This document shows positions 1 through 64,000 of a stretch of 64,000 nt of DNA, one piece after another. The position numbers and the translations under genes are program-made. The DNA is taken from contig LVBV01000003.1 in NCBI GenBank assembly GCA_001604565.1, positions 1 through 64,000 of the forward strand, given 5' to 3'. The DNA is from Puniceicoccales bacterium Verruco_01 (GTDB lineage: Bacteria; Verrucomicrobiota; Verrucomicrobiia; Opitutales; Oceanipulchritudinaceae). The notes beneath the pieces were generated by a model. The model was not told the origin of the DNA. It ran no database searches and saw nothing but the letters and a program-made list of their open reading frames with translations. The stretch's first letter is position 1, and each line of letters begins with the position of its first letter.

Positions 1-849
1 GGAGTCGAGGAATTTGCGCGGCGTGCCGTCGGGCTTGGTCGTGTCGTGGACGATCTTCCCCTCGTAACCCACCGCGTCCTTCACGATCTCGGCCAGGCGC
101 GCGATCGTGACTTCGCTGCCGCTTCCCACATTCACCCAGTCCGGCGGGTTTTCGAGCGCCAGAAGGTGCAGCGTCGCCGCCGCGAGGTCGTCCGCGTGCA
201 GGAATTCGCGCAGCGGCGTGCCCGTCCCCCACAGGACCACCTGCGGCGCCTTTGAAATCTTCGCCTCGTGAAAGCGCCGGATGAGCGCCGGCAGCACGTG
301 GCTGTTCTCCGGATGATAATTGTCGCCGGGCCCGTAGAGGTTCGTCGGCATCGCGCTGTGGAAGAGGACCCCGTACTGGCGGCGCAGATACTGGCAGTAC
401 TTTAGGCCCGAGATCTTCGCAAGGGCGTAGCCCTCGTTCGTCTGTTCGAGCGCGCTCGTCAGGAGGCACTCCTCCTTCATCGGCTGCGGGGCAAGCCGCG
501 GATAAATGCAGGAGCTCCCGAGGAAGAGCAGGCGTTTTGCGCCGTTCTTCCACGCCCCATCGATGAGATTCATCTGCATCCACAGGTTCTCGCGCAAAAA
601 GTCTGCGGGATAGGTATTGTTCGCGTGGATGCCGCCCACCTTCGCCGCCGCGTCGATCACCACATCCGGCTTCTCCGCCGCGAAGAACTTCGCCACCGCG
701 GGAGCATCCGTCAGGTCCAGCTCCGCGTGGGTTTTCAGGACGAGGTTCCGGTATCCGGAGCCCTCCAGCGCACGGACGATCGCCGCGCCCACCATGCCGC
801 GGTGTCCCGCGACGAAGATCCTGTCCGATTTCGAAAGAATGTGATTCAT
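1..849 (-). CDS. fcl: GDP-L-fucose synthase (NAD-dependent epimerase), 3' end truncated by window edge
   Basis: Reverse strand translates from ATG at 849 as [29 protein letters not shown]...[20 protein letters not shown]...[29 protein letters not shown]; Rossmann GxxGxxG and typical fucose synthase motifs; next to gmd. Confidence 0.95.
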
Positions 850-862
850 GGCCGTCCCCGTC

Positions 863-1912
863 CTAGTAGCCGCGCTTGGCAACCTTCTCGAAGTCCGCCC
901 GCGCCATGATGCGGACAAGGTCCGCGAACTTTGTCTTCGGCTCCCAGCCGAGAACCGCCTTCGCCTTCGCCGGACTACCAATCAAAAGCTCCACCTCCGC
1001 CGGGCGGAAATACTGCGGATCCACCTCCACGAGCACCTTGCCCGTCTTGTTGCAAATGCCCTTCTCCTCCACCCCCTCGCCCACAAAATGGATCGGCAGG
1101 CCCACTTCCGAGAACGCCTCGGTGCAGAACTCGCGCACCGTGTGTTTCTCGCCCGTCGCCAGCACGTAATCGCCCGGCTCCTTCTGCTGGAGGATCCGCC
1201 ACATGCCCTCCGTGTATTCGGGGGCATAGCCCCAGTCGCGCTCCGAGGAGAGATTCCCAAGGCGCAGCGTCTCCTGCACGTTGTGCGCGATGCGCGCCGC
1301 CGCCCGCGTGATCTTGCGCGTTACGAAGGTCTCGCCCCGTCGCGGACTCTCGTGGTTGAACAGAATCCCGTTCGAGGCGTGGATCCCGTACGACTCGCGG
1401 TAGTTCACGATGATCCAGTAGCCGTAGAGCTTGGCCACTCCATAGGGACTGCGGGGATAGAAGGGCGTCTTCTCCGTCTGCGGAATCTCCTGAACCTTGC
1501 CATACAGTTCGCTCGTCGAGGCCTGATAGAACCTCGTCTTTTCCTTGAGGCCCACCTCCTTGATCGCGTCGATGAAGCGCAGCGTGCCGACGGCGTCCAC
1601 GTCCGCCGTGTATTCCGGCACGTCGAACGACACCTTCACGTGGCTCTGCGCACCCAGGTTGTAAATCTCGTCCGGCGAGCACTTTTCCAGAAGCCGGTTC
1701 AGGTTGCTCGAATCGGTCAGGTCACCGTAGTGCAGGAAGAAACGCTTGTTGAGAAGCTCCGGATCGTTGTAAAGGTGGTCGATGCGCCCCGTGTTGAAGG
1801 AACTGGACCGCCGGATGATCCCGTGCACGTCATACCCCTTTTCCAGAAGCTGTTCCGCAAGATATGAACCATCCTGCCCAGTGATTCCTGTGATCAACGC
1901 AACTTTGGTCAT
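863..1912 (-). CDS. gmd: GDP-mannose 4,6-dehydratase
   Basis: [83 protein letters not shown]; full length 349 aa. Confidence 0.97.
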
Positions 1913-2052
1913 GATCAGCCACTTATGAGGTGACGATCTCCCGTTTGCAAGGCATTACCAGTCCGTTTTCCGGCTCCCGGCCCGCGACATGAAAGTCGCA
2001 TGGAGATCTCCGCTGCACGAGACGGGGCGCGCCCATCCAACTGCGAGGGGCT

Positions 2053-4929
2053 CTAGCTCCGGGTGATCCGCATTCCGCTTGAGGCGAGGGTCATCTCCAC
2101 AAAGCGCGCCCTGTCGTTCGGCGGATTTTCCTCGAGAATGCGGCGGATGCGAACCGCCGCGGCGGGATCTTTGGCCGCGAGGAGCATGTAACCCCCGCCA
2201 CCCGCACCGCCGAGGGCCGCTCCGAGGGTCAGATCCCCCACCCTGTCCAGAATCGCCTGCACAGGCGCCGGGTTCGTCCCGGCGTCGAGCGCCTTCTTGG
2301 AGGCCCAGGTCCGCGCGAGGGTTTTTGCGAAGTCCGGATAGCTGTTTTTCTGGAGGGCGCCCGCCATGTCGTCCGCCTCGCGCCCGATCCGCGCAAGAGA
2401 GCGCATCACGGCGCCCTCGTTCAGGAACATGCCGCGCACGATCTCGCCGAGAATGGTGTTCGCCACACGCGTGATGCCCGTGTAGTAGAGAAGAAGGCAC
2501 GCCGAGTTGGCCGGATCGGCAAACAAGTGGTCGGGCAAGTAGCGCACCTCGGGAATCTGGTTGGATCCGGGCTCCGTCCGCAGGAATTTCACCCCGCGCA
2601 GGGCCCCGCCGAACTGGTCCTGCCAGCCGCCGCCGCTCGTCAGCATCTGTTCGATGACAAAACTGCGGCGGCAGACCTCGCTCTCGTCCCAGACAAGGCC
2701 GCAGAGTTCCCCGAGAACGCCGAGGACTGTCGCGGCGAGGATGCTGCTCGTGCCGAGGCCGGATCCCTTGGGCAGCGCCGAAAGCAGCGTGAGCTCGATC
2801 CCGCCGCCGAAGCGCGCGAGCTGCCTCTCCAGCGTCTCCTCCGGCGCGTAGGCGAAGGCCGGCAGAAACCCTGCGAGCGCCAGCGCCGCCTTCGGAATCG
2901 CGAAACCCGAGCCGAGGCGCGCGTAATCGGAAAGCTCCTCGTAGGAACGGATCGTCATCGAAACGCCGAGGTCGATGGAGCGCAGGACGATCTGCGGGGT
3001 ATCCGTCAGACGTGCGAAAACCTGAAGCGGCGGCTGGCCGTTGAGTTCGATGGCAATGTTGACGACTTTCCCGCCGGAGAAAAGGCAGTACGGCGGGGTG
3101 TCCGTCCAGCCGCCCGCAAGGTCGAAGCGCACGGGGCTGCGGCCCCAGATGATCTGGTCCGAAAGACAGCGGGCCTGCGGGTTCACCGGATCGGCGCGCA
3201 GGCTCCCGACGATCGACGAGCGCAGCGCCGCAAAGGCCTCGGCCTTGAGCGCATCGCCGTCCCCCCCCGCAAGCCGCGCGAGCTGCGAGCGGAACATGCG
3301 GTCTTGCGCATGCAGAAGGGGCTGCCGCTCCCGGTCTGGCGCGGCCTCCGGCGCGGGATGGCCGCTTTCGGCAAAAATTCGCGCCATGTCGGCAAGATCG
3401 CACTGGTAAAAAACGCTGCGGGAGGCATGCTCCGCGATGGCCTTCGCGCCAAGTGCGAGGAAGGTCTTCTTTTGTGCGAAGAGTCGGGCGAGATTCGCCT
3501 CGTTGCCAAGCTCATCCGCGCTTTTGCGCACCGCCGCCAGATACTGCGCCCGGGCCGCGTCCGGATCACGCGCGAGGGAGGCGTCCAGCATCCACTGGAG
3601 GAGGTTTTCATCCTCCGGCAAGGCCGCGAAAACCGGGAAGAGCGGCGCCTGTTGCAGGTCCGTTTCCGGCGTGATCCCGGCAAAGTCCCCGATGCCCCGC
3701 GCGGCAAACCAGTCGCGGGCGCTTCTGCCCATCCAGAGGGTCTTTTCCTCCCCGATCGCTCCGCGGAAGGCGTCGTCCATCCCGTAGGGGCGCAGGCACC
3801 ATTCCGATTCCCCGACTGGCACGAAGTCCAGGCACACGCCCTCGGGAAGGTCGATTCTCCAGCGGTTTTCCGGCACTCCGGTCACCACGTGCCGCCTGCG
3901 GAGCCTCCACGAGGAGGGGACGTGGGCGTTTTCGATCCAGATTTCCCGGTGAGTGGCGTCGAGGGGGCTCTCGGTCACCGCGTTCTGCACGAAAAGATCC
4001 GGGTGCGGCTTGATGAAGCGCATCTGCACCTCGCGCAGGTCCGTTACGGCGTTCTGGAGGGCGAGGGCGGAACCGATGAGGTCGCGGCTGCGTCCGAAGT
4101 GGTGAAAGTGCCCCTCCGGCAGGGGATAAACCGCGCTGGAAAGGGACGCGAGGGCCTCGTCCCGCCGCGAGGGATGCTTTCCGAGGGCAAGGCCGAAGTC
4201 GCCGTAGAGGTCGTACTCCCGCGCCTCTCCGCCCTCGAATTTCCCCATTTGCGCATTCCATCCGCATTTGGTCATCAGGGCCAGCATCGCGGCATCGCTC
4301 AGCATCCAGAGGCCCACGTCGAGCTGGAAAAGGTGCTCCTCGGCCCTCGTGCGCAGGGTTTCGAGCGAAGGCTTCTGGAGCATGAAGTCCCAGCACTGCG
4401 GATCGCCGCGCGGGGAGAAGAAAACGCCGTGGGCAAGCGCCACCTCCGGCTCGGTCCACAGCCCCGCGGAAACGACGTCCGCATCGGGGATCCCCCGGAT
4501 CGTCCCACCCGCGCGCACGAGGACGTCGCCGCTCACGATCAGCCAGCGGAGCCGCTGCGGCGCGGCCTCCATCATCTCCTCAAGAAGAGGCATCTGCACC
4601 TCGGCAAGACTCTGGCGGACGCTCTGCCCCCGCGCCCAGCGCAGGACCGGCACCGGCACGAGCGCCTTGCCGCAGGCCGCGTACGCCGGAAGCCGCCGAC
4701 TCTGCCCGCCCGCGTGGATCAGAATGCGCCGATCCCGCTTCATCCAAGAGAGGAAGTCCTCCCCCCCGCTCTGCCGCCGCCACGCCTGCGCCACAAGGTG
4801 CGCCGTGCCCCCTCCGGAGCCAAGGCGCCGACCCGCCGGGTCGCTCGCCGCGAACCAGTCGTGGCCGGGAATGCCCCCGAATTGGGAAACAAGGGCGGGA
4901 GGGACGGAAAAGAGCTTCTGGATCGACAT
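2053..4929 (-). CDS. fkp: Bifunctional L-fucokinase / L-fucose-1-phosphate guanylyltransferase
   Basis: 958 aa; N-terminal nucleotidyltransferase half (GGGTAHLVAQAW, ILIHAGGQSRRLPAYAACGK) and C-terminal GHMP kinase (FDLAGGWTDTPPYC, LPKGSGLGTSSILAAT, GGAGGGGYML). Confidence 0.93.
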   Translation of the reverse strand: MSIQKLFSVPPALVSQFGGIPGHDWFAASDPAGRRLGSGGGTAHLVAQAWRRQSGGEDFLSWMKRDRRILIHAGGQSRRLPAYAACGKALVPVPVLRWARGQSVRQSLAEVQMPLLEEMMEAAPQRLRWLIVSGDVLVRAGGTIRGIPDADVVSAGLWTEPEVALAHGVFFSPRGDPQCWDFMLQKPSLETLRTRAEEHLFQLDVGLWMLSDAAMLALMTKCGWNAQMGKFEGGEAREYDLYGDFGLALGKHPSRRDEALASLSSAVYPLPEGHFHHFGRSRDLIGSALALQNAVTDLREVQMRFIKPHPDLFVQNAVTESPLDATHREIWIENAHVPSSWRLRRRHVVTGVPENRWRIDLPEGVCLDFVPVGESEWCLRPYGMDDAFRGAIGEEKTLWMGRSARDWFAARGIGDFAGITPETDLQQAPLFPVFAALPEDENLLQWMLDASLARDPDAARAQYLAAVRKSADELGNEANLARLFAQKKTFLALGAKAIAEHASRSVFYQCDLADMARIFAESGHPAPEAAPDRERQPLLHAQDRMFRSQLARLAGGDGDALKAEAFAALRSSIVGSLRADPVNPQARCLSDQIIWGRSPVRFDLAGGWTDTPPYCLFSGGKVVNIAIELNGQPPLQVFARLTDTPQIVLRSIDLGVSMTIRSYEELSDYARLGSGFAIPKAALALAGFLPAFAYAPEETLERQLARFGGGIELTLLSALPKGSGLGTSSILAATVLGVLGELCGLVWDESEVCRRSFVIEQMLTSGGGWQDQFGGALRGVKFLRTEPGSNQIPEVRYLPDHLFADPANSACLLLYYTGITRVANTILGEIVRGMFLNEGAVMRSLARIGREADDMAGALQKNSYPDFAKTLARTWASKKALDAGTNPAPVQAILDRVGDLTLGAALGGAGGGGYMLLAAKDPAAAVRIRRILEENPPNDRARFVEMTLASSGMRITRS

Positions 4930-4953
4930 GGGGAACCGGGAATGGAAATGAGG

Positions 4954-6348
4954 TTAGTCGCGCGTCCGCTTGAGGGAGAAGAGGCTGTAGAGCGCGATTT
5001 CGACAAAAGAGAGAAGCGGCACGACGAACGAGAAGGCGATGCCCGCCGCGTCGGAGAGCCGGCCCTGAATCCCCGTCAGCACCGCGCCGCCGAGAATCGC
5101 CATGATCATGCCCGCGCCCGCAAGCTGGGCGTCGCCGCCCACGTCGCGCGTGCCGATGCCGAAAATCGTCGGGAACATGAGGGACATGCACGCCGAAATG
5201 GCCACAAGGCACAGCACCGCCGGAATGCCGGTCAGGGTCATGACGCCCGCCGTGAGGAGTGCCGCCGCCACCGAGAGGACGGCGAGCAGCGTCGCGGGAC
5301 GCACAACGCCCATGAGCGCCGTGCAGACAAAGCGCATGAGGGAGAAAGAAAGGAGCGAAGCCACGTAAAAGAGCGCCGCGTCGCGCTCTCCCGGATTCGC
5401 CAGATTCGCGTGGAAGCCGAGGAAGGAAAAGGTGCGCGACGCCGCAGGATCGGGGCTTGCCAGCGCATGCATCGAGTAGCGGATGATGAAGGACCAGACG
5501 CCCGTCTGCGCCCCGACGTAGCAGAACTGCGAGAACACGCCGAAGAGATACGACCGGTTCCGCATCAGGCGGCCCAGAGACTCCCCAAGCGGCGCCGCGC
5601 CGCCCTCTTTTGCCGCGACGACGGGCATCCGCACGAGGGACAGGACAACCCAGATGCCGAGAAGCACGCACGCGATCCCCACGTAGGGGCCCATCACGGC
5701 GTTCAACTCCGCCTGCCGCACGCCAGCGAGGGCCTCCGGCGACATCGCCGCGCGCTCCGCCGCCGAAAAATCCTGAAGGCTGCCGAGGATGAAGAACATG
5801 CTGATGAGAACCCCGGAGATCGTCCCGATGGGGTTGAAGCTCTGCGCGAGGTTCAGTCGCCGCGTGGCCGTCTCCGGCGCGCCCATCGCCAGCATGTAGG
5901 GATCGGCGCTCGTTTCGAGGATGGAGATGCCGCTCGCAAGGACGAAGAGGGCGATCAGGAAATCTCGGTACTGCATCGTGAGGCTGGCGGGATAGAAGAG
6001 AAAGCTGCCCGCGATGAAGAGTCCGAGCCCGAGGAGGATGCCGCTCTTGTAGGAAAACCTGCGGATGAAAAGCGCCGCCGGAAAGGCGAGGACCGCATAC
6101 GCGCCGAAGAAGGCAATCTGGATCCAGGAAGTCTGGAAGTCCGTCATGCTCATGATCTTCTTGAACGCGGCAAGAAGGGTGTCCGTCATCGTGAGGGCGA
6201 GGCCCCACGCGGCGAAGCAGCTCGTCAGAAGAAAGAACGCGAGCACCGCTCCCTTCGGGATGAGCCGGACGCGGGTTTCGGGCACGGGAGAGGTCGGACC
6301 GCAGCGGGGGCATGGCGCGACACAGGCGGCGGGAGGGGTGGGGACCAT
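4954..6348 (-). CDS. fucP: L-fucose:H+ symporter-like MFS permease
   Basis: 12-TM MFS protein with FucP-like motifs (SWIQIAFFGAYAVLAFPAALFIRRFSYKSGILLGLGLF, ETSADPYMLAMG, NLAQSFNPIG); next to fkp. The true start may be internal. Confidence 0.85.
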   Translation of the reverse strand: MVPTPPAACVAPCPRCGPTSPVPETRVRLIPKGAVLAFFLLTSCFAAWGLALTMTDTLLAAFKKIMSMTDFQTSWIQIAFFGAYAVLAFPAALFIRRFSYKSGILLGLGLFIAGSFLFYPASLTMQYRDFLIALFVLASGISILETSADPYMLAMGAPETATRRLNLAQSFNPIGTISGVLISMFFILGSLQDFSAAERAAMSPEALAGVRQAELNAVMGPYVGIACVLLGIWVVLSLVRMPVVAAKEGGAAPLGESLGRLMRNRSYLFGVFSQFCYVGAQTGVWSFIIRYSMHALASPDPAASRTFSFLGFHANLANPGERDAALFYVASLLSFSLMRFVCTALMGVVRPATLLAVLSVAAALLTAGVMTLTGIPAVLCLVAISACMSLMFPTIFGIGTRDVGGDAQLAGAGMIMAILGGAVLTGIQGRLSDAAGIAFSFVVPLLSFVEIALYSLFSLKRTRD

Positions 6349-6439
6349 GCGCCCATCATGAGAATCGCAGCCTGGGCTGACAAACCCAATATCCCTTTCA
6401 GCCGCCTGTTAGCGGCTGTTCCCAGCCCGCGAACACGAA

Positions 6440-7561
6440 TCAGTAAGTATAGGAAACGGAGACCGAGCCGAAGACATGCCAGTAACCGTGCTGGTTGCGG
6501 AACTCGCGCGAGCGGGCCACCTGCGCGTAGGAGATCTTCCAGTTGCCCAGAACCGCGCTCACCCCGGTGGAAACGTCCATCACGTAATGCTTCTTGGGCA
6601 CCGAAATGCTGTCGCCGAAGAGGTTGCCGTCGAGCGTTCCATCGCGCAGGACCGCGCGTCCGTCCGTATCGAGGAAGAAATGCAGACCGTAGCGGTGGTC
6701 TTTCCGCAGGCGCGGATCGTCCGCCGCGGCGGGAGCGTTCACGTCGCCCGCAATGCGGATCGGGCTGCCGCCGAAGTCTTCCGGCAGGTTCCAGCCCCAG
6801 CGCAGGGTGAAACCGCCGTTCGCATACGTGTACAGGGTGCCGAGGCTGCCGCCGACGTGGGCGATGGCGTCCGCCGCAAGGCCGTCCACATCCCCCAGCC
6901 GCCAGAAGCGCACGCGCCTCTCGCCGACGAGATTCACCACCACCTCGTTGCCGATCTGGTGGGACCAGCCCTGCGGGATGTCGCAGCCCTTCACGTGGTG
7001 GACGAAGGTCTGCGTCTCGTCCGCGAGGGACCAGGGTCCGACCACGCCCACGTTGAGTTCGATGATGCTCAGCCACCTCTCCGTCTTGTTGTGGAAGGAA
7101 ACACCCGTGTAGAGCCAGCCGCAGTAGGGACGGTCCGTCGGATCGGGATCCTTCACCGTGATGTCGCGCGGGGCATACATGTTCTGGCCGAAGTTGATCG
7201 CGACGTTTCTCTGGAGCGCCTCCTCGTGGATGAAGGGAAGATGGTCGCCGATCCAATAGACGAAGCTCGGGACGACGCCCGCGTCGCGGTATTCGGAGAG
7301 GTCGGGCGAGATCCAGCTTATCTTGACACCGTTTGTATAATACTGGTCGGTGTTGGCGAAGATGTCGTTTTCGAGTTGGAAGGAGCTCGTCCAGTGCGGG
7401 TTTGCCTTTTCGAGATCCGCTGCAGGATCCGGCGCGGCACCCGCGCGGAGGGCAAGGCATGCGAGGGCGAGGATGGGAACGCTCAGGCGGGGATTGAATG
7501 TCGGCATGGGGAGCTTTCGTCGTTCAAGCCCGGACGCATCCGGGCGGTTGCGAAACACCAC
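6440..7561 (-). CDS. Lipid A deacylase LpxR-like (DUF2219) outer-membrane protein, copy 1
   Basis: Signal peptide; QLENDIFANTDQYYTNGVKISWISPDLS signature; C-terminal aromatic beta-signal (SVSYTY). Confidence 0.8.
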   Translation of the reverse strand: MVFRNRPDASGLERRKLPMPTFNPRLSVPILALACLALRAGAAPDPAADLEKANPHWTSSFQLENDIFANTDQYYTNGVKISWISPDLSEYRDAGVVPSFVYWIGDHLPFIHEEALQRNVAINFGQNMYAPRDITVKDPDPTDRPYCGWLYTGVSFHNKTERWLSIIELNVGVVGPWSLADETQTFVHHVKGCDIPQGWSHQIGNEVVVNLVGERRVRFWRLGDVDGLAADAIAHVGGSLGTLYTYANGGFTLRWGWNLPEDFGGSPIRIAGDVNAPAAADDPRLRKDHRYGLHFFLDTDGRAVLRDGTLDGNLFGDSISVPKKHYVMDVSTGVSAVLGNWKISYAQVARSREFRNQHGYWHVFGSVSVSYTY

Positions 7562-7605
7562 ATTGAAACATTAACAGGCAAGACGGCAGCCGTCAAAGCG
7601 GACGG

Positions 7606-8736
7606 TTAATGCGTGTAGCCGATCGTGATGGAATGGAAGGTCTGCCAGCCTTCGCGCTGGTTCTTGATCTCGGGGGAGCGTTCCGCCTGCGCGATTGCGA
7701 TCGTCCATCTCCCGGCAATCGCGTAGAGGCCGACGGTAAAGTCCTGGACGAAGGGCAGCCTCCCGACGCTGACGCTTTCGCGGGAGTAGTTGCCGTCCAG
7801 AGTTCCGTCGCGCTGGACGGCCTTGATGCCATAATCGCAGAAGAAGACGAGGCTCCAGCCGCCGGAGTCACCGAGACGGGGATCGTCGGAGGATGCGGGG
7901 GCGTAGCAATCCCCCGCCGCTTGGATCGGACGTCCGCTGAAGTCCGCAGGCAGGTTCCAGCCCAGACGCGCCGTAGCCCCCACCCTCTCGTGAATGAAAA
8001 GAGTGCCGACACTGCCGCCCGCCGAGGCGAAGAGGTCCGCTGCGGCGCCGATCGAATCACCGAATTTCACCACACGCCGCCTGTGCTCGAAGGCCAAATT
8101 CGCCTGCACCTCGTTGCCGATCTGGTACTTCCAGGCCGGGTGTTTCTTGTCCAGATGGAAGGAATGGACCAACTTCTGCATCTGGCGGGCCTGCGACCAG
8201 TCGCCCGTGACGCCCGCGTCCAGCTCCACGATGTTCATCCACTTTTCCGTCGAGGTGGCGAAACCCGCCGCCGCGTAAAGCCAGCCGCAGAAGGGCCTGT
8301 CGCCGGGAATATAGACACGCGTCCACGTGTTCCACGGCGTGTAGATGTTCTGGCCGAGACTCGCGAAGGAGGTCTTGCGGACGCCCTCGCCGCTGGCGAA
8401 GGTGCAAAGCCCCGCCATCCTTGCAAGAAAACCGCTCAGGGTGCCCGACCCCTCGCATCCGGAAAGATCCGGCGAGACCCAGTTGAGCCGGAGTCCGCTC
8501 GTATAGTAGTAGTCGTTGCTCTCCAGCGTGTCGTTCTCGTACTGGAGGGACGCGGTCCAGTGTCCGTCGGTGCGGGACGCGGCTCCGGGGGCGCCGTCCG
8601 CGCAGAAGGCCGCGGAAGCGGAAAGGGACAGGAACACAAGGGAAATCAGGATGGATCGGGACATGGCGTGAGGAGGGGAAAGGCTAGCAGTGGCCGAAGC
8701 GCTTGTTGAGGGCCGCCGCAACGTGCAGGGGCACAT
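7606..8736 (-). CDS. Lipid A deacylase LpxR-like (DUF2219) outer-membrane protein, copy 2
   Basis: Paralogue of the preceding gene: QYENDTLESNDYYYTSGLRLNWVSPDLSG, FGQN/LGQNIYTP, AGWLYxG motifs; probable start internal (MSRSILISLVFLSLSASAAFC). Confidence 0.8.
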   Translation of the reverse strand: MCPCTLRRPSTSASATASLSPPHAMSRSILISLVFLSLSASAAFCADGAPGAASRTDGHWTASLQYENDTLESNDYYYTSGLRLNWVSPDLSGCEGSGTLSGFLARMAGLCTFASGEGVRKTSFASLGQNIYTPWNTWTRVYIPGDRPFCGWLYAAAGFATSTEKWMNIVELDAGVTGDWSQARQMQKLVHSFHLDKKHPAWKYQIGNEVQANLAFEHRRRVVKFGDSIGAAADLFASAGGSVGTLFIHERVGATARLGWNLPADFSGRPIQAAGDCYAPASSDDPRLGDSGGWSLVFFCDYGIKAVQRDGTLDGNYSRESVSVGRLPFVQDFTVGLYAIAGRWTIAIAQAERSPEIKNQREGWQTFHSITIGYTH

Positions 8737-9169
8737 AATTGGCGATGCGCCCGGGGTCGAAGAGCGCCACCTGCTTGACGATGGTGGAGCTCGTGAAGGT
8801 GAACTGCTGGCTCGGCATGAAGAAGATGGTCTCCATCTCCGGCTGAAGCTCGCGGTTCATCTGCGTCATCTGGAATTCGTATTCAAAGTCCGACACCACG
8901 CGCAGCCCCCGGATGAGCGCCACCGCACCGCGCGCGCGGGCGTAATCCACGAGCAAGCCGTCGAAGGTCTCCACGAGGATCCTCTCGCGTCCGGCGACGG
9001 ATTCGCGGATGAGGTCCATTCTCTCGGCGAGTGAGAAGAGCGGATGCTTGCCCGCGTTGGGCGCCACGGCGATGACCACTGTGTCGAAGAGCCGCGCCGC
9101 GCGGAAGAGCACGTCCAGATGCCCGTTGGTGACGGGATCGAAGGTTCCCGCGTAGATCGCAAGTTTCAT
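8684..9169 (-). CDS. coaD: Pantetheine-phosphate adenylyltransferase
   Basis: MKLAIYAGTFDPVTNGHLDVLFRAARLFDTVVIAVAPNAGKHPLFSLAERMDL...FFMPSQQFTFTSSTIVKQVA; start at 9169, inside a longer ORF. Confidence 0.95.
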   Translation of the reverse strand: MKLAIYAGTFDPVTNGHLDVLFRAARLFDTVVIAVAPNAGKHPLFSLAERMDLIRESVAGRERILVETFDGLLVDYARARGAVALIRGLRVVSDFEYEFQMTQMNRELQPEMETIFFMPSQQFTFTSSTIVKQVALFDPGRIANYVPLHVAAALNKRFGHC

Positions 9170-9347
9170 GGCTGACTGGGCACTGGTTCTACAGGGAAAA
9201 CGCCCGGGGGCGAGGAAGAAAACGCAGTCGCGCGGGCCATCCGCCGGGGGAAAAGGGGGAAATTGGACCCTTCGCGACCTTTTTGTCGCTTTCCCGCTTA
9301 ACAAGAGTTCCTTTTTCGGTTTTCATTGGCCAGGACGGAATCATCCT

Positions 9348-10169
9348 ATGGCGGACACTTCGATGACGATAGGCGAGAAGCTGGAGGAGGCGCGCAAGCG
9401 CAGGGGCATCTCCATCAGGGAGGCCGCCGAGGCCACCAAAGTCCGCGGCGACTACCTTCTGGCGATGGAGAACAACTCCTTCGAGATCAACCTCCCGGAA
9501 ATTTACATCCGGGGGTTCCTGCGCATCTATGTCGCTTTTCTGCGGCTGGACATCGAAAAATTCATGGCCGATTACGACGCGGCGCGGCCCACCTTTCGCA
9601 AGGGGGGCAAGGCGCATTCCGCCCCCGCCCCGCGCCACGACGCCCCCGCCGCCCCGGTTTCCAGCGCCCCCGCCCCTTCCCCGCAGGGAGGCCGCGCCTC
9701 CTTCGGCAGGATGGAGATCGCGGGAGCCTCGCCGGATTCCCAGGCCCCGCAGGCCCAGCAGATGTCCTTCGGTCCGGGGGAGATCCCGGCGGGAGTGGGC
9801 ATCCCGTGGCTCAGGCCCGCGCTCATCGCGGTGGCGGTGCTTGTAGTCGTGGGGATCGTGGGGGGCCTCGTCTATACCTTCGCGGGCGGCTCCAGAGGCG
9901 CACTGAACCCGGAACTTGCCTCCTCCACGGCGGCTGCGGTACGTCCGGTGACGCTCGTCGCGAGCGACACGGTGGGGGTTCTGGTCCTGCGCAAGAGCGA
10001 TGGATCGCGCCTCTACTCGGGCACCCTTTCCGCCGGGCAAAGCCAGGTGGTGGAGGCCGCCGGTCAGGTGGAGGTCCGCTTCTCCAACGGCAGGGCCCTG
10101 ATGGTGGAGCGCGACGGCGTCCGCCAGCGGATCGCGATTGACGGCACGGGCCGCACCATACTCGAATAG
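9348..10169 (+). CDS. Helix-turn-helix domain protein, RodZ-like (cytoplasmic HTH, linker, one TM, extracytoplasmic domain)
   Basis: TIGEKLEEARKRRGISIREAAEATKVRGDYLLAMENNSFEINLPEIYIRGFLRIYVAFL; TM IAVAVLVVVGIVGGLVYTF; C-terminal DUF4115-like region. Confidence 0.85.
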   Translation: MADTSMTIGEKLEEARKRRGISIREAAEATKVRGDYLLAMENNSFEINLPEIYIRGFLRIYVAFLRLDIEKFMADYDAARPTFRKGGKAHSAPAPRHDAPAAPVSSAPAPSPQGGRASFGRMEIAGASPDSQAPQAQQMSFGPGEIPAGVGIPWLRPALIAVAVLVVVGIVGGLVYTFAGGSRGALNPELASSTAAAVRPVTLVASDTVGVLVLRKSDGSRLYSGTLSAGQSQVVEAAGQVEVRFSNGRALMVERDGVRQRIAIDGTGRTILE

Positions 10170-10235
10170 CACCTTTCCACAACCGCCGGCGGGGAATCGT
10201 TCCGCGCCGGTTCGTTTTTTCGACAGACCCCTCCC

Positions 10236-11351
10236 ATGCAGTACGTTTCCACCACACTCGAACAACTGGAGCGCAAGGCCTCGCAGATCGCGGGCAAGCG
10301 CGCGATCGTCGGCCTTGACGGCTTCGTGGACAAGATCATGACGCCCGTCGCCTCCCGCGCCGGACGCGGCGAAGCCTTCACGCCCTTTGCCTCGATGGCC
10401 GATTTCGGCAACCGCATCGTCGAATTCGCGGGCAAGAGCTGCAATATCGAGCTTTTCCCGCGCATGGAAAAACTCGGCGGCAACGGCCCGATCATGGCCA
10501 ACAGCCTCGTCGCGGGCGGCATGAGCGTGCGCTATATCGGCGCGCTCGGCACCCCGGTGCACCCGGTTTTCGCCGACTTTGCGAAGAAGACGAGCGCCAT
10601 CAGCCTCTGCGAGCCCGGCATCACCAACGCCCTCGAATTCGCCGACGGCAAGATCCTCCTCGGCCAGATGGCGAGCCTCGACGAGATCACCTACGAGCGG
10701 ATCGTGGAGAAGATGGGCGAGGGCGCCTTCCTCGACGAGGTTTCCCGCGCGGACCTCATCGCCCTGACGAACTGGACGATGATCCCTCCCATGACGGAGG
10801 TGCTGGAGGCGATGCTTTCGCGCGTTTTGCCCATGATGTTCCCCAAGGACGGCGGCAGGCTTTTCTTCTTCGACCTCGCCGACCCCAAGAAGCGCACGGA
10901 GGGCGACATCCGCGCCGTTCTGGAGGTCATCGGACGCTTCCGCGGCCACGGGCGGGTGACGCTCGGCCTGAACCATGCGGAAGCCCAGCAGATCGCCTCG
11001 GTGCTCGGCCTCGAAGCCCCGGCGAACAACGCCGAGGCGCTGAAAAAGGCCGCCGCCGAGATCCGCCGCAAGATGGAGATCACCACCGTCGTCATCCACC
11101 CGCGCGAGGGCGCCGCCTGCGCCACGCGTGACGGAGCCTGGTACACCGACGGTCCGCTCTGCGCGAACCCCCTCATTTCCACCGGCGCGGGCGACCACTT
11201 CAACGCGGGCTTCGCCACGGCTCAGGTGCTGGGACTTTCCCCGGAAGCCTGCCTCACCGTGGCCGTGGCCTTCAGCGGGCAGTACGTCCGCACGGCGAAG
11301 AGCCCGTCGCTCGGCGCCACCGACAGCTTCCTGCGCGGCTGGAAGAGCTAG
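10236..11351 (+). CDS. PfkB-family carbohydrate kinase
   Basis: ISTGAGDHFNAGF signature near the C-terminus and N-terminal IVGLDGFVDKI; 371 aa. Confidence 0.85.
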   Translation: MQYVSTTLEQLERKASQIAGKRAIVGLDGFVDKIMTPVASRAGRGEAFTPFASMADFGNRIVEFAGKSCNIELFPRMEKLGGNGPIMANSLVAGGMSVRYIGALGTPVHPVFADFAKKTSAISLCEPGITNALEFADGKILLGQMASLDEITYERIVEKMGEGAFLDEVSRADLIALTNWTMIPPMTEVLEAMLSRVLPMMFPKDGGRLFFFDLADPKKRTEGDIRAVLEVIGRFRGHGRVTLGLNHAEAQQIASVLGLEAPANNAEALKKAAAEIRRKMEITTVVIHPREGAACATRDGAWYTDGPLCANPLISTGAGDHFNAGFATAQVLGLSPEACLTVAVAFSGQYVRTAKSPSLGATDSFLRGWKS

Positions 11352-11375
11352 CGCCATCCCGAAAACAACCCCGTC

Positions 11376-12023
11376 ATGAGCTTGAACGACGACAACCGAG
11401 GCTATCTTATCACCTTCGAGGGTTCCGAGGGCTCCGGCAAGACGACCCAGGTGAACCGCATCGCGGAGCGCTTTGAAAAGCACAACTACGATGTGCTGGT
11501 GACGCGCGAACCCGGCGGCACCCCGATCGGCGAGGAAATCCGCCGCATCCTGATGCATTCGGAAAACGGCGGCGCCATGACTCCGGAGGCGGAGCTTCTG
11601 CTTTTCGCGGCCAGCCGCGCCCAGCTCGTGCGCGAGGTGATCGCCCCGGCGATCTCCGCGGGCAAGGTGGTCCTCTGCGACCGCTTCCTCGATTCCACGA
11701 CCGTCTATCAGGGCGTGGGCCGCCGCATCGCTTCCGGCCCGGTGCAGATGATCAACGAGTTCGCGGTGGGCCGGGTGATGCCGGACGTGACCGTGATTAT
11801 CGACCTTCCCGCCGAGGTGGGCCTCGAACGCGCGCGCCGCCGCGCCCGCGAGATGCCCGACCGCATGGAGCAGGAGAACATCGAGTTCTACCGCAAGGTG
11901 CGTCAGGGATACCTCATCCTCGCCAAGACCCTGCCCGGACGCTACATCGTGGTGGACGGCACCGGTTCGATCGAAGAGGTGGAGGAGACCATCTGGCGCG
12001 AGCTCAAAAAGCTCGTGGTGTAG
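11376..12023 (+). CDS. tmk: dTMP kinase (thymidylate kinase)
   Basis: ITFEGSEGSGKTTQVNRIAERF, TREPGGTPIGEEIRRIL, DRFLDSTTVYQGVGR. Confidence 0.95.
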   Translation: MSLNDDNRGYLITFEGSEGSGKTTQVNRIAERFEKHNYDVLVTREPGGTPIGEEIRRILMHSENGGAMTPEAELLLFAASRAQLVREVIAPAISAGKVVLCDRFLDSTTVYQGVGRRIASGPVQMINEFAVGRVMPDVTVIIDLPAEVGLERARRRAREMPDRMEQENIEFYRKVRQGYLILAKTLPGRYIVVDGTGSIEEVEETIWRELKKLVV

Positions 12024-12061
12024 CTTGCCCTCCCGGGGGTGGTGAAGGCATTCTAAGCGGC

Positions 12062-13054
12062 ATGATGCCAGAGGCGAAAGGCTTTCCCGGTGCGGCGGCG
12101 GCGTTTGCCGCGGCGCTGCCCGCCTCTCTTGCCGCGTGCCGCCCCGCTAAGGTGCTGGAAAAAGCGCTGGAGACGGGCCGCCTCGCCCACGCCATCCTGC
12201 TGCACGGCGAGGACCTTGCGGAGCTTTCCTTCGTGGCGGAGGCCCTTGCGGGGGCGCTCCTCGGATCCAAGGGCGACATCGCGCACCATCCCGACTTCAT
12301 CACCCTGCGGCCCGGCGGCAAGGCCCGACAGATTCGCATCGGCGACCGGGGCGATTCCGGCGAGAACACGATGCGCTTCTTCCTGCGGCAGGTGAGCCAG
12401 ACGCCGGGCGTCGCCCCCCGCAAGGTGGCCGTGGTGTACGAGGCGGACCGCATGAACGCCGCCACGGCGAACGCCTTCCTCAAGACGCTGGAGGAGCCCC
12501 CGGCGGACACGACGCTGCTTCTTGTCACCACGCGGCCCTACGACCTTCTGGACACGATCCGCAGCCGCACTTTCCACTTCCGCATCGATTCCTCCGCCGA
12601 GGCGAGGGAGCGGGACGGAGAATGGAAGAAGTGGCTCGCCGATTATGCCCGGTGGCTGGCCCTCGTCAGCGCGCGGCCCCGCAAAAGCGACGAGGTGGCC
12701 GCCGCCGTGATGGGCGCCTATGCGCTCTCCTCCACCTTCACGGAAACCCTCGGCGCCCTCGCCGACCGGGAATGGGACGCTCTCAAAGAAAAGCTGCCTG
12801 AAAACCTGCCGGACGAGCAGGTGGCGGCGATGGAGGCCGGAAGCCGCAAGGGCGTCCGCCAGAAGCTCCTTGCCGACGTGGAGGGCGCGACCCTCGCCTA
12901 CGCGCGCGGCGCGGGGGGCCCCGCCATGCCGAAGCTCGCGCGGGTGCACGCCGTGGCCGAGCAGGTCGCACGGCTCTGCGATGTGTTCAACCTCAAGGAG
13001 GACGCGGCGCTGGAATGGTTTCTCTTCTCCAGCATGCGCCAGTGGGGCAACTGA
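12062..13054 (+). CDS. holB: DNA polymerase III delta' subunit-like (clamp-loader ATPase)
   Basis: HAILLHGEDLAELSFVAEALAGALLG...AVVYEADRMNAATANAFLKTLEEPPADTTLLLVTTRPYDLLDTIRSRTFHF; directly downstream of tmk, a common arrangement. Confidence 0.85.
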   Translation: MMPEAKGFPGAAAAFAAALPASLAACRPAKVLEKALETGRLAHAILLHGEDLAELSFVAEALAGALLGSKGDIAHHPDFITLRPGGKARQIRIGDRGDSGENTMRFFLRQVSQTPGVAPRKVAVVYEADRMNAATANAFLKTLEEPPADTTLLLVTTRPYDLLDTIRSRTFHFRIDSSAEARERDGEWKKWLADYARWLALVSARPRKSDEVAAAVMGAYALSSTFTETLGALADREWDALKEKLPENLPDEQVAAMEAGSRKGVRQKLLADVEGATLAYARGAGGPAMPKLARVHAVAEQVARLCDVFNLKEDAALEWFLFSSMRQWGN

Positions 13055-13102
13055 TTTCCCCAACCGCCCTCAAGAGCAGATTGCCTTTCTGTGGCGTCGT
13101 CC

Positions 13103-13129
13103 GGTAAGGCTCCGAAGCGGAGCCTTACC
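13103..13129 (+). terminator. Perfect 12-bp stem hairpin downstream of holB-like gene (terminator-like, no strong poly-U)
   Basis: GGTAAGGCTCCG-AAG-CGGAGCCTTACC. Confidence 0.5.
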
Positions 13130-13264
13130 CAAAGGACGGGAGGCTGAATGAGCCCCGGCTTCGTTTCGCGGACGGGCAGGGACTTGTCCCAGCTCCGCCC
13201 GCAAAGCCTTGCCGGAATTCTCATTCCGCATCCCGCCAAACGCCGCCATCGAAACGAATCTGCT

Positions 13265-13489
13265 CTACCGCTTCGGCGGCGGACAGTAAGCCTTGAAGAA
13301 GCGGTCCGCCGTGCCGCCCTCGCCGATGCGGATGTGGAAGTGAGCGCCGCAGCGCGGGCAGTTGCCCTCGTAGGCCGTGCCCTCCGCGTTCTTGTACAGG
13401 CGCCCGTACACGAGGCAGCGGACGAAGTACACCCCGAGGAACTGCCGCTGCGGATGATTCTCCCCTGCCATCGCGGGCAAGTGGATCAT
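13265..13489 (-). CDS. Small conserved-type hypothetical protein with one CxxC knuckle
   Basis: 74 aa MIHLPAMAGENHPQRQFLGVYFVRCLVYGRLYKNAEGTAYEGNCPRCGAHFHIRIGEGGTADRFFKAYCPPPKR; coherent composition, but coding status rests on composition only. Confidence 0.6.
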   Translation of the reverse strand: MIHLPAMAGENHPQRQFLGVYFVRCLVYGRLYKNAEGTAYEGNCPRCGAHFHIRIGEGGTADRFFKAYCPPPKR

Positions 13490-13545
13490 ACCGCGAAGCG
13501 CCGGGCAAGAGCGGCGAAAGGGAAAAAGCTGCTTCTTCGTGGCGG

Positions 13546-14247
13546 CTACTTTGCCGCGTCCTTTGCGGGAAGGGCCGGGGCGATGCGCACCACCTCGGGA
13601 TCGTCGCCGCTGATGGAGACGAAAATCTCGCCGTGGGTGTCCTCGCCCACATGGCGCGCCGCCGCCACCGCGAGGCTCGGCAGGGCTTTGCGCAGGTCCG
13701 AGTTCGCCTCGCGTGTCGTGACGATGACCGACCAGAGCTGCGGCAGCTCGCCCGAGGCGTCCGCCTTCGGTGCAAAAGCCGTCAGGGAAAGACGCATGTC
13801 GTAATACGTCTCGGTGGTGGTGGTCTGGTAAAAGTCGGGACTCGGGTGCCAGTAGCTCGTGCGGACAAAGACGACGGCGCCCGAGCGCGTGCGCACCGGA
13901 ACGCGTCCACTCGCGTAGAAGAACGGATCGTAGAAGGAATCCGTCCGCGTGACGGAGACGCTGCGCGGCTCGCTCACCGAGGTGTCCAGCGCGATGACGA
14001 TTCCGGCGGAGGAAGCGTCGGGGCTCTCGCTATAGCCCTTTGCCTCCAGAGCCTTCGCGACGATGCGCGAGGCTTCCCTGAAGCGCAGGTCGCCCGCGGA
14101 AAGATCCGGATTGGCCGGAACGATGTGAAAGGCCGCCGTGACCGGATGTCCCGAGGAAATGGCGTCCACCTTCACGCGGCGCACCGTGGCGCAGCCGGCC
14201 AGGAGCAGTGCGAGAAGGAAAAACGAGAATTGGCGTAGCATTTTCAT
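13546..14247 (-). CDS. Putative lipoprotein (DUF4136-like)
   Basis: MKMLRQFSFFLLALLLAGCATVRRVKVD lipobox; start at 14247 inside a longer ORF. Confidence 0.7.
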   Translation of the reverse strand: MKMLRQFSFFLLALLLAGCATVRRVKVDAISSGHPVTAAFHIVPANPDLSAGDLRFREASRIVAKALEAKGYSESPDASSAGIVIALDTSVSEPRSVSVTRTDSFYDPFFYASGRVPVRTRSGAVVFVRTSYWHPSPDFYQTTTTETYYDMRLSLTAFAPKADASGELPQLWSVIVTTREANSDLRKALPSLAVAAARHVGEDTHGEIFVSISGDDPEVVRIAPALPAKDAAK

Positions 14248-14421
14248 GACCGGCCTTTTGCTGGGATTACCTCTTGGAAACAGACAGAGAATGCCCCTTC
14301 CGGTTCCGGAAGGCGAGCCAATGCGCATCCGGCCCCCGCGACGAAAGGGATGAAGTTTTCCCGACTTCTGCCGACATAGGAACCGGGGGACTGTCGTCGG
14401 ATCGCATCCCCGTGGAGGATC

Positions 14422-16056
14422 ATGGCAACCACCAGCAGCACATCGAGCACATCGAAGTCGAGCGACCTCACCGCGCTCCGCTGGAAAACCATCCTCGAAT
14501 ACAACGAGCTGAACGCCTTCGCCATTCCCAAATCGAAGGTCACGGACGACACGCTTACCCAGTACAAGTCTGTCACGACGGACTCCTACAAGCAGAGCAC
14601 GGGTTTGCTGAAGAACATGACCGAAAAATTGGGCACGATTGAGGGCAATCTGAAACAGATGCTCACCTTTGCCCAAAACGGGGCGCAGGCGCGCAGCGAC
14701 AAGAAGGAGGAAACCGCCTTCGCTCAGCTGCGTACCCTTTCCGCCGGTATCGACTCCATCGTCCGCAGCTACACGCTGGAGGATTTGAAACTCTTTTCCG
14801 GACGCTCCGTCAACCTGTCCTACGACAACGGGTCTTTCCAGATGAAGCTGGACAATCTCTCCAGCAGCGGCAAGGACGGGCTGGGACTGGCCAAAACCGG
14901 AGACGGCGCCTTCGTCAAGATCAGTTACGACTACCTGAACACGAAGCGCAACAACAAGACGAGCATCGCGGGACTCGACATCACAAGCGCCTCCACCTGC
15001 AAGGGTGACCCGACGGTCAAACAACTGACTGACGGGAAGTATCAGGTGAAGGTGGAGTACAAGGGGCCCAAGTCCACGATCTATATCCAGAATCTGGACG
15101 GCACGACGATCGACAAGGCGGAAAACGTGGATCTGACGGGCACCGGCCAGATGGATGTGAAACTCGGCTGCGGCGTGCAGCTTTCGCTGGAGAAGACCTA
15201 CTTCAAGACGGCTCTGGGCGGGGACAAGTACGACTACGAGACCTTCGGTTCCGTCTCCCTGTACGCGAACCTCTCCTACGAGAAAAACGTCCAGCATTTC
15301 CTCGACGACGGCTCGAAGAAAACGCTCGTCACCGAGAACAGCGTGAGCGTGGCGAGCGGACGCAATCTGAGCGGAACGACCGGCAACATGAAGGTCTCCG
15401 CAGAGGTGGCGCCCGTGTACGACGGACGCACCCAGATGGCCACGGGGCCGTACAGTCTGAAGATCAAATACGCGGGCGTGGGCGGCAAAAGCTCGTCGCT
15501 GTGGCTCTACGACAACAACGGCAACCTCGTCTCCACGGTGTGCAGTGTGAATCTCTCCGGAACCAAGCCCGTTTCCGTGGACCTTGGAACCGGCGTGTCC
15601 ATCACCCTCGACCAGCAGAATTTCACCTCCGGGGCGCGCACCTACAACACCACCCTCAATTACACCGCCGCCGACGAGCCCTACAAGGTCTTCGACTTCA
15701 AGGCTTACACGGAAAAGATCCAGGAGGCGCTGGACACGGTGAAAGAGAACTTGAAGACGGTTTCCGACGCTCAGGAGGAACTGGACTCGCGCTACAGCAT
15801 CGTGCAGTCGGCCATCAAGCTGGCCGTCACCGGCGGCGCCACGCAGTCCGCACTCTCGGATGTCCTCGCGGGCGCACTGTCCAAAAAAAACACGGTCTCC
15901 GCCTCCGACCTCTTCGGCAGCGTGAATTCGTCGGTCGATTCCTCCATCACCACGGTTCTTTCCGACAACAGCATCACCGACATTCTGACAAGCAACGTCG
16001 AAGACCTCTCTGACGTGGATTCCTCAATTCTGGCGCTCTATTACAAGAAGAGATGA
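14422..16056 (+). CDS. Flagellin-like protein with divergent D0 ends
   Basis: N-terminal block STGLLKNMTEKLGTIEGNLKQMLTFAQNGAQARSDKKEETAFAQLRTLSAGIDSIVRSYTLEDLKLFSGRSV has flagellin D1 spacing (ggaL.eI...LqrmreLa.qa.ng..sd.dr..i..El..L..eId.i...t.fng..L.sG); C-terminal EALDTVKENLKTVSDAQEELDSRYSIVQSAI resembles the flagellin C-terminal D1 helix. Confidence 0.65.
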   Translation: MATTSSTSSTSKSSDLTALRWKTILEYNELNAFAIPKSKVTDDTLTQYKSVTTDSYKQSTGLLKNMTEKLGTIEGNLKQMLTFAQNGAQARSDKKEETAFAQLRTLSAGIDSIVRSYTLEDLKLFSGRSVNLSYDNGSFQMKLDNLSSSGKDGLGLAKTGDGAFVKISYDYLNTKRNNKTSIAGLDITSASTCKGDPTVKQLTDGKYQVKVEYKGPKSTIYIQNLDGTTIDKAENVDLTGTGQMDVKLGCGVQLSLEKTYFKTALGGDKYDYETFGSVSLYANLSYEKNVQHFLDDGSKKTLVTENSVSVASGRNLSGTTGNMKVSAEVAPVYDGRTQMATGPYSLKIKYAGVGGKSSSLWLYDNNGNLVSTVCSVNLSGTKPVSVDLGTGVSITLDQQNFTSGARTYNTTLNYTAADEPYKVFDFKAYTEKIQEALDTVKENLKTVSDAQEELDSRYSIVQSAIKLAVTGGATQSALSDVLAGALSKKNTVSASDLFGSVNSSVDSSITTVLSDNSITDILTSNVEDLSDVDSSILALYYKKR

Positions 16057-16502
16057 TCCCCTCCTTTCCACAGAATGCCGAAAGGCTCTACCGGCTGGAG
16101 GCGCTGAAGGCCATGTCGGCGCGCGAGAGGCTGCTTGTCACCTGCGACCTTGCCTGGCAGGCGGCCAACGAGGGCGACGAAAACCGCCTGCGGGGACTGC
16201 TTCTGCTCCTCAAGATGAGCCTGCGTTTCGAGAAGACGCCGATTCAGGCCCTCGCGGCCCTGCGGACCTTCCGCCACTGCGAGGCGGCGCTGGAGCGCGG
16301 GGATTATCCCGAGATTTCCCGCGTGTTCTTCCTTCTCAAGCGCGGTCTTGCCGAGCCGGATACCACACCCTCTGGCCCGGAGGCCGAGGCCTGCCGCGAA
16401 AAAGTCCTTCGCGAGGGAATGCACCTTCGCTTTGGCCGCAGCAAACCCCACTTCGCGGGCCAGTCCACCGTGCGCGTGCAAAAGACGCCCGTAGCGGAGT
16501 GA
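16053..16502 (+). CDS. FliS-like export chaperone (putative)
   Basis: 149 aa, start overlaps the stop of the flagellin-like gene; NAERLYRLEALKAMSARERLLVTCDLAWQAANEGDENRLRGLLLLLKMSLRFEKTPIQALAALRTFRHCEAALERGDYPEISRVFFLLKRGL matches FliS helix order and length. Confidence 0.6.
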   Translation: MIPSFPQNAERLYRLEALKAMSARERLLVTCDLAWQAANEGDENRLRGLLLLLKMSLRFEKTPIQALAALRTFRHCEAALERGDYPEISRVFFLLKRGLAEPDTTPSGPEAEACREKVLREGMHLRFGRSKPHFAGQSTVRVQKTPVAE

Positions 16503-16503
16503 T

Positions 16504-19500
16504 TCACTTCCCCTCGTCCACGGCCTCCACGGCCCCGTCCAAACGCTTTTCGGACACCGCGCCGTCCGTGCCTAGATTCTGCGCGAAGAGCGAGACCTTG
16601 AATTCCTCGATCAGCCAGCGCAGCTGCTCGATTTTCTCAAGCTGCGAGGGCGTGTTCTTCTTGCGGACGGAAAACTTGTAAAGCGCTTCGGCGTAGGGGC
16701 GGATGCGCTCGATCTTTTTGGCGTACTTGGCCCGGTCGGTCCGCAGTTGTTCGGCCCGGGCGAGCATGGCCTTCAGATACCGCGGAAAGTGTCGCAGCCG
16801 CTCGTACGAAGTGATGGCAAGGAAGTTCGGCGGCAGGAGCGCGTCCAGTTCCTCCCTCATCCCGGAGTAGGGCGCCTTGCAGAGGAGGATCGCGCGGCGC
16901 TGCGTAAAGAGGTCCTCCATCTGGTCCGTGAAGGATTGCGGCAGACCCCGCATCTTCGCCGCGGCGTTCTGTACCACGTCGTCGAAGGCCGCCTTTTTGA
17001 GCGGCAGGATCTTTTCCGGCGCGGGGCGCAGGAGAAAGCGCACAAGCAGTGACAGACAGGCGTCCGCGAATTTCTCCGCGGGCATGACAGTCGCCACGTC
17101 CGGTCCCACCCTTTTGAGTTCGCGGCGCAGGTCCCTCTCAAACCACGCAAGGTCCCGTCCGAGGGCCATCGTCGCAAGGAGCTGGAAGGCCGGACCCGTC
17201 GCGGCGGCGGCCTCGCCCTTCGTGTGGAAGAGCCGGATCGCGACGCTCGTCGGCGCGATGCAGTTGCGCGGAGGCTTTTCGCAGACTAGGCCCGGGAAGG
17301 CTTCGAGCGGGATTCCCGCCACGTCCGCCAGCACCAGCTCTTCCGGCAGGTCGGCGAAGTTCCACGAGGAAAGGCCCTCCTTTTCGAATTTCTCCCGCGC
17401 CTGACGCCAGACCTTGAGCTCGTCCGTCTCAACGCGCTGGGCGGCCTTGCGCTCCGCGATTCTCGCGGCGTAGGTCTCTTTCAGTTTCTCCCAATCCCTC
17501 TCGGCGGCGATGGGTTTGTTCTCCGAGTCCACCACCTGCACGCGCGGGAGAAGGTGTGCGGGAATCTCGCCGCCCGCAAGGTCCGCGGGCCGCACCCTTT
17601 GGCCGTAGTCCTTCCAGAGAATCTCGCAGAGCTGCTCGGCGAGCGGCGAGGGCGAGGGAGTCAGCTTCGCGAGGATCGCCGGAGTTTTTTCCGCGATGGG
17701 GAAGAGCGCCTTGCGCACGTCCTTGGGGAGAGCCCGCAGGAGCGCCTCGACGCGTTCCTCCACGTAGCCCGGCACGATCCAGTCGAGCATCCCCGGCTGG
17801 AGCGCCTCGAATTTGGCCAGAGGCACCGAGAGGGTTGCCCCGTCGTCCGCCTCGCCGGGCTTGTACGCGTAGGAAAGCGGAATCTTCTCGCCCGCCACCT
17901 CCACCGCGTCCGGAAAGCGCGCGATAGCGGATTCGTCCGCCGGATCGACGAGGTCCTCCTCCTTCATGCGCAGGAGGGAATCGTCCCCTCCCCGCTCTTT
18001 CAGGAAGCGCCGCAAGTCCGGCACGGAACCGATCCCGTCCGGCAGCCTTTCGCGGTAGAAGGCGTAGATGCGGTCGTCGAGACTCCAAAGCTGTCCCCGG
18101 CGCAGCCGCGTCTGCTTTTCCTCCACCACTTCCCGCAGTTCGCGATTCGCCTCCAGGAAGGGCAGGATCTCCTTCACACCCTCCTCCACTAGGCCGCTGC
18201 GGATGAAGATCTCGGTCGCTTCCCGTGGCAAAAGCGGGGCGAGGTTCACGCGCCGGCGACTGAGTTCCAAGCCGTAGAGGAAGCTCTTTTCCGTGCACAC
18301 GGCCCGCTCGCCGCGCTCGTCCCACGTCGGCGCCTCGTGGACGTGTTTGATCAGGTGTGCGCCCAGCTGGAGGATCCACGGCACCTCCACCGCGGCACAG
18401 GTGCGGGCGAAAAAGGCGCTCGTCTCCACCCACTGCGCGGCCATGATCCACGCGGGCGTGCGGTTGCCGGATTCCCCGGAGGGTTTTTTGCCGTATTTCT
18501 GCTTGATCTCGTCCTTTCGCGCCTTCTTGTCGAAGAGGGCGCTCCCTGGGAAGAGCGACGCAGAGCGATTGCGGGTGGCAAGGTAGTGGTTCCCTTCCTC
18601 GCGCCGGGCGACGTTGCCGAGCAGGCCCGAGAGCAGCGCGCGGTGAATCTGCATATATTCGGCGTCCGCCTTCTGTTCCGCAACGGCCTCCGCCTCGCCC
18701 ATCTCCTGCGTTAGTTGCAGGTGGATGTCCATCCACTCGCGCATGCGGATGTAGGAAAGGAAGTGGTCCTTGCAGAAGCGGCGCATCTGCCGCTGCGACA
18801 GCTTTTCCGCCTGCGCGTCGTACGCCTTCCAGATGTTGAGCAGGGCGAGGAAGTCCGAACGCGGGTCGTCGAAAGTTTTGTGCATCGCGTCCGCCGCCTC
18901 GCGCGCGTCCTCGGGCCTTTCGCGCGGGTCCTGAATGGAAAGGCCCGCAGCGATGACGAGGACCTCCTTCAGGCACTTCTCCTTCTCCGCCTCCACGAGC
19001 ATCCGCGCCACGGTGGGATCGACGGGGAGCCTCGCGAGGCGTCGCCCGAGGGCGGTCAGGCTGCGATCCTCGTTCAGTGCGCCAAGTTCCTGCAAAAGCT
19101 CGTACCCGGCGTTGATGGCACGCTGTTGCGGCGGGTCGATGAAGGGGAACGTTTCCACCTCGCCGAGGTTCGAGCCCTTCATGCGGAGGATGACCGCGGC
19201 GAGATTCGCGCGGCGAATCTCCGGCTCGGTGTATTTGGGCCGCGCGAGGTAGTCCGCCTCGCTGTAGAGGCGGATGCAGACGCCCTCCGCCACGCGGCCC
19301 GAGCGGCCCTTGCGCTGGTCCGCACTACTTTGCGAGACGGCCTCCACCGGCAAGCGCTGCGTGCGCGTCTGCGCATTGTAGCGCGACATGCGGGCAAGTC
19401 CGGCGTCCACCACGTAGCGGATGCCCGGCACGGTGATGGAGGTCTCCGCGATGTTCGTCGCCACGATGATCTTGCGCCGCTGGGTCGGTGCGAAGATTTT

Positions 19501-20544
19501 CTCCTGCTCGTCTGCGGTCAGGCGCCCGAAGAGGGGCAACAGCTCCGCCCCGCCGAGGCGCAGATCCGAAAGTTGGTTGATCGCGTCGCGGATGTCGCGC
19601 TCGCCGGGGAGGAACACGAGGATGTCGCCCGTCCGCCTTTCGCGCAGGCAGATTTCCTCCACGGTCTTCACCGCGGCATCCACGTAGGTGTCCCCGCCGG
19701 AATCCTCCGCGACCTCGTCCACGGGTTTGTAGAAGACCTCCACGGGATAGCTGCGGCCCGAGACATTGATTACCGGCGCGCCGCCGAAGGCGTTGGAAAA
19801 CGCCTCCGTGTCGATCGTTGCGCTCGTCACGATGATCTTCAGGTCGGGCCGGTCGTGCCGCAGCTTGTTCAGGTACCCGAGGAGAAAGTCGATGTTGAGA
19901 CTGCGCTCATGGGCCTCGTCCACGATGACGGCGTCGTATTCGCTCATCATCAGGTCGGCCTGAATCTCGCTAAGCAGCATGCCGTCCGTCGCGAACTTCA
20001 CGAGCGTCTCATTCGCCGTCTTGTCCGAAAAACGCACCTTGGCGCCGACCTCGCGGCCCCACTTGACACCCAGTTCCTCCGCCACGCGGCGGCTGACGGA
20101 CATCGCGGCCACGCGGCGCGGCTGCGTGCAGGCGATGCGTCCGCAGATCCCGCACCCCGCCTCCAGCAGCATCTTGGGCAATTGCGTCGTCTTGCCGGAA
20201 CCCGTCTCGCCCGCGACGATGAGGACCGGACTCTCCCGCAGCGTCCGCACGATCTCGGCAGCTCGGGCGGCGACGGGCAGGCTCTCCGGATAGCTCACCT
20301 TCGGGCGCAGCGCCTCGCGCTCCATGCGCACGGATTCGCTGCGGGCGATCTGCTTTTCGATCCCCGCGAGGCGGCCTTCGGAAAGACCGCCCTTTTCCAG
20401 CTCCGCCTTCAGGCGCAGTCGGTCCCGCACCATGCATCCGGCAAGGCGCCGGAAGAGATTTTCGACTGTCGGGGAATCGCTCAAGGTGCGCGAGCATGGC
20501 GAAAACCGGCCTCCGGCACAACTCCGCGTCTCGCGCCGTATCAA
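16504..20544 (-). CDS. hrpA: ATP-dependent RNA helicase HrpA (DEAH box)
   Basis: 1346 aa; GETGSGKTTQLPKM, IVDEAHERSLNIDFLLGYL, SATIDTEAFSNAF, DQRKGRSGRVAEGVCIRLYSE, long HrpA-type C-terminal region. Confidence 0.96.
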   Translation of the reverse strand: MIRRETRSCAGGRFSPCSRTLSDSPTVENLFRRLAGCMVRDRLRLKAELEKGGLSEGRLAGIEKQIARSESVRMEREALRPKVSYPESLPVAARAAEIVRTLRESPVLIVAGETGSGKTTQLPKMLLEAGCGICGRIACTQPRRVAAMSVSRRVAEELGVKWGREVGAKVRFSDKTANETLVKFATDGMLLSEIQADLMMSEYDAVIVDEAHERSLNIDFLLGYLNKLRHDRPDLKIIVTSATIDTEAFSNAFGGAPVINVSGRSYPVEVFYKPVDEVAEDSGGDTYVDAAVKTVEEICLRERRTGDILVFLPGERDIRDAINQLSDLRLGGAELLPLFGRLTADEQEKIFAPTQRRKIIVATNIAETSITVPGIRYVVDAGLARMSRYNAQTRTQRLPVEAVSQSSADQRKGRSGRVAEGVCIRLYSEADYLARPKYTEPEIRRANLAAVILRMKGSNLGEVETFPFIDPPQQRAINAGYELLQELGALNEDRSLTALGRRLARLPVDPTVARMLVEAEKEKCLKEVLVIAAGLSIQDPRERPEDAREAADAMHKTFDDPRSDFLALLNIWKAYDAQAEKLSQRQMRRFCKDHFLSYIRMREWMDIHLQLTQEMGEAEAVAEQKADAEYMQIHRALLSGLLGNVARREEGNHYLATRNRSASLFPGSALFDKKARKDEIKQKYGKKPSGESGNRTPAWIMAAQWVETSAFFARTCAAVEVPWILQLGAHLIKHVHEAPTWDERGERAVCTEKSFLYGLELSRRRVNLAPLLPREATEIFIRSGLVEEGVKEILPFLEANRELREVVEEKQTRLRRGQLWSLDDRIYAFYRERLPDGIGSVPDLRRFLKERGGDDSLLRMKEEDLVDPADESAIARFPDAVEVAGEKIPLSYAYKPGEADDGATLSVPLAKFEALQPGMLDWIVPGYVEERVEALLRALPKDVRKALFPIAEKTPAILAKLTPSPSPLAEQLCEILWKDYGQRVRPADLAGGEIPAHLLPRVQVVDSENKPIAAERDWEKLKETYAARIAERKAAQRVETDELKVWRQAREKFEKEGLSSWNFADLPEELVLADVAGIPLEAFPGLVCEKPPRNCIAPTSVAIRLFHTKGEAAAATGPAFQLLATMALGRDLAWFERDLRRELKRVGPDVATVMPAEKFADACLSLLVRFLLRPAPEKILPLKKAAFDDVVQNAAAKMRGLPQSFTDQMEDLFTQRRAILLCKAPYSGMREELDALLPPNFLAITSYERLRHFPRYLKAMLARAEQLRTDRAKYAKKIERIRPYAEALYKFSVRKKNTPSQLEKIEQLRWLIEEFKVSLFAQNLGTDGAVSEKRLDGAVEAVDEGK

Positions 20545-20640
20545 ATTGAGATTCCAAGCGTATCAACCTGAAACAGAACCCGGGGACACGACGCGGGGCA
20601 AAAACATGAATATTTCCCTATCTAGTTTATAATAAGTTAC

Positions 20641-20671
20641 TTGATAGAGTTGGCACGCGGCGTGGTATATA
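20641..20671 (+). promoter_or_regulatory. Candidate promoter for the 102-aa small protein
   Basis: TTGATA (20641-20646) and extended -10-like TGGTATATA (to 20671) in an AT-rich intergenic island; spacer about 19 bp, so suboptimal. Confidence 0.3.
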
Positions 20672-20696
20672 TCGTTCAAACAAAGGAGCCAACGAC

Positions 20697-21005
20697 ATGA
20701 ACACCTCTTATCTCTACCGCAATCTCTACTTCCCGAGCGCCCGCCTTTCCGGTTCGCCGCTCTTCGCCCCCGTGAACCGCTTTGCCGGGACGAACCTTTC
20801 CGCCTCGGCGCGCCTTCTGCGCCGTCCCTCCCCGACACCCGCGAGGCCGACGATCAACTGGACGGACAACACACCGCGCCGCCCCCGCCGTTTCGCGGGA
20901 GCCCTCGCTGCGGCGATCCTCGCTCTCCTTGCCACGGGAAGCGCCCTCGCCTCCCTTTCCGGGAGCGAAAACGCCCATTCGACGACCCGCCACGCGGCGG
21001 AGTGA
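20697..21005 (+). CDS. Small orphan protein with C-terminal hydrophobic/TM segment
   Basis: 102 aa; strong SD (aaaggag) 8 nt before ATG, AT-rich upstream promoter-like region, 10-bp stem hairpin 38 nt downstream. Confidence 0.5.
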   Translation: MNTSYLYRNLYFPSARLSGSPLFAPVNRFAGTNLSASARLLRRPSPTPARPTINWTDNTPRRPRRFAGALAAAILALLATGSALASLSGSENAHSTTRHAAE

Positions 21006-21042
21006 CCGATTTCTCTGATCGACAGATATGGGTATGGAAAAA

Positions 21043-21070
21043 GCGCGGCGCCTTTGGAGGGGCGCCGCGC
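21043..21070 (+). terminator. GC-rich hairpin after the 102-aa ORF
   Basis: GCGCGGCGCC-TTTGGAGG-GGCGCCGCGC, perfect 10-bp stem; no clear U-tract. Confidence 0.45.
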
Positions 21071-21123
21071 CTCTGTGTACGGATTCGTTGCGCGCGCGGC
21101 GACAATCCGTTATTTTCCGCTTC

Positions 21124-23103
21124 ATGGATCCCGCGTCCCTGCAACCGCTCCGCGACAGGGCGGACCTCGCGCGCCGCCTCGGCGGGGCACAGGCCGCCAC
21201 GAAAGTTTTCGAGAAGGCTCTTGCGGAGAATCCGGACGACCCGGACCTTCTGCTGGAAACCGGCGCCGGTTGTTACGCGGCGGGAGAGAGGGAGAAGGCC
21301 CTGCCCTTCCTTCGGGAAGCGGCGCGGAGGCGCCCCGGTTGGACGCGCGCTCTTTTGCTTTTGGCGACGAATCTGGAGGAGCTGGGCAACCCCGGCGAGG
21401 CCGCCGAACTCTTCGCCCCGCTTGCCGACCAGAAGAAGGACCCCCGCGCCGAGGCGTACGCCGCCTTTCACCTTGCGGGGATTCATCTCGCGGGCGGCGA
21501 AGCGAAAAAGACCGTGGAAATCTGCCGCCGTATCCTCGCCCGCCTGCCGGGGGACGCCGCTTTCCGCAGGCTGCTCCTTCTTGCCTGCGTCCGGACGGGC
21601 GACCACGCCGGGGCGGTGGCCGCGTACGACCTTCTGCCGCCCGTCCGCGCCGAGCGCCGCGCCGACCTCGCGAAGATAGCACGGAGCTTCATCCGCCTTG
21701 GCGACTACACGGGATTCATCCGGCGCTTCGAGGCCCTCGGCGATTTTTCCGACGGAGTACTCCTTGCCGCCGCCGCCGAGGTGTACAACGATACCGGTCT
21801 GCGCGAGAAGGAGGAGGCCTGCCAGAAAAGGGCCCTCGCCCTGCTCCCGGACGACAGCGCCCTCCATTCCTATGAGTTAAAGACGATGACCGAGTCCGAC
21901 ACGGTGACGGAGGAGGAGATCCTCGCCTTCGCCAAGGACTGGGACGCGAAATTCGGCACGCCGAAGGACGCCCCGGCTTTCAAGGACTTCCCACGTCTTC
22001 CCCGCAAAGGGAGGCGCGTGCGGCTCGGGATTCTCTCCCACTCCTTCCGGCGGCACGTCACGATGACGATCCTGCGGCCCCTGCTGCCGGAACTGGCGAA
22101 GCGCTTCGAGCTTTACGGCTACTACGACGACTTTCCGGAGGACGACTTTACGAACGAGGCAAAGAGCCACTTCGCCCTCTTCCGCAACACCGCCGCCCTC
22201 TCCGAAGCCGCAGCTGCGAAGGCGATCCACGACGACGCCCTCGACGTTTTGATTGACATTTCCGGCCATTTCAGCGGGGCACGGACGAAGATCCTCACCT
22301 ACAAACCGGCACCTTTCCTCATCCACTACGCCGACAGCAGCTCCACCCTCGGCCTCTCCGCCGTCGATTGCCGCTTTTCCGATCCGATCGCCGAGCCGCC
22401 AGAATGGGGCGACCGTTATTCGGTGGAAAAGGTCCTGCGACTGCCGCGCGGCTTCTTCCTCTACCAGCCGCTTCTCCCCTGCGGCGAGCCCGCGCCCTGC
22501 CCGGCTATAGGCAACGGCTTTGTCACCTTCGGTAGCTGCGCGGCGCTCCACAAGCTGACGGATACGACCCTCGCCCTCTGGAAAGCGGCCTTGGACGCGG
22601 CGCCCGGAAGCCGCCTGCTGCTGGCACGCGACGAATTCGCAAGGGACGAGGGCCTGCGGCGGCTCTGGCGGGAACGTTTTGCGAAGGCGGGCTTCGATCC
22701 CGAGCGCGTCACCCTCGCCTCCGGACAGAAGGACGACTTTGTGCGACTCAAATTCTACGCGAAAATCGACATCGCCCTCGACGCCTTCCCCTACAGCGGG
22801 GTCACGACAACCCTCGACGCCCTCTGGATGGGCGTGCCGGTCGTGAACTACCGGGAAACGCGCTTCATCAACCGGGTATGTTCCTCGCTCCTGACGCAGG
22901 TCGGCCTCGCGGATCTCGTGGCGGAGACACGTGAAGACTTCGCGGCGAAGGCGGCGGCCCTCGCGGCGGACGAACCCCGGCGACGGCACCTGCGCGAAAC
23001 CCTGCGCGGCGCGATGCTGCAAAGTTCCCTCTGTGACGGCGCTGGCATGGCGGCGGACATGGAAAAGGCGATCCTCGCGGAACTCGACGCAAGGGGACTT
23101 TGA
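21124..23103 (+). CDS. TPR-containing O-GlcNAc transferase/SPINDLY-like glycosyltransferase (GT41 family)
   Basis: N-terminal TPR-type helices; LGILSHSFRRHVTMTILRPLLPEL, DVLIDISGHFSGARTKILTYKPAPFLIHY, FVTFGSCAALHKLTDTTLALWKAAL, DAFPYSGVTTTLDALWMGVPVVNYRE. Confidence 0.88.
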   Translation: MDPASLQPLRDRADLARRLGGAQAATKVFEKALAENPDDPDLLLETGAGCYAAGEREKALPFLREAARRRPGWTRALLLLATNLEELGNPGEAAELFAPLADQKKDPRAEAYAAFHLAGIHLAGGEAKKTVEICRRILARLPGDAAFRRLLLLACVRTGDHAGAVAAYDLLPPVRAERRADLAKIARSFIRLGDYTGFIRRFEALGDFSDGVLLAAAAEVYNDTGLREKEEACQKRALALLPDDSALHSYELKTMTESDTVTEEEILAFAKDWDAKFGTPKDAPAFKDFPRLPRKGRRVRLGILSHSFRRHVTMTILRPLLPELAKRFELYGYYDDFPEDDFTNEAKSHFALFRNTAALSEAAAAKAIHDDALDVLIDISGHFSGARTKILTYKPAPFLIHYADSSSTLGLSAVDCRFSDPIAEPPEWGDRYSVEKVLRLPRGFFLYQPLLPCGEPAPCPAIGNGFVTFGSCAALHKLTDTTLALWKAALDAAPGSRLLLARDEFARDEGLRRLWRERFAKAGFDPERVTLASGQKDDFVRLKFYAKIDIALDAFPYSGVTTTLDALWMGVPVVNYRETRFINRVCSSLLTQVGLADLVAETREDFAAKAAALAADEPRRRHLRETLRGAMLQSSLCDGAGMAADMEKAILAELDARGL

Positions 23104-23185
23104 GAGGGACGCCGCATCGAAATATGCTGCAAAAATTCTGCGCTGACATTGACGCGACATCCCTTCATTGTTCCGAATCGGAAAA

Positions 23186-24364
23186 ATGATACTTCAGCCA
23201 AGAATCAGAGGTTTTGTGTGTGTCACGGCCCATCCCGAGGGATGTGCCGAAAACGTCCGGGAGCAGATCGCCCTCGTCCGTTCGCGCGGAGAGATCCCGG
23301 GCGGACCGAAGAACGTCCTTGTGATCGGCGCCAGCACCGGCTACGGCCTTGCCACCCGCATCGCCGCCGCCTTCGGAAGCGGGGCGAAGAGCGTGGGCGT
23401 GGCCTACGAGCGCCCCGGCACGCCCGACCATTGCGCGAGCGCGGGCTGGTACAACAACGCCGCCTTCCACCGCGAGGCGCGGAAGGCCGGCATCGGCGCG
23501 TGGAGCGTGAACGGCGACGCGTTTTCCGCAAAGGTGAAGGAGGAGACCCTCGCCCTCGTGAAGGCGAATCTCGGCAAACTCGACTTTGTGGCCTACAGCC
23601 TTGCCTCGCCCCGCAGGACCGATCCGCAGGGAAAGACGTGGAAGAGCTGCCTCAAACCCATCGGGCAGGCCTTCGAGGCCAAGCACCTGGACACCGACCG
23701 CCATCAGGTGGTGACGGTGCACGTCGATCCCGCCACCGAGGAGGAGATCGAGGGAACCGTGAAGGTCATGGGCGGCGAGGACTTCGAGCTCTGGGTAAAG
23801 GCCCTCGCCGAGGCGGACCTGCTCGCCCCCGGCGCGAAAGTGGTCGCCTACGACTACATCGGCGCGGAGGTGACCTTCCCGATCTACCACGACGGCACGA
23901 TCGGCATGGCCAAGAAGCACCTTTACGCCACGGCGGCCCGCCTGAACGCGGCGCTGGCCCCGAAGGCGAGCGTCTTCCTTTCCGTCAACAAGGCGGTGGT
24001 GACGCAGGCTTCCAGCGCCATTCCGGCGGTGCCCCTCTACATCAGCATCCTCTTCCGCGTCATGAAGGAAAAGGGGCTGCACGAGGGCTGCATCGAGCAG
24101 ATGGACCGCTTCTTCCGCGAGAAACTGGCCGGGAAGACTCCGATCATGGACGCCGAGGGCCGCGTGCGCCTGGACGACTGGGAGATGCGCCCGGAGGTGC
24201 AGGAAGTGGCCACGCGTCTCTGGAAGGAGATCGAGACCGAAACCCTCCGCCAGCAGAGTGACTACAACGGCTACGAGGAGGAGTTTCTGCGCCTCTTCGG
24301 CTTCGGCTTTACCAACGTCGATTATTCCAAGGACGTGGCGACGGACATCCCCTTTGAGGGATAG
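23186..24364 (+). CDS. fabV: trans-2-enoyl-CoA/ACP reductase (NADH)
   Basis: ILQPRIRGFVCVTAHPEGCAENV, VIGASTGYGLATRIAAAFGSGA, VAYSLASPRRTDPQGKTWKSCLKPIG, YDYIGAEVTFPIY. Confidence 0.95.
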   Translation: MILQPRIRGFVCVTAHPEGCAENVREQIALVRSRGEIPGGPKNVLVIGASTGYGLATRIAAAFGSGAKSVGVAYERPGTPDHCASAGWYNNAAFHREARKAGIGAWSVNGDAFSAKVKEETLALVKANLGKLDFVAYSLASPRRTDPQGKTWKSCLKPIGQAFEAKHLDTDRHQVVTVHVDPATEEEIEGTVKVMGGEDFELWVKALAEADLLAPGAKVVAYDYIGAEVTFPIYHDGTIGMAKKHLYATAARLNAALAPKASVFLSVNKAVVTQASSAIPAVPLYISILFRVMKEKGLHEGCIEQMDRFFREKLAGKTPIMDAEGRVRLDDWEMRPEVQEVATRLWKEIETETLRQQSDYNGYEEEFLRLFGFGFTNVDYSKDVATDIPFEG

Positions 24365-24376
24365 GCGTTCCCGATC

Positions 24377-25942
24377 ATGATTTGCACTTCGCCAGTTCTT
24401 TCCTGCGCCGAAGCCTCCGAATGGGAACTCAAACTCCTCGGGGCGGATGCGGAAAAGGAGTGGGCGGCGATGGGCGAGGCGGGACGCGGTGTGGCGAAGG
24501 CGGCGCTGCGGGACTCTCTTGAAATCGGCCCGATTCCGGCGGACTTCCGCGTGCTCGTCCTCTGCGGGAGTGGCCACAACGCGGGCGACGCCCTGATCGC
24601 GGCGCGGGAGATCCTCGAAAGTCTCCCGGGGGCGAGCGCGCTGGCGCTTCTTGCCTACGGGAGGGAGCGGATGCGTCCCCTCACGGCGCGGGCGCTGGCG
24701 GAGCTGGAATCCTGCGGCACAACAGTGCGGGTGCTCGGCTGGGTTCCCGGAGCTGCGGAGGCGCTTGCGGCTCACCCGTGGGAACTGTGCCTTGAGGGCG
24801 TGGCGGGGATGAACCTCAAGGGACCTCTCCGCGAACCCGCCGGCGAACTCTTCGCGGCGGTCGCGAAGGCGCAAGTAGCCCTGCGCGCGGCGGTGGACCT
24901 TCCCGCAGGGCTCTGCGACGCGGGCGCCTTTCCCGGTTTTTCCGCGGACTTCACCTACGCGACGGGCATCGTCAAGGCGCCCGTCCTCGCCCCCTGCGCG
25001 GTGAGGCGGACGGGCCGCGTGCGGCTGGTCGATCTCGGCTTTTTTGGCGTGGATAGGCCGTCGGCGGAGCGGGAGCTTCTTCTTCCCTCCTCCCTCGCGC
25101 CGCTGGCCGCCCTGCGGGACGCCTCCGGCGACAAGCGCAGCCACGGGCACTTGGCCCTTTTCGGCGGAGCCCCCGGCATGCCCGGCGCGGCGGCGATGGC
25201 GGTAAAGGCGGCGGCGAGCGCGGGCGCGGGTTTGCTCACGGTTTTCACGACGGCGGAGACGATCCGCGCGATGTCCTCCCTCGTCCCGGAGGCGATGTGG
25301 ACGGCGCTGCCGGAAAACGGTGACGGCTTCGACGCGGAAAAGTCCCTCGCCCTCCTGCGCGGGAAGGCGGACCGCTTCACGGCGCTGGCGCTCGGACCGG
25401 GCCTCGACTGGCGGGAAGCTTCCGTCCGCGCGATGATCCCGGCGCTCGTCCGGGAGACACCGTTCCCCCTCCTCCTCGACGCGGGCGCGCTTTTCGCGGA
25501 GGCGGCGGCGGCCCTCGCGGAGCGGCCCAAAAACTTCCCGAAGACGGTCCTCACCCCGCACACGGGCGAATTCCTGCGCCTTGCGGAACTCTCGCAGAGC
25601 CCGGCGGACGCGGAGCTGGAAGCCGTCATGAAGGCTTTTGCGCGGAAAACCCGCTCTGTCCTCCTCCTCAAGGGGCCGGTGACGCGCGTGACGGACGGGG
25701 AACGCCTTGTTTGCAGCACCCTCGGCGGGCCGGTCCTAGCCCGGGGCGGCTCGGGCGACATTCTTTCCGGCATCCTCGGCGCGCGATTGGCCGCACCTTC
25801 CGCCGATCCCTTCGAGGCCGCGTGCAGTGCCGCACTCTGGCATGGAATGGCGGCGGAGCACCTTGCGCGGGAAAAGGGCCAGCGGGCCGTCCGCACGAGC
25901 GAACTCATCGAACACCTTTCCCCGGCACTACGCGAACCATGA
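24377..25942 (+). CDS. nnr: Bifunctional NAD(P)H-hydrate epimerase / ADP-dependent NAD(P)H-hydrate dehydratase
   Basis: N-terminal YjeF-N-like region (VLCGSGHNAGDALIAAREI) and C-terminal carbohydrate-kinase-like region (SHGHLALFGGAPGMPGAAAMA, LTPHTGEFLRL, GSGDILSGILGARL). Confidence 0.93.
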   Translation: MICTSPVLSCAEASEWELKLLGADAEKEWAAMGEAGRGVAKAALRDSLEIGPIPADFRVLVLCGSGHNAGDALIAAREILESLPGASALALLAYGRERMRPLTARALAELESCGTTVRVLGWVPGAAEALAAHPWELCLEGVAGMNLKGPLREPAGELFAAVAKAQVALRAAVDLPAGLCDAGAFPGFSADFTYATGIVKAPVLAPCAVRRTGRVRLVDLGFFGVDRPSAERELLLPSSLAPLAALRDASGDKRSHGHLALFGGAPGMPGAAAMAVKAAASAGAGLLTVFTTAETIRAMSSLVPEAMWTALPENGDGFDAEKSLALLRGKADRFTALALGPGLDWREASVRAMIPALVRETPFPLLLDAGALFAEAAAALAERPKNFPKTVLTPHTGEFLRLAELSQSPADAELEAVMKAFARKTRSVLLLKGPVTRVTDGERLVCSTLGGPVLARGGSGDILSGILGARLAAPSADPFEAACSAALWHGMAAEHLAREKGQRAVRTSELIEHLSPALREP

Positions 25943-27042
25943 GCGCCCTCACCCAAGCTGAGGCCATCATGACCCTCGGAGCCCTGCGCGGCCTCGGGCC
26001 GATCCGCATCGGGCGGCTCCTCGAAGCCTTCGGCGGCGACGCGGCGGCGGCGCTCGCGGCGTCCCGCAGGCGGCTGGAAGAGGTGCCGGACATCGGACCC
26101 GGCACGGCGGAGACGATTGCCAACTGGCGCGGCGCCTTCGATCCGCAAAAGGAGGAGGAGGCCCTCGCGAAGTTGGGCGCGCGCTATGTCCTGAAGGGGG
26201 AGGAAGGCTATCCGAAAAAACTCGCAACGCTCCCGGGTGTCCCCCACGGGCTTTACATCAAGGGCACCTTTCCGCAGGGCGCGGCGCTCGCCATCGTCGG
26301 GACGCGCCGCCCCACCCTGTACGGACGCGCGCAGGCAAGGCTCTTTGCCGGGACGCTTTCCCGCGCCGGAATCGCGATCGTGAGCGGGCTCGCGCGCGGG
26401 ATCGACGGCGAGGCGCACACCGGGGCGCTGGAGGGCGGCAGGACCGCGGCCTTCCTCGGCTGCGGCCTCGACGTGATCTACCCGCCGGAGCACGCCGATT
26501 TGTACGGGAAAATCGCGGCCAGCGGCGCGGTGCTCTCGGAATTCCCCCTCGGTCACCAGCCGGACGCCCAGACCTTCCCGCGCCGCAACCGCCTGATCTC
26601 CGGCGCGTCGGACGCCCTCTTTGTGGTGGAAAGCGACGAGAAGGGCGGCAGCATGATCACCGCCCGCTGCGCCGCCGAGCAGGGCCGCACGGTGTACGCC
26701 CTTCCCGGACGGGTGGATCAGCCCTCCTCGCGCGGGTGCCACGCCCTGATCCGCGACGGCGCGACCCTCGTCACCCACCCGCTCCAGATCCTTGACGAAC
26801 TGCGCGGAGACACCCTTGCGGAAAACCCGCGTCAGGAGGAAATCTCCTTTGCGGCGCCCCCCTCCCTGTCCGGCGACGAGACCCTTGTTTACGCCCGGCT
26901 CTCGGACGGGGCGATCCTCCCGCCGGAAGCCCTCGCGCGGGAGACGGGCCTCAGCCAGCAGGCGGCCCTCGCGGCCCTGATGATGCTGGAATTAAAGCAC
27001 CTCGTCCGCCGCAGGCCCGATTCCTCCTACGAGCGGCGCTGA
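25939..27042 (+). CDS. dprA: DNA-processing protein DprA
   Basis: AIVGTRRPTLYGRAQARLFAGTLSRAGIAIVSGLARGIDGEAHTGAL, FPRRNRLISGASDALFVVES; ATGA overlap with the nnr stop. Confidence 0.95.
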   Translation: MSALTQAEAIMTLGALRGLGPIRIGRLLEAFGGDAAAALAASRRRLEEVPDIGPGTAETIANWRGAFDPQKEEEALAKLGARYVLKGEEGYPKKLATLPGVPHGLYIKGTFPQGAALAIVGTRRPTLYGRAQARLFAGTLSRAGIAIVSGLARGIDGEAHTGALEGGRTAAFLGCGLDVIYPPEHADLYGKIAASGAVLSEFPLGHQPDAQTFPRRNRLISGASDALFVVESDEKGGSMITARCAAEQGRTVYALPGRVDQPSSRGCHALIRDGATLVTHPLQILDELRGDTLAENPRQEEISFAAPPSLSGDETLVYARLSDGAILPPEALARETGLSQQAALAALMMLELKHLVRRRPDSSYERR

Positions 27043-27167
27043 CCGCGCACAGAATAGCCGACCCGGCGCGTTGACTTTCCCGCAACAGTGCGAATGTTTT
27101 GTGGAATAAGGTGCGTCGGGACGCAGTCTCAACGATTGCCCTCAAGCGCAACCCAACACCCGGCACC

Positions 27168-28358
27168 ATGTATCCACAGGACCGACCCGAAAACTGGCCA
27201 AGCGGGCAGGGATTGTGGGCGGATGTTCCCCCGGAGGAATGGAACGACTGGGGCTGGCAGATGCGCCACCGCTTCAAAAGCGCGGAGGACCTCTCCCGCC
27301 TCATGGAGCTAACCCCCTCGGAACTGGAGGGCTGCCGCCTTGCGGGAACGCGCCTCTCCCTCGCGATCACGCCGCACTTCTTCAACCTGATTGACCGCTC
27401 CGACCCGGAGTGCCCGATCCGCCGTCAGGTGATCCCGCGCGCCGAGGAGATGACGAGCGCGCCGGAGGAGAGGATCGACCCCCTCGGCGAGGAGCACCAC
27501 ACCGTGGCGCCTGGCCTCGTCCACCGCTATCCGGACCGCGTGCTGTTCCTCGTCACGGACCGCTGCGCGAGCTACTGCCGCTACTGCACGCGCAGCCGCC
27601 TCGTCTCCAACGCGCGGGGTTACCACTTCCTCCCGGAATACGAGGAAGCCCTCGCCTACATCCGCGCCCACCGCGAGGTGAGGGACGTCCTGCTTTCCGG
27701 CGGCGATCCGCTGCTTCTGGCCGACGAAAAGCTCGATCATCTCCTTGGCGAGCTGAGGAAAATCGACCACGTGGAGTTCCTCCGCATCGGCTCGCGCGCG
27801 CCCGTCTTTTCCCCGCAGCGGGTGACGCCGGAATTGTGCGAAATCCTGAAGAAGCACGGCCCCGTCTGGATGAGCCTGCACGTGAACCACCCGCGCGAAT
27901 GCACGCGGGAGCTGGCGGCGGCCTGCGAGCGGCTCTCCTTTGCGGGCGTGCCGCTCGGGAACCAGAGCGTGCTGCTTGCCGGGGTGAACGACGACGCGGA
28001 GACGATGAAGAGCCTCGTCCACCGGCTCCTCATGATGCGGGTGCGCCCCTACTACCTCTACATGGGCGACCTCGTGCAGGGCAGCGCCCACCTGCGCGCG
28101 GGCGTCCGCAGGGGCGTGGAAATCATCCGGGCTCTGCGCGGCCACACGAGCGGCTACGCCGTGCCGCAACTGGTGATCGACGCTCCCGGCGGCGGCGGCA
28201 AGATCCCCGTCAACCCCGACTATGTGGAGGAGCTGGAGGACGGGCGCCTGATCCTGCGGAATTTCCAAGGCCGCAAATTCGCCTACCCGATGGAGCCCTC
28301 CGTGCCGCACAAGGCGGAAAGCCCCTGCTCCTGCGGCGGAAGCGGCAACTGCGGCTGA
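27168..28358 (+). CDS. kamA: KamA-family radical SAM protein (lysine 2,3-aminomutase-like)
   Basis: VLFLVTDRCASYCRYCTRSRLV (CxxxCxxC), DVLLSGGDPLLL, QSVLLAGVNDD, VIDAPGGGGKIP; C-terminal CSCGGSGNC. Confidence 0.9.
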   Translation: MYPQDRPENWPSGQGLWADVPPEEWNDWGWQMRHRFKSAEDLSRLMELTPSELEGCRLAGTRLSLAITPHFFNLIDRSDPECPIRRQVIPRAEEMTSAPEERIDPLGEEHHTVAPGLVHRYPDRVLFLVTDRCASYCRYCTRSRLVSNARGYHFLPEYEEALAYIRAHREVRDVLLSGGDPLLLADEKLDHLLGELRKIDHVEFLRIGSRAPVFSPQRVTPELCEILKKHGPVWMSLHVNHPRECTRELAAACERLSFAGVPLGNQSVLLAGVNDDAETMKSLVHRLLMMRVRPYYLYMGDLVQGSAHLRAGVRRGVEIIRALRGHTSGYAVPQLVIDAPGGGGKIPVNPDYVEELEDGRLILRNFQGRKFAYPMEPSVPHKAESPCSCGGSGNCG

Positions 28359-28413
28359 CCGGCAGATTCCCTCTTGCGGGAACCTTCTCCCATCGGCAGG
28401 ATCGGCTCGCCCC

Positions 28414-29091
28414 ATGCAGGAACTCCTCACTCCGGAAAACATCCGCCAATGGCTGCCTGTCGCGATCGGCGTTGCGGTGGGCCTTGTCTCCATTCCTTTC
28501 GTTTTGCGCAACCAGCGTCGGACAAAGCGGATGCGCGCGCTTCTTTCGCAGAAGACGAGCCTCACCATTGTTGCAAAGGAGCCGCTCTTCCCGGGTGTCC
28601 GCTTCCTCCGCTTCCTCACGGGGGAGCCCTATCTTTCCGGGTTTCTCTCCGGAAGGCAGGTGCACATCCGCCAGACGTATTCCGACAGGAAGAACTGGAC
28701 CGAGATCGACGCCGCGCTGGAGGGGCGCGGTCTTTCCCTGCGCTTTTCGGCCAGAGGCTTCCTCTCGGGCCTTGCCCTGTTCTCGAAAAAGAAGAGCGTG
28801 GGAACCGGCGACGCCCGCTTCGACGCGAAGTACGCCCTCAGGGCCGACAGCCCGCTCGCGGCGGCGATCTTCACCCTGCCGGAGATTTGCGATGCCGTGG
28901 AAGAGGTTTGGGAAAAACACGGCGCCAAGGGCACGCTGGAGGTGAAGCCCGGCCTTGTCCGCTACCGGGAGGCGGGGGCGCTGCGAAGCGAAAAGGCGGT
29001 TCTGCGCATCGCGGCGGCGTTGAATCTCGTCCTTCTTGTCGCCACGGCGGCGGAGGCGGTGGCGGAGGCGTCCGGACGGCGCGGAGCCTGA
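28414..29091 (+). CDS. Hypothetical membrane-anchored protein (one N-terminal TM)
   Basis: 225 aa ORF with SD-like upstream sequence; N-terminal TM LPVAIGVAVGLVSIPFVL. Confidence 0.6.
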   Translation: MQELLTPENIRQWLPVAIGVAVGLVSIPFVLRNQRRTKRMRALLSQKTSLTIVAKEPLFPGVRFLRFLTGEPYLSGFLSGRQVHIRQTYSDRKNWTEIDAALEGRGLSLRFSARGFLSGLALFSKKKSVGTGDARFDAKYALRADSPLAAAIFTLPEICDAVEEVWEKHGAKGTLEVKPGLVRYREAGALRSEKAVLRIAAALNLVLLVATAAEAVAEASGRRGA

Positions 29092-29135
29092 CGGGGCCAA
29101 TCCGGCATTGCGCCGGAATCCACCCCCGGCGCAAC

Positions 29136-29165
29136 TTGACAGGTGCCGCGCCCGGAGAATACAAC
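29136..29165 (+). promoter_or_regulatory. Candidate sigma70-type promoter upstream of rny
   Basis: TTGACA (29136-29141), 18-bp spacer, TACAAC (29160-29165). Confidence 0.45.
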
Positions 29166-29224
29166 CATATTCTGGCGGGTAAACAGCGCGTCTGTCTCTG
29201 TTGGACGCGGCTCGGGTGCGACAT

Positions 29225-30760
29225 ATGGAGGCTCCGGTACATGTAGTCATAGTGGCCCTTCTGGCGGGTCTCTTTTCGGCCACAGGCATCTGCTGGCTCG
29301 TTTTCCGCAGGCTTTCCTCGGGCGAACAGGCCCGTTCGCGCCGCGAGGTGGAGGAATCCCGCGCGATGCTGCGCGAGGAAGCGGCCCGCCGCGCCGCCGA
29401 TGCGGACGAACTTTTCAAGAAGCGTCAGGCGGAGATGGAGGCGTCCTTTCAGAAGCGCGAGAGTCTCGTCGCCGCGCGCGAGGGTGAGCTGGCCCAAGCG
29501 GAGGCCCGGCGCATCGAACAGAGCGGCGCCCTCGACAAACGCTCGCAGGCCATCGAACAACGCTCCCGCCAGATCGATGAGCGCGCGCAGGAAGTGGAGG
29601 AGGCCCTCAGGAAATACCGCGCCCGGTTGCAGGAAGTCGCCGCCCTGCCGATGGAAAAAGCCCGCGAGGCCCTGCGCGAGGAGGCCAAACGCGAGTGCGA
29701 GGACGAGCTGCGCCTCTTCAAGAACGAGATTCTCGACCGCGGCGAGGCGGAGATCGAAAAGGAGGCACGCAAGACCCTCATCGCCTGCATGCAGCGGCTT
29801 TCCTCCACCCCGATGCAGGACGCCACGGCCACCGTCGTCCCGATCCCCTCCGAGGACATGAAGGGCCGCATCATCGGGCGCGAGGGCCGCAACATCAAAG
29901 CCTTCGAGAGCGCCACCGGCACCACACTCTTGATCGACGAGACGCCCGACAGCGTGCTCGTCTCCTCCTTCGACCCCGTCCGCCGCGAGGTGGCGCGCAT
30001 CGCATTGGAAGCCCTCATCAAGGACGGGCGCATTCATCCGACCTCCATCGAGGCCGCCGTGGAGGCCGCCGGCGAGGAAGTGAAGAAATCCGTGGCGGCC
30101 TTCGGCGAGGACGCCCTGCGGCGCGTGCGCATCACGCGCGTGCATCCGGAGATCGTCCAGCTTCTGGGCAAACTCCGCTACCGCCTCTCCTTCAACCAGA
30201 ACTGCCTCGATCACACCGTGGAGGTGGCGCAACTCTGCGGTCTCGTGGCGGCGGAACTGGGCCTCGACACCGAGGTCGCGCGCCGCTGCGGCCTCTTCCA
30301 CGACATCGGCAAGAGCCTCGACGCGGACTACGAGGGCAGCCACGCCAGTGCCGCCGCGAACATTTTGAAGCGCCTAGGCGAGGATCAAAAGGTGGTGAAC
30401 GCCGTGGCCGCGCACCACGACGAGGTGGCGCCCATCTCCCCCTACGCCGCGATCCTCAAGATCGGCGACGCCGTCTCCGCCGTCCGCCCCGGCGCCCGAG
30501 CCGAGAGCATGGACAGCTACATCCAGCGCGTGAAGAACCTTGAGGAACTGGCCCGGCGTCTGCCCGGCGTTTCCGACGCCTACGCGATTCAGGCGGGGCG
30601 CGAGATCCGCGTCGTCGTCGCGCCGGACAGCGTGGACGACTCGAAGGCCCGGGAACTGGCGCGGACGCTGCGTCGCCGCATCGAGGACGAGCTCCAGTAT
30701 CCGGGAACAATCAAAATCACGGTCATCCGGGAATGCCGCTACACGGAACAGGCGAGGTAA
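29225..30760 (+). CDS. rny: Ribonuclease Y
   Basis: N-terminal TM, long coiled coil, KH domain (MKGRIIGREGRNIKAFESATGTTLLIDETPDSVLVSSFDPVRREVARIALEALIKDGRIHP), HD domain (RCGLFHDIGKSLD). Alternative start at 29201. Confidence 0.96.
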   Translation: MEAPVHVVIVALLAGLFSATGICWLVFRRLSSGEQARSRREVEESRAMLREEAARRAADADELFKKRQAEMEASFQKRESLVAAREGELAQAEARRIEQSGALDKRSQAIEQRSRQIDERAQEVEEALRKYRARLQEVAALPMEKAREALREEAKRECEDELRLFKNEILDRGEAEIEKEARKTLIACMQRLSSTPMQDATATVVPIPSEDMKGRIIGREGRNIKAFESATGTTLLIDETPDSVLVSSFDPVRREVARIALEALIKDGRIHPTSIEAAVEAAGEEVKKSVAAFGEDALRRVRITRVHPEIVQLLGKLRYRLSFNQNCLDHTVEVAQLCGLVAAELGLDTEVARRCGLFHDIGKSLDADYEGSHASAAANILKRLGEDQKVVNAVAAHHDEVAPISPYAAILKIGDAVSAVRPGARAESMDSYIQRVKNLEELARRLPGVSDAYAIQAGREIRVVVAPDSVDDSKARELARTLRRRIEDELQYPGTIKITVIRECRYTEQAR

Positions 30761-32016
30761 GCGCCCAGAGGCTGGACGGGCGCGAGGTGATCGCGCGCGG
30801 AGGCCCCGTGTCCGCGAATCCCTCCGCAGCCTTCCGCGCCGGATGGGACTGGATCGGGCCGGCCTGCATGGCGATCCTTGCGGGAATCGGAGTCCTTTTC
30901 ATCTACTCCGCCCAGCACTTCACGGGCGGTGACTTCTGGATGAAGCAGCTTCTCTGGATCGCCATCGGGGGCACGGTGTATGTGGCCATCGCATACACGG
31001 ACTACCATTTCTTCTACCGCTACGCGCACATCATCTACATCGTCTCGATCGTTCTTCTTCTGGCGCTCTGGTCACCTCTGGGCATCGTTCGCGAGGGCTC
31101 GCGCAGGTGGCTCAACACACCCTTCATGTCGCTGCAGCCCTCCGAGCCCGCCAAGATTGCCGCGCTTGTCATGGTTTCCACCGTCCTCTCGCGCGAGCGG
31201 CTCGGCACGGTGCGCGAGAGCTTGTTCGCACTTTCACAAATCGGCGCCCTTGTTGCGGTTCCAATAGTCTTGATCTTTCTCCAGCCCGATCTAGGTTCCG
31301 CAATGGTCTTCTGTCCGATGATCTTCTCGCTTTTGTTTCTTTCGAGGCTGTCCCGGCGCTTCTTCATCGTGGTGCTGGGCGCCTTCCTGTGCGTTCTTTC
31401 CATCATCGGGACGGACATCTGGCGCTATCACGAATTTCTCAAGGATCGCGGTTACAACGCACACGAAGTGCTGGGGGAATACCAGAAGACCAGCTGGGTG
31501 CCCCTGCACGACTACCAACGGAACCGCATCCTCGGCATGATTTCACCCGAAAGCGTCGATCCGCGCGGGATCGGCGTCAGCTGGAACTACCGCCAGTCCC
31601 TCTCGGCGGTGGCCACCGGCGGACCTTTCGGGAAAGGCTGGACCAGGGGCGAGCAAGCGCAACTCGGCTACCTTCCGCGCTCGGTCGCGCACAACGATTT
31701 CATATTCGCCGTCACGGCGGAGGAAACGGGTTTTGTCGGGACAAGTCTTGTCGTCGGCATCTTCCTCGTTCTTCTCATCAACAATCTCAGGCTGGCTTCG
31801 CTGGCCCGTGACAGATTCGGACTGCTCCTCATTTCCGGAGTCAGCGTCATCTTGATGATGCATGTCTTCGTGAATGCGGGAATGACGATCGGGCTGATGC
31901 CGATTACCGGCGTTCCGCTCCCGTTCGTCAGCTATGGCGGTTCGTTCATTCTCAGTTGCTGTACACTGCAAGGTCTGGTACAGAGTGTGTACCGCCACCG
32001 TCGCAGTTTTGCATAA
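30733..32016 (+). CDS. rodA: Rod shape-determining protein RodA (SEDS peptidoglycan polymerase)
   Basis: QPSEPAKIAALVMVSTVLSR, LQPDLGSAMVFCP, NRILGMISPESVDPRGIGVSWNYRQSLSAVATGGPFGKGW, HNDFIFAVTAEETGFVG, GVPLPFVSYGGSFIL. Confidence 0.92.
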   Translation: MPLHGTGEVSAQRLDGREVIARGGPVSANPSAAFRAGWDWIGPACMAILAGIGVLFIYSAQHFTGGDFWMKQLLWIAIGGTVYVAIAYTDYHFFYRYAHIIYIVSIVLLLALWSPLGIVREGSRRWLNTPFMSLQPSEPAKIAALVMVSTVLSRERLGTVRESLFALSQIGALVAVPIVLIFLQPDLGSAMVFCPMIFSLLFLSRLSRRFFIVVLGAFLCVLSIIGTDIWRYHEFLKDRGYNAHEVLGEYQKTSWVPLHDYQRNRILGMISPESVDPRGIGVSWNYRQSLSAVATGGPFGKGWTRGEQAQLGYLPRSVAHNDFIFAVTAEETGFVGTSLVVGIFLVLLINNLRLASLARDRFGLLLISGVSVILMMHVFVNAGMTIGLMPITGVPLPFVSYGGSFILSCCTLQGLVQSVYRHRRSFA

Positions 32017-32136
32017 GAATGACGACAATGATGAGACACCCCGAACAAACCCTTTCTATCCTATGTGGCGGCAAATCAACATGTAACAAGCCTCCGGCGG
32101 GACTCCCGTCCGGCGGCAGAGAGCCGCAATAAACGC

Positions 32137-33891
32137 ATGAACAATTCCGATCCCAACCCGCAACAGAATCAGCAGTCCAATCCACCGCCAGACACCGAAG
32201 AGGACTTTCAGGACATCGAAGAGGAGAGTCTCGACAGCGTTGACAGCGAGAAACTTCAGGAAGAAGCCTCGCAGAGGGCCCGTCAGGGCTCGATCGTTCA
32301 GCGCGTCACCAGGGCCGTCCGCAAGGACAACGTGGCCTATCGCGAGATCATCATCAATTCCGAACCTCTGGAAAAGCGCGTGGCGCTGCTGGAGGACGGG
32401 ATTCTGGAGAAGTTCGAGATGGAACGCGCGGGCGACGACCGCATCGTGGGCTCCATTTTCAAGGGCAAGATCCAGAATCTGGAGCCGGGCCTGAAGGCCG
32501 CCTTCGTCGATATCGGCCTGCCGAAGAACGCCTTCCTCCATTACTGGGACATCCTCCCGGCGGTGGCGGACAATTCGGCGGTGGAAATCGTGCGCGACAA
32601 CCGCACCGAGGCGCAACTCAAGCGCAAGGACAAGATCACGATCAAGGACATCCCGAACCTGTATCCGATCGGCAGCGAGATCGTGATCCAGGTGACGAAG
32701 GGCCAGATCGGCACCAAGGGGCCCCGCACGACGACGAACCTCGCCCTTCCGGGCCGGTATCTGGTCCTGATGCCCTACGGCGGGCAGTGCGGCGTCTCGC
32801 GCAAGATCGAGGACGAGCAGGAGCGCCGCCGCCTCAAGGAGATTTTGAAGAAGTTGCCGATCCCGGAGGGGATGGGCCTCATCATCCGCACCGCGGGCGA
32901 GAACAAGCGGTGGACCTACTTCGTGCGCGACCTCGCGATCCTCTTGGACCAGTGGGAGGAGATCAAATACCGCATGGAGAAGAGCGACGAGCCCTGCTGC
33001 CTCTACAAGGAGCCGGACATCGTGGAGCGCACCATGCGCGACTTCCTCACCGAGGACATCGACCGCGTCCTTGTGGACAACAAGGAGGACTGCGAACGGA
33101 TGCAGGAGATGGTTGCCCGCATCTCCAAGCACTCGCAGAGCAAGATCGCCTTCTTCGACGAATCCATCCCGATCTTCGAGCGCTTCAACATCGAGCGGCA
33201 GATCGAGCAGACCTTCAACCAGCGCGTTCCCCTTCCCTCCGGCGGCGAGATCGTGATTCAGGAGACCGAGGCGCTGATCTCGATCGACGTGAACACGGGC
33301 AGCCACAAGCAGAAGGGCGACCAGAGTAGCTTCATCCTTCAGGTGAACCTTGAGGCGGCGAGGGAAATCGCCCGCCAGATCCGGCTGCGCAACGTCGGCG
33401 GCCTCGTGATCCTCGACTTCATCGACATGAAGAGCCCGCGCGACCGGCGGCAGGTGTACAAGGTGATGAAGGAGGAGATGGAAAAGGACAAGGCCAAGTG
33501 CCACGTTCTGCCCATCTCGCAGCTCGGCATCATGCAGATGACCCGCCAGCGCCACAAGGAAAGCAATTCGAGCGGCATCTACACGCGCTGCCCCTACTGC
33601 AACGGCAGCGGCATCGTGAAAAGCGTGCGCACCATGTCCGTGGAGGTGCAGCGGCGCATCGTCTCCATCGTCCGGCGCCTGCGCGCCATGAAGGACGGGG
33701 CGGCCAAACCGCTCTCGCTGCGCGTCCATTGCCACCCGCACGTGCTGGAGCGCCTGCGGCTGGAAGACGAGCGCCTGCTCGTGGAGATCGAGGAGAAGAA
33801 CAACGTGAAGCTCGCCTTCCGCGCCGATCCCCTGATCCACGTGGAGCAGTTCCGCATCATCGACGCCGAGACGGGTCAGGAACTGCGCTAG
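32137..33891 (+). CDS. rng: Ribonuclease E/G family endoribonuclease
   Basis: S1 region [31 protein letters not shown]; INTGxH-type motif [52 protein letters not shown]; Zn-link-like CPYCNGSG. Confidence 0.93.
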
Positions 33892-33913
33892 CTGCCGCCG
33901 ATCGACAATCTGC

Positions 33914-33949
33914 AAAAAGGTCCGGAACCGCAGGGTTCCGGACCTTTTT
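33914..33949. terminator. Bidirectional intrinsic terminator between rne/rng and sucA
   Basis: AAAAAGGTCCGGAACC-GCAG-GGTTCCGGACCTTTTT; 16-bp perfect stem with U-tracts on both strands, between convergent genes. Confidence 0.92.
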
Positions 33950-33983
33950 CGTGCCCCGGGTCGGAGTTCGCCCGGAGGCGTCC

Positions 33984-36785
33984 CTACGAAGCCTTGGTGA
34001 AGGCGGCCTCGATGAGGGCGGCCTGCTCCTTCTTGTGCTGGGCGAGGGACCCCACGGCGGGGCTCGCACTCTCCTTGCGGCCCGCGTAGATGGGTTTCAT
34101 GCCGGTGAGTTCCTCCAAACGCGGCGCGATGAAGGTCCAAGCGCCCATGTTCATCGGCTCCTCTTGGCACCACACGAGCTGCCGCGCCCCGATGTAGTTC
34201 TCGTCCATTATCTTGCGGACGAGGTCCTTCTCCAGCGGGTAGAGCTGCTCCACACGGACGAGGGCCGTCTGCGCGAACTGCGCGTGCGCGGTGCGGTAGT
34301 CCAGAAGGTCGTAATACACCTTGCCCGAGCAGAAGATCACCCTCTCGGCACCCTTGGGAGGCACGGGGTCGTTCAGGATCGTGCGGAAGGTGCCGTCCGT
34401 GAAGTCGGAGAGATTGCTCACGCATTCCTTGTGGCGGAAGAGGCTCTTCGGGGCCATGACGATGAGCGGCTTGCGGAAGTCCCGCTTCATCTGACGGCGC
34501 AAGAGGTGGAAGAACTGGGCCGGGGTCGTGGCATTGACCACCTGCATGTTGTTCTCCGCGCAGAGCTGGAGGTACCGCTCCGGTCTTGCGTGCGAATGCT
34601 CCGGTCCCTGCCCCTCGTACCCGTGCGGCAGCAGCATCACAAGGCCCGAGATCCGCTGCCACTTGCTCTCGCTGGAGGCGATGAACTGGTCGATCATCAC
34701 CTGCGCGCCGTTGGCAAAGTCGCCGAACTGGGCCTCCCACATGCAGAGCATCTGGGGGTAGTCGAGGCTGTAGCCGAAGTCGAAGCCGAGGACCGCGTTT
34801 TCCGACAACAGCGAGTTGTGAATGCAGAGCATCGCCTGACGGCCCTCCATGTTCATGAGGGGCACATAGGGTTCGTTTGTCTCGGTGTCGAAGAGGACGG
34901 CGTGCCGCTGCGAGAAGGTGCCGCGCGCAACGTCCTGCCCGGAAAGGCGGATGGGCGTGCCTTCTAGGAGCAGACTCCCCCACGCGAGGCTCTCGGCAAA
35001 GGCCCAGTCGATGCCGGCTCCGCTGTCGAAGGCCTCCTTTTTCGCGGCCAATTGCCGCACGATCTTGGGATTGGCGTGGAAATTCTCCGGCAGTCGCGTC
35101 AGGGCGCGGGCGATGTGCGAGAGCTTGTCCGCGGGCACGCCGGTGTCCACCGGGGCGAAGGAAAAGTCCGGCTGGTAGATGGCCGTCGATCCGTGGAAGC
35201 GTCCCTTCCAGCCGTTGCCGTCCTTCTCCTTTTTCTGCTCCTTCTGGAAGGCCTCGTCGAGTTTGGCCTGATGCCGGGCGCGCAGGGCGGCCTCTTCCTT
35301 TTCGGTCAAAAAGCCATGCTTTCTCAGGCAAGAGGCGTACACCTCGCTCACGAGCGGATGCGCGTCGATCTTCTTGTATAGGGTAGGCTGGGTAAAGGCA
35401 GGCTCGTCCGCCTCGTTGTGACCGTGGCGGCGGTAGCAGTACATGTCCACCACCACGTCGCAGTGGAATTCCTGCCGGTAGCGCAGGGCGAGCTCCGTCA
35501 CCCACACCACCGCTATCGGATCGTCGCCGTTCACGTGGAAGATCGGCGCCTCGATCATCTTGGCCAAATCGGTGCAGTAGCGGCTGCTCCGCGCCTCGCT
35601 CGGGGCCGTGGTGAAGCCGATCTGGTTATTGATCACAAAGTGGAGCGTTCCGCCGGTGCGGTAGCCCTTGAGCTGGGAGAAATTGAGCACCTCGGCGCCC
35701 ACGCCCTGCCCCGCGAAGGCGGCGTCCCCGTGGATCAGGAGCGGCAGGACACGGGAGCGGTTCTCGGTGTCGCCAAGGATCCTCTGCCTTGCCCTTACGC
35801 GCCCTTCCACGACACTGTTCACCGCCTCCAGATGACTGGGGTTCGCGGCCAGTTGCACGATCAGGCTCTCGCCCTTGGAATTGGCCACGATGGAGTCGAA
35901 CCCTAGGTGGTACTTCACGTCGCCGTCGCCATGGATCGTGTCCGGGAGGTAGTTCGCGGAAAATTCGTGGAAGATGTACTCGTAAGACTTGCCCAGGATG
36001 TTCGCCAGCACGTTCAGGCGCCCCCGGTGCGCCATGCCGATGATGATCTCCTCAAGCCCCAGCGCGGGGCCGTCCTCAAGAAGCGAGTCGATCGCCGCGA
36101 TGAGCGTCTCGCCGCCCTCCAGCCCGAACCTCTTCTGCCCGACGTAGCGGGTGTGCAGGAATTTCTCGAAAGATTCGCCCTGAACGATCTTGTCGAGGAT
36201 ATGGTGCTTCTTTTCCCGGGAAAAATCCGGCTGGTTCAGGATCGGCTCCATCGCGGCCTGAAGCCAGCGGCGGCGCGGGGTTTCCTGAATGTGCAGGTAT
36301 TCGACGCCGATGGAGCCGCAGTACGTCTCCTTCATGCGGCTGATGAGTTCGCGCACGGTCATGCGGCGTCCGCCGAGGTAGTTGCCCGTGTCGTACTCCT
36401 CGTCCAGATCCTCCTCGGTGAAACCGAGGCGCTCCATCGCAAGGCGTGGATTGGGTTCCGCCGCGTCGGCAAGGGGGTCCAGATGCGCCTGCGTGTGGCC
36501 GATGGAGCGGTAGGCGTAAATCGCCCCGATGAAACGCGCCTGTTTCTTCGCGTAGTCGGAGAGCGTCACACCGGTGGCCAGCGCCGCTCCCGCGGCCTCC
36601 GAGGGAGCCGACGGGTTTTCCAGCGCCAGCTCGAAGCCCTCGAAGAACGCCTGCCAGCGGGAATCGACCGAGGACGGGTCGTCCTTCCATTGGGCATAGA
36701 GGCCGTCCATGAGGTCAACGTTCCAGCTAGTGGCAAAGGTGGGGTTTTTCATGAATTCGGCAGGGTCGTCGGGGATCAAGCCCAT
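33984..36785 (-). CDS. sucA: 2-oxoglutarate dehydrogenase E1 component
   Basis: ATSWNVDLMDGLYAQWKDDPSSVDSRWQAFFEGFE, GMAHRGRLNVLANILGKSYEYIFHEF, GDVKYHLG, HGDAAFAGQGV, VWCQEEPMNMGAWTFI. Confidence 0.96.
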   Translation of the reverse strand: MGLIPDDPAEFMKNPTFATSWNVDLMDGLYAQWKDDPSSVDSRWQAFFEGFELALENPSAPSEAAGAALATGVTLSDYAKKQARFIGAIYAYRSIGHTQAHLDPLADAAEPNPRLAMERLGFTEEDLDEEYDTGNYLGGRRMTVRELISRMKETYCGSIGVEYLHIQETPRRRWLQAAMEPILNQPDFSREKKHHILDKIVQGESFEKFLHTRYVGQKRFGLEGGETLIAAIDSLLEDGPALGLEEIIIGMAHRGRLNVLANILGKSYEYIFHEFSANYLPDTIHGDGDVKYHLGFDSIVANSKGESLIVQLAANPSHLEAVNSVVEGRVRARQRILGDTENRSRVLPLLIHGDAAFAGQGVGAEVLNFSQLKGYRTGGTLHFVINNQIGFTTAPSEARSSRYCTDLAKMIEAPIFHVNGDDPIAVVWVTELALRYRQEFHCDVVVDMYCYRRHGHNEADEPAFTQPTLYKKIDAHPLVSEVYASCLRKHGFLTEKEEAALRARHQAKLDEAFQKEQKKEKDGNGWKGRFHGSTAIYQPDFSFAPVDTGVPADKLSHIARALTRLPENFHANPKIVRQLAAKKEAFDSGAGIDWAFAESLAWGSLLLEGTPIRLSGQDVARGTFSQRHAVLFDTETNEPYVPLMNMEGRQAMLCIHNSLLSENAVLGFDFGYSLDYPQMLCMWEAQFGDFANGAQVMIDQFIASSESKWQRISGLVMLLPHGYEGQGPEHSHARPERYLQLCAENNMQVVNATTPAQFFHLLRRQMKRDFRKPLIVMAPKSLFRHKECVSNLSDFTDGTFRTILNDPVPPKGAERVIFCSGKVYYDLLDYRTAHAQFAQTALVRVEQLYPLEKDLVRKIMDENYIGARQLVWCQEEPMNMGAWTFIAPRLEELTGMKPIYAGRKESASPAVGSLAQHKKEQAALIEAAFTKAS

Positions 36786-36914
36786 CTCCTACCATAGGTT
36801 AGTGCAATCGACCCTGATGACAAGTAAGACGCCGCAAATCGGCGTTTTCATCCCGAAGGAACGGTTTCCATGGAAAACAAAGGGACTTTAACCCTCTTTT
36901 CTCCCGTACACGGA

Positions 36915-36945
36915 AACGCCCCGTTCCTCGTGGGAGCGGGGCGTT
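36915..36945 (-). terminator. Hairpin downstream of efp
   Basis: AACGCCCCG-TTCCTCGTGGGAG-CGGGGCGTT; 9-bp stem plus partial inner pairing; weak U-tract. Confidence 0.4.
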
Positions 36946-36968
36946 CGGAAAGGTTCGGGGAACGCGGA

Positions 36969-37526
36969 TTACGCGCGTCCGAGGTAGAGGCCCTCGTCGG
37001 TGGAGACGCGGATCTTGTCGCCGGTCTTGACGAAGAGCGGGGCCGCCACGCGGATGCCGGTTTCGAGCGTCACACTCTTGGTGGCGCCGGTCGCGGTGTC
37101 GCCCTTGATGGCCTCGGGAGCCTCGGTGACGGTGAGCTCGACGGAGCTCGGAACCTCGACCTCCACGGCCTTGCCGTCCACGAAGAGGATCTTCACCTTG
37201 GCGTTCGGGGCCATGTAGTCCTTCGCGCTGCCGACGACCGACGCGGGAAGCTCGAACGTCTCGTAAGTTTCGAGGTCCATGAACGCGTAGTCGTCCATGT
37301 TCTTGTAGCTGAACTCGACCTCCTTGGAGTCGGTCTCCAGCACCTCGACGGCCTCGGTGGAGCTGAAACGCACTTCACCGCTGCGGCCACTCTTGAGATT
37401 GCGCAGCTTCGCCTGCACGAATGCGCGGAGGTTGCCCGGAGTGCGGTGGACAACTTCCATGACGAGCTGGGGCTCGCCGTTGTAGCGGATGACGCGGCCT
37501 TTGCGGAGATCGTTTGCTTGTGGCAT
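36969..37526 (-). CDS. efp: Elongation factor P
   Basis: DLRKGRVIRYNGEPQLVMEVVHRTPGNLRAFVQAKLRNLKSG, DYAFMDLETYETFELP, VTLETGIRVAAPLFVKTGDKIRVSTDEGLYLGRA. Confidence 0.95.
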   Translation of the reverse strand: MPQANDLRKGRVIRYNGEPQLVMEVVHRTPGNLRAFVQAKLRNLKSGRSGEVRFSSTEAVEVLETDSKEVEFSYKNMDDYAFMDLETYETFELPASVVGSAKDYMAPNAKVKILFVDGKAVEVEVPSSVELTVTEAPEAIKGDTATGATKSVTLETGIRVAAPLFVKTGDKIRVSTDEGLYLGRA

Positions 37527-37681
37527 CGGTTGGAAATGTTGAAGAAAACGGTCACGCTAAACGTTACACAGGCCCGGTTCAAGCCCTATCCGCTTTCGAT
37601 GCGACTTGCGTTGCAGGCTTCTTGCGCCAAACATGGCGGGCCCTGTGCGACGCTCCTGCGTCCCGGGCCAACATTTCGACA

Positions 37682-38638
37682 ATGAACTATCCATTTCTGG
37701 CGGGCTTCATCCTCTTTGTGGCCGTGCTCCTCGCACTGGACCTCGGCCTCATCAACCGCAAATCCCACGTGGTCTCCGTGAAGGAAGCCCTTTGCTGGAG
37801 CGCGGTGTGGGTGGCCCTCGCCGGTCTGTTCAACGTGGGAATCTACTTTTTCTGGGACTGGATCGCCCCGGGAAGCACGCACACACCCGGCGAGGCGGCG
37901 ATGACCTTCCTTGCCGGTTATCTCTTGGAAGAATCCCTCTCGGTGGACAACGTTTTTGTCTTCGCACTCATCTTCAGCTACTTCCGCGTGCCGCCGATGT
38001 ACCAGCACCGGGTGCTCTTCTGGGGCGTCATCGGCGCGATCGTGCTGCGCGGCGTCATGATCGCCCTCGGCGCGGCGCTCGTGGCCCGCTTCGACTGGAT
38101 CCTCTACTTCTTCGGCGCGATCCTGCTTTTCACCGGCTTCAAAATGGCCTTCGGCAAGAGCGAGGCCCCGCATCCGGAAAAGAACCCGCTCGTGCGACTC
38201 GTGAAGAAGTTCGTCCCCGTTTCGCAGGATTACCATGGCAGGCACTTTGCCGTGAGGGACGCGGCGAGCGGCCGCTGGATGCTGACGCCGCTCTTCATCG
38301 TCCTTGTCGTCGTGGAGACGAGTGACCTGGTCTTCGCGAGCGATTCGCTCCCTGCGATCTTCGCCATCACGCAGGACCCCACCCTCATCTTCACGAGCAA
38401 CGTCTTCGCGATCCTCGGCCTGCGCTCAATGTACTTCGTCCTTGCGGACATGATGGGCCGCTTCCGCTACCTGAACGTGGGCCTCGCCGTGGTCCTCACC
38501 TTCATCGGCCTCAAGATCATGCTGCACCGATTGATCCACATCCCGATCTCGCTTTCCCTCGCCTTCATCGCGCTCGCCCTCGGCACGGCGGTGGCGGCGT
38601 CGCTCCTCACAAAGCCCCGTCCGGAAACGGGGACCTGA
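37682..38638 (+). CDS. TerC-family integral membrane protein
   Basis: LDLGLINRKSHVVSVKEAL, EESLSVDNVFVFALIFSYFRVP, VETSDLVFASDSLPAIFAITQDPTLIFTSNVFAILGLRSMYF. Confidence 0.95.
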   Translation: MNYPFLAGFILFVAVLLALDLGLINRKSHVVSVKEALCWSAVWVALAGLFNVGIYFFWDWIAPGSTHTPGEAAMTFLAGYLLEESLSVDNVFVFALIFSYFRVPPMYQHRVLFWGVIGAIVLRGVMIALGAALVARFDWILYFFGAILLFTGFKMAFGKSEAPHPEKNPLVRLVKKFVPVSQDYHGRHFAVRDAASGRWMLTPLFIVLVVVETSDLVFASDSLPAIFAITQDPTLIFTSNVFAILGLRSMYFVLADMMGRFRYLNVGLAVVLTFIGLKIMLHRLIHIPISLSLAFIALALGTAVAASLLTKPRPETGT

Positions 38639-38717
38639 AGACGACGAACGACAGTCCGACTCATCCGGGCTCGTCCCTTTCATCCGGCGATCTATCATTC
38701 CCCTCCCCGGAATTGAA

Positions 38718-39812
38718 TCAATCCATCGTGTAAACCTGTCCGGGCGGTACGGGGACTCCTATCCCGTCGTGGTTCACCCAGACAGTTTGAGCGGATTTGT
38801 TTTCGAAGGTCCTGCCGTCGCAACTGACACGAACCGCCTCCAAAGCGGTGAGATAACAGGCGACCTCCCCCATTGTGGCGTACCAGACATCGCCGTGCCC
38901 CGAGAGCTGCTTGCAGATGGATTCCATGAATCTCCAGTTGTTGTCCGGCTTGTCGTCGTCAAACTCCCAGCTGTGCCCCCAGATCAGAAACAGGTTCAGT
39001 TTTGAAGGATCCGCCGCCAGAAACTGCTCCGTCAGCCCCTGCGCCTGATGATGATGACAACTGGGACGCCAGTGCAGCAGATCGCCGGGCAGCCGGAAGT
39101 CCTTCGTCTCGGGAACCACGCGCCCGTAGAGGAGCCCCCATTCCCGCATCCGCCTCAACATGGTGATGTTGTAGCTGCCGAACGGATAGGACATGCCCAG
39201 TATCCTGCGCCCGAAGATCTTCTCCAGCCGCAGTTTGTCCTCGTGGATCTCCATGCGGATGTGCTCTTCGGTCGCGTGATAGAGAAACGGATGGGTGGAG
39301 GAGTGCATGGAGGGTTCGTGACCCCTGTACACAAATTCCGCGAGTTCCTGCGGAACCTTGTCGGGATTCTCCATGATCCCGGAATTGATATGAAACGTCC
39401 CCCTGATCCCGTATTGGGTGAACATCCGGGCAAGGCGGATATCCTGAATCACACCATCATCGTAACTCATGACGAGCGCCTTCTTGAGTCCGTCCGGAAA
39501 CGTGAAGCGAGAAAAATGATCCGGAGGAACGCCCCGGAGATAGTCGTCGGCGTACCAAGCCTCCGGCTTGTCCCAATAAAGGTCTTCGGTCTGTTTGCCG
39601 CAGCCGTCGTTCAAAACTAGGCAGGTCTCCGATTTCCCTTTGATCTCGCAGCAATACCAGCCGTCACCTTCCGGTTTCATGCGTCTGCCGGGCCATTTCG
39701 TATGTTTCTGCGGCTTTGCGTAATCCCACAAATGCAAATACGCCCCGTCCCACCCGGATGGTTTTTTCAGATGAAATATCATAGGAATTTTTTTCCTATC
39801 ATCGGCAGCCAT
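38718..39812 (-). CDS. Polysaccharide deacetylase (NodB) with N-terminal CBM26-like starch-binding module
   Basis: N-terminal IPMIFHLKKPSGWDGAYLHLWDY...WPGRRMKPEGDGWYCCEI...LVLNDGCGKQTEDLYW (CBM26-like); NodB motifs ALVMSYDDGVIQD and HSSTH; start chosen at MAADDRKK (39812), upstream ATGs possible. Confidence 0.78.
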   Translation of the reverse strand: MAADDRKKIPMIFHLKKPSGWDGAYLHLWDYAKPQKHTKWPGRRMKPEGDGWYCCEIKGKSETCLVLNDGCGKQTEDLYWDKPEAWYADDYLRGVPPDHFSRFTFPDGLKKALVMSYDDGVIQDIRLARMFTQYGIRGTFHINSGIMENPDKVPQELAEFVYRGHEPSMHSSTHPFLYHATEEHIRMEIHEDKLRLEKIFGRRILGMSYPFGSYNITMLRRMREWGLLYGRVVPETKDFRLPGDLLHWRPSCHHHQAQGLTEQFLAADPSKLNLFLIWGHSWEFDDDKPDNNWRFMESICKQLSGHGDVWYATMGEVACYLTALEAVRVSCDGRTFENKSAQTVWVNHDGIGVPVPPGQVYTMD

Positions 39813-39876
39813 GATTGAAAAACCCATAAACAATGGGCTGCCACGACCAACTAAATACTTTTTTTACGGTAGGCGG

Positions 39877-40725
39877 CTATTGCCTGGTCACGTTGAATTC
39901 CGGTGCGTCGGTATCGACAATCCAGTTGCCTTTTTCCGTATGACCATGACTACAAACACGATCGTATGTCAGCGCATCCTGCACGAAGAGGAGCATCGCG
40001 GGCGGCCTGTGCGTATTGCGAAGAATCGCAAAGAGTCCCCGGTTCTCAGGACCGACGGGATCCAAAATCGTGTGCGAAGGGATGGAGTAATTGAAGGGAT
40101 TGTTCCCGTCGCTCCCGATGCTGGCCATGTGCCGGGCGAAATCGTTGACGAATGTGGCGCAATCACAGGTTCGCTCGTTCGATCTTCTGAAACGATAGTA
40201 CATCCAGCGGCGGTGCAGCTCCTCGGCCCCCTGATGGCAATACTCGTAATTAAGCACCCAGAAAACGTAGAGGGTCGGCTTGTGGGAAACGCAGTCCAGA
40301 CGGCAATAATCCGCCGCTTGCCCTCCCTTGAGCGTCAATCCCGGAGCGGCGTGATAGAGATACGTGTGATTGCTTTCCCCTTCGAATCGGGGCGACCTGT
40401 GCAGTCCGATTCTGGAATGTCCCATCCCATGACCGTAGGAAATCTGGGCCACTACGCATAGCGGCAGCTCTCTGCCCGCACAATGGAAGGCTTCCCGGAG
40501 CGTGTGCCAATCCTGACGTGCGACACAGATGTCGGGCATGCACTGGTTCCAGTTGTCGAACTGACTTGCGATCCGGGCGACGATCCTGCCGTGAAGTCTT
40601 GGGAAGAGACGGTCCGGGAAATAGCATTTGAGAAGTTTTCCGGCGATAGGGACATCCGGTATATGCGACCAATCAATCATGTCCTTGGTCACATTTGCCA
40701 GTTGATCCTCATCGGGGGAATTCAT
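39877..40725 (-). CDS. Orphan protein, possible permuted papain-fold (LRAT/NlpC-P60-like) domain
   Basis: 282 aa; GHSRIGLH (candidate His) followed by TCDCATFVNDFARHM (candidate Cys block); lower GC than neighbours. Confidence 0.55.
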   Translation of the reverse strand: MNSPDEDQLANVTKDMIDWSHIPDVPIAGKLLKCYFPDRLFPRLHGRIVARIASQFDNWNQCMPDICVARQDWHTLREAFHCAGRELPLCVVAQISYGHGMGHSRIGLHRSPRFEGESNHTYLYHAAPGLTLKGGQAADYCRLDCVSHKPTLYVFWVLNYEYCHQGAEELHRRWMYYRFRRSNERTCDCATFVNDFARHMASIGSDGNNPFNYSIPSHTILDPVGPENRGLFAILRNTHRPPAMLLFVQDALTYDRVCSHGHTEKGNWIVDTDAPEFNVTRQ

Positions 40726-41022
40726 GAGTCACCTCGGCTGGGCTAACGGTCCTCTCGTTCCCGATTTTACGATACCATCCAGTCGTTTTCAATTCGTCGG
40801 TCCGCGATTTCGATAAACGACCGAACGTGATCGACATTTGCGACTCGCATGTTCCCGGATGAAGCTGAAAGGCGCGACACGGATGCATTCGAGGCCCTCA
40901 GTCCCGCACGATCCGCTGAATCGTCGGTGACCCGCGCGGGTTTTTGCCGAGCGCCGCCATGCCCTTCCGGCAAACCGGTCGTCAAATCCTGCGCGGAACC
41001 CGTCCCGCCCGCGACAAAGGCC

Positions 41023-42048
41023 CTACAACAGCCCCGTCTGGCCGGAAGTCGGCAGGTTCTCGGCGGGCTTCGCCTTGTGCAGGTGCTGCGGCGGGCGCGA
41101 GGTGACGCGGGAGAGCTCCTCGTCGGTCTCGGTCACGATCCTCTCGCACATTCTCGTCACCTGCATGCGCAGCCACATGTACGTCTCGCTCCCCTTGCGG
41201 TAGTCGGCCCGTCCGTAGTGGTCCACCCTGCCCTGACGGCGCAGCTCGTCGTTCTGGGCGAAGGACGCCTCGTTCTCCGGGTCGTACACCGCGTAGGCAA
41301 GGCCGCCGTGCCCGCGCACGACGCTGAAGACCGGCACGTCGCTCGGACCGTCCGCCACGTAGATCATGTTGCGGATCGGCACGCGGCGGTTCTTTTCGTC
41401 GATCTTGGCGTTCACGTCCACGGGCCAGACATTGCTGCCCTTGTTGATCTCGAAAATGAAGCGCGTCTTGATCGTGTTGTCCACGACGACGCCGATCTGG
41501 CTCACCTCGTTCTGGCAGGGATCGTCCGGGTCTGGCCCGATGAGTTCGGGTTGTTCGAGAAAGCCCGGGAGCGGCGGGTTCTCCACGAGCTCGCAGCCGT
41601 AGATTCCCGTCATGAAGGGCGCGGCGGCGCTGCCGCGGATCATTTCCGCAAGGCCGGTCGAAACGATGTAGTGCTCCAGCGCGATCTCGTACTTGCGGAA
41701 CTCGGGCCGGCTCTTCGGGATCTCGGCCAGTTCCCGGAAGAAGTCCGGGATGCCGGGGTAGAAGGAAAGCTCGCGGCCCAGATCGTGCAGGAGGGCGTTG
41801 TTCAGGCCCTTGAAGCGGCCCATCCGCACGCTCGTCAAAAGATGGTTCAGGTAACAGGTTTCCGGCGATACATGCTGGCCCTTCGCGGCGAAGTATTTCG
41901 GCAGCGAGTTCACCTCTTTCCAGAATTTCCCCGCGTCCACGTCGAAGCGCCGGAAGATCGGCTCCTGCATGTAGCCGGGGATCAGCGTGTTGTCGAAGTC
42001 CCAGATGCAGGCGACGATCTTCTTGCTGGGCAAACGTTCCTCGGCCAT
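41023..42048 (-). CDS. HAD-superfamily hydrolase/phosphatase
   Basis: ACIWDFDNTLIPGYMQEPIF (DxDxT) and IYVADGPSDVPVFSVVRGHGGLAYAVYDP (motif IV). Confidence 0.85.
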   Translation of the reverse strand: MAEERLPSKKIVACIWDFDNTLIPGYMQEPIFRRFDVDAGKFWKEVNSLPKYFAAKGQHVSPETCYLNHLLTSVRMGRFKGLNNALLHDLGRELSFYPGIPDFFRELAEIPKSRPEFRKYEIALEHYIVSTGLAEMIRGSAAAPFMTGIYGCELVENPPLPGFLEQPELIGPDPDDPCQNEVSQIGVVVDNTIKTRFIFEINKGSNVWPVDVNAKIDEKNRRVPIRNMIYVADGPSDVPVFSVVRGHGGLAYAVYDPENEASFAQNDELRRQGRVDHYGRADYRKGSETYMWLRMQVTRMCERIVTETDEELSRVTSRPPQHLHKAKPAENLPTSGQTGLL

Positions 42049-42073
42049 GTGTCCGTCCCCTTTTGTGAAAGGC

Positions 42074-42559
42074 TTAGTAACTGTTCTCGCGCCAGTCGCG
42101 CTGGCCGCCCTTGTCGCTGCCGCCGCCGCGACGCCCGTGACGGCGCCGTCCCCGGTGCTCGCGCTGCGGGGCGGGAATCTGCGTCGCCGGTTTGCCCGCT
42201 CGGGGCTCGCCCTCCTCCGGGGCCGAGGCCGTTTCTTCCGCCTCCTCCTCGTCGTCCTCGTCCTTCCTCCACGGCAGGCGACTTGTCAGAAGATCCCACA
42301 GGCGCGCGGCGATGCGTTTGGCGCCGTTCCACCACTCGCGCAGGGCAAAGAGAGTCTCGTCCGGCCCGCGGCACTGGCGCATGATGTTGTCCACGCGCTG
42401 GTCGATGGCCTTCTTCACCTCCGGCGGAATCGGCGCCGGGTTGAAGGTCTCGTCGAGGTCGCCCTTCCACTCCCGTTTGCGCGGGCGGAATTCCTGCGTG
42501 GCGGCAAGCCGTTCGGCGGCGGCGGTGTCCGCGGCGGAGTTGGTCTCGAAGGTGGGCAT
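42074..42559 (-). CDS. Hypothetical protein with acidic linker and RG/RR-rich C-terminal tail
   Basis: 161 aa from MPTFETNSAAD; tail PQREHRGRRRHGRRGGGSDKGGQRDWRENSY preceded by DEDDEEEAEE. Confidence 0.65.
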   Translation of the reverse strand: MPTFETNSAADTAAAERLAATQEFRPRKREWKGDLDETFNPAPIPPEVKKAIDQRVDNIMRQCRGPDETLFALREWWNGAKRIAARLWDLLTSRLPWRKDEDDEEEAEETASAPEEGEPRAGKPATQIPAPQREHRGRRRHGRRGGGSDKGGQRDWRENSY

Positions 42560-42717
42560 GAGGATACCCCGGCAAACCATCCGCCGGGGACGACACTCTG
42601 CCCCCGGAAGCCGCAGGGAGTCAAGCCGCATGGGCCGGTGAAAGCCTGTCATCGCGAAATCGCCCATCCCGCCCCTGCGCGCTTGCGGGCCGCCGGACTT
42701 CCGCGCATCCTTTTGGC

Positions 42718-43095
42718 ATGGAAAACGACAGGCTGGAGCAGATTTTCGCAATGCAGGCGGCGCTCAACAAGCGCATCGGCGTGGACACGGCTTCCATGGA
42801 CGAGAAGCAGAAGATAGAGTGGGTCCTCAACTATTCCCGCGCCCTCTCGCAGGAGACGGCGGAACTCATCGACTCGGTGCCGTGGAAATGGTGGGCCAAA
42901 TACCAGAAATTCGACCCCCAGAACGCCCGCGTGGAGGTCGTCGATCTCTTCCACTTTTTGATCTCCATCGCGCAGGTCCTCGGCATGAGTGCGGACGACG
43001 TGTACCAGGCATACCTCGCCAAGAACAAGATCAACCACGAGCGCCAGGACAGCGGCTACACCGTCAAGAACGCCGACGACAGCCGCGGCATCTGA
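42718..43095 (+). CDS. Dimeric (MazG-like) dUTP diphosphatase
   Basis: LEQIFAMQAALNKRIG...QETAELIDSVPWKWWAKYQKFDPQNARVEVVDLFHFLISIAQVLGMSADDVYQAYLAKNKINHERQDSGY. Confidence 0.92.
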   Translation: MENDRLEQIFAMQAALNKRIGVDTASMDEKQKIEWVLNYSRALSQETAELIDSVPWKWWAKYQKFDPQNARVEVVDLFHFLISIAQVLGMSADDVYQAYLAKNKINHERQDSGYTVKNADDSRGI

Positions 43096-43124
43096 CGCGC
43101 TGAGCAAAGCCTCTTTCTGCTTAT

Positions 43125-43287
43125 GGCCACCTCGAACAACTGGTTTCGTCGCGAGAACGTGGATTTGCGGATAAATGGCAAGGATTCGGAAGCGAGTAGT
43201 AATGAACGAATTACGGCGAACTTCCGAAACGCAGCCAGCCGCCGCAAAGACCGTTCGTAGCAGAAATCAATGTTGTTCGAGGTGGCC
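43125..43287. mobile_element. MITE-like non-autonomous element, 163 bp
   Basis: 16-bp perfect terminal inverted repeats GGCCACCTCGAACAAC (43125-43140) / GTTGTTCGAGGTGGCC (43272-43287), flanked by TTAT direct repeats (43121-43124 and 43288-43291). Confidence 0.6.
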
Positions 43288-43303
43288 TTATATGAACCTT
43301 ATC

Positions 43304-43317
43304 AATCTTATAAGATT
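43304..43317. promoter_or_regulatory. 14-bp palindrome (candidate operator) upstream of AAA+ ATPase
   Basis: AATCTTATAAGATT in an AT-rich leader 36 bp before the ATPase start. Confidence 0.35.
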
Positions 43318-43353
43318 CTTGTAACTTCGATAAGATCGGTATAAACAACGCCT

Positions 43354-44547
43354 GTGAATCCGATCACAAATCCATTTGCACCGGGGGCAGGCACGAGGCC
43401 GCCGGAATTGTCGGGACGCGACGAGTTGATAGAAAAGGCAAGAATCGCTCTGGAACGAACGAGGATCGGCTATCCTGAAAAGAGCATTTTGATGGTCGGG
43501 CTTCGCGGAGTGGGAAAGACCGTTCTGCTGGACAAGATCAAAACTGATGCCGAGGTATCCGGCATTCAAACGATCCGCATCGAAGCCAAGGAAGACCAGT
43601 CGCTCCCGGGAATGCTGGCGCCCAAACTCCGACAGGCGCTCCTGCGTCTGTCAAGAAACGAGAGAGCCCGCGCAAACGCCCAAAAAGGTCTCCGCGCACT
43701 CGCCGGGTTTGTAAAGGCGCTCAAGGTGAAATTCGGCGATCTTGAGGTCGGTCTGGATTATGATCCCGAACCGGGCCTTGCCGACAGCGGGGAATTAGAA
43801 TCGGACATGACGGAACTGCTGGAAACTTGCGGCACGGCAGCCCATTCCGTCGATACTGCGCTGGTACTCTTCATCGACGAACTCCAATATGTAAAAGAAT
43901 CCGAGTTGGCTGCATTGATCACCGCACTGCATCGCATAGCGCAGACACAACTTCCTGTTACGCTCGTCGGCGCTGGATTACCTCAGCTGAGGGGAAGGAC
44001 GGGGGAGGCGAAATCCTACGCGGAAAGACTATTCGATTTCCCGGAAATCGGTCCGCTGTCCGGCGAGGCGGCACGGGATGCCATCCGCAAACCTTTGGCT
44101 GCAAATCAAGTGGGTATCGACAACGACGCGCTAGACCTGATTGTGGAAAAAACACACTGCTATCCCTATTTTCTACAGGAATGGGGAAAGCATTCCTGGG
44201 CCATGGCGGAGACCTCCCCCATACGACGAAGCGATGTGGAGGACGCCTCAATCATCGCCATGGCGGCACTCGATGCCAGTTTCTTCCGCGTTCGCTTTGA
44301 CCGTCTGACGCCTCTTGAAAAACGATACATGCGTTCGATGGCGGAACTGGGCCCCGGACCTCATCGTTCCGGCGACATCACGGATTTGCTCGGCAGAAAG
44401 GTCACCGATCTTGCCCCGACCCGGGCCAACCTGATTTCCAAGGGCATGATCTGGAGCCCGAATCACGGTGACACCGCGTTCACGGTCCCCATGTTCGACG
44501 AATTCATGCGCCGCATCATGCCCGGCACCGACTGGAAGACCGCCTGA
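43354..44547 (+). CDS. AAA+ ATPase (archaeal-type/Orc-Cdc6-like) with C-terminal winged helix
   Basis: Walker A MVGLRGVGKTVLLDKI, Walker B TALVLFIDELQYV, sensor 1-like LPVTLVGAGLPQL, C-terminal LTPLEKRYMRSMAELGPGPHRSGDITDLLGRKVTDLAPTRANLISKGMIW. Confidence 0.85.
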   Translation: MNPITNPFAPGAGTRPPELSGRDELIEKARIALERTRIGYPEKSILMVGLRGVGKTVLLDKIKTDAEVSGIQTIRIEAKEDQSLPGMLAPKLRQALLRLSRNERARANAQKGLRALAGFVKALKVKFGDLEVGLDYDPEPGLADSGELESDMTELLETCGTAAHSVDTALVLFIDELQYVKESELAALITALHRIAQTQLPVTLVGAGLPQLRGRTGEAKSYAERLFDFPEIGPLSGEAARDAIRKPLAANQVGIDNDALDLIVEKTHCYPYFLQEWGKHSWAMAETSPIRRSDVEDASIIAMAALDASFFRVRFDRLTPLEKRYMRSMAELGPGPHRSGDITDLLGRKVTDLAPTRANLISKGMIWSPNHGDTAFTVPMFDEFMRRIMPGTDWKTA

Positions 44548-44556
44548 TCTGCCCTG

Positions 44557-47268
44557 CTACTTGTCCGCGAGCTCGTAGGCGAGGGTTGCTTCCTTGCCCT
44601 TGGTGTTGTCGAGAACGACGGTGAGAAGGCCGTCCTTCTGCGCGAGCTTCACCTCGCGGACGCGTTTGCCCGTGGCGTCGAGGGCCCAGGCGCGCAGGCC
44701 TCCTTCCGAGGGGAAGCAGAGCGTGGCCCTGCCCGAACGGGCCAGATGCGGAAGCTTCCCCCATCCGGTGAGGGTGCGCATCTCGGCGCTCGTGAAGCTC
44801 TCGCCGGAGTTCGCCATTTCGGTCAGGTGCAGGACGAGAATCCGGCGGCTCTTTTCAAGCGGCGCCCCGTCAAGGGAAAGGGCGGCGACACTGGAGGGCC
44901 CGGAATCGAAGGTGACGCTCGCCCCGCCTGCGGAAAACGTCCCGCCGTGATTGGCGATGAGCCAGACACAGCGCGGCGCGGCGAGGGTGAAGGTACCGTC
45001 GTTCACGCCCGCGACGATCTCGCCCGTGTCGCTCTTGTACAGGCCCTTGACGGGATCGAAGCTGCCCGCCGGGACGAAGCCCTTTGCCTCCAGAGAAGCG
45101 AGAAGGTTGGCGTCCGGGGCCATGTAGCTAGGATTTCCGGCAAAGTTGACGGACCCGGTGAGCGGACCGGAAAGCGAATCCGGTGCCGCGCCCTCGGCCC
45201 ACACGCTCGCCACGCCCGTGAGAAGGCCTGCGTATTCGATCGGCTCCTCGAAGCCTTCCTGTGCCCAGCCGGAGATCACGCGGTAACCGTTGGCGGAATC
45301 CACCGCGCAGGTGAGAAGGTTCTTCGCCGGGGCGAGGTCCCCCCGCAAGAACATCAGGCCCGCCGCGCGCTCGCCAAGCTGGCTGAGAGGGTCCGTCACA
45401 AGGTCGAAGCCCGTGCACGCCTGCTGGTTGAGGAGGTTGCCGACATCGTGGCTCTCGGCAAAGCGGTAGAGGCCGTCCCAGTCCTGAAAGGCGGCGTAGG
45501 CAAAAAGGAGTGGCGCGCCCTCGGCCCGGTAGCGGTTGGGGTTGCAGTAGTTCCACTCGGTGACGGTGAAGGGGCGGCCCGCAATGCGGCTCGGGAAGAG
45601 GGTGCGCGGGACGTGAACGCCGCTCTCGATGGCGCTAAGCTGGTGGTAGCGGTAGGGCAGCTTCCAGCTCGCCTCGGGGAAGTCCGGGTGGTCCCAGTAG
45701 ATGTGGTTGTCCACATAGTCGTAGCGGGAACGCGTTTCCGTGAGCGGGATCGCCACGAGGCAGTTCGTCCCGGTGAGCGGGACCTTTACACGCAGGGTGT
45801 TTTTGAGGAAGTCCTCGTACATCCGGTCGCCCTTGAGCTGAATGGAGTTCAGGAACCGGGAAAGAGCCTGCTGCTCTTCATTCCATCCCTTGGGATCCAC
45901 GCCGGACTCCTTCTTCCACTCTGCGAAAAGCCCGTCATAGATCGCGGCGACGGAGGCGTTCTCGCGCCACACCGTGCCGAGGGGATCCTCGTTCACCGGG
46001 CAGACGCCGACCAGTGCCGGATCCTCCGCGAGGGTTTTGCCCGTATAGGGGTTTTTGTGCGTCAGGATGGCGGTGGCAAAGCTCTTCCAGTTCTCGAATC
46101 CGGCCTCGGAGACCGGCGACACGGCCTTGAAGGCGGCAATCATGTCCCCCGAGACGCCGGGAATCTCGCCATCTGTGATCTTGCGGAAGGAGAAGAGGTC
46201 GATCACCACGTACATCCCCCTCTTCTCGCACTCGGCGATCAGGTATTCCATGCGGTCGTACAGGGCCCAGTCGATGTCGAGGGAGTTCTTGCGATTCTCG
46301 GTCAGCAGGCCGTCGTAGTGATGGAAGCGCACGACGTTGTAGCCCATCTTCGCGAGGTACTCCGCGATGCGCGGGGCGTCCTTCTTTTCGGGATAGTTCG
46401 CGCTGTAACAGAGGTTCGTCCCGTGGAAGCGGAGGCGCTTTTCCGGCGCGAGCTCGAAGGCGAAGTGGCCGTCCTTTTCCGTCACGAAGCCGTACTTGCC
46501 CGCCGGGGCGTCGAGAAGGCTGGAAAAGTCGAGCGCGCTCCCGGGCAGGACCGTGAGCGAGGCTTTGTACGGGCGCCAGTCCTTCCCCGCCTTTGCCACG
46601 AAAGGCACCTCCGGTGGGAGCGGCATCCGCTGTTGCGAAAGATTCGCCCCGACGATGCCCCAGACGGCGTTTCTCTCGCTGCGGAAGATCACCGCCGCGA
46701 CAGGCTGGGGCTTCGTTTTGAATTCCGAGACGTACAGGCCGTGGAAGCCTCCGCGCGCCGGGCCCTTCCAGGCCACGGCACCGTTGGCCAGAGGCGCGGG
46801 ATTCCACCAGTCCGCGATGTCGCGGCCCGAGACGACGGCCTCCACGCCCTGACTGCCATCCGCGTAATAGAAGGTGATCGTGCCGATCCGCGTGCCCTTG
46901 GGCGGCATCCAGCCCGCGCCGTGGAAGAGGTAGAGCCAGCCGCCGGGCAGCGGCGTGTCAAAACGCAGCGTCGCCGACTGCGGCAGGGCGGGCTGCGCCG
47001 AACCAGCGAGGACGAGAGCCGCCTTCTCCTTTTCCCCCACGAGGAACGGGACGTTCACCTTCTCCGCAAGACCGGCGGGCAGTCCCGCAAGGTCGTTTCC
47101 CGGACCCTGATCGAACCAGCCGCCCGCCCCGTCGTAGCCGACGGGGTCGGTGAGCGAGCGGTTTGCGATGCCGGAAAGATCCAGAGGCGAGGCCGGAGCA
47201 AGGCACGGGACGGCGGAAAGGATCACGGCGGCGAGGGCGCCGCGCAAAAGATGCGGGGAACGGATCAT
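44557..47268 (-). CDS. Secreted large glycoside hydrolase of clan A (GH5-like)
   Basis: Signal peptide; FHGTNLCYSANYPEKKDAPRIAEYLAKMGYNVVRFHHYDG, MYVVIDLFSF, VGVCPVNEDPLG (NE acid/base), GRPFTVTEWNYCNP (nucleophile E); 903 aa. Confidence 0.78.
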   Translation of the reverse strand: MIRSPHLLRGALAAVILSAVPCLAPASPLDLSGIANRSLTDPVGYDGAGGWFDQGPGNDLAGLPAGLAEKVNVPFLVGEKEKAALVLAGSAQPALPQSATLRFDTPLPGGWLYLFHGAGWMPPKGTRIGTITFYYADGSQGVEAVVSGRDIADWWNPAPLANGAVAWKGPARGGFHGLYVSEFKTKPQPVAAVIFRSERNAVWGIVGANLSQQRMPLPPEVPFVAKAGKDWRPYKASLTVLPGSALDFSSLLDAPAGKYGFVTEKDGHFAFELAPEKRLRFHGTNLCYSANYPEKKDAPRIAEYLAKMGYNVVRFHHYDGLLTENRKNSLDIDWALYDRMEYLIAECEKRGMYVVIDLFSFRKITDGEIPGVSGDMIAAFKAVSPVSEAGFENWKSFATAILTHKNPYTGKTLAEDPALVGVCPVNEDPLGTVWRENASVAAIYDGLFAEWKKESGVDPKGWNEEQQALSRFLNSIQLKGDRMYEDFLKNTLRVKVPLTGTNCLVAIPLTETRSRYDYVDNHIYWDHPDFPEASWKLPYRYHQLSAIESGVHVPRTLFPSRIAGRPFTVTEWNYCNPNRYRAEGAPLLFAYAAFQDWDGLYRFAESHDVGNLLNQQACTGFDLVTDPLSQLGERAAGLMFLRGDLAPAKNLLTCAVDSANGYRVISGWAQEGFEEPIEYAGLLTGVASVWAEGAAPDSLSGPLTGSVNFAGNPSYMAPDANLLASLEAKGFVPAGSFDPVKGLYKSDTGEIVAGVNDGTFTLAAPRCVWLIANHGGTFSAGGASVTFDSGPSSVAALSLDGAPLEKSRRILVLHLTEMANSGESFTSAEMRTLTGWGKLPHLARSGRATLCFPSEGGLRAWALDATGKRVREVKLAQKDGLLTVVLDNTKGKEATLAYELADK

Positions 47269-47363
47269 CTCGGGAGGGGGTTGGGATGAGCGCCGGGAAA
47301 TTCCGGCGTGGATCGGACGCTATCATGATTACCCGCCCGGAACAAGAAAGAGACGTTTTCGGG

Positions 47364-47387
47364 GAGAGGGCCAAACCTCCCTCTTTT
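47364..47387 (+). promoter_or_regulatory. Short hairpin plus U-tract in the ppk1 leader (possible attenuator)
   Basis: AGAGGG-CCAAACCT-CCCTCT followed by TTT, about 40 nt before the ppk1 ATG. Confidence 0.3.
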
Positions 47388-47427
47388 CCTTTCATTTCGC
47401 GGCGCGCCACGCTAGATTGGGCGCCAG

Positions 47428-49626
47428 ATGGGAAGCGAAAACACCAGTCACCCGGCCAAGACCGCCTACTTCAACCGCGAACTCTCCTGGCTGGCTTTCA
47501 ACCGCCGCGTCCTTGAGCAGGCCTACGATTCGCGCTTCCCGATTCTCGACCGCATGCGCTTTCTCTCGTTCGTCGCGAGCAACCTCGACGAATTCTACGA
47601 GATCCGCGTCGCGGGGCTGATCCAGCAGACCGAGGGCGGCGTGGTCGAGGCGGGGCCCGACGGCCTCGGGCCCAAGGAGCAGCTCCGCCGCATCCACAGC
47701 ATTTCCGCGTCGCTCGTACACGACCAGTACGAGTGCTGGCACAAGGTGATCGTGCCGGGGCTCAGAAAAGCGGGCGTCCTCTTCAAGACGAAGGAGCAGT
47801 TCACCCGCCGCGAGAAGGCGTGGATGGAGAACTACTTCATGACCGAGGTCCTGCCGGTTTTGACCCCGCTGGCGATCGACCCGGCCCATCCCTTCCCGAG
47901 CTTCGGCAACAAGACGCTGAACCTGCTCCTCTGGCTCGACGATCCGGCGACGCCCGAGACCGAGACGATCCTCGCCTTCATCCCGGTGCCGCGCATCCTG
48001 CCCCGCGTGGTGTTCATCCCCGGCGCGGGCAAGGCGAAGCCGGTGTACGTGTTTCTTTCGGACATCATCAAGCTCTTCGCGGACCGGCTTTTCTCCGGCT
48101 ACAAGATCAAGGCGATCCACGCCTTCCGCATCACCCGCAACAGCGACCTCTACATCGACGAGGAGGAGGTGGAAAACCTGCTCAAGACGATCGAGGAGGA
48201 GCTCTACAAAAGGCGCAAGGGGAGCCCCGTGCGCCTGGAGATCGAGGACGGCGTGAACGACGAGCTCATGGAGCGGCTCCTTTCCAACATCGGCCTCTCG
48301 CGCCAGCACGTCTTCATGATCAACGGGCCGATCAACATGATGCGGCTCCAGAGCGTGTACGACCTCATCGACCGGCCCGACCTCAAGTGCGCGCCCTTCA
48401 CGCCGTACGTCCCGCCGTACTTCTCCGGCAGCTACAACATTTACGACGTGGTGCGCGAGGGCGACCGCCTCCTGCACCATCCCTACGACTCCTTCCAGCC
48501 AGTGATCGACTTCGTGGGGCACGCCGCGCGGGACCCCAAGGTGCTGGCGATCAAGATGACCCTCTACCGGACGAGCTCCGACTCGCCCATCGTCAAGGCC
48601 CTGATGGCGGCGGCGCGCGCGGGCAAGCAGGTGACGGCGCTCATCGAGCTCAAGGCCCGCTTCGACGAGGCCAACAACATCAACTGGGCGCGGCAGCTTG
48701 AGGACGCCGGCGTGCACGTGGTGTACGGCTTCGTGAAGCTGAAAACCCACTGCAAGTGCTGCCTCGTCGTCCGCAAGGAGGACGGCGGCATCCGCCGTTA
48801 CGCGCACCTTGGCACGGGCAACTACCACAGCAAGACCGCCCGGCTCTACACGGATTTATCCTTCTTCACCGCGCGGCGCGACCTGACCGACGAGGTGGCC
48901 GAGGTTTTCAACACCCTGACGGGCTTCGCCAAGGAGCCGAAGTTTAGCCGCCTGCTCGTGGCCCCCTTCAACCTGCACTCCACGATGGTGAAGCTCATCC
49001 TGCGCGAGGCCGCCAACGCCCGCGCCGGCAAACCGGCCCGCGTCGTCGCCAAGTGCAACAGCCTCATCGACAAGGAGACGATCGACGCCCTCTACGAGGC
49101 CTCCTCGGCGGGCGTGAAGATCGACCTCGTCGTCCGCGGCATCTGCGGACTGGTCCCGGGCGTCCCCGGCATGAGCGAGAACATCCGCGTCACGAGCATC
49201 CTCGGACGGTATCTGGAGCACAGCCGCATCTTCTACTTTGAAAACGCGGGAAAGCCCGAGCTGTACCTCGGCAGCGCGGACTGGATGCCCCGCAACTTCT
49301 TCCGCCGCGTGGAGGTCGTCTTCCCGGTGGAGGAACCGGCGCTTCGCAAGCGCATCGTGGAGGAGGTCCTCGGCGCGACCCTGAGGGACACGACGGCGCG
49401 ACTTCTCAACGCAAACGGCGGCTACGGGCCGTCCGCACCGGAAGGCACCCCGCCTTTCTCCTCGCAGGATTATTTCATGGCACTTTCCCAGGCCCGTGAA
49501 AAGGCCGACGCTGGCGGCAGGAAGGAAAAGGAGGACACCTGTACGGTGCCGAGTCTGGAAATCGTCCGCGAGGGGAAAAAGACCACGGGCCTGCGCGACG
49601 AGAATCTGGACGATTCCGGTTTGTAG
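47428..49626 (+). CDS. ppk1: Polyphosphate kinase 1
   Basis: [117 protein letters not shown]. Confidence 0.97.
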
Positions 49627-49677
49627 GCGGGTTTCCCAAAGGCTCCGCGCAACCTCCGCCAACCGACAATCCCGACG

Positions 49678-50508
49678 ATGGCAACCTTTGAAGGCAGGCA
49701 TTTCTCCTTTGCGCTCGGGCGGCGGACCCTCGTCATGGGGATTTTGAACCTGACGCCCGACTCTTTTTCGGACGGCGGGCTGTACACGGATGTGCCCGCG
49801 GCCCTCGCCCGCGCGCGTCAAATCGCCGCCGAGGGCGCGGACATCCTCGATGTCGGGGGAGAGTCCACACGGCCCGGCCACGTCCCCGTGAGCCCGGAGG
49901 AGGAACTCGCCCGTCTGCTGCCGGTTCTGGAGGGCCTTGCCGGTTTCCCGATTCCCGTCTCGGTGGACACGTACCATCCGGAGGTGGCCCGTGCGGCGCT
50001 GGCGGCGGGTGCGGCGATCGTGAACGACGTCGGCGGAACCCTCTCCCCGGAGATGGCGGCTGTTGTGCGCGAGGCGGGCGCCGGATGGATCGTCATGCAC
50101 ACCGGCGGGGGCGACGCCTCGCATCCGGCGGAGTATCCGGAGGGCGACGTGGTGACGGCAGTGCGGCATTTTTTCGAGGAATCGCTGGCGAAGGCGGCGG
50201 CCCGCGGCATTCAGGCCTCCTCACTCTGTTTCGACCCCGGGATCGGCTTCGGCAAGAGCCACGAAGAGAACCTGCGCCTCCTGCGGGAGGTGGCGGCGTA
50301 TCGCCTGCCGGAGAACGCGCTCCTTGTCGGGGCCTCGCGCAAGAGGGTCGTCGGAATCGCCAGCGGGGAAACGGACCCGAAGAAGCGCCTTGCCGGAACC
50401 CTTGCCGCGCACACCGCCGCCATTGCGGGCGGGGCGGACATCCTGCGCGTACACGACGTTGCGGCCTCCGTACAGGCGGCTAGGATGGCGGACGCGATCT
50501 ACCGCTGA
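49678..50508 (+). CDS. folP: Dihydropteroate synthase
   Basis: LVMGILNLTPDSFSDGG, GADILDVGGESTRPGHVPVSPEEE, FDPGIGFGKSHEENLRLL. Confidence 0.96.
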   Translation: MATFEGRHFSFALGRRTLVMGILNLTPDSFSDGGLYTDVPAALARARQIAAEGADILDVGGESTRPGHVPVSPEEELARLLPVLEGLAGFPIPVSVDTYHPEVARAALAAGAAIVNDVGGTLSPEMAAVVREAGAGWIVMHTGGGDASHPAEYPEGDVVTAVRHFFEESLAKAAARGIQASSLCFDPGIGFGKSHEENLRLLREVAAYRLPENALLVGASRKRVVGIASGETDPKKRLAGTLAAHTAAIAGGADILRVHDVAASVQAARMADAIYR

Positions 50509-50527
50509 ATCCCCACGACATTTTCCC

Positions 50528-50893
50528 ATGGACAGCCTACTTATCAGCGGCCTGAAAATTCACGCCCGACACGGCGTGCTGGCGGAGGAAAAGACGCTCG
50601 GGCAGACCTTTGTCATCGACGCGGTGCTGAAAGCGGACCTCACAAAGGCCTGCGCGAGCGACCAGTTGGAGGACACGGTGAACTATGCGGCGGTGGTGGA
50701 AACGCTGCAAAGGGCGATGGTCGCTTACGACGACAACCTCGTCGAACGCGCGGCGCAGCGGCTCGCCGAGGCCGTCCTCGCGGAGCATCCCCTCGTGGCG
50801 GAGGTGTCGATCACCCTCAAAAAGCCCCATGCGCCGATCCCGGCCCTCTTCGACTTCGTGGCCGTTTCCATCACCCGGAGGAGAAGGCCGTGA
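50528..50893 (+). CDS. folB: Dihydroneopterin aldolase
   Basis: LLISGLKIHARHGVLAEEKTLGQTFVIDAVLKADLTKAC...DTVNYAAVVETLQ. Confidence 0.93.
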   Translation: MDSLLISGLKIHARHGVLAEEKTLGQTFVIDAVLKADLTKACASDQLEDTVNYAAVVETLQRAMVAYDDNLVERAAQRLAEAVLAEHPLVAEVSITLKKPHAPIPALFDFVAVSITRRRRP

Positions 50894-51393
50894 AGGAGGC
50901 GGCACTTTCCATCGGAGCGAACCTCGGCGACCGGATGGAATCCCTCCGGAAGGCGGTGGCGGCACTCGGCAACCTTCCCGGGACGAGGATCCTCGCCCTC
51001 TCGAAGGTGTACGAGACCGACCCCGTGGGCTATGCGGACCAACCCTGTTTCCTCAACGCGGCGCTGCGGCTTGAAACGGGGCTTTCCCCGGCAGCGCTCC
51101 TTGGCGCATGCCTTGGCATCGAGGCGGCGCTCGGCAGAAAGCGGAATTTCACAAACGGTCCGCGCGCGATCGATATCGATCTTCTCCTTTACGAAGGCAC
51201 CGCAAGCGCGGGCGCTGAACTGACCCTGCCGCACCCCCGGATGCTGGAGCGCGCCTTCGTCCTTGTACCGCTCGCGGACCTGTATCCATCGGGAGAGGCG
51301 CCCGGGCTCGCCTTTGCGGAAGCTCTGGCGCGCCTTTCCCGGAACGGCGTGCGCGCGACCGGCTTGTTTCTCGATCAATTGCCCTTGCGATAG
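50890..51393 (+). CDS. folK: 2-amino-4-hydroxy-6-hydroxymethyldihydropteridine diphosphokinase
   Basis: LSIGANLGDRMESLRKAVAAL, VYETDPVGYADQPCFLNAAL, RNFTNGPRAIDIDLLLYEG, LPHPRMLERAFVLVPLADL; GTG start overlapping folB. Confidence 0.95.
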   Translation: MKEAALSIGANLGDRMESLRKAVAALGNLPGTRILALSKVYETDPVGYADQPCFLNAALRLETGLSPAALLGACLGIEAALGRKRNFTNGPRAIDIDLLLYEGTASAGAELTLPHPRMLERAFVLVPLADLYPSGEAPGLAFAEALARLSRNGVRATGLFLDQLPLR

Positions 51394-52076
51394 TCGCCGA
51401 AGGAGAGGGTGCAGTCGTCGCTCACTTTATCCCCCTGCACGCTCCAGTCGGCGGAGGAGGGCACGACAAAGCCGAGGGTCCGGTTGAACTCGTAATAAAC
51501 GTGCATCGTGATCTCGCTCAAGCGTCCACGTGGCGTCGCGATCGGACCGGCGCCTGTGATGTCGATCGAAGTGACGAAACCCTTTTTACGATCGTAATAG
51601 AGCCTGCCGTTCAGCTTCACGGGGTCGGACCCACCGACAGAGGTGACGCAGGTGAAGCGGAAGATGTACACGTCTCCCTCCGTCTTCTCCTCCGCGAGGC
51701 TCGCCGGATCCATGATTCGCAGGGGATTTTCGTAGGGGATCCACGTCCGCGCACTGCCGGGTTTGGCGTTCTTCAAATCATAACAGTTCCACTTCTTCGC
51801 AAAGGCGCTCACTTCGCTCTCCCACGAGGGCCGTCCGTCCACGCGCAGGAGGGTGTGGCGCATCTGGTTGTTTCCCACACGGCTCACGCGGTACATGTAA
51901 AGGTGCCCGCCGCTGCCCTCGGAAACCACGTAATTCAGGTCGGCCAGCGGATGCGCGTCGCGCCAGGAAAGGTCGTTCCGGACGGCGGCGGTGTGGTCGT
52001 ACGCGGCATCCCCCGCGGCGAAGAGCGCGGCGGGAAGAAAGGCGAAAAGCGCAAGGAAAAGCCCCTTCGTTCTCAT
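51375..52076 (-). CDS. Exported hypothetical protein
   Basis: 233 aa with signal peptide MRTKGLFLALFAFLPAALFA; 3' end overlaps convergent folK by 19 bp. Confidence 0.65.
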   Translation of the reverse strand: MRTKGLFLALFAFLPAALFAAGDAAYDHTAAVRNDLSWRDAHPLADLNYVVSEGSGGHLYMYRVSRVGNNQMRHTLLRVDGRPSWESEVSAFAKKWNCYDLKNAKPGSARTWIPYENPLRIMDPASLAEEKTEGDVYIFRFTCVTSVGGSDPVKLNGRLYYDRKKGFVTSIDITGAGPIATPRGRLSEITMHVYYEFNRTLGFVVPSSADWSVQGDKVSDDCTLSFGDYRKGN

Positions 52077-52136
52077 GACGGACCAGTTTAGGGGCGCCGG
52101 AAGCCCCCTTCAACGATTTTCGGGGCGGCAAGTCGA

Positions 52137-54704
52137 TCAGCGCCACTCGTGACGGGGGTAGCGGCCCTTGAGCTGCTTTTTGACCTCCTCGTAGACGCCG
52201 CTCCAGAAGGCGTTTAGGTCGCTCGTCACCTGCACGGGGCGGCGGCTGGGGGCGAGAATCTCGTAAATCACCGGCACCCGCCCGCCCAGGAGCAGCTTCC
52301 CCGGGGCGTCGTACAGCTGCTGGACGGTGGCGGAAAGATAGACCTTGCCATCCGCCTCGTAACGCAGGCGCGCGGTCTTCTGCCGGGGCAGGTCCACGCG
52401 TTCCGGCGCGCACTTTTCAAGAAGAGCCTCCTGCCCTGCGCCGAGCCAGCCCTTCAAATGCCCCATCACGGGCCGGTCCTTCACCTCCTTGTAGCCGATG
52501 GCCCCGTAGCAGACCTCGGCAGCGATCAATTTGCGTTCCTCCTCGCCGATGGGTGCGACGCCGTATTCGGGGAAGTGCTTCGCGACGAAGTTGACCCGGG
52601 CGATCCACCGCTCCTCCGCCTCGCCCCATTCCTTGAGCACCAGACGTCCCGCGACGACCTCCGCCGCCAGCAGCGGAGCGGCCTCGTCCGCCGTGGGCTC
52701 GCCGCACGTGCGTTCCTCCAGCACCAGGTTGCGAAAGGTGCGTCGCAGCTTGAGAAGGACGCACCGCTGGGTGGGATCGAACTCCGGCGCGCGCACCTGG
52801 GCGACCTCGCCGGGGAAAAGCTCCTCCAGCCACGCCTCCTCCACCGCCGTCGCGCGCGCGAGGGTCACGCCCACATCGCCCCGCAGGTTCCGCTCCTCGA
52901 TCTCCGCCGCGACGAGGAGCGGCGCCTCCACGGGGGAGTCCTTGCGCAGTTCGCCGCTGCGGTTGTGGACGAGGCTGTAGCGCCGCGCGGCGACACCATC
53001 GCGTTTGGCGAGCTGGTCGGAAAATCCCGCGAGAATCGCCTTGCGAAGGGCCGTGAAGAGCGCCTCGCCGGTGTATGAATCCCGCCCGGAAAGCCCCGCG
53101 CCCCGCGCCGCGCCAAGGAGCTGCTCGAAGAGCCGGCCCGCCGCGCGCGCACCCATCGCGTGAATCCCCCACTTGCGACAGAAGCCGAGGTCGAACCTCT
53201 CCCGCGCGGCGGCGGAAAGGGCGGCTGCGTCCATGAAGAAGTCCGAAAGCTCCGGGTGCGGCACGATCCTCGCGAAAAAGTCCTCGCGCGCCTCGCGTTC
53301 GGCACGGTTTTCCAAGCGCAGGAGGAGGCTCTTGTCCTGCGAAAGCGCCGCGACGAGGGCCGCGCTCTCCCCGCAGCCGAATTCCTCGCCCGCGAGCAGC
53401 ATCCGGGCGTAGCGCGGGTGGAGCGGGAAGGCGGACATGCGCCGGCCCGTGGCGGTAAGGCGGCCCTCTCCGTCCAGCGCGCCGAGGTCCCGCAAAAGAG
53501 TCTCCGCATGGGCGAGCGCATCCTCCTCCGGGGCCTCCAGCCACGGAAAGGCCCGGGGCTCCCCCACCCCGGCGCTTTTGAGGAAAAGGAGGATCTCGGA
53601 AAGGTCGAGGCGGCGGACCTCCGGCTCCTCGCGGGCGGCCCGGCGCTCCTGATCGCCCTTGGACCACAGCCGGATGCACGTTCCCGGCGCGGTGCGGCCC
53701 GCGCGGCCCGCGCGCTGGTCCGCGCTCGCGCGGGAAATCTTCTGAATCAGAATCGTGTTGATCCCGCGCGCGGGGTCGTGGCTCGGAATCTTGGCCAATC
53801 CGGAGTCGATCACGCAGCGCACCCCGTCGATCGTGAGGGAGGTCTCCGCAAGGTTGGTCGCCACGACGATCTTCCGCCGCCCCGAGGGCTCCACTGCCGC
53901 GTCCTGCGCCTCGGGCGGAAGTTCGCCGTGCAGCGGCAACAGGTCGAAGCCTCTCGCAAAGCCTCTGCTTGAAATTTCCTCGATCGTCCGGCGAATCTCG
54001 TAGGCACCGGGCATGAAGATGAGAACATCGCCCTCCGGCATCCCCTCGACCGCCTCGGAGCAGGCCCGCGCCGCCTTTTCCCACACCGGCTCCTCCTCGC
54101 GCACGTTCGCACCCGCGCCGCCCGCGTAAGTCACGTCCACTGGGAACATCCGGCCCTGCGAGACGAGATTCGCCGCCGGGGCGAGGTAGCTCTTGAGCAG
54201 GTCGCCGTTCAGCGTCGCGCTCATGACGCCGATCACAAGGTCAGGCCTCGCGCCCTTCTGGAGGGAGAGCGCCATCGCGAGACTCACATCGCCATAGAGG
54301 TGCCGCTCGTGGAATTCGTCAAACAGGATCGCGCCGACGCCGGAAAGCGCGGGATCGTCCAGCATCCAGCGCAGGAGCACGCCCTCCGTCACAAAAACGA
54401 TCCGCGTGGAGGGCCCCCAGCATTTTTCGAAGCGGATCTGGTGCCCGACCGTCCCTCCCGGCTTTTCGCCGAGCTCCCACGCCACGCGCTTGGCGAGCAT
54501 CCGCGCGGCCACCCGGCGCGGCTCCAGAATCACGATCCTCCCCGGCACGGCGGATTTGCCCGTGAAGGAGGCCAGCATCTTCGGCACCTGCGTCGATTTG
54601 CCCGAACCCGTCGGCGCCTCCAGCACAAAGCGCCGCACCCCCGCCGCCAGGGTGTCGGCAAGCGCGGGCCGGATCTCGTGGATGGGAAGAAGCGCCGGGT
54701 CCAT
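52137..54704 (-). CDS. hrpB: ATP-dependent helicase HrpB (DEAH box)
   Basis: EAPTGSGKSTQVPKML, LEPRRVAARMLAKRVA, LFDEFHERHLYGDVSLAM, DQRAGRAGRTAPGTCIRLWS, HrpB-type C-terminus APSRRPVQVTSDLNAFWSGVYEEVKKQLKGRYPRHEW. Confidence 0.96.
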   Translation of the reverse strand: MDPALLPIHEIRPALADTLAAGVRRFVLEAPTGSGKSTQVPKMLASFTGKSAVPGRIVILEPRRVAARMLAKRVAWELGEKPGGTVGHQIRFEKCWGPSTRIVFVTEGVLLRWMLDDPALSGVGAILFDEFHERHLYGDVSLAMALSLQKGARPDLVIGVMSATLNGDLLKSYLAPAANLVSQGRMFPVDVTYAGGAGANVREEEPVWEKAARACSEAVEGMPEGDVLIFMPGAYEIRRTIEEISSRGFARGFDLLPLHGELPPEAQDAAVEPSGRRKIVVATNLAETSLTIDGVRCVIDSGLAKIPSHDPARGINTILIQKISRASADQRAGRAGRTAPGTCIRLWSKGDQERRAAREEPEVRRLDLSEILLFLKSAGVGEPRAFPWLEAPEEDALAHAETLLRDLGALDGEGRLTATGRRMSAFPLHPRYARMLLAGEEFGCGESAALVAALSQDKSLLLRLENRAEREAREDFFARIVPHPELSDFFMDAAALSAAARERFDLGFCRKWGIHAMGARAAGRLFEQLLGAARGAGLSGRDSYTGEALFTALRKAILAGFSDQLAKRDGVAARRYSLVHNRSGELRKDSPVEAPLLVAAEIEERNLRGDVGVTLARATAVEEAWLEELFPGEVAQVRAPEFDPTQRCVLLKLRRTFRNLVLEERTCGEPTADEAAPLLAAEVVAGRLVLKEWGEAEERWIARVNFVAKHFPEYGVAPIGEEERKLIAAEVCYGAIGYKEVKDRPVMGHLKGWLGAGQEALLEKCAPERVDLPRQKTARLRYEADGKVYLSATVQQLYDAPGKLLLGGRVPVIYEILAPSRRPVQVTSDLNAFWSGVYEEVKKQLKGRYPRHEWR

Positions 54705-54847
54705 CGGGGAAGAATGGGTAATCCCGCGTCCTTGGGCAAGGCGAAGGGTCGTCGCCGGATTCCCCCTTCCGGCATGGAATTCTCATTGCCAAGCGCGAAA
54801 CGTTTCGCAGGCTGTCCCTTGAACCCGCTCCAACGGAGGACAGCCGC

Positions 54848-55696
54848 ATGGACTGGAACAGCAGAAAACCCTTCGACCCGATCCCCGAAGTCAAACTGAG
54901 TCTGGCCGGAAACGGACAGGGAGTGACGGTGAGCGAAGAGGCGCCGGAGGACACGCGCCACATCATCCGCAGCGCCGACACCTGCGACCTTTCAAGCCCC
55001 GCTCTGGAACCGCTGCGCGGGCTCATCGCCAGAGCCCTCCGGAACCGCAGCGAGATCGACGTTCTCCTGAATCAGGCGCGTGCGGAATACGCGGAAGCCT
55101 CGCGCGTGTGCGACGAATGGAACGACGGCAGCTTGCGCAAGCTCTTCCGCCCCTTCCGCCATGCGAAGATCCAAAAGGCGGCGGAGACGGCCCGCGAGAG
55201 AATCGCCGCGCTGGAAAAAGAGCGTGGCGGGATCGTCGTCAAGGCGGAGCTGGACGTTCCGGCGGGGATGATCCCGCTCTTCGAGCGCGCCTGCGCCAGT
55301 TTCAACATGATGGCGGAATTCGGCAAAGTGTGGGATGTCGTCGCCGAGACCGTTGGCACACAAGCGCAGATCGAAAGGCACGAGGTCACCTTTTCCTTTC
55401 AACCCCACCCTGTGCTCCCGTGCCGCTGGAAGGTCCCCTGCCTTGGCAACTACAACGGTGGGACGCTCCACATCTATCCGGGCTTCCTCCTCTACGTGGT
55501 GAGCGCGCTCGACTTTGCTGCGATCGACCTCGGCACCCTTTCGGTGGAATTCGGGGACACCCTCGACGGAAAGGGAGCCATTCTGAACCTCTCCACGCCC
55601 TCTGGCCTGAACGAGCGCTACTTCGTGGAGGCCCGCGCCGCGGCGGAATCCTTTGCGCGCGACATCGGCGCAGTGATCTCCCTGTGCCGCCGTTGA
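54848..55696 (+). CDS. Hypothetical protein (coiled-coil middle, PH-like C-terminal half)
   Basis: 282 aa; PCLGNYNGGTLHIYPGFLLYVVSALDFAAIDLGTLSVEF resembles PH-like strands; coherent composition. Confidence 0.6.
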   Translation: MDWNSRKPFDPIPEVKLSLAGNGQGVTVSEEAPEDTRHIIRSADTCDLSSPALEPLRGLIARALRNRSEIDVLLNQARAEYAEASRVCDEWNDGSLRKLFRPFRHAKIQKAAETARERIAALEKERGGIVVKAELDVPAGMIPLFERACASFNMMAEFGKVWDVVAETVGTQAQIERHEVTFSFQPHPVLPCRWKVPCLGNYNGGTLHIYPGFLLYVVSALDFAAIDLGTLSVEFGDTLDGKGAILNLSTPSGLNERYFVEARAAAESFARDIGAVISLCRR

Positions 55697-55730
55697 CATC
55701 GCCCGGATTTGCCCGTGTCATGCGAGGCGC

Positions 55731-56495
55731 ATGAACACCCCGCTCTCCTTCGACAGTCTCCGCTCGCAGACGGCGGAGATGCTGCGGGGCGAGGGACGAC
55801 GGATGCTGGCGCCCTGCTTTGCGGTTTGGGCCTTCTCCACGGTGGCGGAACTGGTCCTGCGCCTTGCGGACCGTCTCCCCGCAGGGCCGGACGGCCACGC
55901 GAGTTTCCTTGCGGCGTTTGTCATGATCGGCGTCAATCTCGCGAACGCCCTTGTGCACTACGGACTCTTCCTTTGCGCGCTGCGCCTCGTTCTGGGGCTG
56001 GATGTGGACGCGCGGACGCTCCTCTTGGCCTTTCGCGATTCCTTCCGCGGGATCCTCGCGATGATCGGGATCGCGATTCTCTCGTTTGCCTTCTGGATGC
56101 TTCTCGTCGTCCCCGGCGTGGCCGCGTACGTGATGCTCTACCCCAGCCTGTTCCTCCTAGCGGGGAACCGCGACCTCGGGATCTTCGAGGCGTACGGCAA
56201 AAGCATGGCCCTCACGCAAGGGAACCGCTGGAGCCTGTTCCGGCTGATCCTTCTCTATCAGGGGCCCTCGCTCGCCCTCACCCTCGCGGTGGTCGTGGTA
56301 TCGATCTACTGGAACGGCGGGGAGCCCTCGCCTCTGGCCAGCCTTGCGGGGGCGGCGCTCTCGCTTGTCCTCTCCCTCACCCTGCTGCCGCGCCAGATGA
56401 TTTCCACAGCCCTCCACTTCCGGGCTGCTGCGGCGGCGATAAACCTCCCGGCAGCGCCCGCGCCCGTCTGGGAGGAGCCGCGCGAGTTGGAATAG
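55731..56495 (+). CDS. Integral membrane protein, multi-TM
   Basis: 254 aa with about six hydrophobic segments; similar to generic glycerophosphoryl-diester-phosphodiesterase membrane-domain/DUF975-type proteins. Confidence 0.65.
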   Translation: MNTPLSFDSLRSQTAEMLRGEGRRMLAPCFAVWAFSTVAELVLRLADRLPAGPDGHASFLAAFVMIGVNLANALVHYGLFLCALRLVLGLDVDARTLLLAFRDSFRGILAMIGIAILSFAFWMLLVVPGVAAYVMLYPSLFLLAGNRDLGIFEAYGKSMALTQGNRWSLFRLILLYQGPSLALTLAVVVVSIYWNGGEPSPLASLAGAALSLVLSLTLLPRQMISTALHFRAAAAAINLPAAPAPVWEEPRELE

Positions 56496-56525
56496 AACGC
56501 GCTCTCCGGGCATCCCGAATTCATC

Positions 56526-56984
56526 ATGAGCGTATTGCAAATCGGTTCCCCGGCGCCGGAAGTGACGGCGCTTCTCGACGACGGCACGCTTCTTTCCCTC
56601 GCGGAGCTGTATGCGAAGGGACCCCTTCTCGTTTATTTCTATCCCAAGAGCGGCACGCCCGGCTGCACGCGGCAGGCCTGCAACCTGCGGGACAACTTCG
56701 CTCTTCTCGCAGAGCAGGGCCTTCAGGTGCTCGGCGTCAGCCGGGACTCTGTTGCGGCGCAGACCGGCTTCCGCGCGAAGCAGGGCCTGCCCTTCCGCCT
56801 CGTCGCGGACAGGGAGGGGGCTCTCGGCGAAGCCTTCGGCGTGGAGCGGCCCACCGGCAACGGCTACGCGCGCTCCAGTTTCCTCATCGCCCGCGGAAAA
56901 GTGGCGTGGGTGCAGGAAAAAGCCCGGCCCGACACGCAGGCGCAGGACGCCCTGAGGGCGCTGGAGGCCCTTGGCGCGAAATAA
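56526..56984 (+). CDS. bcp: Peroxiredoxin (Bcp/PrxQ-like)
   Basis: LLVYFYPKSGTPGCTRQACNLRDNFALLAEQGLQVLGVSRDS. Confidence 0.9.
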   Translation: MSVLQIGSPAPEVTALLDDGTLLSLAELYAKGPLLVYFYPKSGTPGCTRQACNLRDNFALLAEQGLQVLGVSRDSVAAQTGFRAKQGLPFRLVADREGALGEAFGVERPTGNGYARSSFLIARGKVAWVQEKARPDTQAQDALRALEALGAK

Positions 56985-57035
56985 CGCGGCACAAACACGG
57001 CGGCGGACCTTTCTCATTGACGCGGCGCGACTTGC

Positions 57036-58952
57036 TTGTGCGGTCAAATTCAGGTACAAGATAAGGTGCCGATCATGACGCCCCTTGCCGACGGGCTCTG
57101 GCCCAAAATCGTCCGTCCCGGCTCCAGGATTTATCTTGGAGGGGGGCCGGCGTGCCCGGCGGCGCTGCGCGACCTGCTGCTCGCGCGCGCGCAGGAGATC
57201 GGCGATGTGACGATCGTGACGGAAATGGCGATGGGCGCGGCGCCGTGGGCTCTTACCGCGCACGAGGGGGCCCTCCGCGTGCTCCTGCCCGGACCCGACA
57301 GCCGCCCGGAGGGAAGCGGCGCCCATGTGGAGAACACGCCCTGCGGACGCTGGCAGGTGGGCGACATGCTCCGCTACGGGATGCCCGGGGCGGACGTGGT
57401 GCTGATCGCGGTGTCGAGGCCGGACGCGCAGGGCTATTGCTCGCTCGGGCCGGGCCTTGGCGCGACGCTGGCGGCCTGCGAATGCGCAAGGACCGTGGTG
57501 GCCCAGATCGCGGACTCCATCCCGCGCGTGAACGGGCAGAGCTACATTCATTCCTCGCGGATCGACTTTTTCCTTGAGGCGCCGCTGGAGCTTGCGGAAC
57601 TGGCGCCCGCCGCCCCCGCCCCGGCGCTCCTGCGCCGCATCGGCGAGTACGCCGCGCAGATCGTCGCCAACGGCAGCACGATTCAGGCGGGCCTCGACCC
57701 CGCCGTGGAGGCAACCCTCGCGGCCATGACGCGGCACCGGAACCTCGGCCTGCACACGGCGATCCTCGGCGAGGCGCACATGCGGCTCATCCTTTCCGGC
57801 GCGGTGGACAATTCCCGCAAGAGCGTGGACAAGGGGGTGTCGGTCGCCTCGTGGATCGTGGGCGGGCGCGACCTCTACACCTTCGCGGCGCAGAACCCGC
57901 ACATCAGCCTCCAGCCCGGCGAGTACGTGAGCCATCCCTCGACGCTGCTGCGCCAGAGCCGCCTTGTGACGATCAACTCCGCGAGTGCGGTGGACACCTC
58001 GGGCCGCGTCCTTGTGGAGCCCAACCCCTTCAGCCGTCCCGGCAGCTCCGAGCCGGACTTCATGCGCTGCACGGCCCTTGGGAGCGACGGCACCTCCATC
58101 GTCGTCATGCCCTCCACCGAGGGCGAGGGCCGCGCGCGCAAGAGCCGCATCCTCCCGCGCATCGGCGCGGCGGGCAAACCCGGCTCGGTGTATGTGGAGG
58201 CGCACAACGTGGTGACGGAATACGGCGTGGCCGCGATCAAGGCGGGCACGATGCGCGAACGGACGATGGAGCTGATCGAAATCGCCCACCCGGACTACCG
58301 CGACGAGCTTTTGCAGCAGGCCCGGCGGGACGGCCTATTGCCCACCTATTACCACCTGCCGCCCCAGCGCCCCGACGAGGGCGAGATCACCGCCTCGCAC
58401 TCGGTCATCCTCAAGGACGGGCGCCGCTATGTCATGCGGCCCATCCGCGCGAGCGACGAGCAACGCTTGCAGGCCTTCTTCTATACGCACGACGAGGAGA
58501 CGATCCAGCGCCGCTACGGGTACGCCGTGACACGCATGAGTCCGCAGAGGGCCTTCGAGAGCGCCTGCGTGGACCAGAACAAGGATCTGGCCCTCGCGCT
58601 TCTGGACATGGATCAGGACCGCCCGGCTATCCGCGCCGTGGGCCGCTACTATCTGGACAAGAAGGGCAAGGCCGCGGAGATGGCCATCGTCGTCGATCAA
58701 CGCTGCCGGCGCCTTGGCATGGCGAGAGTGCTGCTGGACGAGATGATCGCCGCCGGAGCCCTGCGCGGCATCAAGAAGCTCTGGGCGCAGGTGGACCGCG
58801 ACAACATCCCGATGCTGCGGCTCTTCCAGCAGTATCCGGTGAGCATGGAGCATGGCGACGAGCCGAACACCATGCGCGTCACGATCGTCCTCGGCGGACC
58901 GGCGGCGCAGCCCGAGGCTCCGCAGTACAGCATCCTCCAGCGGACGAAGTGA
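57036..58952 (+). CDS. Acetyl-CoA hydrolase/transferase family protein fused to C-terminal GNAT acetyltransferase domain
   Basis: N-terminal CoA-transferase half (GSRIYLGGGPACPAALRDLL, VEAHNVVTEYGVAAIKAGTMRERTMELIEIAHPDYRDEL) and C-terminal GNAT half (EMAIVVDQRCRRLGMARVLLDEMI). Alternative start at 57075. Confidence 0.88.
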   Translation: MCGQIQVQDKVPIMTPLADGLWPKIVRPGSRIYLGGGPACPAALRDLLLARAQEIGDVTIVTEMAMGAAPWALTAHEGALRVLLPGPDSRPEGSGAHVENTPCGRWQVGDMLRYGMPGADVVLIAVSRPDAQGYCSLGPGLGATLAACECARTVVAQIADSIPRVNGQSYIHSSRIDFFLEAPLELAELAPAAPAPALLRRIGEYAAQIVANGSTIQAGLDPAVEATLAAMTRHRNLGLHTAILGEAHMRLILSGAVDNSRKSVDKGVSVASWIVGGRDLYTFAAQNPHISLQPGEYVSHPSTLLRQSRLVTINSASAVDTSGRVLVEPNPFSRPGSSEPDFMRCTALGSDGTSIVVMPSTEGEGRARKSRILPRIGAAGKPGSVYVEAHNVVTEYGVAAIKAGTMRERTMELIEIAHPDYRDELLQQARRDGLLPTYYHLPPQRPDEGEITASHSVILKDGRRYVMRPIRASDEQRLQAFFYTHDEETIQRRYGYAVTRMSPQRAFESACVDQNKDLALALLDMDQDRPAIRAVGRYYLDKKGKAAEMAIVVDQRCRRLGMARVLLDEMIAAGALRGIKKLWAQVDRDNIPMLRLFQQYPVSMEHGDEPNTMRVTIVLGGPAAQPEAPQYSILQRTK

Positions 58953-59039
58953 CCGGGAAGGCTCCGGCACTCGGGTGTGATTTTCCCCGGTTTCTCTTCT
59001 TGATTTCTTTGGAAGCTTCCGTAAAGTCGGCTCCTTCAC

Positions 59040-59115
59040 GGCCCTGTCGTCTAGGGGTTCAGGACGTCGCGTTCTCATCGCGAAGACTGGGGTTCGATTC
59101 CCCACAGGGCTGCCA
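59040..59115 (+). tRNA. tRNA-Glu (anticodon CTC), CCA encoded
   Basis: Cloverleaf: acceptor GGCCCTG/CAGGGCT, anticodon stem-loop TCGCG-TTCTCAT-CGCGA, T arm TGGGG-TTCGATT-CCCCA, 3' GCCA. Confidence 0.95.
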
Positions 59116-59124
59116 ATTTTGAAG

Positions 59125-59149
59125 AAGGCGGGGTTCTCCCCGCCTTTTT
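59125..59149 (+). terminator. Intrinsic terminator after tRNA-Glu
   Basis: AAGGCGGGG-TTCT-CCCCGCCTTTTT. Confidence 0.88.
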
Positions 59150-59233
59150 CGCGTACGGAAAGCGCCGCGGGATTGTCACAGGCGCCCGAGAGCAACCTTG
59201 ACTCGTTTGCCACGCGCGCCAGCGTGGAGGCGA

Positions 59234-60502
59234 ATGGAAGAGCTTTTCAGTCCGTTTGTGACTCCGGAGACCGCGCGAAGCGTCCGCGACCAGTTCGGCA
59301 CGCCCGCGTACGTGTACAGCGAGGCGGTCCTGCGCCGTCAGGCTAGGGAGGCCCTTGCCTTCCCCGCTCCGTTCGGCCTCTGCGTGCGCTTTGCGATCAA
59401 GGCCTGCCCGAACGCGGCGATCCTGCGCCTTTTGTCCGGCATGGGCCTTTCCTTCGACGCCTCCAGCGGCTATGAGGCGGAACGGCTTCTCATGGCGGGC
59501 ATTCCCGGAAGCCGCATCTCCCTCTCCAGTCAGGAAACCCCGGCGAACCTGCGCGCGCTTGTGGAAAGCGGAGTGCGCTACGACGCTTGCTCGCTCCACC
59601 AGCTTGAGGCATACGGCAGTCTCTTCCCCGGCACGGCCCTTTCCATCCGCATCAATCCGGGCCTCGGTTCCGGGCACAGCAACCGCACAAACGTCGGCGG
59701 CCCCTCCTCCAGCTTCGGCATCTGGCACGAAAAGCTGCCGCAGGTGCTGGAAACGGCGGGGCGTTACAACCTGCGCCTCGAAGTGCTGCACTCGCACATC
59801 GGCTCCGGCGCGGACCCGGAGGTCTGGGCGCGCGTGGCGGCGATGAACCTCGAAACGCTGCGCCTGTTGCCCGAGGTGACGACCCTCAACATGGGCGGCG
59901 GCTTCAAGGTCGCGCGCGTGGCGGGCGAGAAGCAGGCGAATTTGCAGAAGATCGGCGCGAAGGTGGCGAAGGCCCTCGAAGACTTTGCGCGGGAAACGGG
60001 GCGGAAGATCGCCCTAGAAATCGAGCCGGGCACCTTCCTCGCCGCGCAAATGGGCGCGCTCGTCGCCACGGTGCAGGACCTTGCCGACACGGGGGCGGAA
60101 GGCCGCCGCTTCCTCAAGCTCGACACCGGCATGACGGAGATCCTGCGCCCCTCGCTCTACGGCGCGCAGCACGGCATCCGCCTGTATCCGCAAAAGGACA
60201 CGGGTCGCACCGCCGAATACCTCGTGGCGGGTCACTGCTGCGAGTCGGGCGACATGCTGACCCCAGCCCCGGGCGACCCGGAGGGGCTCCTAGCCCGCAC
60301 CCTGCCGGAGGCGGCGATCGGCGACCTCTGCGTCATCGAGGGCGCGGGCGCCTATTGCGCGGCCATGCCCGCGAAGAATTACAACAGCTTCCCCGAGGCG
60401 CCGGAGGTGCTCCTGCGTTCCGACGGTTCCCTGCAACTGGTCCGCCGCCGCCAGAGCCTCGCGCAAATGATTGAGAACGAACTGCCCCCGTCGGAAGTCT
60501 GA
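59234..60502 (+). CDS. lysA: Diaminopimelate decarboxylase-like PLP enzyme (fold-type III)
   Basis: FGTPAYVYSEAVLRRQARE, FAIKACPNAAILRLL, DASSGYEAERLLMAGI, LHSHIGSGADPEVW, HCCESGDMLTP, EGAGAYCAAMPAKNYNSFP. Confidence 0.88.
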   Translation: MEELFSPFVTPETARSVRDQFGTPAYVYSEAVLRRQAREALAFPAPFGLCVRFAIKACPNAAILRLLSGMGLSFDASSGYEAERLLMAGIPGSRISLSSQETPANLRALVESGVRYDACSLHQLEAYGSLFPGTALSIRINPGLGSGHSNRTNVGGPSSSFGIWHEKLPQVLETAGRYNLRLEVLHSHIGSGADPEVWARVAAMNLETLRLLPEVTTLNMGGGFKVARVAGEKQANLQKIGAKVAKALEDFARETGRKIALEIEPGTFLAAQMGALVATVQDLADTGAEGRRFLKLDTGMTEILRPSLYGAQHGIRLYPQKDTGRTAEYLVAGHCCESGDMLTPAPGDPEGLLARTLPEAAIGDLCVIEGAGAYCAAMPAKNYNSFPEAPEVLLRSDGSLQLVRRRQSLAQMIENELPPSEV

Positions 60503-60519
60503 GTGTCCGCCGCTTCCCG

Positions 60520-61830
60520 ATGCACATCGCGATGTTCAGCAATACCTTCCTGCCGATGCTGGGGGGTATCGAAAAGTCCGTCGCCACCTTTGCGGCGGAC
60601 TTCCGCAAGGCGGGACACCGCTGCCTAGTGGTGACGCCCGAGATGACCGGGGCCGAGGAAAGTGACGAGGAAACCCTGCGCGTGCCCTCCCTCAAGAACA
60701 TCGGCGGGAGCCCCTTCTCCCTGCACCTGCCGATTCCCGGGCTCCTCACGACGAAGATGGACGACTTCGCCCCCGATATTGTGCACGCGCACCATCCCTT
60801 TCTCCTAGGCGACAGCGCCCTGAGGACCGCCCGGCGGCTGGACGTGCCCCTCGTCATGACCTACCACACGCTGTGGGACCGCTACGCGGATTTCTTTCCC
60901 GGCGAGACGCTCAAGAACATCGTGGTGCGCCTCTCGGTGGAGTATGCGAACCTCTGCGACTGCGTGATCGCACCGAGCGCGAGCCTCGCGGCCATGATCG
61001 CGGACCTCGGCGTGGAGGCGCCGGTGGAGGTGATCCCGACCGGCATCGACCTTGCCCTCTTTTCCTCGGGCGACCGCACCCGGGGCCGCGCTCTGCTCGG
61101 CGCGGAGGAAAACTGGCACATCGCCGGATACGTGGGCCGCGTGGGACCGGAAAAAAACCTCGCGTGGCTCTGCGAGGCGGCGGCAAAATGGTGCCGGGGC
61201 GATCCCCTCGCGCATCTGGCGATCATCGGCCCATCGGAGGCGTACGGGCCGGTCTTGAGGAAAGTCTTTGAAAGGGCGGGTCTTGCGGAGCGCCTACTTC
61301 TCCCCGGCGCCTTCCGGGGTGGCGACCTTGCCGACGCGTACGCGGCGCTCGACGCCTTCACCTTCACCTCCAAGAGCGACACGCAGGGCATCGTCCTAGC
61401 CGAGGCGATGGCGGCAGGCCTGCCCATCGCGGCGTTGGACGCCCCCGGCGCGCGCGAGGCCGTGACGGACGCCGAAAACGGCCTGCTCCTGCCGGGTGAC
61501 GCCTCTTTGGAGGACTACGCGGGGGCGCTTGCAAAGCTCTTTGCCGGTCCGGAAAAGACGGCGGCGATGGGCAGGGAGTCGTCGCGCCGGGCCCTTTCCT
61601 ACGACCGACGCCTCACCGCCGCCCGGATGCTGGAATTGTACACGAGCCTCATCGCGGCACATTCGCTCTCCTCCACAAGGCGGCGCGACGACGGCAAGGT
61701 GGGGCCCCTCGCCAAAATGGCGGGCCGCCTCGACGCGGAGTGGCTCCTTTTGTCCACCAAGGCCGCCGCAACGGTGAACGCCGTGGCCGAAACCCGCGCG
61801 GGGCGCGGCGGCAGTTCCACCCCCGTATAA
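60520..61830 (+). CDS. Glycosyltransferase family 4-like protein
   Basis: IAMFSNTFLPMLGGIEKSVATFAADFRKAGH, HAHHPFLLGDSALRTARRLDVPLVMTYHT, AGYVGRVGPEKNLAWL, FTFTSKSDTQGIVLAEAMAAGLPIAALDAPGAREAV. Confidence 0.92.
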   Translation: MHIAMFSNTFLPMLGGIEKSVATFAADFRKAGHRCLVVTPEMTGAEESDEETLRVPSLKNIGGSPFSLHLPIPGLLTTKMDDFAPDIVHAHHPFLLGDSALRTARRLDVPLVMTYHTLWDRYADFFPGETLKNIVVRLSVEYANLCDCVIAPSASLAAMIADLGVEAPVEVIPTGIDLALFSSGDRTRGRALLGAEENWHIAGYVGRVGPEKNLAWLCEAAAKWCRGDPLAHLAIIGPSEAYGPVLRKVFERAGLAERLLLPGAFRGGDLADAYAALDAFTFTSKSDTQGIVLAEAMAAGLPIAALDAPGAREAVTDAENGLLLPGDASLEDYAGALAKLFAGPEKTAAMGRESSRRALSYDRRLTAARMLELYTSLIAAHSLSSTRRRDDGKVGPLAKMAGRLDAEWLLLSTKAAATVNAVAETRAGRGGSSTPV

Positions 61831-61833
61831 CCC

Positions 61834-63318
61834 TTACGCGCGGATCGGGAAACGGATCGAGAAGACCGTGCCGGTTTCTCCCGTGGAATCGAGGCGGATC
61901 TCCCCGCCCATCTGGCCCGCGAGCTGCGCCGCGATGGCGAGGCCCACGCCCGAGCCGCCCTCCTTGGTGCTTTTGACCGGGCGGAAGGGATCCGCGCGCA
62001 TCGCCTCCGGCAGACCGCTGCCGGAATCCTCCACGCGGAAGGTTCCCCGGCCCGCCGCCACGTCCGCCTCCCAGAACACCCGGACGGACGAACCCGAGGG
62101 CGAGGCCTCCACTGCGTTCGTGACGAGGTTGACGGCGGCAAGGGTGAGGAGGTTCCCGCAGCGGTTGTCGAGAGAGGCCTGCGGACAGGGCGCCTCGACG
62201 AGGGCCACGCCCCGCTCCGCCGCACGGGTCTTCGTGCGGTCCTTCACGACGGCGGCCACCTCCGACAGCGTGTAGTCGAACCGCTCGCCGCCCTCCTCCT
62301 GCGCGAGGATGGAGACCGATTCCTCGATCATGCGTCCCATGCGGCGGATGGCGGCGCTGGCCTCGCCCGCGTCGTCCCCGTCAACGCCCGCGCTCCGACG
62401 GCGTTCCTCCACAAACAGGCTCAGGGCCGCGAGCGGGTTCTTGAGGCCGTGCAGCAGATTCGCCGTCACCGCGCCGATGGCCGAGACGCGCGAGCGTAGC
62501 GCCAGCTCCCGGTTGGCCCGGACCAGTTCCCAGGTGCGGAGCCTCAGGCGGCGGCTCTCGCTCCGCAACTTCCAAAGACTCCAGCCGATGAGGCCGCCGC
62601 CAAGGAGCATCGCCGCCGCGAAGGCCGCACCGGCCTGTCGCAGCAGATTTTTGTCCAGCTCCGCAAAGGCCTGCGCCGTCGGCGCGCCGTCCAGAAGGAA
62701 CTGGCCGATGCCGAGGAGTCGCCGGTCACCCCGCGTGTACACAGGGACCATCACCTCAAGAAGCGGCACCGCCTCAGTCGCGGTTTGCGCGTTGGAGACA
62801 AGAAAGGTATCGAGCCGCGCCTTCGGGTGAAAGCGGCTCACCGGGCGCAGGTTCCGGAGGATCGCCAGATCGCTCTGTTCGATGCCGCCCCGGACGAAGT
62901 TGGCGGGCACCGCATCCATGAAGGCGCCCTCCTCGTCGAAAACGCGCAACGCCACCACCCCGTCCAGCCGCGACACGTCTAGGAGAGCCGCGAGAACCCG
63001 GTCCGCCGCGCCGGAGGAACTGCCCGTGTACTTGAGTTCCAGCGCCTCGGTCCGCTCCGCCTCGTACACTGCCACGGAGGCGAGAATCGCCGCGTCGCGC
63101 CCGAGGATCTGCGCGCGCAGGCTGCCACGAAGGACTAGCGTCACCGCCGCCATCACGGCGAAGAGAAGGCACAGGGCCGCAACGCTGGCGAAAATCGCAC
63201 GGCGCCCGGTGCGGTCCGGGGACATTGCGGCGCTGCGGCGATGGGATGACATGATTGAAATAAAGAGTGCGGGAAACGGGCCCTTGTGCCGGAAAAAGCG
63301 CCGTGCGCGATCATGCAA
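61834..63318 (-). CDS. Membrane sensor histidine kinase
   Basis: Two TM segments, NLLHGLKNPLAALSLFVEER (H box), NLVTNAVEASPSG (N box), FRVEDSGSGLPEAMRADPFRPVKSTKEGGSGVGLAIAAQLAGQMGG (G boxes). Confidence 0.9.
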   Translation of the reverse strand: MHDRARRFFRHKGPFPALFISIMSSHRRSAAMSPDRTGRRAIFASVAALCLLFAVMAAVTLVLRGSLRAQILGRDAAILASVAVYEAERTEALELKYTGSSSGAADRVLAALLDVSRLDGVVALRVFDEEGAFMDAVPANFVRGGIEQSDLAILRNLRPVSRFHPKARLDTFLVSNAQTATEAVPLLEVMVPVYTRGDRRLLGIGQFLLDGAPTAQAFAELDKNLLRQAGAAFAAAMLLGGGLIGWSLWKLRSESRRLRLRTWELVRANRELALRSRVSAIGAVTANLLHGLKNPLAALSLFVEERRRSAGVDGDDAGEASAAIRRMGRMIEESVSILAQEEGGERFDYTLSEVAAVVKDRTKTRAAERGVALVEAPCPQASLDNRCGNLLTLAAVNLVTNAVEASPSGSSVRVFWEADVAAGRGTFRVEDSGSGLPEAMRADPFRPVKSTKEGGSGVGLAIAAQLAGQMGGEIRLDSTGETGTVFSIRFPIRA

Positions 63319-64000
63319 CGGGAAGATCGTAGGCGCGCAGTTGTTCCGGAATCAGGACGGCGGCCCCGGGAAGGGCTTTTTCCAGTTCCGTGAGGAACCA
63401 CTGGCGGGACGCCTCTTCTCCGTGGACGAGGATCACCCGCGCCGGAGCGGCCTCGCAGGCGTAGGCAAGCAGCTCCTCGCGATCCGCGTGGCCGGAAAGA
63501 TCGAAGCGCTCCACCTGGGCTTCCAGCGGCGTCTGGTAATCGAGCTTGTCGAAAAGGAAATCTCCGCCCGGCTCGGTCTCCATGAGCTGGCCGCCGGGCG
63601 TGTCCGGATCGCAGTAACCCACGATGCAGACGGTGTTTTTCGCATCGTGCAGGAGGCTCGCCGCGGCCACGTACGAGGGCGTGGACTCGGTCATCATGCC
63701 GCTGGAAAGCAGGTAGATGCCCTGCCGGGGACTCCGCCCGGGACGCAGGTCGCGCTCCAGAATCTGCACCTTCAGGTCCCGCAGGACGCCGGAGCGGAAG
63801 CGGACAAGGCCCGTCTTGCGCGTGATCTCGTCGAACTTCTCCGCGAGATCCAGGCCCAAGCCCGCGCTAAAGATCGGCACCTTCGGGAGAAGATTGCGCG
63901 ATTCGTGCAGGATGCAGAAAAGCTCCTGCGCCCGTCCGAGGGCGAAAACCGGGATGAGGACCGAACCCCCGCGCGCGATCGTCTTCTCGATCGTCTCCAA
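63311..64000 (-). CDS. MBL-fold beta-CASP RNA-processing-type metallohydrolase, 5' end beyond window
   Basis: GGSVLIPVFALGRAQELFCIL, IYLLSSGMMTESTPS, FDLSGHADREELLAYA, VILVHGEEASRQWF; truncated at window end. Confidence 0.88.
   Translation of the reverse strand: METIEKTIARGGSVLIPVFALGRAQELFCILHESRNLLPKVPIFSAGLGLDLAEKFDEITRKTGLVRFRSGVLRDLKVQILERDLRPGRSPRQGIYLLSSGMMTESTPSYVAAASLLHDAKNTVCIVGYCDPDTPGGQLMETEPGGDFLFDKLDYQTPLEAQVERFDLSGHADREELLAYACEAAPARVILVHGEEASRQWFLTELEKALPGAAVLIPEQLRAYDLPVA

Follow-up and report, generated by a model that had tools for sequence, protein, structure and literature searches.

Organization of the P1-P2 locus

The 64,000-nucleotide stretch analysed here (the window) contains two open reading frames on the same strand, P1 and P2, which share an ATGA stop/start (Table 1) and which the first-pass annotation had placed exactly, as a protein of 544 residues and an overlapping one of 149. 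A 4-base overlap is likewise present in one relative (L023) and a 1-base overlap in three others (L024, L029 and L031). The window lies on contig C56 of an Opitutales-type MAG (G000; 2.5 Mb, 61 contigs, 94.7% completeness). The genes around the pair are housekeeping genes (cytidylyltransferase-like, RodZ-like, ketohexokinase/PfkB kinase, thymidylate kinase, DNA polymerase III delta-prime-like and HrpA-type helicase), and no further flagellar genes were found among those scanned. Divergent from P1 lies a frame for an apparent lipoprotein-type protein that has no Pfam match (13546-14259, minus strand). A protein combining TPRs with a family 41 glycosyltransferase, built like the Caulobacter flagellin glycosyltransferase FlmG, is encoded at 21028-23103 on the plus strand, and a second TPR/family 41 protein (L022:456-2876) adjoins flaF on contig C6 of the same genome; these proteins might modify P1 or flagellin.

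Upstream regions were scanned with a sigma-28 consensus of the type TAAAGTTT-N11-GCCGATAA (16 scored positions). Those of P1 genes score 11.9/16 on average versus 9.6 in 231 control upstream regions, the controls being mechanical ORFs and so partly not genes, and 0.9% of these controls score as high as the window promoter (13). The mean of the 18 P1 upstream regions was reached by none of 300 dinucleotide shuffles (10.1). The sigma-28-like promoter is convincing for the family overall and for the window gene, and weak for several single members. A scan for sigma-54 promoters did not separate P1 from the controls by eye.

Table 1. Features of the P1-P2 locus (window coordinates)
Feature	Position	Strand	Basis
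Sigma-28-like promoter TGAAGTTT-N11-GCCGACAT, 71 bases before the P1 ATG	14351..14377	+	13/16 consensus positions
P1, flagellin-superfamily protein, 544 aa	14422..16056	+	ORF calls, homologues, profile, model
Conserved N-terminal motif LTxxQIxEFNxxxAFA (family form), P1 residues 19-34, in place of D0	14476..14523	+	Alignments, model
Two predicted N-terminal D1 helices, P1 residues 56-116	14587..14769	+	Model helices 56-88 and 93-116 (pLDDT ~90-97); match to solved flagellin D1
Outer beta-rich region, two similar halves, P1 residues 129-415	14806..15666	+	Model strands, regional identity
Predicted C-terminal D1 helix (45 residues), P1 residues 426-470	15697..15831	+	Model
Ser/Ala/Asp-rich tail, P1 residues 471-544, predicted disordered, where flagellin has the C-terminal D0	15832..16053	+	pLDDT <50 for 472-544
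P1/P2 ATGA stop/start overlap, putative translational coupling	16053..16056	+	ORF calls
P2, putative divergent FliS-type export chaperone, 149 aa	16053..16502	+	Profile and fold matches

Relationship of P1 to flagellins

Direct Pfam and NCBIfam scans of both window proteins gave nothing usable, P1 by itself matching no family in either collection. Homologues of P1 in other genomes range in identity from 55% down to ~23%. Flagellin_N (PF00669) is matched in Pfam by 7 of 17 family members, four members lie above its gathering cut-off in the genome search, and a profile of the 17 members matches solved flagellins, the best being a Sphingomonas cell-surface flagellin homologue (E 3e-8). Profile comparison with the flagellins of the same genomes is weak when taken alone (20%, E 0.0012, 81 columns). 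The corresponding comparison with FliD was nil and P1 has no similarity to FliD_N or FliD_C, so that P1 was rejected as a FliD homologue.

The AlphaFold model of P1 (17 sequences; mean pLDDT 78, pTM 0.67) places a beta-rich middle between the N- and C-terminal helices, which pair as in flagellin D1, and flagellins lead its fold matches in the PDB. The first 37 rows of the Foldseek search consist solely of flagellins, filament complexes and FlgL, and FliD is first named at rank 39 with a probability of 0.09. Whole-chain TM-scores are low (about 0.2-0.46) and RMSDs high, and the fold evidence thus resides in this ranking and in the D1 helices rather than in a close global fit. The D1-like N- and C-terminal segments pointed out in the first-pass annotation are present, and the family match, the PDB profile match and the model together support the placement of P1 in the flagellin superfamily.

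The termini of P1 depart from those of flagellin. No recognisable D0 block was found at either end, in agreement with the first-pass annotation, and none of the 17 members tested matches Flagellin_C (PF00700). The N-terminal motif that takes the place of D0 has L19, I24, A32 and F33 invariant or nearly so in the family alignments, and the model includes a short helix (residues 21-27) within it. At the opposite end the tail is the least conserved part of P1 (identity 0.21), versus 0.68 for the C-terminal D0, the best conserved part of the flagellins in related genomes. Identity in the outer domain (0.36/0.31) is close to that of the D1 part (0.38/0.26), and the outer domain is kept across five families, unlike the flagellin middle.

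P2 as a putative FliS-type chaperone

The likeness of the short partner to FliS, also proposed in the first-pass annotation, holds at the level of profiles and predicted fold. Relatives of P2 match Pfam FliS (PF02561), one of them above the cut-off (the L109 member, 28.3 bits vs 26.7), while most members, including that of the window, do not reach it. Compared as profiles, P2 and the FliS proteins of this order match strongly (97.5%, E 8.7e-12, 103 columns), and solved FliS proteins are the best sequence matches of P2 (E 8e-8). FliS entries also lead the fold search (3k1i, probability 0.99; 1ory, TM 0.51/0.63), with E no better than 0.07. These matches support P2 as a divergent FliS. The classic client of FliS is flagellin, not FliD.

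At most loci P2 directly follows P1. G005 and G012 have it a few kb away, near flagellin genes, and the G060 contig showed no P2. Following P1 in G005 (L026:7526-8488) and G012 (L028:10731-11684), where P2 would be expected, is a gene with a GNAT fold, matching Acetyltransf_6 in G005.

Flagellar genes elsewhere in the window genome

The first-pass annotation described the pair as an orphan, which holds for the scanned neighbourhood but not for the genome, where FlhA, FlgK, FlgL, flagellins, FlbT and FlaF are all encoded and FliD is absent. Contig C6 carries the Pfam-confirmed order flgK-flgL-flagellin-flbT-flaF, and flhA lies on contig C12. Six separate Flagellin_N matches occur outside the window, one of them a canonical flagellin that has D0 ends and adjoins flbT-flaF; the true flagellins are therefore genes distinct from the D0-less P1. 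Additional flagellin genes or fragments are located on C6, C25, C30 and C48, those on C48, C25 and C30 (L115, L116 and L117) being broken off at contig ends. Such truncated genes are expected where near-identical flagellin copies break an assembly, and a second P1 copy could vanish likewise. P1 was also rejected as FlgK or FlgL, for which separate genes are present in G000 and G068.

The cluster on C6 (L022:3468-5774) is a flagellin-flbT-flaF group of alphaproteobacterial type inside an Opitutales-type genome. FlaF and FlbT were detected by tblastn in G000, G001, G002, G005, G010 and G012; the stretches retrieved around the flagellin/flgK loci of G009, G019 and G068 gave no match to either. 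Judged by eye, the C-terminus is alpha-like (e.g. LADLNEEGANLLALQTSQQLG) in each of the 16 flagellins sampled from P1 genomes, and the flagellins of G018 and of relatives with FliD or canonical FliS are classic.

Gene order, copy number and distribution

In several genomes P1 lies among flagellar genes. G068 has the order flgN-flgK-flgL-P1-P2 with a flagellin adjoining on the other strand, G009 and G242 have P1-P2-flagellin (P1 of G009 being split across two contigs), and in G005 and G012 three flagellins are directly followed by P1. In G029, a genome with FliD, the order is flagellins, fliD, a lipoprotein-like ORF and fliS; the P1-P2-flagellin loci mirror this arrangement, which was counted toward a replacement of FliD. 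The P1a copy of G000 and G001 lies apart from flagellar genes.

P1 occurs as a single copy, or two in some genomes, versus several flagellins. In the P1 tree the window-type copies (G000, G001, G002 and G010) form a group set apart from all others with high support, and G001, G002 and G010 each have a second, diverged copy (P1b) outside this group, which a homologue search of the contigs of the window genome did not find. G242 carries a partial second P1 with its middle missing (L112:10810-11952), followed by a second P2 and another flagellin, an arrangement suggestive of a P1-P2-flagellin unit that was duplicated in tandem and then decayed.

The pair is conserved in relatives. P1 was found in 8 of 37 close genomes, G000 counted, and in 15 of 373 genomes of the order, a weak sixteenth match (G303) being left out. 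Searches with three close P1 members returned relatives in a Puniceicoccales MAG and an Opitutales MAG; no homologues were found on plasmids, and a class-wide search outside the order gave weak matches in short frames only (E 9e-7 or worse), which are probably flagellins.

Across the 373 genomes FlhA was detected in 141, FliD_N in 65 and FliS in 77 (75 past the cut-off), and P1 and FliD never occur together. All eight P1 genomes among the 37 close genomes searched also lack FliD_C, and none of the 15 P1 genomes has a canonical FliS, the weak FliS match of G009 being its P2. FlhA accompanies P1 in 14 of the 15 genomes, the exception being 74% complete. Among the FlhA-positive genomes (n=141; in reduced genomes some of the FlhA matches could represent homologues from type III secretion), P1 is present in 14, FliD_N in 63 and both in none; 72 have FliD or FliS without P1, and none has P1 with FliD or canonical FliS. 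Fisher tests that assume independent genomes, an assumption that does not hold here, give p = 1.4e-4 for P1 against FliD and 2.1e-5 against FliD or FliS. When 34 genomes of up to ~1.3 Mb are left out, our own choice based on size, these values become 9e-7 and 2e-8, again treating genomes as independent. Both phylogeny and the presence of alpha-type flagellins in the P1 genomes confound this exclusion. A third state is seen in G018, which has FlhA and several classic flagellins and no match to FliD, FliS or P1. A Caulobacter control run through the same searches lacks both FliD and FliS.

Proposed function

The evidence from sequence supports P1-P2 as a late flagellar gene pair, consisting of an exported-type flagellin relative and its own chaperone. 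The first-pass annotation had left P1 as either a very divergent flagellin or a flagellin-derived filament or secreted protein that has lost its D0 contacts. Homology and D0 loss are both supported, and the derived protein is favoured because the true flagellins are separate, P1 makes up a family of its own in which the outer domains are conserved, and this family is confined to genomes without FliD. FlgK, FlgL and flagellin being separate genes in the window genome, the hook-associated role that is missing is that of HAP2. With FlgK, FlgL and FliC accounted for and FliD not, and with P1-P2 in a fliD-fliS-type position, the most likely role of P1 appears to be that of a flagellin derivative, exported late and provided with a dedicated chaperone, which stands in for FliD at the tip of the filament, although we put this at slightly under an even chance.

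For such a role the P1 tail is a candidate binding site for P2, which would bind this disordered segment and hand P1 over to the FlhA gate. P1 would then travel out through the flagellum, where it would form no filament of its own because the D0 contacts are missing, and at the filament tip it would help flagellin to assemble, which is the job of FliD. By extension, some Opitutales lineages may have exchanged their filament module, with alpha-type flagellin and P1-P2 taking the place of classic flagellin, FliD and FliS. The fuller proposal, in which P1 is a filament cap that derives from flagellin, has no relation to FliD and is exported by its own FliS, and which would show how an alpha-type flagellum without FliD grows its filament, is rated somewhat less likely than not. 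Counted in favour of a cap are the few copies of P1, the conserved outer domain, the sigma-28-like promoters, the synteny and the exclusion of FliD; counted against it are the absence of FliD similarity, the classic service of FliS to flagellin, the two diverged copies in G001, G002 and G010, and G018. Weighing most heavily against a cap is that filaments of alpha type seem able to do without FliD in any case. Many motile Alphaproteobacteria have no FliD, and FliDST is reported to be absent from Rhodothalassium, as such genes often are from other motile Alphaproteobacteria (PMC11762602). Alphaproteobacteria lack FliD and FliS with no known P1, and the alpha-like flagellins of the P1 genomes may likewise account for their loss of FliD. 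For Caulobacter, the assembly factor for secreted flagellin is depicted as an unknown 'X' (PMC7591256). Alpha-type flagellins outside the Alphaproteobacteria, together with a dedicated flagellin-derived protein and its chaperone, make P1-P2 a concrete candidate to test, and if the tip role is true the pair would be a case of a filament-tip module exchanged as a unit. Among the papers searched, none described the P1-P2 pair or a loss of FliD from these bacteria.

The main rival is that P1 is an accessory flagellin homologue, exported via the flagellum to the surface or medium for adhesion or matrix binding and unneeded for filament assembly, as likened to Sphingomonas p5, Vibrio FlaE/FlaF and Campylobacter FlaC. 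Flagellin homologues outside the filament are known (PMC8306008), the best match of P1 among solved structures is one from the Sphingomonas cell surface, and the loss of D0, the distance of P1a from flagellar genes in G000 and G001 and the two copies in some genomes fit such a protein. This reading is nevertheless on the unlikely side: P1 is limited to FlhA-positive genomes (14/15, the exception 74% complete) and excludes FliD, its outer domain does not change fast but is conserved in five families, and several genomes carry it inside flgK-flgL or flagellin operons.

A minor filament, hook-proximal adaptor or regulatory flagellin is the next alternative, and an improbable one. Caulobacter FljJ, to which P1 would then be comparable, is exported first, cannot build filaments alone and feeds back on flagellin translation via FlbT. 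FlbT and FlaF do adjoin a flagellin in the window genome and P1 directly follows flgL in G068, but FljJ is a flagellin that uses FlaF, whereas P1 has no D0 and a FliS-type partner gene, and neither FlaF nor FlbT turned up around the flagellin/flgK loci fetched from G009, G019 and G068. The alpha-type system of Caulobacter does retain such a flagellin paralogue in FljJ (PMC7591256).

That P1-P2 is a relic of an ancestral classic flagellin and FliS, drifting after an alpha-type flagellin took over, could account for a FliS relative among alpha-like flagellins and for the poorly conserved tail; however, the frames are open in 17 of 17 members used, and the outer domain, N-terminal motif, promoters and operon are kept across families, which makes drift unlikely and this reading very improbable and largely refuted already. 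Despite its D1 homology and FliS neighbour, P1 is hardly conceivable as the organism's own filament flagellin FliC, given its lack of D0 and the six other Flagellin_N matches in G000, with a D0-bearing flagellin beside flbT-flaF.

Comparison with known systems

P1 shares with flagellin FliC/FljK (PF00669/PF00700) the helical D1 core, a beta-rich outer domain flanked by N- and C-terminal helices, and the occurrence in flagellate genomes; it differs in its missing D0 ends and Flagellin_C match, in its conserved outer domain and in being separate from the true flagellins. The FliD (HAP2) cap, with FliS, resembles P1 in adjoining FliS and flagellin or following flgL and in its single or few copies, whereas P1 has no FliD_N/FliD_C similarity and its core resembles flagellin. 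Sphingomonas sp. A1 p5 (PDB 2zbi, 3k8v and 3k8w) is the closest solved sequence and a flagellin relative proposed to lie outside the filament, but its match to P1 is limited to N-terminal D1 and the beginning of the outer domain. The FlaF/FlbT system of alpha-type export and regulation occurs in the same genome beside flagellin, whereas the partner of P1 is of FliS type and not FlaF. P2 itself is like FliS in length, helix order, profile match and the presence of FliS among its best PDB folds, and differs in being tied, in the window genome, to P1 and not to a flagellin.
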